The notes beneath the pieces are model-generated. The model searched no databases. It was not told the DNA's origin and saw nothing but the letters and a program-made list of their open reading frames with translations. A stretch of DNA of 35,398 nt from Candidatus Bathyarchaeota archaeon (GTDB lineage Archaea > Thermoproteota > Bathyarchaeia > 40CM-2-53-6 > JALHTG01): positions 1 to 35,398 of the forward strand of contig JALHTG010000063.1 of assembly GCA_022865705.1 (NCBI GenBank). Reading direction: 5' to 3'. Both the position numbers and the translations under genes were made by a program. Of this stretch, positions 1 through 35,398 are shown piece by piece. The stretch's first letter is position 1, and each line of letters opens with the position of its first letter.

Positions 1-526
1 CCTGTTCTCCAATCATCCAACTTCCTGCGAACGATCCATCTCCTTCTCTTCAGAACCCTATCAACCATCACACACCCACACGTCCATCTAATTCCAAATT
101 CGAACTCTTTTTATCACTGACACATGTGGGTGGATAGTTCAGCAGCCCACAACTACGACACACATAAGTAGCCCTCCATCTCCCCCCTTTTTCTGCCAGA
201 ATTTGTGCGTACGAGAAATTCTCGAACGGCGTACGTTCGATCGACGACGATCCCCTCTTTTTTCTTGTCTGCTTTTCTCAGCCTACCTTTCGGTCTAGAT
301 TCGGCGCAACGCGCACCAACACCCCTCTGAACACTTGCCTTAGCGCGCGAAAGCCAAAACACAAACCACAGCCTAATACCTATCCAGAAAAGACCGTCTA
401 TCACAGAGCGCACGCACACCCAGTAACACCACAAAGAACCCGCAATGCTTATCAGTAGTGTGTGGAGACGTTAGCAGTTCCAGCAGAAAGATTAGACATA
501 GATGATTGGTACCTCAGTGAAGGAAA
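1..526. other. Non-coding block upstream of the eL15 gene
   Basis: I see no convincing gene here. The plus strand is pyrimidine-rich. The longest open frame, minus strand 153-434, looks like low-complexity translation and I do not call it. There are clear self-complementary segments: CGAGAAATTCTCG at 211-223 and CGAACGGCGTACGTTCG at 222-238. Read on the minus strand, ACCGAAAGGT near 285-295 could form a small GNRA-capped hairpin. A minus-strand gene could begin near position 62 and run off the left edge, but only about 20 codons would be visible. The eL15 promoter must lie in the last 100 bases; I cannot pick a strong TATA box. Confidence 0.4.
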
Positions 527-961
527 ATGTGCGCATACAAGTATATGTCCGAGGCTTGGGAAAAACCGTCCTCCTCTTATGTCAAAGGAATTATGCGAGA
601 GTCAGCAATCAAGTGGAGAAGGAATCCCGTTATCCTCAGACTTGACAAGCCAACCAGGCTGAACCGGGCAAGAAGCTTGGGATATCGGGCGAAGCAAGGT
701 TTTGTGGTTGTGAGAGTAAAGATAAGAAAAGGGGGTGCGCACAAGCCCCGTCCTGTCTCCGGAAGAAGGCCAAAGGCAATGGGTACGGCCAAGTATACTC
801 GATCGAAGAGTCTGAAGGATATTGCTCAGGACAGAGTGGCTAGAAAGTATCCGAACCTAAAGGTTATCAACACCTACTGGGTGTGGGGTGACGGAAGGAG
901 TGCATGGTACGAGACGATCCTTATTGATCCAAATCACCCTGCAGTCAAAAGCAGTCTCTAG
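527..961 (+). CDS. rpl15e: Large ribosomal subunit protein eL15
   Basis: The 144-residue product is eL15, an archaeal/eukaryotic protein of the 50S subunit. The N-terminal pattern YKYMSEAWEKP and the basic core, with RARSLGYRAKQGFVVVRVKIRKGG followed by KPRPVSGRRPKAMG in shortened form, are typical of the family, and the length fits. The end, WVWGDGRSAWYETILIDPNHPAV, again quoted from the family pattern, is also diagnostic. The ATG at 527 gives the expected N terminus. eL13 follows 57 bases downstream on the same strand, so the two are likely co-transcribed. In many archaea the eL15 gene sits beside the COG1325 and RNase P genes, as here. Confidence 0.95.
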   Translation: MCAYKYMSEAWEKPSSSYVKGIMRESAIKWRRNPVILRLDKPTRLNRARSLGYRAKQGFVVVRVKIRKGGAHKPRPVSGRRPKAMGTAKYTRSKSLKDIAQDRVARKYPNLKVINTYWVWGDGRSAWYETILIDPNHPAVKSSL

Positions 962-1018
962 GGACAAGTTGTGTGAGATTCGTTTTCCTCAGGGATAGGA
1001 ATAGGATGGAGCTGAGTT

Positions 1019-1282
1019 ATGGGTAAGCGTCCTGAATCTGTTGTCATCAGAAAGGTGAGCAGTGTTTTCAGAATCCGTCAAGGTCGAGGGTTCTCTGAAG
1101 CTGAGCTCAAAGAAGCGGGGATATCTGTAGCAAGTGCGAGAAAACTATCAATCAAGGTAGATCCAAGACGTCGTACCAAACTGAATGATAACGTACGAAC
1201 GTTAAAGACATCGCTTGAAGCCCCGCTGAAGCATCGACCTCGCAGAAACAAGAGAAGAAAGGCACAGTGGCCCATCAGTTAA
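1019..1282 (+). CDS. rpl13e: Large ribosomal subunit protein eL13
   Basis: The product is 87 residues, matching the short archaeal form of eL13. The central stretch FSEAELKEAGISVASARKL, then SIKVDPRRRTK and a conserved NVRTLK, is the family signature; the C terminus is strongly basic (RPRRNKRRKAQWP). eL13 binds rRNA in the 50S subunit. Among archaea it is known mainly from TACK and Asgard groups, so it is useful for placing the organism. The gene is convergent with pth2, with only 15 bases between the stop codons. Confidence 0.9.
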   Translation: MGKRPESVVIRKVSSVFRIRQGRGFSEAELKEAGISVASARKLSIKVDPRRRTKLNDNVRTLKTSLEAPLKHRPRRNKRRKAQWPIS

Positions 1283-1297
1283 GGGAATACGATCTTT

Positions 1298-1672
1298 TCA
1301 CAGCAATTTGAGATCACGAGTGATCTTGTCAATTAGCTCAGTTGGACCTGGACCAATCCCAATGCAGGTCGCCGTGTCCGGGGGGAGCTGCGTAAGCCCT
1401 CTGTCTCGGATAATGTTTGCCTCGACCCCTAGATCTCTAGCTGCTTCTTCTAGGATCGAAAGGTCTTTCTCAGATTTGACCTTAAGAACGATCTTGCATT
1501 GACCTTCGTTCAGCCATGCTTCAGCCCAATCACGATGTCTCTTCCTCACATCGTCCAGTGCAGACACAGCTGCATGGGCCACTTGTGCGGCGATCTTTCC
1601 CCGTCCCATTTCAAGATCGGTTCTTATGACAATTGCTTGTTTGTATCCGAATTCTTTGAGGCTCAACGTCAT
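1298..1672 (-). CDS. pth2: Peptidyl-tRNA hydrolase, Pth2 type
   Basis: Pth2 frees tRNA from peptidyl-tRNA that has dropped off the ribosome. The 124-residue product has the usual Pth2 length and its hallmark N-terminal pattern KQAIVIRTDLEMGRGKIAAQ followed by VAHAA. The later motifs LPPDTATCIGIGPGP and a helix ending in ITRDLKLL also match the family. The ATG at 1672 places about 10 residues before the first strand, as expected. It is the only minus-strand gene in this RNA-metabolism cluster and is divergent from the COG1325 gene, so the ~100 bases between them should hold both promoters. Confidence 0.95.
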   Translation of the reverse strand: MTLSLKEFGYKQAIVIRTDLEMGRGKIAAQVAHAAVSALDDVRKRHRDWAEAWLNEGQCKIVLKVKSEKDLSILEEAARDLGVEANIIRDRGLTQLPPDTATCIGIGPGPTELIDKITRDLKLL

Positions 1673-1773
1673 CAGACACGTTGTTGAGGCCCGAAACTGT
1701 TAAGGATTGCGAGAGAACAATGCAATCTTCACCAGCTGGATCATGCTCCTGTCGAGGCACGTGTATGGATAAC

Positions 1774-2220
1774 ATGCTCAGAATCTCGAATGCGGAACTG
1801 AGCGCCGTTGCGCATGCTACGGAGAGTATCGAAAAGGTGACCTTTGCATTGAAGAATGTGCTACCTTCAGACCTCCGTGGGAAGATCATTTTCAAACAGG
1901 AACATACAACTGGGCACCATGGTAATCCGATTGCAACTCTTAGGGCTACTTTGACTAGCCAAGGGGATATTCAACAGCTGATCGCAAAGATCGCTTCGAG
2001 AATCTCCTCTCTCGACCGAACCAGTCTCACGGATGAATTGGATCGATTTGTGGACGAGGAAGAAACCCTCTACCTTCGTTTTGACAAGCAAAAAGCATAC
2101 CTCGGCGATTTACACCTGAAGCAGAAAGACGCTATAAGAATCAGAGTGAAGTTCCATGGAAATGGTCGAAAGCTCGATGCGATGCGGAAGACCTGCAAGG
2201 AAATGGGCTTGGTAAATTGA
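1774..2220 (+). CDS. COG1325-type RNA-binding protein (predicted exosome-associated)
   Basis: The product is about 148 residues from the ATG at 1774. It begins MLRISNAELSAVAHATES, which resembles the first strand of the archaeal COG1325 family, a predicted RNA-binding protein often listed as exosome-associated. The C terminus (KDAIRIRVKFHGNGRKLDAM) is basic. The reading frame stays open back to a TTG at 1681, with other ATG codons at 1720 and 1765; I prefer 1774 because the extra residues are Cys/Ser-rich and do not look conserved. It overlaps the Rpp30 start by four bases (TTGA), so translation is probably coupled. Gene order supports the family call; its molecular role is not settled. Confidence 0.75.
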   Translation: MLRISNAELSAVAHATESIEKVTFALKNVLPSDLRGKIIFKQEHTTGHHGNPIATLRATLTSQGDIQQLIAKIASRISSLDRTSLTDELDRFVDEEETLYLRFDKQKAYLGDLHLKQKDAIRIRVKFHGNGRKLDAMRKTCKEMGLVN

Positions 2221-2924
2221 GGAGATTCGCAGACCTTCACCTTCGGCCTCCTCTGCAGAATGCTGAAGCCATTGAAAGGATGGCTCATCTGGCGGCCGAG
2301 ATAGGGCTCTATCTTGTGGGTGTGACTTTTGACTCTCAAGTCTCAAAGGAGACAAGGATGCGCGTCACTGAACCGTTTGAGGTTCATGGTCTGAAGACCG
2401 TATCCAGGATTGATCTTAGGCCAAAGAGCAGAAAAGAGCTTCTCAGATCACTGAGAATCGTAAGGGGGCCCTTCGACATCGTTGCAGTCGAATGTTCCAA
2501 TACACAGGTCGGCTCTCTCGCATTTAGAGATCGAAGAATAGACCTCGTTTTCTTTTCCCCTGAACAAACACACTCCAGACTGCGCTGGCTAATGCCTAGA
2601 CGATCAAGACGGCCGATAGAAGTCAACATTGCAGATCTGCTCAGCTACAACCTGGCTCCATATGATTTGCAGAGATCGTTCAATCTCGTGGCGGAGGCAC
2701 GAAGAAGAGGAATGCCAATCGTGGCATCGAGCGGAGCCAGCGATCAGATGGCGATGCGAACTCCCAGAGACATTTCAGCGATCCTCTCTGTTCTTGATTT
2801 GGATACTGCACAAGCAACGGATTCCGTGTCTGGAGTTGCTCTCTCCCTTGCGCATACAGCTCTGAGCAGACGTGAACCGGGGTTCATTGCAGAAGGAACT
2901 AGATTGGTGAGAACGCAACCGTGA
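2217..2924 (+). CDS. rnp3: RNase P protein component 3 (Rpp30)
   Basis: This is the archaeal homologue of Rpp30, a TIM-barrel-like subunit of RNase P, which removes the 5' leader of pre-tRNA. The 235-residue product opens with FADLHLRPPLQNAEAIERM, a PHP-like strand typical of the family. Later motifs are VAVECSNTQV, DLVFFSPEQ and the end-of-barrel segment IEVNIADLLSY. The helix RSFNLVAEARRRGMPIVASSGA also fits. The start is the TTG at 2217, overlapping the previous stop (TTGA); the end overlaps the Pop5 start in the same way (GTGA). Rpp30 and Pop5 act as a pair in archaeal RNase P, which agrees with this coupling. Confidence 0.92.
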   Translation: MRRFADLHLRPPLQNAEAIERMAHLAAEIGLYLVGVTFDSQVSKETRMRVTEPFEVHGLKTVSRIDLRPKSRKELLRSLRIVRGPFDIVAVECSNTQVGSLAFRDRRIDLVFFSPEQTHSRLRWLMPRRSRRPIEVNIADLLSYNLAPYDLQRSFNLVAEARRRGMPIVASSGASDQMAMRTPRDISAILSVLDLDTAQATDSVSGVALSLAHTALSRREPGFIAEGTRLVRTQP

Positions 2925-3292
2925 GAAGACCAGCTCGACGATACATAGTTTTCAGGATAATGTCAGACAATTCCTTTTCGTCAGAGAGAATCTCGACTGA
3001 AATCGAGCGGTCTCTCAGGAGACTCTTTGGAGATATCGGCGTTCTTCACTCATTCCCACGCTTAATCAGCTATGACCCAACGAAGATGATGGGAGTTCTC
3101 AGATGCTCTGCTACATGGCTCGTCAAGGTCAGAGCCAGTATTGCTTTGACCACGCAGATTGATGGACACCCTGTCGGATTTCTCGTTCTGAAGTCATCAG
3201 GTACCGTTGCATCATTGCGAAGATCGCTTGATCCGACCGATGCCTGGATAGGCAGAAGGCATCAGCACGGAGTCCCTCCTAGAAGAAAGTAG
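2921..3292 (+). CDS. rnp2: RNase P protein component 2 (Pop5)
   Basis: The 123-residue product matches archaeal Pop5/Rpp14, the RNase P subunit that pairs with Rpp30 and helps the RNA catalytic core. Characteristic segments are RRYIVFRIMSDNSFSSE near the N terminus, a central helix with LFGDIGV, and the strand MMGVLRCSATWLVKVRASIALTTQ (shown here as a family pattern). The GTG at 2921 overlaps the Rpp30 stop. A third RNase P protein, p29, is encoded in the ribosomal operon of this same window. Confidence 0.92.
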   Translation: MRRPARRYIVFRIMSDNSFSSERISTEIERSLRRLFGDIGVLHSFPRLISYDPTKMMGVLRCSATWLVKVRASIALTTQIDGHPVGFLVLKSSGTVASLRRSLDPTDAWIGRRHQHGVPPRRK

Positions 3293-3343
3293 ATCGACAG
3301 CATGATGTGAAAGTCAGGAAAAACGAACTCATTCTACGAATTG

Positions 3344-3799
3344 CTATGGCTCCTGGTATTGATTCAGAGTAATTCGCGATTTTCGAAGAAATAACAAACC
3401 CATTACCAACAGGTATATCGGAGCAAGCAGTATTAGGGTAACTGGAAACCATGGATAGTAACCTGCAAGGACATAGAACATAGCGTAGTTCAGCCAAACA
3501 GCGAATGAGAGGATGTAGGTCCAAATAACAAAACCCGTCGCTTTTCCAACGCTCTTTCTTTCCACTTTTGAGAAGAAGAAGCATTGAAGAGAGAGAGCCA
3601 AGCAGTTCAACAGGATTGCGAAAGAAATGGTCCATTGGACGTGCATGGCGATGCGTTCCAGATCAGGTTCTTGCTCAAGGGGTAGTCCTGAGGATTCAAG
3701 CAGAGCGGTGTAGGTCACCATGGCTATCATTGCTGCGGAGAAAAGTGCCGCTAGTGCGAATGACATAGGGTAGATTGTGCTTCCATGGGATTTCTGCAT
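3344..3799 (-). CDS. Four-helix membrane protein of unknown function
   Basis: The 151-residue product has four predicted membrane segments: about residues 11-33 (MSFALAALFSAAMIAMV), 52-71 (WTISFAILLNCLALSL), 87-115 (FVIWTYILSFAVWLNYAMF) and 119-138 (VTLILLAPIYLLVMGLLFL). A short charged tail follows. The hydrophobic pattern is on this strand only and the plus-strand frames here look random, which supports the call. I recognise no family. It is convergent with the Pop5 gene, and the ftr/fdhD remnant lies upstream. It probably sits in the cytoplasmic membrane. Confidence 0.65.
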   Translation of the reverse strand: MQKSHGSTIYPMSFALAALFSAAMIAMVTYTALLESSGLPLEQEPDLERIAMHVQWTISFAILLNCLALSLQCFFFSKVERKSVGKATGFVIWTYILSFAVWLNYAMFYVLAGYYPWFPVTLILLAPIYLLVMGLLFLRKSRITLNQYQEP

Positions 3800-3952
3800 T
3801 CTTAGGTCACCTGGTTGGGGTCAATTGAACAAGACTTCATGCGATCCTATTCACAAACCATGATTTCTGCTCGGGAACAGATAAGTTGTTTCTGCCGGGC
3901 CGTTCCAAGGAGTGGACTAATCAAGGTAATCAAAATTCTCCAGATGCGCGAG

Positions 3953-4300
3953 CTACATGCAGATGCGTTCCGGATGTGTGTAGATATTCATTCGTCCTGT
4001 TCTGACAAAGCCCACCGTCGTCACGCCTAGCCTTTCTGCGACATCTACACCGGAGCTTATCACAGCGGATATCGATGCGACAACAGAGATATTGACACGA
4101 GCCACTTTCAGAATCATCACTCCCGTAATCCTTCCTGTTGTTGCGAGGAACATGTCTTGAAATGAGCAGCCACGACGAGCACATCCTCCAATCACCTTGT
4201 CTACGGCATTGTATCTACCGACATCCTCAGCCAAGCACACTGTCTCACCGTCTTTGGAAGATCTGTATGACCATTCCAAGTCTACCATCAGGAGTTTCAC
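3953..4300 (-). pseudogene. fdhD: 3' fragment of fdhD (formate dehydrogenase accessory sulfurtransferase)
   Basis: From about 4255 to the stop, this frame encodes the C-terminal ~95 residues of FdhD: CLAEDVGRYNAVDKVIG, then LATTGRITGVMILKVARVNI, then VAERLGVTTVGFVRTGRMN and YTHPERI. FdhD transfers sulfur to the Mo/W cofactor of formate dehydrogenases. The N-terminal ~60% of the protein, including the cysteine-containing loop, is absent. The frame upstream of residue ~20 is not FdhD; it is read-through of the ftr fragment in another frame. The gene is therefore not expected to work. The ends of the homology meet the ftr fragment almost exactly, so a deletion probably fused the two genes. Confidence 0.85.
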
Positions 4301-4505
4301 CAGCAGGGATGACTTTTTGCTCTATTCCTGCTTCGGCAGGGGACATTATTATCGACGACGCGAATCCTGTTGCTGTTCTCGCTGCCGTCAGAGCCCATTT
4401 CTCACTGTCAGCCGTTATTAGTATCCGTCCGGCGATCATCGGAAAGACTTCAGCATAGGTATCCTCAATCTCAACGCTTCCGTACACTGCTACTGTCCCT
4501 CTCAC
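4245..4505 (-). pseudogene. ftr: 5' fragment of ftr (formylmethanofuran:H4MPT formyltransferase)
   Basis: The 86-residue frame matches the N terminus of Ftr: VEIEDTYAEVFPM, then ILITADSEKWALTAARTATG, then ASSIIMSPAEAGIEQ and GETPDGRLGMVIQI. Ftr moves the formyl group from formylmethanofuran to tetrahydromethanopterin in the archaeal C1 / Wood-Ljungdahl branch and is normally close to 300 residues. Only the first ~80 are left before the sequence passes into fdhD in a different frame and hits a stop (4245-4247). The ATG at 4505 looks like the original start. The protein cannot be functional as it stands. Confidence 0.85.
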
Positions 4506-4622
4506 ATGACTCGTGGACTTGAGACGTTCAAGATATGATGTTCAGTATAGACTGCATGCGCTCTGTTGACCTGGTATTTCGATTTCGGCAAACAGGCTCT
4601 TTTCTGACAAGAAAGGGAGTAG

Positions 4623-5837
4623 TCACGCGTGTTGAGTCGCCGCTGTGCGAGGTTCTTTCAACAAAAGAAGAATCAATATCCCAGTCGTGATGGCTCCAAT
4701 CAACGTGATGGCAAAAGGTGCCTTTGGTGAAACATTGTCAAAAAGCCATCCTGCTATTGCCGGTGACGGGATCGAGAGTATGTTCGCGAGCAGTGAAACG
4801 TTTCCGCTAGCGCGGGCGAAGCTTTCGTTTCCAACTGTGTCTAATATGAAGGAATTCATTGCGGGCATCCACAAGCCGTAGACGAGACCCCAGAAAACAG
4901 ATGAAACGTATGCGAATTCAACTCCGGTGCCCACAAGTATAGGGGTTAACGCTCCAATTGCCATGAATTCGCTGACAGCAAGAAAGCGTGTCGTTCTCCA
5001 TCTGTCCAGAACAGGGCCTAGTGCTAGTGAAGAAATCGTTGGCGACGCACTGGCAATCGCAGCGACAATTCCCAGTTGTTCAGTTGTAGCACCTAGTTGT
5101 TGGTATATGAACAGACTGTAGAAGGGAAAGGAGAGCCCCCAGAAAAACCAGTCCAAAGTAGATACTAAAGCGTAAGTGCGAAGACGACGATCAATCGAGA
5201 ATGCTTGTCTCATGAATCCTCCGAGGGAAGGTTGCCATATTGTTTTCGACACCACGGGAGGTGAATACTTCACTGCCATCAGAACAAGACCAAGCAGCAT
5301 CAACCCGCCTGCGATTCCAAAGATCCACTTGAATGATAGTCGAAGTTCGTCCGCTGCGTAGCCTCCGATTAAGGGAGCAAATGTGGAGGCCAGCTGGTTG
5401 ATCCCTAGATCTAGACTGAACGCTTTGCCCCTGGTCTTAGTGTCGGAACCTTTTCCGATCGCGACGGTAGAGGACAAACCTCTTGTGGGAATATCCAGGT
5501 TGGTCAATAGTAGGCCAGCAGCTAGGAGAATCCATGATTCGGTCAATGCATAGAATACGTGTCCGATGGTGGTGATCATTCCTCCCAGCAGATAGAACGT
5601 CTTTGGACCGTAGCGGTCGACCAGGGGACCCAGCAATGGTCTGATCAAGCTTCCGATCGTCTGCGTGGCACTGCGTATGTTTCCAACGAAAGTCATTGTC
5701 ACGTTCATGAAGACGATCAGAGGTGCGACTGAAGGAACGGCGAAGCCAACAGCGAATCCGAAGATTGAGTTGACAAGAATTACCAGCAATATCTCTTTTC
5801 TTAATTCGCCATACTCATTGAATCTAAGTGTCTCCAA
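4623..5837 (-). CDS. Major facilitator superfamily transporter
   Basis: The product is an MFS permease with about 12 membrane segments, starting with ILLVILVNSIFGFAVGFAVP. The loop between helices 2 and 3 carries GPLVDRYGPKTFYLLG, a form of the MFS motif DRxGRR, and the repeat appears in the second half as LGPVLDRWRTTRF. The frame is open back to 6122, but that would run through the start of the divergent gene and add ~95 non-conserved residues. The TTG at 5837 gives a 404-residue protein of normal MFS size; the true start is uncertain. The substrate cannot be told from sequence. The ornithine-cyclodeaminase family gene is divergent, so the two share a short control region. Confidence 0.85.
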   Translation of the reverse strand: METLRFNEYGELRKEILLVILVNSIFGFAVGFAVPSVAPLIVFMNVTMTFVGNIRSATQTIGSLIRPLLGPLVDRYGPKTFYLLGGMITTIGHVFYALTESWILLAAGLLLTNLDIPTRGLSSTVAIGKGSDTKTRGKAFSLDLGINQLASTFAPLIGGYAADELRLSFKWIFGIAGGLMLLGLVLMAVKYSPPVVSKTIWQPSLGGFMRQAFSIDRRLRTYALVSTLDWFFWGLSFPFYSLFIYQQLGATTEQLGIVAAIASASPTISSLALGPVLDRWRTTRFLAVSEFMAIGALTPILVGTGVEFAYVSSVFWGLVYGLWMPAMNSFILDTVGNESFARASGNVSLLANILSIPSPAIAGWLFDNVSPKAPFAITLIGAITTGILILLLLKEPRTAATQHA

Positions 5838-5958
5838 CCCAAGTAACCGAATACAGTGCAAAGCAGTGATCTCTGTAGAAGGAATGTCTCTCCTCGATAA
5901 GCTTTCAAGACCCGCAACGAACTGAGACGCAAGGACAAGCCTGTTATCTGCGATGTGA

Positions 5959-6966
5959 ATGATTGTAGGACGAACGAATTTGGTCTTAATGCTTTCCAAG
6001 AAAGATGCTGAAACTGTGCTCACGATGAAAGAGAGTATCGTTGCTGTTGAGGAAGCTTTCAGAGAGCTTGCATCTGGAACAGCCCTTATGCCAACACGTG
6101 TCGCACTTTCCGTCTCTGACAAGAAAGGGTGGATGGGAGCTATGCCAGCCTACCTGAGCAGGGCCGGAGCCTTGGCAGCAAAGATTGTTACAGCCTACGA
6201 GAACAATCCTTCGAAACACAAGCTGCCTACTGTCATGGCCCTGATTGTACTGAATGATCCTGAGACGGGCAAGACGGAAGCCGTACTGGAAGGGACGCAT
6301 ATTACGGCAATGAGAACCGGAGCTGCGAGCGGAGTCGCCACAAAGTACTTGGCCAGACAAGATTCAAGAGTTGTTGGAGTATTCGGCGCGGGGACTCAAG
6401 CTAGAACACAGCTGGAGGCCATCAAACAGGTCAGAAATGTACAATCGGCGCTCATCTACGACATTATTCCAGAAAGGGCGAAACGGTTCTCTGAGGAGAT
6501 GGATCGAAAACTGGGAATCGTGGTGCACGCAGAAGCCAGCCCAGCCAGAATTGCCGGAATGTGTGACATTATTGCCACAGCTTCAACGTCAAGGACGCCA
6601 GTCTTTGATGGGGGCACTTTGAAGAAGGGAGTTCATGTAAACGCGGTTGGGTCTTATGCGCCGGACACGAGGGAACTGGACGACCTAACCATCGTCAGAT
6701 CGAAGTTGGTGGTGGATTCACGGCAGGCAGCGTTGCAGGAAGCTGGGGACATCATAATACCTTTGAAGGCCGGTATGATCGCACAAGACCATATTTATGC
6801 GGAGCTTGGAGAGATCGTTGCGGGATTGAAGCCTGCCAGAGAAAACGATGATGAAGTTACAGTCTTCAAGTCAGTTGGATTGGGAATACAAGATGCTGCC
6901 GTGGCCAATCTCGCATACAAGAAAGCGAGAGAGAAGGGAATCGGACAGGAGATAGAGTTTCTGTAG
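5959..6966 (+). CDS. Ornithine cyclodeaminase / mu-crystallin family NAD(P)-dependent enzyme
   Basis: The product belongs to the family that includes ornithine cyclodeaminase and archaeal alanine dehydrogenase. The N-terminal substrate domain has LTMKESIVAVEEAFRELASG and the lysine-containing AAKIVTAYENNPSK; the Rossmann motif is VVGVFGAGTQARTQLEA near residues 138-154. Later come ATASTSRTPVFDG and HVNAVGSYAPDTRELD, also typical. The ATG at 5959 gives 335 residues; a TTG at 5980 or ATG at 5989 would match the usual family N terminus (LSKKDAETVL) better. The exact substrate (alanine, ornithine or another imino/amino acid) is not resolvable. It is divergent from the MFS gene, with which it may form an amino-acid uptake and use pair. 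Confidence 0.9.
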   Translation: MIVGRTNLVLMLSKKDAETVLTMKESIVAVEEAFRELASGTALMPTRVALSVSDKKGWMGAMPAYLSRAGALAAKIVTAYENNPSKHKLPTVMALIVLNDPETGKTEAVLEGTHITAMRTGAASGVATKYLARQDSRVVGVFGAGTQARTQLEAIKQVRNVQSALIYDIIPERAKRFSEEMDRKLGIVVHAEASPARIAGMCDIIATASTSRTPVFDGGTLKKGVHVNAVGSYAPDTRELDDLTIVRSKLVVDSRQAALQEAGDIIIPLKAGMIAQDHIYAELGEIVAGLKPARENDDEVTVFKSVGLGIQDAAVANLAYKKAREKGIGQEIEFL

Positions 6967-7078
6967 GAACCCTTGAATCGCAGTGATTCAGCCGGACTCT
7001 ATTCCCTCGCAAGACCGCATATGTTCCAAAAAAAGTAGGGTGTTGAGGAAGCGCCATTCCGTCGCCACCGTAGATCTA

Positions 7079-7165
7079 TCAGCGACGTGATAGCGCAACC
7101 CTTGCTGCTGCCACGACTAGCACCAATGCCAGCGCCGGAAGCAGGATTTTTGCCCATTTCCGCAT
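7079..7165 (-). CDS. 28-residue single-helix membrane peptide
   Basis: The frame encodes MRKWAKILLPALALVLVVAA plus a short basic tail (ARVALSRR). The layout is a basic start, one hydrophobic helix and a basic end. It is nearly the same plan as the 27-residue peptide at 20317-20400, which also starts MRK and ends in a cluster of Arg/Lys. A weak purine stretch precedes the ATG. No function is known to me. It lies just outside the left end of module A. Confidence 0.4.
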   Translation of the reverse strand: MRKWAKILLPALALVLVVAAARVALSRR

Positions 7166-7218
7166 GATACATCACTGTTCCAGTCGCAGAACAATGCAGT
7201 TCTGACATATAAGACTAG

Positions 7219-7229
7219 TGCCGCGAGGT
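7219..7229 (+). repeat. Module-junction sequence, copy 1 (left of module A)
   Basis: TGCCGCGAGGT stands one base before the first CTGT of the module A left end. The same sequence, extended to CCTGCCGCGAGGT, lies between modules A and B (12541-12553) and before module C (16172-16184). It could be a target-site repeat made by insertion, or a conserved outer part of the element end. Confidence 0.7.
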
Positions 7230-7230
7230 C

Positions 7231-7286
7231 CTGTCAAGTCTACGGTTGATCCGGCGGCGCAATCGGGCTGTCAAAAGTCGGTTGAT
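7231..7286 (+). repeat. Left 56-bp inverted end of module A (E1)
   Basis: By eye, these 56 bases are an exact reverse complement of 12483-12538. The end is built from two ~20-bp repeats starting 37 bases apart: CTGTCAAGTCTACGGTTGAT at 7231 and CTGTCAAAAGTCGGTTGAT at 7268. Paired subrepeats inside a terminal inverted repeat are what one expects of transposase-binding sites. Confidence 0.9.
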
Positions 7287-7422
7287 AGAGGGTCCTTGGT
7301 AACTGTGGTAGGCGGCTTCTGGTTCTGGTAATAGAGGGGGTATCAAGCTTATGGTTCGTCACTTGTCGCCTGAACCGGTCGATGTCGCAGGTCATTTTTG
7401 TACAGGTGGTCGCAATGACAAT

Positions 7423-7923
7423 CTATTGTACGGCAATCGGAATGGCTATTGCCAGAATAGCCAAGACAATGAAAGCTACCCAGAGTACCTTCGTCAGATC
7501 CTTCACCCATTTTTGTTCCGTTCCAGTAAATGAAGCAACAACTCCCAAAGAGGCTATCTCGAACGATAATGCCCATACAACACTATCGCCGGTTAGTTTC
7601 GCAATAGCCTCTTTGATGGCAATAGTCAGCGCAATCAAATCCCTCAGCGACTTGTCAGCTAATTGGAGATCCCCTCTCAGATACAACCAAGGCATCAAAT
7701 GCAGCCAAAACAGGCCACAAAATCCTATGACCGAGAGCAACACAGCTTTCAATCTGACGCGTGAAGAATCGGATTTCGAACACACGATTGGCCCTCCAAC
7801 TAACCATGTCAGTAGAGGAAAGAGTGAGAGGGGAACTTGGATCTCAAGAATTTGTCGGACAACATCTCGGAACAGGACACTCGTTTCTTGGCCCATTACC
7901 ATTCTCGCCGCCCTATACATCAA
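7423..7923 (-). CDS. Four-helix membrane protein, module A cargo
   Basis: The 166-residue product has four hydrophobic segments: about residues 28-46 (IQVPLSLFPLLTWLVGG), 58-82 (LKAVLLSVIGFCGLFWLHLM), 113-131 (VVWALSFEIASLGVVAS) and 147-166 (WVAFIVLAILAIAIPIAV). The last helix ends at the C terminus. A plus-strand frame (7382-8020) also spans the region but has Asn/Thr/Ser-rich composition and looks like the shadow. I recognise no family. Small multi-helix proteins often accompany defence or toxin genes, but nothing here proves such a role. Confidence 0.6.
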   Translation of the reverse strand: MMYRAARMVMGQETSVLFRDVVRQILEIQVPLSLFPLLTWLVGGPIVCSKSDSSRVRLKAVLLSVIGFCGLFWLHLMPWLYLRGDLQLADKSLRDLIALTIAIKEAIAKLTGDSVVWALSFEIASLGVVASFTGTEQKWVKDLTKVLWVAFIVLAILAIAIPIAVQ

Positions 7924-8038
7924 CTACCTTGAAGAGGGCAGAAGTGCTCTGATGATTGTACTGTCGATTCCGATAATAGCTTTGCTTCTCATCACTCTGT
8001 GCTATGTCTTGAAGAACTAGCCTCGACAAGACAGGGGA

Positions 8039-8293
8039 CTAGAAAATATAGACGTATACGGGGCGTTCTCCCCCGCCAGTGCTGCCTTTCATGCCTTTGT
8101 CTAGGAAATACTTCTCAACATTTCTGGCTATGGTTTCTGTATCCGCCTTCCAGTGTACCCAAAATGTGGTATCATCGTTCGCGCTATTGTGCTCAGCTCT
8201 GCGGCGTTCAGGATCATCAGTTATTCCGATAGTCCAAATCGCGTATTGCTTGGTCTTGGCTTCAATTGCCTGTATTATCTCCGATTCCTGCAT
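8039..8293 (-). CDS. Small GIY-YIG-like protein
   Basis: From the ATG at 8293 the product is 84 residues: a short helix (SEIIQAIEAKTKQ), then YAIWTIGITDDPERRRAEH, which resembles the GIY-YIG core pattern in which the two tripeptides are followed by a D-x-x-x-R-x-x-x-H element. After that comes a helix ARNVEKYFLDKGMKG with a candidate catalytic Glu, then a Gly-rich turn and a final strand VYVYIF. The frame is open to 8362, but the first 23 residues look non-native. GIY-YIG proteins are usually nucleases; this version lacks a clear second tripeptide, so nuclease activity is uncertain. It lies just upstream of the 4-helix membrane gene on the same strand. Confidence 0.6.
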   Translation of the reverse strand: MQESEIIQAIEAKTKQYAIWTIGITDDPERRRAEHNSANDDTTFWVHWKADTETIARNVEKYFLDKGMKGSTGGGERPVYVYIF

Positions 8294-8366
8294 AGAACTC
8301 CCAATGGAGACAGTAAACACAGTAATTATAACATTTGTGGAACAATCGCCCGTTACGTCCAATCAG

Positions 8367-8555
8367 CTATGAGGTGTCTCTCTGTGCTAGTTTCTTCAGT
8401 AAACCTAGATCGTGTTCGCATCCTTGTATGATAGCTTTCAAGCCTATTTTGCGAATACGCCAAAGCAATATGTTGTATCCCTTCAAGCGTGTTCCTTCAA
8501 GGTAGGCTTCTAGGGCTTTTCTTTCCGACTTTCCGAGTATCTCTTTTCGGACCAT
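8367..8555 (-). CDS. 62-residue basic helical protein divergent from the transposase
   Basis: The product is short, charged and helical: VRKEILGKSERKALEAYLEG, then LKGYNILLWRIRKIGLKAII and a tail GLLKKLAQ. The SERKALEAYLEG...LKGY arrangement resembles small archaeal proteins I have seen without assigned function. The ATG at 8555 lies in the left half of a 72-bp symmetrical control region that also controls the transposase at 8629. That layout would suit a regulator of the element, but no DNA-binding fold is obvious. Confidence 0.5.
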   Translation of the reverse strand: MVRKEILGKSERKALEAYLEGTRLKGYNILLWRIRKIGLKAIIQGCEHDLGLLKKLAQRDTS

Positions 8556-8557
8556 CT

Positions 8558-8629
8558 CGGCTCATGTTACAATATGGTAACAACCTTTATATTTACCTTG
8601 TGTTACAATATTGTAACAGGGATGAGCCG
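8558..8629. promoter_or_regulatory. Symmetrical divergent control region of the module A transposase
   Basis: Two 18-bp palindromes, TGTTACAATATGGTAACA (8565-8582) and TGTTACAATATTGTAACA (8601-8618), differ at one base. They flank a TATA-like TTTATATTT (8586-8594). Outside them, CGGCTCAT (8558-8565) and ATGAGCCG (8622-8629) extend the symmetry. A regulator bound to both palindromes would cover the promoter, so auto-repression of the transposase or its divergent neighbour is the likely purpose. The palindrome centres are 36 bp apart. Confidence 0.75.
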
Positions 8630-9744
8630 TGAGAACCGTCCAAGAGCTACGCCAAGCAAGAGGCCAAGCAATTGCGGAAGCACCAAACCAAATCACTAGA
8701 CTATTCGACAACTTGTACAAAGTGAAGTCGCAATCCGGCAACGGTGAATACAAAGTTGAACGCAACCTCGTTGGTTGGTCTTGCTCTTGCCCCGATCACA
8801 TTCACCGAGGCGTGAAGTGTAAGCATGTCTGGGCTGTTGAGATCAGTTTCGCTCTCCGAAGAAAGGTCTGGGAGAGAACAATCGAACCAATCACCGTATC
8901 TGTCTGTCCGTACTGCGACTCATCCAACATCAAAAGATTCGGGGTTCGTCATAACAAGCACACCGAGATTCAACGCCTTCTATGTGTCACATGCCATAGA
9001 ACTTTCAGCATCAACATAGGCTTCGAGAGAATGAAGCATAACCCGCAAGGAATCACAACCGCTATGCAATTGTACTTCAGCGGAGAATCTCTGAGGAACA
9101 CCGCTAGATCATTGAAACTGATTGGCGTTGAAGTCAGCCATCAGACAATCTACAACTGGATAGAGAAGTACGTCAGTCTGATGCAGAAATACCTAGAAAA
9201 GATCACACCGCAAGTCTCCGACACTTGGCGGGCAGATGAACTCTATGTGAAGATCAAAGGCGACATGAAATACCTATTCGCGTTGATGGATGATGAAACG
9301 CGGTTCTGGATAGCTCAAGAAGTGGCAGATACGAAGTACACGCATGACGCTAGAGAGCTTCTAAGGCTAGGCCGACAGATTGCCGACAAGACACCCGCCA
9401 CTCTAATCACCGATGGGTTACAGTCATACCATGACGCTTACCTCAAGGAATACTGGACAGTGAGGAAAGACTCGCAGACGAGGCATGTACGCGAAATCAA
9501 GATCAGTGGCGAAGTACACAACAACAAAATGGAACGGTTCAACGGCGAAGTCAGAGACAGGGAGAAGGTGATGAGAAACCTGAAACGCAAGGATACGCCT
9601 ATCTTGACGGGCTATCAGATCTTCCACAATTATGTGAGACCTCACATGGCCTTGAAGGGTAGAACGCCCGCAGAGCTATGTGGAATCAGAGTTGAGGGCA
9701 AGAACAAGTGGCTGACGCTCATACAGAACGCAAGCCAAGCCTGA
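8629..9744 (+). CDS. SWIM-domain DDE transposase (IS6-like), copy 1
   Basis: The 371-residue product has three parts. A SWIM zinc finger lies at residues ~40-70 (CSCPDH...KCKH; Cys52, Cys54, Cys64, His66). A four-cysteine zinc ribbon follows at ~93-122 (CPYC...CVTC). The catalytic domain resembles IS6-type DDE transposases: WRADELYVKIKG (Asp203), LITDGLQSY (Asp262) and NNKMERFNGEVRDREK (probably Glu302), ending with NYVRPHMALKGRTPAE. The GTG at 8629 is the best start. A second copy at 13825 is clearly homologous throughout. SWIM fingers bind DNA or protein; fused to a transposase they may help recognise the paired CTGT repeats at the module ends. The frame is intact. Confidence 0.92.
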   Translation: MRTVQELRQARGQAIAEAPNQITRLFDNLYKVKSQSGNGEYKVERNLVGWSCSCPDHIHRGVKCKHVWAVEISFALRRKVWERTIEPITVSVCPYCDSSNIKRFGVRHNKHTEIQRLLCVTCHRTFSINIGFERMKHNPQGITTAMQLYFSGESLRNTARSLKLIGVEVSHQTIYNWIEKYVSLMQKYLEKITPQVSDTWRADELYVKIKGDMKYLFALMDDETRFWIAQEVADTKYTHDARELLRLGRQIADKTPATLITDGLQSYHDAYLKEYWTVRKDSQTRHVREIKISGEVHNNKMERFNGEVRDREKVMRNLKRKDTPILTGYQIFHNYVRPHMALKGRTPAELCGIRVEGKNKWLTLIQNASQA

Positions 9745-9789
9745 TCTTTCTTAGTTCTGCTGGCTTGATAGGATGCTTCTCGGCGCGTG

Positions 9790-10737
9790 CTACTGAAAAG
9801 CCCTAATGGGCTCCAGTATAGCGGCATTGTCAGCATCAGCTGAGTAATTGCGAAAGATTTCTGGCTCTCCAGCGAAATAGTCACCTTTCATAGAAAGCAC
9901 CCTGATGTCGAGTATGCGCTGAATCTGGTTCATTTCTGTCATGGGTTCATGTTTCATCTGATAGAAGCGGCGATAATTGCTGACCAATTCCCCATTTTCC
10001 ATTTCCACTAGATGTCCGGCTTCATAAGAGGGAAAATAGTAAGCGTTGCTCCACCTTAAGAATGGAACCATCATTGTGAGATGTAGCACTTCATGCAGGT
10101 ATTTCGAACGTTTCTCAATTACCTCAGCTAGAATCCGTTCGTAGAGTTCTGGCGGCTGTACTTCAGCAGCCCTTAGCTTACCCACCTCGCTCCCAAGAAC
10201 GTACTCGTTCCCTTCTCTTTTCACGAAGTCTAGGTCCGCCAAGAGAGTGAAGTATCTGCGTGCTCTATCGCCCTCTCCGCCAGCAAGACGTCGGCCTAGA
10301 TCAGTGGGCGAAATTGAACCTCTTTTTTCTAGGAATATCAGAATCTTCCTAAGCGGACTCATCGCCATGTTGACTTCTGGTACACGAACAAGTCTTGTGT
10401 AAAGAGAGGGGAGGAGTACTTGTTGAGACCTATCAATAATCGAGAAGTAGAGTTCTTTCACATGCCTAGCGAACTCTTTTCTAGAAGGCCCCATAAAACG
10501 AAAACTGCCATGTTGGGTGCGCCCCCATTTGAAACATCCAATATTATCGAGATTTACGGTTCTCAGAGTTGAGCCGATTTCGCCGTGATCCATAATCGCC
10601 TCCTGTATCTGTATTCCAATACTCACAGTTGACGATTCGCGGTCTACAGAGGACAAATATGCATACGGGCTAACGTTGCGCCGAGCATGAAGCAGAACCT
10701 GCCGACTCGGGTCCGCTGCTAGATCCCTGATCCTCAT
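9790..10737 (-). CDS. Winged-helix-containing protein, partner of the C39-like peptidase
   Basis: This ~315-residue protein is unfamiliar as a whole. The middle (about residues 127-185 of the longest frame) looks like a winged helix: MSPLRKILIFLEKRGSISPT, DLGRRL, RRYFTLLADLDFVKREGNEY. The N-terminal ~120 residues form a strand-rich region; the C-terminal part is helical (LYERILAEVIEKRSKYLHEV). The frame opens at 10746, but the purine run GGGGGAG just upstream is best spaced for the ATG at 10737. It starts within 20 bases of the peptidase gene's stop, so the two form an operon. It may be a regulator or a target-recognition partner; I cannot choose. Confidence 0.7.
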   Translation of the reverse strand: MRIRDLAADPSRQVLLHARRNVSPYAYLSSVDRESSTVSIGIQIQEAIMDHGEIGSTLRTVNLDNIGCFKWGRTQHGSFRFMGPSRKEFARHVKELYFSIIDRSQQVLLPSLYTRLVRVPEVNMAMSPLRKILIFLEKRGSISPTDLGRRLAGGEGDRARRYFTLLADLDFVKREGNEYVLGSEVGKLRAAEVQPPELYERILAEVIEKRSKYLHEVLHLTMMVPFLRWSNAYYFPSYEAGHLVEMENGELVSNYRRFYQMKHEPMTEMNQIQRILDIRVLSMKGDYFAGEPEIFRNYSADADNAAILEPIRAFQ

Positions 10738-10756
10738 ATCGACCATTCTCCCCCTA

Positions 10757-11449
10757 TCATTTCTGATATGAATCTAGTCTGGGTGATATAGTGCTTTCGC
10801 TTGGGGAGGGGGGGCTTCGCCTGACCCAGAACATCCATGACGGAAAAACCGCTTTCTGCCAGTGATGAAGAATCCGCGGAGTCACCACCATGTAGGCTCC
10901 TCTTGGCAGTCCCTGCTGTTCGCCCTGCTGTTGCATTTTTCGGCTCATCCCCGTGTACGGATCAAAAATCACGGTCTCATTTGCATTTGAAGACAATACA
11001 ATAACGGCGTGATCCGGTGGTTCAATCGCATCATCTAAGGGGGCTACTGCACCTCGATCCAGCAAATAGTCATAGGAGACTCCGATAGTAGGGAAGGAAC
11101 TCTCTGTGTCAGCAAGTACCCCTCCCAATCTGGCATATGATGTCCGGACGCTCTCCTGTGCAATGTATCCTAGCCTCCTGATTTCGCCATTCAGATTGCG
11201 GACGACAACCTCCGGCCTCGGGCCGAGGAAGCCTTTGTTTTGACAGATTCGGTTTATTTTCGTCTCTGACAGTCGTATGGCCGTTGAATTGTGCCTTCGA
11301 GAGAGGTCTCCTAGGATATTATAGATGCAGTTTGGATAACATGAACTGGGAGTCGGTTGAAACTTGAAATGATCTACGATTAGACCGACATCTGCCCCTA
11401 GCTTGCCATCGATCCTGCTCGCCGCGGAGACAAAATCTCCAAGAGACAA
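10757..11449 (-). CDS. C39-like papain-fold cysteine peptidase
   Basis: The 230-residue product has the layout of a C39-type papain-fold peptidase. Gln31 and Cys37 lie in FQPTPSSCYPNCIYNIL, His147 in PPDHAVIVLSS, and Asp163 in VIFDPYTGM, so oxyanion Gln, nucleophile Cys, His and Asp appear in the expected order and spacing. There is no signal peptide, so it should act in the cytoplasm. The start is a TTG at 11449. The winged-helix gene follows directly. C39 peptidases cut leader peptides or other small substrates; here the substrate is unknown. A peptidase plus regulator on a mobile element suggests a toxin- or defence-like pair, which is inference. Confidence 0.7.
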   Translation of the reverse strand: MSLGDFVSAASRIDGKLGADVGLIVDHFKFQPTPSSCYPNCIYNILGDLSRRHNSTAIRLSETKINRICQNKGFLGPRPEVVVRNLNGEIRRLGYIAQESVRTSYARLGGVLADTESSFPTIGVSYDYLLDRGAVAPLDDAIEPPDHAVIVLSSNANETVIFDPYTGMSRKMQQQGEQQGLPRGAYMVVTPRILHHWQKAVFPSWMFWVRRSPPSPSESTISPRLDSYQK

Positions 11450-11566
11450 AACACATCGACATTAACTTCTAGGTGTAGATATGCGCTTTTCTGCCTTTTC
11501 ATTGATTGCTCTCCATGTGTGGCGCTTCAGGCGTGCATCCCTCATCTATCGGTCCCAACGAAGGGA

Positions 11567-11603
11567 CTATATAAGAAGGCGCAAGCACATCTCACATGGG
11601 GGG
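11567..11603 (+). promoter_or_regulatory. TATA box and ribosome-binding site of the YegP-like gene
   Basis: CTATATAAG at 11567-11575 is a textbook archaeal TATA box, about 40 bases before the ATG. A GGGGGTG run near 11597-11603 gives a Shine-Dalgarno site 7-8 bases from the ATG at 11610. This is the clearest promoter in the window. Confidence 0.75.
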
Positions 11604-11609
11604 TGAAGT

Positions 11610-11792
11610 ATGGCCAAGTTTGAGGTGTACCCTGATAAGTCAGGACAATGGCGATGGCGCTTTAGAGCCAACAACGGAAGAATAGTCGCGGATTCCGCTG
11701 AGTCATATGTGAACAAGACCGATTGCATTGACGGAGCTAAGATTATCAAAGCCGAAGCGCCAAATGCCGAGATTGTCCAGACAACATCCTAG
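11610..11792 (+). CDS. YegP/DUF1508-family small protein
   Basis: The 60-residue product is a single YegP (DUF1508) unit: KFEVYPDKSGQWRWRFRA, NNGRIVADSAESYVNK and a final helix with DGAKIIKAEAPNAE. The pattern F-E-x-Y-x-D-x-x-G-x-W-R-W-R and 'IxADSxExY' are diagnostic. Such proteins are small alpha/beta folds, common in archaea and bacteria, without a firmly established role. It has its own strong TATA box and ribosome-binding site, so it is probably well expressed. It faces away from the peptidase operon. Confidence 0.85.
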   Translation: MAKFEVYPDKSGQWRWRFRANNGRIVADSAESYVNKTDCIDGAKIIKAEAPNAEIVQTTS

Positions 11793-11975
11793 ATTGATAT
11801 AGCCGGTGGGTCCCAATGGGCTGTTCCTATTTCTTGCAGCACACGCTATCCGACGACTTTATCCCACCGTCGCCGACCAGCCGGAGACTCCACAGAACCA
11901 ATACTCGTAACGGTTATTACTCATGTGTCGGCATCACTTCTGGTCTAATCGAACCATTAGGCAAGAGATGAGCAA

Positions 11976-12467
11976 GTGGCTACCGAATTATCCATCACCA
12001 TACTGGATAGATTATCTTCCGTACTCCCAAAGCTAATCTTGAAGCGAATCTATACAAGGGTTAGACTCGATCAGCAAGTATTGATCGATACAAGAAGCTC
12101 GAACCCGATTATCTTCTACCTTAGTACTCATGTTCCTGTGCTGAACGCTTGGTTCACTGTCACAAACATGACCAACCTCAAATGGAAAATCCACGATTTC
12201 TCGGCGGAAATATGGCTAGGCCAACCCTTGGCAACAGCGACATGCCATGACAGACCACCAGATATTTCGCGAAAGACAAGAGATGATGTCTTTACGAAAT
12301 GCGAACTGAACGAATTTCAGGTGAATCGTGCAAAGGAATGGAAGGACCGCCAAAACAAAGGTCAAGGTGACAATGTAACCATCCATGTGAATGCACGCCT
12401 TGAATCGACAGTTGGATTGATTGAGTTCAAAACCACACTTGAAAATCGTCCGGTACTGGTCCAATAG
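11976..12467 (+). CDS. 163-residue protein of unknown function at the right end of module A
   Basis: The frame starts at a GTG (11976) and ends 16 bases before the right inverted end of module A. The product seems mostly beta: NPIIFYLSTHVPVLNAWFTV, TNMTNLKWKIHDFSAEIWLG, and VTIHVNARLESTVGLIEFKT in separate stretches, which alternate like a beta-sandwich. The N terminus has a short amphipathic helix (ITILDRLSSVLPKLILKRIY) that could touch a membrane. I do not recognise a family. The open minus-strand frame inside it is Cys/Phe-rich and looks like a shadow. Confidence 0.5.
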   Translation: MATELSITILDRLSSVLPKLILKRIYTRVRLDQQVLIDTRSSNPIIFYLSTHVPVLNAWFTVTNMTNLKWKIHDFSAEIWLGQPLATATCHDRPPDISRKTRDDVFTKCELNEFQVNRAKEWKDRQNKGQGDNVTIHVNARLESTVGLIEFKTTLENRPVLVQ

Positions 12468-12482
12468 ACAGTTGGCATTGTA

Positions 12483-12538
12483 ATCAACCGACTTTTGACA
12501 GCCCGATTGCGCCGCCGGATCAACCGTAGACTTGACAG
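12483..12538 (-). repeat. Right 56-bp inverted end of module A (E2)
   Basis: This is the exact reverse complement of 7231-7286. Read on the minus strand it has the same two CTGT-starting subrepeats, 37 bases apart. It lies back to back with the left end of module B, separated only by TG, the junction sequence CCTGCCGCGAGGT and one base. Confidence 0.9.
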
Positions 12539-12540
12539 TG

Positions 12541-12553
12541 CCTGCCGCGAGGT
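12541..12553 (+). repeat. Module-junction sequence, copy 2 (between modules A and B)
   Basis: CCTGCCGCGAGGT sits in the arrangement ACAG-NN-CCTGCCGCGAGGT-N-CTGT, where ACAG closes module A and CTGT opens module B. The same arrangement recurs between modules B and C (16172-16184). Confidence 0.75.
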
Positions 12554-12554
12554 T

Positions 12555-12602
12555 CTGTTAACTTAACGGCGCATCCAAACGACTGTTAACTGACGGCGCA
12601 TA
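12555..12602 (+). repeat. Left end of module B (E3)
   Basis: Two repeats start 28 bases apart: CTGTTAACTTAACGGCGCAT at 12555 and CTGTTAACTGACGGCGCAT at 12583. The plan equals that of module A ends, but the distal part is GGCGCAT instead of GGTTGAT and the spacing is 28 instead of 37. Confidence 0.75.
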
Positions 12603-12605
12603 GAA

Positions 12606-12947
12606 CTAGAAATCTCGATATTTATGTCCGTCAATTATCTCGGCGAAAACCACTGTTTCATCCTTGATTCCACTACACTTAGGACAGCCGTTTATCGCGG
12701 TGTGACCTAACTGTCTGCATTGCTTACACACCACGAAGATGATTCTATCGTCACCTACACGTCGCTTTCTCTTTACTCGGTAATGCCCCTTGCCGAAATC
12801 TATCTTGCGAAAAGGATCGGCCCTAATGTCCTCAATTTCCTTGCGGATATTTTTCGCCCTAATCTTGTCCTTCCGTTCAAGATTGTGGATTTGTTTTTCG
12901 AAGACAGTGCTGTATTCCGCATCATACAGTACAGAAGACTTGCTCAT
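12606..12947 (-). CDS. RelE/ParE-like toxin with an inserted zinc ribbon
   Basis: The 113-residue product follows the RelE/ParE plan: helices FEKQIHNLERKDKIRAKN and IRKEIEDIRADPFR, strand HYRVKRKRRVGDDRIIFVV, and a final strand VVFAEIIDGHKYRDF. Between the last two strands lies an insertion with four cysteines (Cys74, Cys77, Cys88, Cys91; CKQC...CPKC), a zinc ribbon. RelE-type toxins cut mRNA on the ribosome; ParE relatives attack gyrase. The 'RVGDDRIIF' strand and basic patch KRKRR fit the superfamily. The gene overlaps the Panacea gene by 26 bases, downstream of it, the usual toxin-after-antitoxin order. It ends 4 bases from the module's left end. Confidence 0.75.
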   Translation of the reverse strand: MSKSSVLYDAEYSTVFEKQIHNLERKDKIRAKNIRKEIEDIRADPFRKIDFGKGHYRVKRKRRVGDDRIIFVVCKQCRQLGHTAINGCPKCSGIKDETVVFAEIIDGHKYRDF

Positions 12948-13575
12948 GGGTCCTCAGCTTTCCAGATTGCATTTCCTTCATCGCTTGGACCAAATCGTTG
13001 ACAGCCTTGGGGTCGAAATTCATCAGAAGATCCTCAACTTCATTTTCGGTTATTTCGAACTCTGAGAGTATTCTTTCAGGCCGCATTGGATATAGCATCG
13101 GAGTCCTAGGACGTAAGTCAGCGATTGTCTTACCCTCTCCCCAAGGCAACTGATAGATCATGTCAAGCAGTTGCCTCAAAGGAATCTGGGCGCAGACATC
13201 ATTCACACGTCTTATGTACTGAACGAACGACTCATTCCTCTCAATCAAATCGCGGAAGTCACCAAGCAGAAGTTTCGCATTGCTCGTCGGTACAAGCCAT
13301 TGCCCTCGCAAGAGTTTCGTCTGGATTAGTTTCTCTGCATCCCCCTTGAGTTCCTGACTAAACGGACCGTGTATGAGTTTGATGAAGTAGAAGTTGAATC
13401 CTTTCCTGCCTTCTTTTATCATTGGCCACTCAGACAAGAACACCAATTTCTGCAACCGCGTAGCAGGAAGAGAACGCAGCCCCTTTCGGGAGAAAATATC
13501 ATTTACCAAATAAAGTGAGAGGAAGCGATCTATCGCCTTGTCTTTCAATGTTCTGGCCATGTGGCCTCGCATCAT
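12922..13575 (-). CDS. Panacea-domain (DUF4065/SocA-like) protein, probable antitoxin
   Basis: From the ATG at 13575 the product is 217 residues. The central region matches the Panacea/DUF4065 layout: a first helix (IDRFLSLYLVNDIF), then LPATRLQKLVFLSEWPMIKE, corresponding to the KLQKLLYF core, then FIKLIHGPFSQELKGDAEKL, corresponding to the 'xxYGPVxxEV' element. Panacea domains are known as antitoxin parts that neutralise many unrelated toxins. The frame is open to 13731, but the first 50 residues are an out-of-frame reading of the upstream RHH gene. Start codons at 13572 and 13560 are also possible. The gene follows the RHH stop by 14 bases and overlaps the RelE-like gene. Confidence 0.75.
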   Translation of the reverse strand: MMRGHMARTLKDKAIDRFLSLYLVNDIFSRKGLRSLPATRLQKLVFLSEWPMIKEGRKGFNFYFIKLIHGPFSQELKGDAEKLIQTKLLRGQWLVPTSNAKLLLGDFRDLIERNESFVQYIRRVNDVCAQIPLRQLLDMIYQLPWGEGKTIADLRPRTPMLYPMRPERILSEFEITENEVEDLLMNFDPKAVNDLVQAMKEMQSGKLRTHEQVFCTV

Positions 13576-13589
13576 CTGGCTTTGAAAGC

Positions 13590-13721
13590 CTACTTGCTCA
13601 ATTCCCTCCTTATTAGTTCCTCTAGCATATCGGATAAGTCTTTGTCTTGGTCTATGGCATATTTCTTGAAGTCCTTCCAAAGTCCGGGATCGACCTTTAT
13701 GCTGGTTGTTTTCTTTTCCAT
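13590..13721 (-). CDS. 43-residue ribbon-helix-helix protein
   Basis: The frame encodes MEKKTTSIKVDPGLWKDFK, then KYAIDQDKDLSDMLEELIRR and ELSK, then TAG at 13590. This is a classic ribbon-helix-helix (CopG/Arc type) protein: a beta strand (TTSIKVDPGLW) and two helices. Such proteins bind DNA as dimers and often serve as antitoxins or operon repressors. It is the first gene of the operon, 14 bases before the Panacea gene. Two similar 11-bp repeats and a palindrome lie in its promoter and are likely operators. The longest open frame over the region reads a different phase and hides this gene. Confidence 0.85.
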   Translation of the reverse strand: MEKKTTSIKVDPGLWKDFKKYAIDQDKDLSDMLEELIRRELSK

Positions 13722-13738
13722 CTTTCCTCATAGTATTG

Positions 13739-13814
13739 TACCTCTACGGTAGTATATAGGATTATCTTTACGGTCGTAAGGTTTATAGGGATAATACGAG
13801 TATTATGTAATACT
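13739..13814. promoter_or_regulatory. Divergent promoters and operators between the RHH operon and transposase 2
   Basis: For the minus-strand operon, CCTATATACT (13751-13760 on the complement) is a TATA box ~30-40 bases before the RHH ATG. For the transposase, GTTTATAGGG (13781-13790) is TATA-like, ~35-44 bases before its ATG. Direct repeats CTCTACGGTAG (13743) and CTTTACGGTCG (13766) and palindrome TTACGGTCGTAA (13768-13779) suit the RHH protein. AGTATTATGTAATACT (13799-13814) is a perfect palindrome just before the transposase, parallel to the TGTTACAATATTGTAACA site of copy 1. Confidence 0.65.
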
Positions 13815-13824
13815 GTGGTTTGAG

Positions 13825-14937
13825 ATGAGCAACAATCCGCGTGAGTTGAAAGGCCAAGCAATAGCCGCCCTTGGCAACCAAATTCACAGAGTAAACGCCT
13901 TCACTTACAGAGTTGCATCGCAGAGCGGCAACGGCCCCTACATCGTCGCGCAGGACGGCGATAGATGGGCTTGCAAGTGCCCCGACCATCAGCACCGAGG
14001 CGTAACGTGCAAGCATATTTGGGCTGTCAGGCTCAGTCTAGGTTTAAGGGAAAGAGTGGCCCGCGAAACCGTCATCCGACCAATCAATGCGGCCATGTGT
14101 CCGATCTGTCAATCAGATCAAATCGTCAAACATGGTCTAAGACACAACGGCCACGGAGACATTCAACGATTCAAGTGCCGAAGTTGCGGCAGATGGTTCG
14201 TAGTGAATCTAGGCTTCGAGCGAATGAAGGCTAGTCCTCAAGCGATCACGTCAGCAATGCAACTATATTTCACGGGCGAATCACTGAGGAATGTTCAACG
14301 ATTCTTGAAACTTCAAGGCGTGAAAGTCAGCCATGTGGCCGTCTACAAGTGGATACAGAAGTACGTCAGCCTCATGCAGAAGTACCTCGATCAAATCACT
14401 CCGCAAGTCTCCGATGTTTGGAGAGCCGACGAAATGTACGTGAAGATCAAGGGAGACATGAAATATGTGTTCGCGCTGATGGATGATGAAACTAGATTTT
14501 GGATTGCTCAGGAAGTGGCTGATAGCAAGTATGCGCATGATGCTCGAAAGCTTCTGCGAACAGCAAGCGCAGTTGCGGGAAAGAAACCGGCCACGTTCAT
14601 CACAGACGGCTTAGAGTCGTATCATAATGCGTACTTGAAAGAATGGCGAACATTAAGGAAAGACGATTGCCCAAGACACATACGCAACATTAGGCTAGGC
14701 GGCCAACCCACAAACAACAAAATGGAACGACTCAACGGCGAAATCAGGGATAGGGAAAAGGTTATGCGTGGATTGAAGAAACCCGACACGCCAATCCTAA
14801 AGGGCTATCAAATCTACCACAACTATGTCCGACCACATGAAGCCTTGAAGGGAAGAACCCCTGCTGAAATGTGCGGGATAGAGGTCAAAGGAAAGAACAA
14901 GTGGATGACGCTGATACAGAATGCAAGTCGGAATTAA
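13825..14937 (+). CDS. SWIM-domain DDE transposase (IS6-like), copy 2
   Basis: The 370-residue product is homologous over its full length to the transposase of module A, but clearly diverged, most strongly in the first 45 residues. The SWIM finger uses Cys50, Cys52, Cys62 and His64 (CKCPDH...TCKH); the zinc ribbon uses Cys92, Cys95, Cys118 and Cys121. The catalytic residues are Asp202 (WRADEMYVKIKG), Asp261 (FITDGLESY) and probably Glu301 (NNKMERLNGEIRDREK). The frame is complete with an ATG start. The module ends near it also differ from those of module A, so transposase and ends appear to have changed together. Confidence 0.92.
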   Translation: MSNNPRELKGQAIAALGNQIHRVNAFTYRVASQSGNGPYIVAQDGDRWACKCPDHQHRGVTCKHIWAVRLSLGLRERVARETVIRPINAAMCPICQSDQIVKHGLRHNGHGDIQRFKCRSCGRWFVVNLGFERMKASPQAITSAMQLYFTGESLRNVQRFLKLQGVKVSHVAVYKWIQKYVSLMQKYLDQITPQVSDVWRADEMYVKIKGDMKYVFALMDDETRFWIAQEVADSKYAHDARKLLRTASAVAGKKPATFITDGLESYHNAYLKEWRTLRKDDCPRHIRNIRLGGQPTNNKMERLNGEIRDREKVMRGLKKPDTPILKGYQIYHNYVRPHEALKGRTPAEMCGIEVKGKNKWMTLIQNASRN

Positions 14938-14975
14938 ATGTCAGCTTCCCGATGCGTAGCTACCTATTCCGGGTA

Positions 14976-14997
14976 CTGTCAAGTTCTCGTTTGGTTC
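14976..14997 (+). repeat. Left half-end of the nested HNH unit (E6)
   Basis: CTGTCAAGTTCTCGTTTGGT begins at 14976. It has the CTGT-AA start and shares CGTTTGGT with the opposite end at 15891-15938. Only one of the two expected subrepeats is visible, so this end may be truncated by decay. Confidence 0.45.
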
Positions 14998-15068
14998 GTT
15001 CGCGCGCGCTAAACGCTAGTAAGCAAGCGCCTTCAACTTCTTAAGCTAGATGAGATGAGTCTATTTTC

Positions 15069-15323
15069 ATGGTCAAAGTACGAGGCCCCGCTCAGACAAA
15101 CATTAGGAAAATCGAAGGTGCGGCAAAAACCTTTGTAACTGGAAAGAAAAGCATGAAATGGGCACTATCACAGATAACAGATGTGCCTATTCGTGGTCGA
15201 GAATTACAAGAAATCATAAAGGAAATAGTGAATGGCCTTGCAGAAATTGTCAAAGATGAACCAATTAGGGAACGAGGGAATGACCTATTGAAGAAACTTA
15301 AAGCCGAAGGGCTTTTTGCTTGA
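15069..15323 (+). CDS. 84-residue helical protein paired with the HNH-like gene
   Basis: The product is basic at the start (MVKVRGPAQTNIRKIEGAAK) and then helical: IRGRELQEIIKEIVNGLAEI and ERGNDLLKKLKAEG. The composition and lack of stops suggest real coding, and its stop overlaps the start of the HNH-like gene (TTGA), so the two are translated together. I recognise no family. It may be a partner or inhibitor of the next gene product; there is no direct evidence. Confidence 0.6.
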   Translation: MVKVRGPAQTNIRKIEGAAKTFVTGKKSMKWALSQITDVPIRGRELQEIIKEIVNGLAEIVKDEPIRERGNDLLKKLKAEGLFA

Positions 15324-15871
15324 CCCAAGTGGGTAAACTCATTTTGGTCACTGTCGATTCTTACAATATTGAGCTAATTCCTGCAACCACATGGGGAAAG
15401 AGTTTAGCCCATCTTGCGAGACAGAAAGGTTCGGGTTTCAGGTCTATATGGGATAAGATTAGGGAAAGGGAATTAGGTAGGGCTGACCGTAAGTGCGAGA
15501 TATGCAAGACATCTGCCTCAAGCTTGATATGTCACGAAAAATGGCAGTTTGATGATGCGCAAAGCGTCCAAAGATTGATTGGGTATGAAGTAACTTGTCG
15601 AGAGTGCAGCAACATCCTTCATCTTGGAAGAGCATCTGAGGATAAAGTTCTTTGGGAAAAGGCCAAGGTTCACTTTGCAAAAGTTACGGGGATGGAAGAA
15701 AATGTGCTTGATGATGTTCTTGACCAAGCGATGGAGGAATGGACTCAGCGCTCGAAGCATAATTGGAGCATAGATATTAGTCATGAGCCTCTAGCTTTTG
15801 GTTTCGAAAAGAAACTTAACAACTTACAGCCAAGCTCTCAACAAGAAAGAAAGTGGCAAGGCATAAGCTAG
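15320..15871 (+). CDS. HNH-like zinc nuclease-fold protein
   Basis: The 183-residue product starts at a TTG overlapping the previous stop. Residues ~59-101 have an HNH-like zinc arrangement: CEIC (59, 62), CHEKW (His72, Glu73), CREC (93, 96) and HLGRA (His101). In HNH proteins such Cys pairs hold a zinc that shapes a beta-beta-alpha metal nuclease site. The N-terminal ~50 residues form a basic helical region (KIRERELGRADRK). The C-terminal part is helical and acidic (MEENVLDDVLDQAMEEW). It could be a defence nuclease or a toxin; the small partner gene would suit either. Confidence 0.7.
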   Translation: MTQVGKLILVTVDSYNIELIPATTWGKSLAHLARQKGSGFRSIWDKIRERELGRADRKCEICKTSASSLICHEKWQFDDAQSVQRLIGYEVTCRECSNILHLGRASEDKVLWEKAKVHFAKVTGMEENVLDDVLDQAMEEWTQRSKHNWSIDISHEPLAFGFEKKLNNLQPSSQQERKWQGIS

Positions 15872-15890
15872 TCTGCAACTCTGATTGCTA

Positions 15891-15938
15891 GACCAAACGA
15901 CTTTTTACAGCTTGTTTGACCAAACAGCAACTTTACAG
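15891..15938 (-). repeat. Right end of the nested HNH unit (E5)
   Basis: Read on the minus strand there are two repeats 28 bases apart: CTGTAAAGTTGCTGTTTGGT and CTGTAAAAAGTCGTTTGGT. The distal TTTGGTC differs from modules A (GGTTGATC) and B (GGCGCAT), so this is a third end sequence built on the same plan. Confidence 0.65.
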
Positions 15939-15999
15939 AACCATCCAAGGATCTCTAAGCCGAGCAGGGTTCTTGAGGAGCCAGATTCTGACGCAGATT

Positions 16000-16104
16000 A
16001 TGGGATTCCTAATGCCACTGAGCGCAGTTCTGCTCGCTTTTGGTTTGATTTACCTGTACAAACTCAACTTTGCTCTCCTGCATCTTCTTGGGCTCAGAGG
16101 CTAG
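16000..16104 (+). CDS. Possible 34-residue membrane peptide
   Basis: From the ATG at 16000 the frame encodes MGFLMPLSAVLLAFGLIYLY and a short tail KLNFALLHLLGLRG, one strong membrane helix. The frame is open back to 15916, but that part overlaps the E5 end repeat. No ribosome-binding site stands out. The call is weak and rests only on the hydrophobic pattern. Confidence 0.25.
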   Translation: MGFLMPLSAVLLAFGLIYLYKLNFALLHLLGLRG

Positions 16105-16120
16105 TCTGATTGATCACGCC

Positions 16121-16169
16121 CCATGCGCCGAAATGTAACACGAAGAACCATGAGCTAGCAACGTAACAG
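16121..16169 (-). repeat. Right end of module B (E7)
   Basis: On the minus strand the outer repeat is CTGTTACGTTGCTAGCTCAT and, 28 bases on, the inner one is GTGTTACATTTCGGCGCAT. The CTGTTA start, the 28-base spacing and the CGGCGCAT core agree with the module B left end at 12555; the rest has diverged. Confidence 0.55.
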
Positions 16170-16171
16170 AA

Positions 16172-16184
16172 CCTGCCGCGAGGT
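16172..16184 (+). repeat. Module-junction sequence, copy 3 (between modules B and C)
   Basis: CCTGCCGCGAGGT is identical to 12541-12553. It again lies between ACAG-NN on the left (end of module B) and N-CTGT on the right (start of module C). Confidence 0.75.
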
Positions 16185-16185
16185 G

Positions 16186-16242
16186 CTGTAAAGTCTGCGG
16201 TTGATCGAATCAGTGAAATGGTCTGTAAAAAATCGGTTGATC
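16186..16242 (+). repeat. Left end of module C (E4)
   Basis: CTGTAAAGTCTGCGGTTGAT starts at 16186 and CTGTAAAAAATCGGTTGAT at 16223, 37 bases apart. Both match the module A repeats closely (CTGT-AA, CGGTTGAT), so module C belongs to the module A subtype. I found no clear matching right end in the rest of the window. Confidence 0.7.
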
Positions 16243-16266
16243 GCGATGTTCTTAGCGGTGTGTTAC

Positions 16267-16608
16267 TTACCCGAATCGTTCGATCTCTATCTCGATTCCC
16301 TCGCTTCTCCCAGCCTTGACATCTCCCCCTCCCTCAAGCGGTTTGAATATGCCAAAGCCAAGGCTGAATTTGAGATTCCCTTGAGCGTCCTTTGTGGTGA
16401 TTATGGATGTCTTTGCCCTCTGAACACGATAGTGGGGAGTTCCTACGTTCTCGAAAGCCAAAAGCAGACCTTTGAGAAGGCGCTCAATATCCTTGTTCGT
16501 ACCTTCTAATGTCTCGTTTGCACCTGCGGGACCAGTTGGACCAGTCACTCGCACAATGTATTCTTTTTCTGATTCTGGACCTGATGGGGTCAGTCGCTCC
16601 CCCAGCAT
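16267..16608 (-). CDS. 113-residue protein of unknown function, module C
   Basis: The product has a helix in the first half (NKDIERLLKGLLLAFENVG) and a beta-rich second half (RAKTSIITTKDAQGNLKFSL and EGIEIEIERFG) around a Gly-rich turn (KPLEGGGDVKAG). A helix followed by paired strands resembles small domains that accompany peptidases or signalling enzymes in bacteria, but the match is too weak to name. It lies 135 bases downstream of the membrane protein gene on the same strand and may share its transcript. Confidence 0.5.
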   Translation of the reverse strand: MLGERLTPSGPESEKEYIVRVTGPTGPAGANETLEGTNKDIERLLKGLLLAFENVGTPHYRVQRAKTSIITTKDAQGNLKFSLGFGIFKPLEGGGDVKAGRSEGIEIEIERFG

Positions 16609-16743
16609 GTTCTTCTCTCAAGAGATTCACTTTAGACTCTATGGCACGCGAGAGTCTCAAAAAGATACCTGTTAACGGTTCTATGGAGTCTTCGTCGGAT
16701 TTCTTGGGATGGATAAAGTCGTCGGATGGGCCACGGAAGGTTT

Positions 16744-17448
16744 TCAGGTTGTCAAGAACGCTACCAGTGCTTTTGCCTGTTCATATGCCTTCTTGCCATT
16801 CTCTTCCTGCGTATCATAAGCGCTTATGATTTGTATTGGTGTAACTCCAAATTGGCGCAATTCGTTAGATATGTTCTTCACCTGATTTCTTAGGCCGGAA
16901 TCCCACATATCGGCATACTTGGAATCAAGTCCGAGCAGAGTCTCTGACAGGTTCTTTGCAAATTCCTGCATGTCCTCGACATGTTGGCCCATCCACCTGT
17001 TTTCGGATGCCACAAACTGTTCCCATCTCGTGACGAAATGTCTGAGAAGAGGCAGCAGCACCTCTCCAGCTGAGCCTTCCGCTGATTCTACTGGAACTTG
17101 AGGACGGCCAGGGGTCAGTCGTTGTGCTGGTTCTCCGCGAATCAGCTTAATCTCGCGCCAGAATACGGCGAATGCCCACCATAGCGAAATTGCCGCTCCC
17201 AGCCAACCTATCGTATAAAGTGCGGCAGAGGCGTCTTGAAGAAGTTGCGGGGCCACAGTTGCAATTACGACTGTAATAGCTAGAGTCACTGTACTAGCCG
17301 CAGAAAAACCCATGATTATGAGCTTCGGCACCTCATTCGCAATTGTTTCGACGGGTTTCCTCCTTATGCGTAACAAAGCAACAGCGACCAAGCCGATCCA
17401 CACAATCGCAGTAACCCCAGCCAATTGCAGAGTTCCGAGTAGGGCCAA
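16744..17448 (-). CDS. Three-helix membrane protein with a cytoplasmic helical domain
   Basis: The 234-residue product starts at a TTG (17448). Membrane segments lie at about residues 7-27 (LQLAGVTAIVWIGLVAVALL), 43-66 (LIIMGFSAASTVTLAITVVI) and 78-98 (IGWLGAAISLWWAFAVFW). The remaining ~130 residues are soluble and helical, with LLPLLRHFVTRWEQFVASEN and ISNELRQFGVTPIQI. This looks like a membrane anchor with a signalling or scaffold domain. It starts 4 bases after the stop of the 43-residue gene at 17453, so they form an operon. No family recognised. Confidence 0.65.
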   Translation of the reverse strand: MALLGTLQLAGVTAIVWIGLVAVALLRIRRKPVETIANEVPKLIIMGFSAASTVTLAITVVIATVAPQLLQDASAALYTIGWLGAAISLWWAFAVFWREIKLIRGEPAQRLTPGRPQVPVESAEGSAGEVLLPLLRHFVTRWEQFVASENRWMGQHVEDMQEFAKNLSETLLGLDSKYADMWDSGLRNQVKNISNELRQFGVTPIQIISAYDTQEENGKKAYEQAKALVAFLTT

Positions 17449-17452
17449 AGAC

Positions 17453-17584
17453 TCACTTCCAGAAGTAGCCCAGAATAGCGCCGATCACTGCTCCGGCGAT
17501 CGCACCATTTTGGCCTGAAGCTAGAAACCCAAGGAACCCAAGAATCAAGAGTCCAGTGAGTGCTCTTTCTCCCCTAGATGCCAT
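17453..17584 (-). CDS. 43-residue glycine-rich membrane peptide
   Basis: The frame encodes MASRGERALTGLLILGFLG, then a helix FLASGQNGAIAGAVIGAILG and YFWK. The GxxxG-like spacing (GAIAGAVIGAILG) is a glycine-zipper pattern typical of small peptides that pack in membranes. It lies immediately upstream of the three-helix membrane protein gene and is probably co-expressed. Its function is unknown; a role as a small membrane subunit or pore-like peptide is possible. Confidence 0.55.
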   Translation of the reverse strand: MASRGERALTGLLILGFLGFLASGQNGAIAGAVIGAILGYFWK

Positions 17585-17889
17585 AATCCCCTTTCGCTCG
17601 GTATTGTCTTCACCCCTTTGCACCGTTTAACCCTAACGGAAAAATGTGCTACTCTTATTCGCTCGTAAGTAGAAAGCGCGGCGGCGCAGTCATGCGGCTT
17701 CAACCGCAGCCATTTCATTTTGTCAGTTAGTCCACTGCGGACATTGTGTGTCCCAAGTATACGCACTATGGCTTAAATCGCATGGCATGGAAAGCAGTGT
17801 TGAGCTACATTCGACGGTACGGGTGCCCAAGGTAGTGGCCGGGCATGTAGATCTGACTGAAAATGAGTGCACACAGGTGAGAATGAACG
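17585..17889. other. Intergenic stretch upstream of the membrane operon
   Basis: About 300 bases without a supported gene. It must hold the promoter of the minus-strand membrane operon and of the plus-strand 99-residue frame. A self-complementary stretch near 17680-17712 (GCGGCGCAG...TGCGGC...CCGCAGCC) can form hairpins, but I see no complete tRNA or other known RNA. Confidence 0.3.
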
Positions 17890-18189
17890 TTGGCGAAGAA
17901 GTCAGCTTTCCCCAACGACTTACGAGACCATGTCTTTGTCATAATACGAGACGTTCTCGGTGAAACCACTGAGGAAGTCATGCAACGCTATCTCGAGTCA
18001 GTCCAGTTTGAGAATATTGAAGAAGTCCACGTCAGACTGTGTGCTATGTGGGGGCAATGGGGGGCAGAGCTTCTCGAAAGAATCATCATCAAGGAGCTAT
18101 TTCGAAGGCTGAGTGTGCCCTATGAAGAAAAGGAACCGTTCGAGTTCGAGACATGTTATGCCCACGTGAAAAGCGCGCGCTCACAATGA
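17890..18189 (+). CDS. 99-residue hypothetical protein
   Basis: The product appears helical and acidic: LRDHVFVIIRDVLGETTEEV, MQRYLESVQFENIEEV, and a helix WGAELLERIIIKELFRRL. The start would be a TTG at 17890. The amphipathic pattern supports coding, but no family is recognised and codon evidence is limited. It is the last frame of the accessory region with any support. Confidence 0.45.
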   Translation: MAKKSAFPNDLRDHVFVIIRDVLGETTEEVMQRYLESVQFENIEEVHVRLCAMWGQWGAELLERIIIKELFRRLSVPYEEKEPFEFETCYAHVKSARSQ

Positions 18190-18632
18190 CGAGTATCCAA
18201 GCTGGGACTTTAGATCCATGAAATCGTCTGCACTAATCGTGTTGTCGCTTGGTAGTATTCCTATGAGTTGCATCAAAACCCTTCTCGCCGTATCATCTCT
18301 CGCAGAGTCCATCATAATACACAACAACCCAATCAGACAACAGCTAGAATTACTCAAAAACCTTTGCGCCACAACAGACTCAGGATGCCTTCGATTCTGG
18401 AATCTAACTGAGGCTGATTAGCACGCGCCAAAATCAGACTAGTTCTGACTTGCGTTCTGTATTAGTGTCAGCCATTTGTTCTTTCCCTTGACTGCTAGCG
18501 CGCACCCATAGCTGGCCGGTCAACCAGAAGGATTGGATCGGCGATCTGGAACCATACAGAATTCTTACGAAATGACGCCAAGGTTGTTGGATGGTTTCTT
18601 AGACGAGCGGGCGATCGCTAACTGCTGTGAAG
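18190..18632. other. Intergenic stretch at the right edge of the accessory region
   Basis: No supported gene. Two short frames near 18181-18421 overlap on opposite strands and neither looks real. If module C has a right end it should lie here or nearby. The minus-strand reading of 18510-18560 has CTGTATGG followed by CTGGTTGACC, only loosely like the module ends, so I do not call it. Confidence 0.3.
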
Positions 18633-19913
18633 TCAAGACCGTTGAGTCTTCACACATTTGGTTCGATTGATGGCGACTGTGATCAGCAGCAAAAGCGTTG
18701 AAGCAACTGCGCAGAAGAGAAACAATTCATGGTATCGGCCGGTGAGGTCGTACATGTATCCTGCAAAATAGGGCCCGATAAAGCCGCCGACGCCGAAAGC
18801 TGTCTCAAAGATACCTAAGATCACAGCCAAGCTTGCTAATCCAAAGAAGCCACTGGCCAAAGGAACTTCAAGTGTTGTTCTCCCTCCAAACGCGAAACCT
18901 AACACTACGGCAAATACGTAGAGTGATGATCTGTCGTTTGCAAATATGAGCAACAGAGCCGATGCTAGATTGATGAGATAGCAGAGAACTAATGCTCGTT
19001 TTGTGCCAATCTTGTCCTGCAAAGGCCCTATGGTCAATCTTCCGAAGATACTGCTAAGACCTATGATGCCAAGTGCTATCGACGCGATGATGGACGAAAT
19101 CCCTAGAGAAAGCGCAAACAGCACCAAGTGCTGGCTATAGATTGATTGCACGATTGTGCTGATGACCCATAGGGAGTAGATTAGCCAGAACTCCATTCTT
19201 CCAAGTGCGTTTCGCGCTGAGGGATCATTGGCAATTGTTTCCGTGGATTGCGCTTGGCTTGCGCGGCGCGTTGATTGATCTGCCCGGATGTCACCGTAGG
19301 CTGTGAGTCCCATCTCCTCAGGTCGACCCTTCATCACCAGTCCTGCCGAGAACATAACCAGAAGTGACAATGCGCCGGCAAACAAGAACGCGTTCTGCCA
19401 ACCGTACGTGAGAGTGATATACGTGAGTGAAGGTGGCCCGGCCAGCGATCCTAAGCCACTTCCCGACAGCGCAATACCCATCGCAAGTCCCCTCTTTGCG
19501 GTGAACCAATTCATTATCGTGGAGGTGAAGGGAACCCATACGGTGCTTGTTCCGATTCCACCCATGATTCCATAGAAAAGACACAGTTGCCACGACGCGG
19601 TTACTTGGCTACAGAGGGCAAGGCCAGATCCTGTGAGAAGACCACCCAGCAATATGACAAGTCTGAGTCTGAGCCTCTTGTAGATCATAGAAACCGGCAG
19701 CACACATATGACGTACACAACTGATACGGTTGATGGTGCCAGAGCCACCTCCATCGCGGTCCATCCGAAGTGATCCATTAGGGGCTTGTAGAATATGCCG
19801 AAAGAGAAGAAAATGCCATGAATGCTCATCGCCGCGAAAGATGCTGCCACGATTACCCAACCATAGAAGATTGAAGGCCCATTGCTCCTCGAAGGAGATC
19901 GCAGATCTGTCAC
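18633..19913 (-). CDS. MFS transporter of the OFA / monocarboxylate type
   Basis: The 426-residue product has 12 membrane helices and opens with FYGWVIVAASFAAMSIHGIF, the usual start of oxalate/formate antiporter-like and monocarboxylate-type MFS proteins. Other family marks are FSFGIFYKPLMDHFGW, RGLAMGIALSGSGLGSLAGPP and, at the start of the second half, FWLIYSLWVIST. The loop with GPLQDKIGTKRALVL corresponds to the MFS DRxGRR motif. It probably moves small carboxylates, but the substrate cannot be fixed. The ATG at 19913 suits the family. It is transcribed away from the aldolase gene region. Confidence 0.88.
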   Translation of the reverse strand: MTDLRSPSRSNGPSIFYGWVIVAASFAAMSIHGIFFSFGIFYKPLMDHFGWTAMEVALAPSTVSVVYVICVLPVSMIYKRLRLRLVILLGGLLTGSGLALCSQVTASWQLCLFYGIMGGIGTSTVWVPFTSTIMNWFTAKRGLAMGIALSGSGLGSLAGPPSLTYITLTYGWQNAFLFAGALSLLVMFSAGLVMKGRPEEMGLTAYGDIRADQSTRRASQAQSTETIANDPSARNALGRMEFWLIYSLWVISTIVQSIYSQHLVLFALSLGISSIIASIALGIIGLSSIFGRLTIGPLQDKIGTKRALVLCYLINLASALLLIFANDRSSLYVFAVVLGFAFGGRTTLEVPLASGFFGLASLAVILGIFETAFGVGGFIGPYFAGYMYDLTGRYHELFLFCAVASTLLLLITVAINRTKCVKTQRS

Positions 19914-19969
19914 GATTCATCAGCACGTTACTTCCGGCGGATCAAGTAAATCGCCGTAGGGATGCTGCA

Positions 19970-20309
19970 ATGGTCGCTGCCGTTGAACAGCATGTATTCA
20001 GCCAAGATGAATCTGTCCGACTGTTCGTACAAAGACTGTCACTCGAATACTTGCTTTGGCCCAACTGTCAAGGAATTGATTATAAGCGTTTTTTGCCATT
20101 GCTATTCCGAGCTCGGATGCGAAGAATTCGATGTAGGTCCTGTTTCGATCACACTAGGTTTCGAATCTCTGCGCACCAAGAAAACTGACATCATTCTGAA
20201 AACGATTCGCGATCGATCACCTTTATCCAGAGCGATCGAGAATCGATGCATCGAAAACCTGAACAATGTCTTTTATCTTCGGAACCATCTGTTGGGCAAA
20301 TCTAGGTGA
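19970..20309 (+). pseudogene. Small gene with a probable frameshift at a T run
   Basis: One frame reads MVAAVEQHVFSQDESVRLFV, QRLSLEYLLW and IDYKRF up to a run of six T at 20089-20094. A second frame takes over with ELGCEEFDVGPVSITLGFES, LRTKKTDIILKTIRDRSP and a helical tail ending at 20309. Removing one T joins the two into a ~112-residue protein. Whether the shift is real or a sequencing slip cannot be told here. No family recognised. Confidence 0.35.
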
Positions 20310-20316
20310 GATCACG

Positions 20317-20400
20317 ATGAGAAAGATACTCGCAATTGGAGCAATAGGTTTGCTTGCAGTAGCTGCATTAGCTCTGTTTGTTAGGAAGAGAAACCGCTAA
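20317..20400 (+). CDS. 27-residue single-helix membrane peptide
   Basis: The frame encodes MRKILAIGAIGLLAVAALAL and FVRKRNR. A GGTGAG sequence 7 bases upstream of the ATG is a good Shine-Dalgarno site. The layout (MRK, one helix, basic tail) matches the 28-residue peptide at 7079-7165, though the sequences differ. The function is unknown. Confidence 0.5.
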   Translation: MRKILAIGAIGLLAVAALALFVRKRNR

Positions 20401-20582
20401 ACCGAATGTTCGAAATTCATCTCTGAATCGCAGGATTTGTTGCCACTAGTCTTCGCGCGCTAGGCCTACCCCGTTCGTTCCCTCTGGCCAGATCATGTAG
20501 TTAGTCAAACCTTGCCAGACCAGCATACGCTAATAAAGTTGAGAAACGGATCATTAAGAAAAGCCTGTGAGGGAAACGTTGA

Positions 20583-21494
20583 ATGATAAGGCCTGTTGGC
20601 TCATGGGTGGCGGTTCCCACACCCTTCAGCCCGAATAACGAAATAGATTTCGACGTGTTCAAAGACATAGTGGACTTTCATGCAGCGCATGAAACCTCTG
20701 CCCTGTTGATCATGGGTTCTGCCGGAGAAACCACCATGCTTTCTATGGATGAAAAACGCCGCATTATTCAGGAGATATCCTCCTATTCGAAGGGGAAACT
20801 GCCCGTTTTCTTTGGTACTACATGCTCCACAACAGAAGAGACTATCAAGCTCAGCCAATTCGCTGAAGGGAAAGACTCAGACGGTGTGCTATTCGTGGTT
20901 CCACCTTACGTCACCCCACCTGAAACAGCCGTGTACGAGTTCTTGAGAACAGTGATAGATAGCGTTCGAATACCCACAGCGGTTTATAACAATCCGTCAA
21001 GGGTGGGTGTGAACATAGACCCGGACATTCTCGTGAATCTCTCTGAGGAGTGTGATAATTTCGTAGCTGACAAGGAAGCGATGGGCAGCGTGAGTCAGAT
21101 CTCAGAGGTGCTTAGCCGGGCGAACAAACGTCTACATGTGCTATGCTGCGACTACCCTGCATACTCGATACTGATGCCCACGCTCGCCCTTGGAGGTCAC
21201 GGTGCGGCAAACATAGGTGGAAATCTTATCCCTGAAGAAATGGCGACCATGGCGAAGCCGTGGACATCCTTTCAGGATGTAGAGAGATGCCGCGAGCTAT
21301 ATTTCAGGTACCAACCGCTTCTGAAGCTCCTCTACACGGTCACGAACCCGATAATGATTAAGGCCGGTTATAGATTGCTGGGGTTTGAGGTGGGAGTTCC
21401 AAGAAAACCTCTGCCAGATGCTACGCCAAAGGATCTCAAGGATCTGAAGGAAGAATTGGAACGGATTGGGGCAGTACAGAAATATGGAAAGTGA
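20583..21494 (+). CDS. DapA / N-acetylneuraminate-lyase family aldolase
   Basis: The 303-residue product is a class I, Schiff-base TIM-barrel aldolase of the dihydrodipicolinate synthase family. Typical motifs are VAVPTPFSPNNEIDF, the substrate-binding MGSAGETTML, VLFVVPPYVTPP, the tyrosine of AVYNNPSRVGVN, and the lysine that forms the Schiff base in FVADKEAMGS. The length is normal. It may make dihydrodipicolinate for lysine, or cleave a 2-keto-3-deoxy sugar acid; no other lysine-pathway gene is nearby, so I keep the name general. TAATAAAG at ~20531 is a plausible TATA box. The ATG overlaps a weak ribosome-binding site GTGAGGG ~14 bases upstream. Confidence 0.92.
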   Translation: MIRPVGSWVAVPTPFSPNNEIDFDVFKDIVDFHAAHETSALLIMGSAGETTMLSMDEKRRIIQEISSYSKGKLPVFFGTTCSTTEETIKLSQFAEGKDSDGVLFVVPPYVTPPETAVYEFLRTVIDSVRIPTAVYNNPSRVGVNIDPDILVNLSEECDNFVADKEAMGSVSQISEVLSRANKRLHVLCCDYPAYSILMPTLALGGHGAANIGGNLIPEEMATMAKPWTSFQDVERCRELYFRYQPLLKLLYTVTNPIMIKAGYRLLGFEVGVPRKPLPDATPKDLKDLKEELERIGAVQKYGK

Positions 21495-21699
21495 GAGAAC
21501 GCGCGGGAATGCGGAATGCAAATAGACGCGCCCTTCTAAGAAGGGCCATAGCGCGCTCTGCTGCCAATTCGTCAACAGTTATAGCCGATTTTGAGCTGAA
21601 ACGTTGCTGCAACCTCTGGATCAGGGCCTACGCTAAGTGCTCTTGCGTGTAAGATAAAGGTGCGATAGTAGCAGGGCCAGGAATGGGCCAATCAACGCG

Positions 21700-22096
21700 T
21701 CATGGATTCTGAAGGATGAAGTCTTTGTCAACAGTCCCAAAGTAAGAGATAGCGCGCGCTAGCCATTTGTAGAAGCGTTTGAGAACTACGCAGTAAGTGT
21801 GGTACGTCCACTCAGCCAGCCCGCGCTTCCTGATCTGATCCATTAGATCAACGATAGAATCCTTCGTAGCCTTCTCGAATGGAACCTTGTAGAACCTGGC
21901 CAGCAACGTGAGGTTTTTGGAGATAGATCAGTTGCCTTTCTAGGCTGAGATTGTTCGCTCGACAGAACGCGACAAACTTGTTGATTTGCTGCTTGTTCTC
22001 TGGGCATATTGAGGGGTCTTGCTCCAAGTTTCGGAGAGCAAGATCAAACCGGTGCTTGCGGTTGTGAATGTCTATTCTGTCGGGCTCGGTGTTCAT
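21700..22096 (-). pseudogene. Broken tyrosine recombinase (integrase), N-terminal part
   Basis: Two frames together give the N-terminal SAM-like domain of a tyrosine recombinase: MNTEPDRIDIHNRKHRFDLA ... NKQQINKFVAFCRANNLSLE up to ~21900, then in another frame LARFYKVPFEKATKDSIVDL ... HTYCVVLKRFYKWLA. A frameshift near 21900 separates them and the whole catalytic domain (R-H-R-Y) is missing. It lies 44 bases beyond the 3' end of the tRNA-like locus, in the same direction, the normal position of an integrase after insertion into a tRNA gene. This is probably the remains of an older integrated element. Confidence 0.7.
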
Positions 22097-22139
22097 GCCC
22101 TCTCTATAGCAAAAATGGAAAGGATTTGAACTAGAAGTA

Positions 22140-22265
22140 TGGCGCCGGGGGAGGGATTTGAACCCTCGCGGCCCGTGAGGGCCACAGGCTTACGGGCTGT
22201 CTTGCCTGTTTCCAGGCTTAGGCTCAGATTTTGATCTGCCCCGTACCAGGCTCGGGAACCCCGGC
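22140..22265 (-). tRNA. tRNA-like locus, type II (Ser/Leu-like), interrupted middle
   Basis: On the minus strand a perfect acceptor stem pairs GCCGGGG (start) with CCCCGGC, followed by G and an encoded CCA. A T arm (GAGGG-TTCAAAT-CCCTC) and a long variable arm (GGCCC-TCAC-GGGCC) are clear, as is a D arm (CCCG-AGCCTGGTA-CGGG). The long variable arm and G73 favour tRNA-Ser. The gene is ~37 bases too long. The extra middle contains the hairpin GCCTG-GAAA-CAGGC and two rival anticodon-stem candidates, so I cannot name the anticodon. It may have an intron, or be a rearranged pseudo-tRNA. Confidence 0.6.
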
Positions 22266-22413
22266 AAACGTAGCCACGCACATTCGGTTAGCCATCTGCC
22301 CAAATTTAGTTCATATCTGTGTATTGTGCGTTGTTGTTCGGCGAAAGTCTGTCGCGTGATCAAGGAATACTCGTATGATTGTTTGCACGAACTCTAGGTC
22401 GACCTGCTTGGGC

Positions 22414-23430
22414 TTAGGACTCTTTCCAAAGAGATGGATATGTGCCCGGTGGCATGATCACTCGAACGGTCTTTGCAGCGATTCCATGATCCTGCTCAAG
22501 CATCTGCTCAGTTGACAGTAGAGCCTTGGCTAATGCAACTACTTCACCCTTAATTGACAGCAAGACCAGCAGAGTTCTAGATACTATCGCTTTGTCCAAC
22601 CTGACTATGCCGGGTATGGCCAGATCTGCTCCATGACAGATCGCATCCACAGCAGAGTCTCGTATGTAGACCTTTGGTATGAAGTCGAACGCTTCTTCTA
22701 CTGGTCGCACAGCCTTCCTCAGCTTTGCTTCGTCCTTCTTTTGCTTCCAATCATCGTACGCGTCAAGAAGATCATACAGTGAGAACGAGTTCTTGTCTTC
22801 ATTAAACGGCCCGGCCCTTGTCCTTCTCAACTCTTTCATATGCGCGCCACAACCTAGCGCCTCACCTATGTCGCTGCAGATTTTGCGAGCATACGTCCCA
22901 GCTTGACAGGCAATCTTGAACAGAACAAGCCTTCCGTCGATTTCCAATATGTCAGACTTGTAGATCATTCGTTCTCTTACGACACGTTTCACAGCTGCTC
23001 TCAGAGGTGGCCTTTGGAGAATCGCTCCGATGAATTCGCTGAAAACAGCTCTTATCCGCTCTTCTGCAACATCCTCATGGAGTTGCATGAGGCATACGTA
23101 CTCTTTGCCTGAGAGAAGAAAGGCTTGAATCACTTTCGTCGCGTCTTCGAACGCGATGGGAAGCACTCCGGTTACCTTGGGATCTCCCCCGCCTGTCTAG
23201 GCGTCGAGGGTTCCGCCGTGTCCGGCATGCTTCAGCCCAAGCATCAGTTTTACCCAGGCAACAACTTCATGGCTTGAGGGACCTGCAGGCTTGTCTAAGT
23301 TCATGATTCCAAAACGAATGTGAAGGTTGATCGGCCTACTGTATGGATCGAAGCCGAATTCTGCATTTGTGTCGACATCCGTTCTAGCCACGATTCCTCT
23401 CTCTATCTCCCAAGGTGGAAGAGGTTTCAT
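22414..23430 (-). CDS. cbf5: tRNA/rRNA pseudouridine synthase Cbf5 (TruB family), intron-containing
   Basis: Cbf5 makes pseudouridine in rRNA as the catalytic part of H/ACA RNPs and can act on tRNA U55. Exon 1 (23430-23205) encodes 75 residues, including GIMNLDKPAGPSSHEVVAWV and GHGGTL; exon 2 (23183-22414) continues PKVTGVLPIAFEDATK ... SGKEYVCLMQLHEDV ... CQAGTYARKICSDIGEALG and a C-terminal PUA domain ending near PPGTYPSLWKES. Read without splicing there is an in-frame TAG. Removing 23184-23204 restores the catalytic motif GTLDPKVTG, with 331 residues in total. Crenarchaeal cbf5 genes are known to have introns at this region. The gene is at the downstream end of the ribosomal run. Confidence 0.92.
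23184..23204 (-). other. 21-nt BHB-type intron in cbf5
   Basis: On the minus strand the region folds as bulge-helix-bulge: terminal stem CGCCT-AGAC-AGGCG, a 4-bp helix CCCT/GGGG, a 5' bulge CGA and a 3' bulge AGA. Cutting after the second base of each bulge removes exactly 21 bases and joins CTCG to ATCCC, restoring the Asp codon. The intron holds an in-frame TAG, so splicing is needed for full-length protein. Confidence 0.85.
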
Positions 23431-23496
23431 ACTAATCCCTAACCAAAGGTCCTGCGTGAGAATTAAACCAATTGCTGCTGCGAAGAGTTTCTGGAT

Positions 23497-23793
23497 CTAT
23501 TTGGTCTTAGTTCTCGCGCTTGCTTTGACCACTGCGGTCTTCTCAGCTTTTTCAAGCGCCTTCAGGACTTCCTCATCAGTCGCGTCTCTTTTCAGATCTA
23601 TCTTGTCTTCAGTAGGTTCCATGTGATTCACATTCGTTCTTCGGCGCTTGACTCCTGAAAGCGACTTTGGCCCAGTTACAAGAACGTAGTTCTTGTCGAT
23701 GACGTCAACGATAACGCATCTCTTTCCGATTTCACGCCCCGCAGTTTTGACGCATATTCTACCAACTTCAATGGCTACCATTTCAGTGTTCAC
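23497..23793 (-). CDS. rpl14e: Large ribosomal subunit protein eL14
   Basis: The 98-residue product is eL14, with an SH3-like KOW fold: [38 protein letters not shown] and the basic [13 protein letters not shown]. The C-terminal helical extension ([17 protein letters not shown]) is usual. Its start overlaps the cmk stop by four bases. The order cmk-eL14-cbf5 is the standard archaeal arrangement. Confidence 0.93.
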
Positions 23794-24338
23794 TTCTTTC
23801 CCTTTTCCGCCAGATATTCGGAGATGATCTCCTTAAGAATATTGATGTTCTCCTCGATTGACTGGAGATTCGTGTCAAAGATGACATCGTAGATGGAGAG
23901 ATCGGACGGATCGATGCCGTACAGCTCAATGAAACGTTCCTTCTGGGCCGCTTCTCTCATTAAGGTTTGCCTTTTGGCTGCTTCGAAGGATAGCTTGTCT
24001 CGTCGAGCTATTCTTTCAAATCTTACATTCTCCGGCGATGTAAAGAATATCTTGACGTCAGTCTTCTCTCGGCCCATCCACGCCGAAAGCTGTCCGTCCA
24101 GAACCACGTTTCCTTTCGCTGCCTCTTCCTTTGTCATCTCGTCGATCAATCGGTCAATCTCCGGATTCTTCTTTGCCTCTTCCGTGAGTTGCTCTAACGT
24201 CAGGTTTCTTTCTTTTGCGATTCTTCGAAAAATCTGGCCGGCTGAAACAAGTCTCAGTTCAAAGGCCGTGGCAAGTGCTCGTGCGTATGTGGATTTTCCA
24301 GAACCGTGAAGACCGCTAATTGCCAGCACTAGATCCAC
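23790..24338 (-). CDS. cmk: Cytidylate kinase
   Basis: The 182-residue product phosphorylates CMP/dCMP with ATP. The P-loop is [17 protein letters not shown] at the N terminus; other family marks are [19 protein letters not shown], the substrate lid region and [12 protein letters not shown], then [17 protein letters not shown]. The archaeal short form has this length. The start codon at 24338 (ATG) gives six residues before the first strand. It is placed between DUF106 and eL14 as in most archaea. Confidence 0.93.
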
Positions 24339-24389
24339 TTGCGTAGCCTCGAAGCGTATTCCTAGTTGTCTACATGAGATGAATTGGAG

Positions 24390-24941
24390 TCACTCTTGCT
24401 CTGGGTACGTGCCTAGGAGCCTTGACATTGGAAGGCTGATGGCAAAGGAACAGATCAAGTACCACGTAAAGTAAGTAACCTTGATGGGTGTCTGATTAGG
24501 AAAGAGTGGTGGGCCCTGTAGCAACCACGGGACACTGAAAGGAGAAAAAGCTGTGAACCCGCCTCCGGGCAGTTTCCCGTAGAATCCACTGAGTACATTC
24601 CAGATCAGAAGAAACGGAACGAAAAAGATAAGCGTGACTTTCATTCGGTCCCACATCATATTGCTCTGCAGCCGCATTATGGCCGCCTGCTTTTTGTTGA
24701 CTTTCGCAAGCAGCTGTTTGTCTCCAGACTTTCTTGCCTTGTTAAACTCATCCTGCCAAGCCTTCACTTCAATCGATATTTCTCTCATTTTCTTTACGTC
24801 CACCATGAAACGATTTGACAAGTTGGAGACTACCGACAGCACAGATGCGACTCCTAGGATGAAGAAAGTTGAGTTCGGCACTTCGCCATAAGGCACAAGA
24901 GCCGCCGTGATCGATTTGAGAATCTCATCAAGTATTGTCAT
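24390..24941 (-). CDS. DUF106 membrane protein (EMC3/Oxa1-like insertase)
   Basis: The 183-residue product is a DUF106 protein of the Oxa1/EMC3/TMCO1 superfamily, thought to help insert membrane proteins. It has an N-terminal helix (STFFILGVASVLSVVSNLSN), a cytoplasmic coiled coil (VKAWQDEFNKARKSGDKQLL ... KKQAAIMRLQSNMMWDRMKV), then helices at VTLIFFVPFLLIWNVLSG and FTWYLICSFAISLPMSRLLG. This topology is the family hallmark. It lies directly after secY in the operon, as usual, but the adenylate kinase gene often found between them is absent. Confidence 0.9.
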   Translation of the reverse strand: MTILDEILKSITAALVPYGEVPNSTFFILGVASVLSVVSNLSNRFMVDVKKMREISIEVKAWQDEFNKARKSGDKQLLAKVNKKQAAIMRLQSNMMWDRMKVTLIFFVPFLLIWNVLSGFYGKLPGGGFTAFSPFSVPWLLQGPPLFPNQTPIKVTYFTWYLICSFAISLPMSRLLGTYPEQE

Positions 24942-25065
24942 TATCTGACCTCTGCGGATCCACAGCTGTGATCCCTAAGTGTCATCCGATCAACCGTATT
25001 TGTTTTCCTATTCGCCATTTCGAACCAGGAGCGTGTGTTGATGGCTACTGTGTCCATCTCTTCGC

Positions 25066-26496
25066 CTATTTTCCAAGGAGTGCTCTCGCGGCAGGATAGA
25101 GTTCACTGATCCTTTCCTGGGCCAAGATCTGTGAGTATTGCTCGATGATGCCTATTGAGAGAAGGATACCCATACCAGAGCCGAACGCTCCAAGGAAGTC
25201 AGCGAATGAGGCTATTGCTCCCACAACGAGCCCGCCCAGTATCGTCACAGTCGGTATGTACCTTGAGAGTACCTGCTGAATGGGAGCAAGTGAGCGTCTG
25301 AATCCTTCGATCTGCATCCCGGAGTCGACAAGTTGCTGAGCAATGGTTCTGGCGTCCATGCCTCCCACCTCGATCCAGGTCGTTGAGAAGAATACGCATA
25401 TAGTCATCATCAGACCCGCGTAGACCAATGCGCGGATAGGATCTTGCATCACATTCTCAAGGTTTCTGGGAGAAACCACGTAGTACGCAAGCCCGCGTAT
25501 AGGCTCGTATCTCTGGCCTGATGCTTGAAATACGCCTAGGAGATTCAGCCAGAAGTCCGTACCGGATTGATTGTATCTCGACCAGATGAGCTGTGAAATG
25601 AAGTAGATGTTTCCAAAAAGGGCGGCTGTGAATATTACTGGGATGTTAGAAACGTAGAGAAGCTTGATCGGGAATTTTCCTCGGAATCCCTTGAACTTTG
25701 CATGTGAAACCGGAACCTCAACTCGCAGGCCATCAATGTATATGATAACTGCGAAGACTATGATGGTTGTTAGGACACCAATCATGTCAGGTAATCCTTC
25801 AGGTCGATGGAACATGTTCCAGATTGTCGGCGAAGATCCAAGCGACTGCGCAAACGCAATTATCGCGCCCAGGAATTTCTTGTCGCTCATGGGACCCATT
25901 GGCGCAAGTGACTCCCACACTATTGTCGAGGCCACACCTGCGACGATGAAGAGGCTGATTCCGCTTCCCAACCCCCATCCTTTCTGGAGTAGTTCGTCGA
26001 GCAACATCAACACTATTCCTGCGCTCAGCAGCTGTAAGACGATCACAAAAGCTGTTCGGGTGGTGATCGTGGTTCCAAAGGCTCCGGCCATCATGTATGC
26101 GCTAACCTGGAAGAGGTACATTATTATGGACATGACCTTGCTCGCTGTCGTGAACATCGATCTGTCTTCAGGATTCGTGAAGTCGACCTTTATCATTTGG
26201 GAACCTGCAAGTACTTGAAGTATCAGGCCTGCTGTCACTATCGGGCCGATTCCTAGCTCCATCAAGGTGCCTCGCTGAGAAGCGAAGATGACCCGCATTT
26301 GACTGAACGGGTCTTCAGCACCCTGTCCGCCTACCCCGTACAGTGGGATCTCCGTCATGACAAGATAGCCGATTAGAACTATAGCGGTCCAGAATAGCTT
26401 CTCATTGAACGAAACCTTTCGCTCAGGGGAAGACACGGCGGGAATGAATCTCGCGAGAGGCTGAAAAATCTCAATGAAGCGAACCAGGTCTGCCAC
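25066..26496 (-). CDS. secY: Protein translocase subunit SecY
   Basis: SecY (Sec61 alpha) forms the protein-conducting channel. The 476-residue product has 10 membrane helices. Typical segments are the first helix region KVSFNEKLFWTAIVLIGYLV, then LMELGIGPIVTAGLILQVLA, WGLGSGISLFIVAGV in helix 5, VEVPVSHAKFKGFRGKFPIK in the cytoplasmic loop that contacts the ribosome, and a final GSGMGILLSIGIIEQYSQ. The GTG at 26496 follows directly on the L15 stop. Ribosomal protein genes upstream and DUF106 downstream give the usual translocon neighbourhood. Confidence 0.97.
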   Translation of the reverse strand: MADLVRFIEIFQPLARFIPAVSSPERKVSFNEKLFWTAIVLIGYLVMTEIPLYGVGGQGAEDPFSQMRVIFASQRGTLMELGIGPIVTAGLILQVLAGSQMIKVDFTNPEDRSMFTTASKVMSIIMYLFQVSAYMMAGAFGTTITTRTAFVIVLQLLSAGIVLMLLDELLQKGWGLGSGISLFIVAGVASTIVWESLAPMGPMSDKKFLGAIIAFAQSLGSSPTIWNMFHRPEGLPDMIGVLTTIIVFAVIIYIDGLRVEVPVSHAKFKGFRGKFPIKLLYVSNIPVIFTAALFGNIYFISQLIWSRYNQSGTDFWLNLLGVFQASGQRYEPIRGLAYYVVSPRNLENVMQDPIRALVYAGLMMTICVFFSTTWIEVGGMDARTIAQQLVDSGMQIEGFRRSLAPIQQVLSRYIPTVTILGGLVVGAIASFADFLGAFGSGMGILLSIGIIEQYSQILAQERISELYPAARALLGK

Positions 26497-26934
26497 CTAC
26501 TTTGGAAGCAGTATCTTGCCGCCTGCCTCCTCGATCTTCTTGACAGCAGATTTTGATGCCTTGGCGACCTTAACCGCAATCGGCTCCTTCAAAACTCCTA
26601 CGCCAAGAAGCTTCTCGTACCCGAGCCTAGACAAGTCAACCAAGGGCAGTTTGATTTGTGATTTCTCTTCAGGCGGGGTCGGCGCAAAACGTACCAGATC
26701 TTTCAGGTTGATGGATCTAGTCTCCTTCGCCGAGTGGCTAAAAAACCCATGCTTGCCTATCGTGATTCCTTCGGCCACTACCTTAGTCCGCTTGTGTGCC
26801 AGCTTACCGGCCCAACCGTGGCCACCGATCATACCGCTATCTCTGTGTTGACCTGAGACTCCCCATCCATGAGTTCTTGATCCTCGCATTCTTCTGATCT
26901 TCCTGTGTCGCGTAGGCAAAGTTGGTATCACCAT
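26497..26934 (-). CDS. rpl15: Large ribosomal subunit protein uL15
   Basis: The 145-residue product is uL15. The N terminus RHRKIRRMRGSRTHGWGVSG and GMIGGHGWAGKLAHKR are the archaeal/eukaryotic form; the C-terminal domain (LGVGVLKEPIAVKVAKASKS) is also conserved. It abuts secY with no gap. About 150 bases separate it from the L30 gene upstream; I see no gene there. Confidence 0.95.
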   Translation of the reverse strand: MVIPTLPTRHRKIRRMRGSRTHGWGVSGQHRDSGMIGGHGWAGKLAHKRTKVVAEGITIGKHGFFSHSAKETRSINLKDLVRFAPTPPEEKSQIKLPLVDLSRLGYEKLLGVGVLKEPIAVKVAKASKSAVKKIEEAGGKILLPK

Positions 26935-27085
26935 TGGGGAGGGTTTCCTGATTGTTCAGGTGTGATTGATTTAAACGTTTGGCACACCTCTCGGAGTCAA
27001 CTAGATTTGTTAGAAGACATATCCAGGGTGTTCTTCCAAGTTTCGTGATGGACTGTTGCGAGATCGCTAGTCGCATCAGTACTGT

Positions 27086-27646
27086 TTAGATCATTCGAGA
27101 TAGAAGAGGGGATATCTCGTTTCCTCTGTAGCCCAGTTCTCCTTCGTCGCCAAAAGACCGCTTTGTTGAACGCTTGAACCCGCCCCTTGGTGGATGAAGA
27201 CGAAAGGCCAAAGAAATTCCAGCCTCATGAAGCTTGCTCAGTGGGATCTCTTTTCGTTCGATTGCTTCAGCCAGTTTCTCAATTGACGGGATCTGGAGCT
27301 TTTCTTTCAAGTACTTTGCTGTGAGTTCTTTTGCGCCTCTTGGTTTGCATCGCTTCTCAAGCAGCATGCTGAGAGTTTTTCTTTCTGTTTCTCCCCAAGT
27401 CACGTAGTCTTTTATCTTCCTGAGCATTCCGAGCGTGTCTGGTTTGCCATAGACCAGTACTGCGTTGAATTTTCGAGGCATGTGTAGCATGTGAAGCGTG
27501 GTCTTCACATCGTTGGGGACGTTGGCTTGCCCACGCAACCTCACGGCGATTATGCATTTTTCTTCCGAGATTTCTGAAGAGGGTTTCTCCTTGTCCTTTG
27601 GACGCGCGAGTGCCTTTCTTCTCCTAGACTTCGCCTTCGCTTTCAA
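27086..27646 (-). CDS. rpl30: Large ribosomal subunit protein uL30
   Basis: The product is uL30 of the longer archaeal type. The core IIAVRLRGQANVPNDVKTTL, LHMLHMPRKFNAVLVYG and YVTWGETERKTLSMLLEK are diagnostic; near the end FRLHPPRGGFK is typical. The frame is open back to 27718, but this would overlap the S5 gene by ~65 bases; the TTG at 27646, 7 bases after the S5 stop, is more likely and gives 186 residues. The first ~30 residues form a basic extension. Confidence 0.92.
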   Translation of the reverse strand: MKAKAKSRRRKALARPKDKEKPSSEISEEKCIIAVRLRGQANVPNDVKTTLHMLHMPRKFNAVLVYGKPDTLGMLRKIKDYVTWGETERKTLSMLLEKRCKPRGAKELTAKYLKEKLQIPSIEKLAEAIERKEIPLSKLHEAGISLAFRLHPPRGGFKRSTKRSFGDEGELGYRGNEISPLLSRMI

Positions 27647-27653
27647 TTCTTCT

Positions 27654-28295
27654 CTACCTAATCCAGTCGCTTGGGGTGACAATGCGATATGTTGAACGAA
27701 GCGCATCGTAGACGGCATATGCTGTGGAAGGGGATGTTGACGTGGATCCGAAGCTTCTCGTCCAGCAATCCTTCACTCCTGCGATTCTCAAGACCACTTT
27801 AGGTATTTCTCCTGCGACCAGTCCTAAACCTCTTGGACCAGGGAGGATTTCCATGACTACGCTGCCGCATTTGCCTTTGACTCTGAAAGGGAGCGAGTTA
27901 GAATGGTTGCACGCGCACTCCCAGCTTCCACATCCCCTTCGGACAGGGATCGTGTTGAGCTTCGCTTGTACAGTGGCCTTGTCTATGGCGACTCTAACCT
28001 GCTTCGCCTTTCCGTCACCAATACCTATGTAGCCGTCACCGTTTCCGACAACAACTACAGCCCTAAACCGAGATTTCTCCCCTGCGTCAGTCTGTTTCTG
28101 GACGAATCCTATATTCAATACTTCGTGTTGTAGGTTTGGAAGCAGTGCGTCCACAATTTGATGTTCCATTATCTTCAGACCTTGTGTAAAGACATCGTTG
28201 ATGGAAACGATGCCTCCCTCTTGGATCATCTTTCCGAGTTTTGTCTTGGGTATCCAACCAATGTTGGAACTTGTTCTGCTCCGAGATAGTGCCAC
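27654..28295 (-). CDS. rps5: Small ribosomal subunit protein uS5
   Basis: The 213-residue product is uS5. The double-stranded RNA-binding part has VNIGFVQKQTDAGEKSRFRA in family form, VVVVGNGDGYIGIGDGKAKQ, and the second domain has KVVLRIAGVKDCWTRSFGST. The motif RRGCGSWECAC in the middle is characteristic of archaeal/eukaryotic S5. The GTG start shares one base with the L18 stop. Confidence 0.95.
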   Translation of the reverse strand: MALSRSRTSSNIGWIPKTKLGKMIQEGGIVSINDVFTQGLKIMEHQIVDALLPNLQHEVLNIGFVQKQTDAGEKSRFRAVVVVGNGDGYIGIGDGKAKQVRVAIDKATVQAKLNTIPVRRGCGSWECACNHSNSLPFRVKGKCGSVVMEILPGPRGLGLVAGEIPKVVLRIAGVKDCWTRSFGSTSTSPSTAYAVYDALRSTYRIVTPSDWIR

Positions 28296-28882
28296 TACTT
28301 ATCACTCTTCTTCTGAGGTTTCTTCTCTGAACCTACAATCTTCTCCTTGACTTTCTCAAAGGCTGAAGGAATGTCCTCGGGATCCAACTTTCTTGAGACA
28401 TATCGCGAGAATTGTGCTTTGTATCTTTCCGGATCAGACGACAGTTCCTTTGCGTAAGCGGCGATGTGTTCTCCTTTGACTCTGGAATCTGGGGGGAGTA
28501 TTTCTGCACCGTGTGGAATGTTGATTCCAGCATCGACTGCTCCTTTCAGCGCACCCAAAATCCTCGCTCCTTTGCTGATTCTGTGAAGACCGATGTCGAG
28601 GATGCCTTTCTGAATACCTTTTGCAAGTGCTCTTGACCCTGCGAGCACACCCGTGAGGTATGCTGCTGGAAGATTTCCTCCTCCATACTTCCAGTTCAGT
28701 TTCTCTAATTCAGTGGACTTCGCCGAGGCAAGCACGTTGTCTCCTTGTATTTTTGCCTCTACGAATTGGACTGTGGTATGTTTGCTAGAGGTTCTTACAA
28801 CCATTCTGGGAAATGCAGAGACGACCATGGCTGCTCTTTTCCGATAGTTGGTTCGGAGCTCTCTTCTTCTGCGATGAGGCAT
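28295..28882 (-). CDS. rpl18: Large ribosomal subunit protein uL18
   Basis: The 195-residue product is archaeal uL18, which binds 5S rRNA. It begins MPHRRRRELRTNYRKRAAMV, followed by RMVVRTSSKHTTVQFVEAKI and the core GGGNLPAAYLTGVLAGSRAL. The C-terminal part (SRYVSRKLDPEDIPSAFEKV) is the archaeal extension. It lies between L19e and S5, the normal order. Confidence 0.95.
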   Translation of the reverse strand: MPHRRRRELRTNYRKRAAMVVSAFPRMVVRTSSKHTTVQFVEAKIQGDNVLASAKSTELEKLNWKYGGGNLPAAYLTGVLAGSRALAKGIQKGILDIGLHRISKGARILGALKGAVDAGINIPHGAEILPPDSRVKGEHIAAYAKELSSDPERYKAQFSRYVSRKLDPEDIPSAFEKVKEKIVGSEKKPQKKSDK

Positions 28883-28911
28883 GGCATATGTGGGTTTTTG
28901 AACCGTTATCC

Positions 28912-29352
28912 TTACCTCCTTCTTGCCAGTTGATGAGCCTCGATATATTCATTGACGTGTCGAGCGCTTCTGAAGGTTCCTCCTTTTGCCAGGAGGTTCA
29001 GCTTCCGGTAGGAGGATTGTTCGATCAGCCTTGTGTCTCTGAGCTGTCTCAATCTCCTTCTGATGGATCTGATTCGCGTGACCCAGCTTTCTCCTGATCT
29101 GTGAATGCCTTTTCTACGGCCGGGGCCGCTTCTCCTTCCAAGAATGCGTTTGTGATGCGATGCTCTCTTCCTCCCTCGACTTGTACCTGACTCGGGCATT
29201 GCACGAATCGTACCTTCATGGACGAGTCGCCTGACGTCGTCTCGGGTTATTGCTGAACTGACTTTCTCAGCTTCGTCAGGGTCTATCCAGACCCTGTTTC
29301 CGCCCACGTTTAGTATTCCAGAAGCGAGTCTTCTTTGGTTCCTCAGGTTCAC
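28912..29352 (-). CDS. rpl19e: Large ribosomal subunit protein eL19
   Basis: The 146-residue product is eL19: NLRNQRRLASGILNVGGNRV at the start, WIDPDEAEKVSSAITRDDVR, LVHEGTIRAMPESGTSRGRK, then the strongly basic RRSGPGRRKG. The helical end is usual. The start overlaps the L32e stop by four bases. It contacts 23S rRNA and, by family knowledge, forms an intersubunit bridge. Confidence 0.95.
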   Translation of the reverse strand: MNLRNQRRLASGILNVGGNRVWIDPDEAEKVSSAITRDDVRRLVHEGTIRAMPESGTSRGRKRASHHKRILGRRSGPGRRKGIHRSGESWVTRIRSIRRRLRQLRDTRLIEQSSYRKLNLLAKGGTFRSARHVNEYIEAHQLARRR

Positions 29353-29858
29353 TGCTTCTTCTCCTCCTGTGGCTGCGACTGTTGCTTCATGGCTTCTGGC
29401 TGCGCCGGTTCTTCCTTGGAATCCGGTGGCTCCACGATAGGCTCCTTTTCCTTAATCGCTTCCTCCCTTCTGGAAATGCCTGGATTTACAACTTTGATCT
29501 CCAGTTCCCTCGCTCGGTCAAGGATTGTTACGCGTTTCTTTTCTCCGACTGTGTGTCCGATCCTTGCTGCATTGGCCTTGGGATCGAGTTTGTCTAAATC
29601 TGATGCTCTGTGAACAATCACTTCCCGTAGGCCAGAGGGGTGAAGATAGCGCAATTCATTTGGAGTCTTATAGCCGACGGATACGCTTTTCGGCCACCCT
29701 CGTTGTCTTCGCCTCATCTTGTTTGAAACGCCCATCGGTCTGCGCCAATTTTCCCCTATTCTCTTAAGGCGCCAAGATTCCTGTCGCACTATCTTTGGTA
29801 TACGCGCCTTGAGCTTCTTTCTTTCTTCCGTTTTAGCGCGCGCGCTCGCATTTTTCAT
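29349..29858 (-). CDS. rpl32e: Large ribosomal subunit protein eL32 with acidic/Gln-rich tail
   Basis: The 169-residue product is eL32: QESWRLKRIGENWRRPMGVS, NKMRRRQRGWPKSVSVGYKT, then ELRYLHPSGLREVIVHRASD. The folded part ends near residue 135. A further ~35 residues (KEKEPIVEPPDSKEEPAQPE, then a Gln/Glu/Lys-rich end) are low in complexity and probably disordered; such a tail is not part of the core family. It overlaps both neighbours by four bases. Confidence 0.95.
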   Translation of the reverse strand: MKNASARAKTEERKKLKARIPKIVRQESWRLKRIGENWRRPMGVSNKMRRRQRGWPKSVSVGYKTPNELRYLHPSGLREVIVHRASDLDKLDPKANAARIGHTVGEKKRVTILDRARELEIKVVNPGISRREEAIKEKEPIVEPPDSKEEPAQPEAMKQQSQPQEEKKQ

Positions 29859-30412
29859 TTCTTGATCGCCAGTCCTTTTTCATATACGTAGATGCCGTCG
29901 AGAAAGACCCTCTGATCTTTCTCTTTGATCGTTGTAGCTTCCTGGATATTGCCTGCAGTCTGACTGACATCTTCCACACGTGACCCTTCGACGACTATCT
30001 CGTCGCCTGATACCTTGACTGAAACATCTCCGACTATCGATGCGAAGCGCGGGATCTTCTCTCCAGAAAAGTTCTCGATCGACACCTTCCTCTCTTTTTC
30101 GAGGACCTTTATGGTGACCGGAAAATGAGCATAGACGACCTTCAACTTGTATGCGAAACCCTTGGAAACTCCTTCGATCATGTTCGTGACATGTGCCGCT
30201 GCTGTGCCTACAATTGCCTTGTCTTGTTTCTTCGTTCCCGCCATAGAGACTACCACCTTGCCGTCTTTTGATTCAAGCCGTACTGACATGTGGGATAGAT
30301 CCTCGTCTATCGTCCCTCTGGACCCTTTCACCGACACCTTTCCTGCAGCAATCTTCACTTGAACCCCTTCCGGAATCTGAACAACTTTCTCTGAGATCTC
30401 TGCTGCAGTCAC
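29855..30412 (-). CDS. rpl6: Large ribosomal subunit protein uL6
   Basis: The 185-residue product is uL6 with two alpha/beta repeats. Family marks are VQIPEGVQVKIAAGKVSVKG, ISRGTIDEDL-type strand (SRGTIDEDLSHM), MIEGVSKGFAYKLKVVYAHF, and the second-domain VVEGSRVEDVSQTAGNIQEA. The end, KEKDQRVFLDGIYVYEKG, matches archaeal L6. The length is normal. Confidence 0.95.
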   Translation of the reverse strand: MTAAEISEKVVQIPEGVQVKIAAGKVSVKGSRGTIDEDLSHMSVRLESKDGKVVVSMAGTKKQDKAIVGTAAAHVTNMIEGVSKGFAYKLKVVYAHFPVTIKVLEKERKVSIENFSGEKIPRFASIVGDVSVKVSGDEIVVEGSRVEDVSQTAGNIQEATTIKEKDQRVFLDGIYVYEKGLAIKK

Positions 30413-30424
30413 AGTTCCACCGCC

Positions 30425-30823
30425 TTAGTAGACATATGCCAGAAGCTTCCCGCCCGTTCGCAGTTCTCGGGCTTCTTTGTGAGATATCACTCCTTTCGGA
30501 GTAGACAAGATCAGTACTCCAACTTCTCTTGACGGAAGGTACCTCTTCTCAAACATCTCAATCTTTGAGATTCCGACAGAGAAGCTTGGCTTGGTAACTC
30601 CGCATTTGTTGATCCTACCAAGCAGCTGAATCTTGAACTTGCCAGATCTTCCGTCGTCAACGAATTCGAATTCTCCCAAGTACCCGTTCTTCTGCATAAC
30701 TCGCAACACTTGCCCCAATAGTTTCGACGCAGGCTGTACGACACATTCATGCTTGTACCTACCTTCATTGTTGAAGATTGTTGAGAGGGCATCTGCCACA
30801 GGATCTACCAACGTCATTTCCAT
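30425..30823 (-). CDS. rps8: Small ribosomal subunit protein uS8
   Basis: The 132-residue product is uS8: DPVADALSTIFNNEGRYKHE, LLGQVLRVMQKNGYLGEFEF and the C-terminal RYLPSREVGVLILSTPKGVI followed by SHKEARE, the typical RNA-binding end. S8 binds the central domain of 16S rRNA. The ATG at 30823 lies four bases after the S14 stop. Confidence 0.95.
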   Translation of the reverse strand: MEMTLVDPVADALSTIFNNEGRYKHECVVQPASKLLGQVLRVMQKNGYLGEFEFVDDGRSGKFKIQLLGRINKCGVTKPSFSVGISKIEMFEKRYLPSREVGVLILSTPKGVISHKEARELRTGGKLLAYVY

Positions 30824-30827
30824 TACC

Positions 30828-30992
30828 TCATGAGTATTTCTTGAAGCCTAATTTTGGTGCGAGTTCCCTGAAGCACTGTCTGCAAAGCTGCAGTCCATAG
30901 CTTCTGATCATTGCGTTTCGCTGACCGCATCTTCTGCACGGCTTGCTTCCCTTTCCGAACTTCCTCTGCTTGCTAGGTTTCTGTTTCGCCAA
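30828..30992 (-). CDS. rps14: Small ribosomal subunit protein uS14, zinc type
   Basis: This short gene encodes 54 residues: [54 protein letters not shown]. Two CxxC pairs (Cys19, Cys22, Cys37, Cys40) bind zinc, as in archaeal S14. The TTG at 30992 overlaps the end of L5 by 20 bases. Gene order L5-S14-S8 is standard. Confidence 0.95.
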
Positions 30993-31545
30993 CTGCTTCA
31001 CCTTCTTTGACTATGTTTGCCTGCAGTTTGCTCGCCGAGAAGCTCATGGCTTCGGGTTTCGTGATTGTGTGCTTCTTTCCGATCTTTGATGTTCTCATTG
31101 CTCTTCTCTTGATTCGATAGCCTCTTCGTTCCAATGTGACGTTCACGTTCATGCCGAATATTCCTATCTCCGGCAGGTACTTAGTGTCGGGTATGTCGAT
31201 GTGTTCCTTTATGCCAAAGGCGAAGTTGCCGTAGTCATCAAAACTTGATTCTGGGATCTTGTTTCCCACGGCTTCCAAGGCCCGTTTCAGGAAGGACTCT
31301 GATTCTTCTCCGCGAAGCGTGACAATACATGCGATCGGTTCTCCTTTTCTTATTCCCCAATCCTTCACTGTCCTCTTTGCGTTTCTCTGGCAAGGGGTGT
31401 GTTTTGTTATCTGTTGAAGTGTTTTCTTCGCCTTCTCTAATGGCTCTCCCGACTTGCCAACTGCTATGTTGACTGTTACCTTTTCTATTCTGATCTCGCG
31501 CATAGGGTTCTCTTGATCAATGTCAGATGCAGTCTTGGCTGTCAA
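30973..31545 (-). CDS. rpl5: Large ribosomal subunit protein uL5
   Basis: The product is uL5, which binds 5S rRNA and contacts P-site tRNA. Family segments are [56 protein letters not shown] and the C-terminal [20 protein letters not shown]. The open frame reaches 31569 inside S4e; I choose the TTG at 31545, a few bases after the S4e stop (190 residues). The ATG at 31503 is also possible. Confidence 0.94.
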
Positions 31546-31549
31546 TTGC

Positions 31550-32302
31550 TTATGCTCCTGGAAGTTCAATCATGGACGTCGCCTCGCCTACTACGAATAC
31601 GTAGTCAGTGATGGTTCGGAATGCTTCCCCTTTTCCATCTTTGATCTCTACGATGCCCGGCCTTGTCGCGGTTCCTGATTCTACGTGAGAAATGCTTCCA
31701 TGACGACCCATGTTCTCGCCAGCAGTGACGATTGCATAGGTGCCTTCGGTCATTCCCACTTGTTTCAGAATCTTCTGGCTTGGAAGCTCGATCTGTAACG
31801 AAGACCCTGTCGAATAGACATCCTCAGCCGGGGTTGTCGGGTTTTGCACTTTCACTAGTATGTTTCTGCCATCGTGAAGGCCCAACTGAAGGTGTCCGTG
31901 AGCAACTGTCTTCTTATCATCTATCTTGCAGATCTTGAACCCTCCCGTGTTCTCAGCTGCCTCGACGAGAGTGAGTCTCTTTCCTCTGACCGGGACCACT
32001 CGAAACATTTTCTTCAAACTTAGAATATCAATTACATCCATCAGGCCGACGGGGTACCTTTCGTCTCTTCTAAGACGTCCGTCAACTCTCACCTTGCCCT
32101 GTGACAATATGAGTCGCGCCTCTCGGGCAGTTCTCGCGAGATGCAAGTAGTCTCTGAGCACTATCAAAAGAGGAATACACATGCCACGTGGATGCGGTCC
32201 AGATCTGGGTCTGACTGTCCACTGAAATTCTTTCGTCTTTATTGGCCAGAAGTCAGGTGCTGGCTTCCGCTTTAGGTGTCTTGACCCGCCTTTCCGTCCC
32301 AT
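31550..32302 (-). CDS. rps4e: Small ribosomal subunit protein eS4
   Basis: The 250-residue product is eS4: MGRKGGSRHLKRKPAPDFWP, IKTKEFQWTVRPRSGPHPRG, an S4-like RNA-binding region (AREARLILSQGKVRVDGRLR), and a KOW domain near the end (GENMGRHGSISHVE). The length is usual for archaea. It lies between L24 and L5 with 2-4 base spacing, so the run is tightly coupled. Confidence 0.95.
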   Translation of the reverse strand: MGRKGGSRHLKRKPAPDFWPIKTKEFQWTVRPRSGPHPRGMCIPLLIVLRDYLHLARTAREARLILSQGKVRVDGRLRRDERYPVGLMDVIDILSLKKMFRVVPVRGKRLTLVEAAENTGGFKICKIDDKKTVAHGHLQLGLHDGRNILVKVQNPTTPAEDVYSTGSSLQIELPSQKILKQVGMTEGTYAIVTAGENMGRHGSISHVESGTATRPGIVEIKDGKGEAFRTITDYVFVVGEATSMIELPGA

Positions 32303-32304
32303 AC

Positions 32305-32634
32305 TTAATTATTCTCCTCGTTCCTTGGGACCTGTTCGGCGACAGCCTGAGGCTTTTCTCCTTCCAATATGTCAGCTCGCCACTTGTCCGAGAGGTTCAG
32401 GTTCGTGATTGTAACCTTCGATGAGTGAACCGTCACGAGTGTCGACGTACCTGAGACTTTTTCACGTGACAGTCCTTCAACGAATAGCCTTCCTCGATCT
32501 CTGTCTACTCGGTTGACCTTGCCTTCGATCCCTGTGAAATCTCCTCTAACTATTTTGACAGTGTCTCCTTTTCTGATCTGGAACGATCTTCGGCGGTATC
32601 TTTCTCGGAGTTCTAAGGAGAGGGGCGCGGACAA
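32305..32634 (-). CDS. rpl24: Large ribosomal subunit protein uL24
   Basis: The 109-residue product is uL24, a KOW protein important early in 50S assembly: SLELRERYRRRSFQIRKGDT, VKIVRGDFTGIEGKVNRVDR, VEGLSREKVSG and LNLSDKWRADILEGEK. The start shown is a TTG. In-frame sequence upstream (VELSPSKIETGVRRKAL) resembles the usual archaeal N terminus, yet contains no ATG, GTG or TTG before a stop, so a rare start codon or a small error is possible. Confidence 0.93.
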   Translation of the reverse strand: MSAPLSLELRERYRRRSFQIRKGDTVKIVRGDFTGIEGKVNRVDRDRGRLFVEGLSREKVSGTSTLVTVHSSKVTITNLNLSDKWRADILEGEKPQAVAEQVPRNEENN

Positions 32635-32693
32635 TGCTTTCCGTCGGACTCCTGTTTCAATTTTGCTAGGAGACAGTTCGACATCGCCTCACA

Positions 32694-33131
32694 CTAAACA
32701 ATCATGCTAGCCAGATTGGCTACTCTGGGCCATCTCTCAGCGGCTTCCCTCGCCACAGGGCCCCGTATCTCAGTTCCCTTCAGTTCTCCTTCAGGAGTCA
32801 TGATCACTCCCGCGTTGTCCTCGAACTGGAGTCTGACTCCGTCAGCTCTCCGAAATGTCTTCCTCTGTCTCACCACAACAGCAGGAAAGATTTGTCCTTT
32901 AAGATCTGGAGTTCCCTTTGTGACTGAGATCGCAATCATTTCACCTATACATGCGGTAGGAACTCTTCTCAACCGCCCTGAATATCCTAGAACGTTGATC
33001 ACTTTGAGTTCTTTGGCACCCGTATTGTCAGCACAAACTAGACGGCTGCCTGCCGGCAATCCTCTCGTTACATAGGGTCGGTATTCCATCATTCCTTTTG
33101 CGCTGACTGCTCGAGTCTTTGGTGCTGGCAT
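32694..33131 (-). CDS. rpl14: Large ribosomal subunit protein uL14
   Basis: The 145-residue product is uL14: GLPAGSRLVCADNTGAKELK is the family signature, followed by GYSGRLRRVPTACIGEMIAI, KGQIFPAVVVRQRKTFRRAD and DNAGVIMTPEGELKGTEIRG. It sits at the subunit interface of the 50S. The order S17-L14-L24 is standard. Confidence 0.96.
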   Translation of the reverse strand: MPAPKTRAVSAKGMMEYRPYVTRGLPAGSRLVCADNTGAKELKVINVLGYSGRLRRVPTACIGEMIAISVTKGTPDLKGQIFPAVVVRQRKTFRRADGVRLQFEDNAGVIMTPEGELKGTEIRGPVAREAAERWPRVANLASMIV

Positions 33132-33149
33132 ATCACTTCACTCCTGTAG

Positions 33150-33476
33150 CTACTCCGCCTTCTCCACTATGACGAATGCCACTGTCTTGCTCAGTGGGCG
33201 ACATTCTGCTATTCGCACCTTGTCGCCTTCTTTTGCGTCTATGCAAGGAGGGTTGTGTGCACTAATCCTGCTACGTCTCTTCTCGTATCTCATGTACTTG
33301 GGATCATAATGCAAAAGGTCTCTTTCTACGACAACCGTCTTGCGCATCTTGCTACTCGCAACGACTCCACTCAGGATTTTTCCTCTGACTGAAAGGGATC
33401 CGTGGAACGGGCAGTCAACGTCGTCGCAGCTCTTTTGCGGAAGCGCAACGCCTAATCCTATGTTCTTCAGCGCCAA
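33150..33476 (-). CDS. rps17: Small ribosomal subunit protein uS17
   Basis: The 108-residue product is the archaeal form of uS17: [40 protein letters not shown] and the end [20 protein letters not shown]. The OB fold binds 16S rRNA. Its start overlaps the p29 gene end by 10 bases. Confidence 0.95.
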
Positions 33477-33754
33477 TTCCTCACCTTCATCTTGACTCTG
33501 TCTTCGGCTCTACCGACCAACTTCTTCCCTTCGATTCTCACAACTTCTCCGGAAGGTAGGTAGAAGTCGAATGACGCTATGTCTTTTGGCACAATTGTAT
33601 TCTTCGCACCGTTGAAGAGAATCAATGTGTTTCTTGTTTCGTCCACGACTTTTCCAGCAAGTCTTCCAAGCTGTTTGTTTGTCGTCTTGACCACTTTGAC
33701 GTTGAGTCCGATGATTTCGTGTCTGGCAATGTTCTGCGGTGTTATCGGACTCAT
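33467..33754 (-). CDS. rnp1: RNase P protein component 1 (p29/Rpp29)
   Basis: The 95-residue product is the archaeal p29 subunit of RNase P, an Sm-like beta barrel: [40 protein letters not shown] and [20 protein letters not shown]. It lies between L29 and S17, its usual archaeal position. Together with Rpp30 and Pop5 at 2217-3292, three of the RNase P proteins are in this window. Confidence 0.94.
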
Positions 33755-33969
33755 TTTGAAACCTCCTGAGTCACAGGAGTTTCTCTCTCGATAGTGAGTA
33801 TTCTTGCCATGGTCTTCCTGAGTTCCTTGATTCTGCCTGGGTTTTCTATTGTACCTCCAGAGGCAACCATCGTCTTCAATCTAACGAGCTCTGCTCTTAT
33901 CTCATCGAGTTTCTTCTTTCGCTCTTCCACAGGCATGCTGCGTATCTCTCGTATCCTAAGTATCGGCAT
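33751..33969 (-). CDS. rpl29: Large ribosomal subunit protein uL29
   Basis: From the ATG at 33969 the product is 72 residues: MPILRIREIRSMPVEERKKK, LDEIRAELVRLKTMVASGG, NPGRIKELRKTMARILTIER. This two-helix coiled hairpin is uL29, near the exit tunnel. The frame is open to 34020, but these residues come from the S3 tail. The gene overlaps the S3 end by 14 bases. Confidence 0.93.
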   Translation of the reverse strand: MPILRIREIRSMPVEERKKKLDEIRAELVRLKTMVASGGTIENPGRIKELRKTMARILTIERETPVTQEVSK

Positions 33970-34648
33970 CTTCTTTCTCCTCCTCTTCCTCAGCTTTGGG
34001 CGCATCCGTTTCAGAAGCAACAGGACTCACAGCGGCCTTCTCTTCTGTCGCAGCCAGAGGTCTCCACACGGGTTTGTCTGGGAAATCGAATCCTGGCGGA
34101 ACTATGTTCACATGTATGCCCAACATCCCCGGCTTCAGCTGAACCCATTCTACCGCTCTTCCTATCTGCTTTGAGGCCGCGTCGCCGGACCGAGGAAGAT
34201 AGCCCTGTCGATAGTGCTCGTATCTTGATCGCTCACTTGTCAGTTTGCCCCTTATCGTTATCTCTACTCCCAACGCTCCTGCCTCCATCACCCTTTGGAC
34301 CGCCCAGTATGCAGCTCTTCGGAAGTGAACGCCTCGCTGAAGTGCAGCAGCCACTTGGGATGCAACCACTCTCGAGTCTAGCTCAGGGAATTCAATGGCG
34401 GCGACAGATATCTGCGGATTGTCTAAGCCGAATCTTTCCTCCAGAACCTTGGTGAGGTCCCTGATGCTCTGCCCTCTTCTGCCTATGACCATTCCAGGTC
34501 TTGCAGCATACACAACTACTCTGGTGCCAAGAGGAGTTTTCGTCAACTCCATCTTGCTGTAACCTGCCTTACCCAACTCTTTTAAGAGAAACTCGTCAAG
34601 CTCAGCCTTTCGCAAGTTGTCTTTCATGAAGGCTTTCTGAACCGACAT
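33956..34648 (-). CDS. rps3: Small ribosomal subunit protein uS3
   Basis: The product is uS3 (230 residues from the ATG at 34648). The KH domain has RVVVYAARPGMVIGRRGQSI; the C-terminal half has VMEAGALGVEITIRGKLTSE, YLPRSGDAASKQIGRAVEWV and KPGMLGIHVNIVPPG. The last ~30 residues form an acidic tail (KAEEEEEKEDADT). The ATG follows the L22 stop by one base. Confidence 0.96.
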   Translation of the reverse strand: MSVQKAFMKDNLRKAELDEFLLKELGKAGYSKMELTKTPLGTRVVVYAARPGMVIGRRGQSIRDLTKVLEERFGLDNPQISVAAIEFPELDSRVVASQVAAALQRGVHFRRAAYWAVQRVMEAGALGVEITIRGKLTSERSRYEHYRQGYLPRSGDAASKQIGRAVEWVQLKPGMLGIHVNIVPPGFDFPDKPVWRPLAATEEKAAVSPVASETDAPKAEEEEEKEDADT

Positions 34649-34649
34649 A

Positions 34650-35114
34650 CTATTCACCCTCATAGCCTACGAGCTCAAGATGAGTGAGGGTGTTGAAGCT
34701 GGGCGAACTCCGTCCATGCGCTCGAGGCGTGTAGTTTCTTATCTTCATTCCTCTCTGTGATGCTGCGTGAATAATTCGAAGCTTTGTCAAATTCAAACCC
34801 TTATACTCAGCATTGGCCTCCAATCCTTCCAACAGTCTCAAGATCGTGGAGGCTGCTTTGACCGGATATCTTCCCGCATACCATGGCTCATTCATGGACT
34901 TGTGTGGAACCTCCTTCTTGTGCCTCTTGTAGGGAATGGCTCTCCTTTTTGCTGAAACCTGCTCGAGCATTTCTTTTGCGTCCACTACGGTCATGCCCCT
35001 AATGCTGGAGCATATCTCGACCGCTGCCTTTGGTGAAATGTGAAGCTCACGTCCTGCACACTTCACAGTCTTGTCTGGGTCGAGGCCCGTAACGGAATAT
35101 TTCCACTTTGGCAC
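34650..35114 (-). CDS. rpl22: Large ribosomal subunit protein uL22, first gene of the run
   Basis: The 154-residue product is uL22: VKCAGRELHISPKAAVEICS, SIRGMTVVDAKEMLEQV, VPHKSMNEPWYAGRYPVKAA, RIIHAASQRGMKIRNYTPRA. It starts at a GTG and has its own promoter region upstream, because the usual preceding genes (S19, L2) are not here. GGAGG lies ~20 bases before the start. Confidence 0.95.
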   Translation of the reverse strand: MPKWKYSVTGLDPDKTVKCAGRELHISPKAAVEICSSIRGMTVVDAKEMLEQVSAKRRAIPYKRHKKEVPHKSMNEPWYAGRYPVKAASTILRLLEGLEANAEYKGLNLTKLRIIHAASQRGMKIRNYTPRAHGRSSPSFNTLTHLELVGYEGE

Positions 35115-35293
35115 GGGGTTTCACACCGGTCCTCCCGAAGCATGCATTAGGCCAAGTTAAAAACGTTGAGTTGAGTTGGAAATCTACAGAACTCGTGGTT
35201 TCTTTCTGGGAAAGCCTAAGATGCTGGAAACGATCAGAAATATGGAACTCGTCGATACAAAGATATGGCCCGTACTCTTCGTCTCCCTAGAGG
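35115..35293. promoter_or_regulatory. Divergent promoter region of the ribosomal run and the right-edge gene
   Basis: This stretch separates L22 (minus) from a plus-strand gene at 35294. On the minus strand TTTTTAAC near 35158-35165 is TATA-like, ~45 bases before the L22 GTG, and should start the long ribosomal transcript. I see no clear TATA box for the plus-strand gene. Confidence 0.5.
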
Positions 35294-35398
35294 ATGACAC
35301 GTAGATTGTCAGCTAGGGAGATAGACTCAGTAAAGGTTGAGTCAGAACTGAGAGGCTCAACTCTCAGAGTCTACTGGTACATGTTCAAGAAAGGCGAG
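35294..35398 (+). CDS. Start of a protein, possibly a winged-helix regulator (cut by the window edge)
   Basis: Thirty-five codons are visible from the ATG: MTRRLSAREIDSVKVESELR, GSTLRVYWYMFKKGE. The LRGSTLRVYWYMFK segment resembles the first helix of archaeal winged-helix transcription regulators, but too little is present for a firm family call. The gene runs off the right edge. Confidence 0.5.
   Translation, partial: MTRRLSAREIDSVKVESELRGSTLRVYWYMFKKGE

Follow-up and report, generated by a model that had tools for sequence, protein, structure and literature searches.

In the window analysed here (the whole 35,398-nt stretch of a Candidatus Bathyarchaeota contig), the cbf5 gene is interrupted by 21 bases that, judged from sequence comparison, are with a probability of about 95% a bulge-helix-bulge (BHB) intron of the cbf5 pre-mRNA, a case of the cbf5 intron already known from archaea. 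Insertions at the identical base were identified in 162 of the 278 distinct archaeal cbf5 loci compared. As far as the literature shows, the kind of intron is already known and what is new is its range, which extends to Bathyarchaeia, to other Thermoproteota families (with introns down to 13 nt) and to Asgards; a literature search of partial coverage found no report of a cbf5 intron in Bathyarchaeia or Asgards.

The interrupted cbf5 gene of the window

Cbf5 is the H/ACA guide-RNA pseudouridine synthase. Its gene in the window lies on the minus strand (23430-22414) at the end of a ribosomal-protein cluster, directly after the genes for ribosomal protein L14e (23497-23793, minus strand; NF003320 above cut-off) and archaeal (d)CMP kinase (23790-24338, minus strand; TIGR02173 above cut-off). 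It is single-copy in this genome, whose assembly comprises 117 contigs and is 92% complete and 6% contaminated. The first exon (23205-23430, minus strand) is an open frame from the ATG at 23430 to the G that forms the first base of the split Asp codon, and it matches positions 4-67 of the NF003280 profile (E 3.2e-22). The second exon (22414-23183, minus strand) runs from the A of that codon through PKVTGVLP to the stop and matches positions 68-320 (E 6.3e-100), its best PDB match being Cbf5 of 2aus (E 1.4e-87). The insert thus splits the catalytic Asp codon (GTL-G/AT-PKVTG, the slash marking the cut), with zero residues missing or repeated across it. Since the two exons abut on the Cbf5 profile, removal of the 21 bases restores the family sequence with neither gap nor overlap.

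The layout of the putative intron (ACGCCTAGACAGGCGGGGGAG; 23184-23204, minus strand) can be read directly from the sequence. The 5' bulge CGA (23204-23206) would be cut after its second base, between 23205 and 23204, and the 3' bulge AGA (23183-23185), which is also indicated by the comparison of loci, between 23184 and 23183. Between the bulges, the exon strand CCCT (23207-23210) of the central helix forms 4/4 pairs with the intron strand GGGG (23186-23189), a strand likewise seen in the comparison. The remainder of the intron is a 5-bp hairpin, CGCCT-AGAC-AGGCG (23190-23203; arms at 23203-23199 and 23194-23190, AGAC forming the loop), which is also present in the predicted minimum free energy (MFE) structure. 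The exon bases outside the BHB core are, on the minus strand, GGA A before CCCT and TCCC after AGA, and the exon-side helix that they form is weak (A-U, an A-C mismatch, G-C, G-C). If each bulge is cut behind its second base, exactly 23204-23184 are excised and GGAACCCTCG is joined to ATCCCAAGG, which together encode G T L D P K. With its 21 nt, the intron lies within the range of 16-44 bp reported for Crenarchaeota and encodes no homing endonuclease.

The preliminary description of this stretch had proposed a BHB intron with the same coordinates, bulges and helices, and our reading agrees with it base for base. The cutting rule that it applied does restore GTLDPKVTG with its catalytic Asp, as profile positions 4-67 are joined to 68-320. 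The TAG that it noted is indeed in frame (23199-23197), although it does not directly follow GTLD, because one Ala codon intervenes (GTL-GAC-GCC-TAG). Its statement that splicing controls enzyme function holds only in so far as an mRNA that keeps the intron cannot yield the enzyme.

The combination of 4/4 central and 5/5 inner pairs at the predicted cut was reached by 0.0105% of 200,000 intron shuffles (approximately 1 in 9,500). Single-sequence folding of the window RNA gave a z score of -0.46, which offers no support by itself. The MFE structure shifts the central helix by one base, and the BHB register has a probability of 0.22. As the folding of a single RNA is indecisive, the case rests on the comparison with other loci.

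Conservation of the insert across archaeal cbf5 loci

The cbf5 loci compared came from the order, class and phylum of the window, from named GTDB genomes and from the Asgard phylum, and the positions of the two exons were determined in every locus. Of 278 distinct loci, 162 have an insert at one and the same base (G/AY of the Asp codon) and phase, and in the other 116 it is exactly absent; these counts describe chosen loci and not prevalences, many intronless genomes having been left out. The inserts are 13-57 nt long, with a mode of 23. Known crenarchaeal cbf5 introns being 16-44 nt long (PMC2738675), 21 nt is typical, and the earlier view that such a length would be unusually short was mistaken. 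Among the 162 inserts, 125 shift the frame, 37 carry an in-frame stop and none is open; thus, no insert could be translated through.

All four pairs of the central helix are formed in 152 of 162 loci, compared with 5.6 expected from shuffled introns, and the mean number of central pairs is 3.93 at the G/AY offset (+1) that restores Asp and does not exceed 2.21 elsewhere. The helix also covaries among loci (CCCT/GGGG, CTCT/AGAG, CTCT/GGAG, CACT/AGTG, CCTT/AAGG and CTTT/GAAG). The register of the bulges is conserved, the 5' bulge being AGA in 135 of 162 loci. On the exon side, CTA serves as the Leu codon in 131 of 162 intron-bearing genes and in 9 of 116 intronless ones (Fisher p 8e-37, uncorrected for relatedness), and a tree-aware test of intron against Leu CTA, which is underpowered, gave the expected direction in a mean of 4.1 of 5 starred pairs. 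On these sequences the intron seems to constrain exon codons, and the Leu CTA bias would then represent splice-site selection on archaeal coding sequence. The window (23205-23212) is alone among these 162 genes in having CTC as Leu codon, and with it the bulge CGA.

Distribution and origin of the intron

Within the order of the window the intron occurs in 34 of the 35 other distinct loci, which answers the concern raised in the preliminary description that the bases might be an assembly error that related genomes lack. It was further identified in 57 of 88 additional loci of the class, in 14 of 17 loci whose records are named Bathyarchaeota and in 38 of 65 loci from other Thermoproteota families. 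Some of the latter (L264, L269, L267, L271 and L272) have introns of only 13-14 nt, below the reported minimum of 16 bp, in which the central helix is intact and the intron-side helix is nearly absent, pointing to a relaxed BHB. Among Asgards, the intron is present in Jordarchaeia (L175, L177 and L217), Sigynarchaeota (L179), Freyarchaeota (L181) and further genomes, including one contig of 1.1 Mb (G454) and one of 443 kb (G472), and has helix types of its own (CACT/AGTG, CTTT/GAAG and CTCT/AGAG). It was absent from the cbf5 genes examined in Hadesarchaea, Methanobrevibacter, Thermococcus, Lokiarchaeota and Baldrarchaeota. In the Thermococcus phylum, for which 99 genomes were covered, the full-length cbf5 frames found read uninterrupted through the site, and the sole shorter frame there (G669) is a match that begins past it.

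Two genomes of the Asgard group were set aside. The 'Thorarchaeota' isolate OWC3 (G448) has a cbf5 with an intron of bathyarchaeal type (L164), whose exons group with the order of the window, together with a second, intronless cbf5 (L331); this bin is therefore probably mixed, with a bathyarchaeal contig among its sequences. Genome G497 also contains two copies, one intron-bearing and one intronless (L328 and L329).

A separate interruption was observed in several Asgard cbf5 genes, in which an intein of approximately 480-490 aa precedes CHDIG (RKL/CHDIG): L339 (G496:C1:1888700-1892000), G467, G492, G493 and G546. In L339 the intein contains LAGLIDADG-like motifs, and its last residues are VSSN.

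On a Cbf5 tree of 162 rows, at least 20 changes between presence and absence of the intron are needed, compared with 44-58 when labels are shuffled. Such a low number of changes implies that the intron is inherited and has repeatedly been lost cleanly or gained anew; within one family of the window's order, for example, one locus lacks it (L003) and another has it (L014). The deep branches of the tree are poorly supported, and thus a single ancient gain and multiple gains at one favoured site are both possible. A common origin with the crenarchaeal intron may be considered, as base and phase are the same and the changes are fewer than with shuffled labels, but the deep part of the Cbf5 tree lacks resolution. 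We consider it an even chance that the intron was already at this base in the common ancestor of Thermoproteota (including Bathyarchaeia) and Asgards and has since been kept or cleanly lost. If so, it would be among the oldest traceable intron positions in archaeal protein genes, and far older than the common ancestor of Desulfurococcales and Sulfolobales in which a 2009 study placed its gain (PMC2738675).

Somewhat less probable is that the intron came to be so widespread through gene transfer or independent insertions, repeated at a single favoured site, and not by descent from a Thermoproteota/Asgard ancestor. This explanation concerns origin, treats the intron as real and is compatible with our reading of the window. 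The number of presence/absence changes, the Asgard-specific helix types and the weak deep branches speak in its favour. On the other hand, the changes are far fewer than under label shuffling, base and phase are identical everywhere, 34 of the 35 other distinct loci of the window's order share the intron, and repeated gain at exactly the same base of one gene is harder than repeated loss. The presence at one base in Bathyarchaeia and in several Asgard lineages places the possible origin closer to the Thermoproteota/Asgard ancestor and allows gain and loss to be tested against each other in hundreds of genomes.

Other readings, splicing and known introns

Several features of the window count against a BHB intron: its BHB is not the MFE structure, its exon-side helix is weak, its CTC codon is unique and the genome assembly is 92% complete and 6% contaminated. 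Among the other readings of the insert, a pseudogene, that is, a cbf5 broken by an insertion that is never spliced, would account for the in-frame TAG. We consider it very improbable, because the genome has a single cbf5, each exon matches the family far better than chance would allow and the interruption is common to 162 otherwise intact genes, always reversible at one BHB cut. Even less credible is an assembly or sequencing artefact in this contig. The fragmentation into 117 contigs and the contamination would allow for one, and the single sequence of the window cannot by itself exclude it, but the same site holds inserts of different length and sequence in independent genomes from the window's order and class, some of them on contigs of 1.9 Mb (L112, G171) and 2.15 Mb (L192). 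Read-through or recoding of the insert as a short loop, for which 21 nt is a suitable multiple of three, can be dismissed with similar assurance, since the homologous inserts shift the frame or contain stops and the loop would split the catalytic motif GTLDPKVTG.

The genome of the window encodes two PF01974 proteins, of 186 and 176 aa. The larger is nearest, among PDB entries, to the catalytic chains of the Aeropyrum/Sulfolobus type (3p1z, 3ajv and 2cv8), and the smaller aligns weakly. RtcB is also encoded (E 4.5e-178). By sequence, two PF01974 subunits, one catalytic and one structural, fit an (alpha-beta)2 endonuclease of broad specificity, a type that also cuts relaxed motifs (PMC6379350). 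By crenarchaeal precedent (PMC2738675), we infer that splicing takes place in the organism of the window through these EndA subunits and RtcB. The cbf5 pre-mRNA would fold into a BHB that spans the codons of GTL-D-P, and both bulges would be cut behind their second base by the (alpha-beta)2 endonuclease. A ligase, most likely RtcB, would then join G to AU and so form the GAU codon of the catalytic Asp. Within Bathyarchaeia, the intron would have been inherited and cleanly lost in several lineages.

The cbf5 introns of Crenarchaeota, to which the preliminary description rightly referred, are 16-44 nt long, lie in the catalytic codon and were shown by cDNA to be spliced (Watanabe 2002; Yokobori 2009, PMC2738675). 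The intron of the window shares with those of Aeropyrum, Sulfolobus, Desulfurococcus and others the gene, the catalytic codon and the cut between the second and third bulge bases; both are short (16-44 bp there, 21 here) and non-coding and have relatives with clean loss. It differs in its bathyarchaeal host, which lies outside the two reported orders, in its unusual bulge CGA and in its weak exon-side helix, and whereas splicing was demonstrated by cDNA in Crenarchaeota, it is predicted for the window. Archaeal pre-tRNA introns (11-175 nt; PMC2738675) have the same recognition motif, endonuclease and probably ligase and are of comparable size, but interrupt a tRNA rather than a protein-coding mRNA. 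Putative 12-bp introns of an archaeal virus genome, as described in the citation of Peng et al. in PMC2738675, are likewise very short inserts in protein genes; according to that account they seem newly inserted and keep the frame, and their splicing is putative, whereas the cbf5 intron is conserved and not translatable through.

A regulatory role has been proposed for the cbf5 intron (PMC2738675). A 2020 paper named crenarchaeal cbf5 as the only additional BHB intron reported earlier beyond tRNA and rRNA, and added one in a haloarchaeal 5' UTR (PMC7714728). Among archaeal pre-mRNA introns that lie within protein-coding sequence, that of cbf5 is the best documented. In groups that bear it, the annotation of cbf5 is likely to be wrong, showing two fragments or a pseudogene.

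Elsewhere in the window, downstream of cbf5, two short ORFs on the minus strand (21700-22096) overlap each other and resemble by eye a frameshifted recombinase N-terminus. Two further ORFs of 371 and 370 aa (8629-9744 and 13825-14937) are similar to each other by eye and appear transposase-like, with a zinc-finger-like start (CxC..H..CKH).
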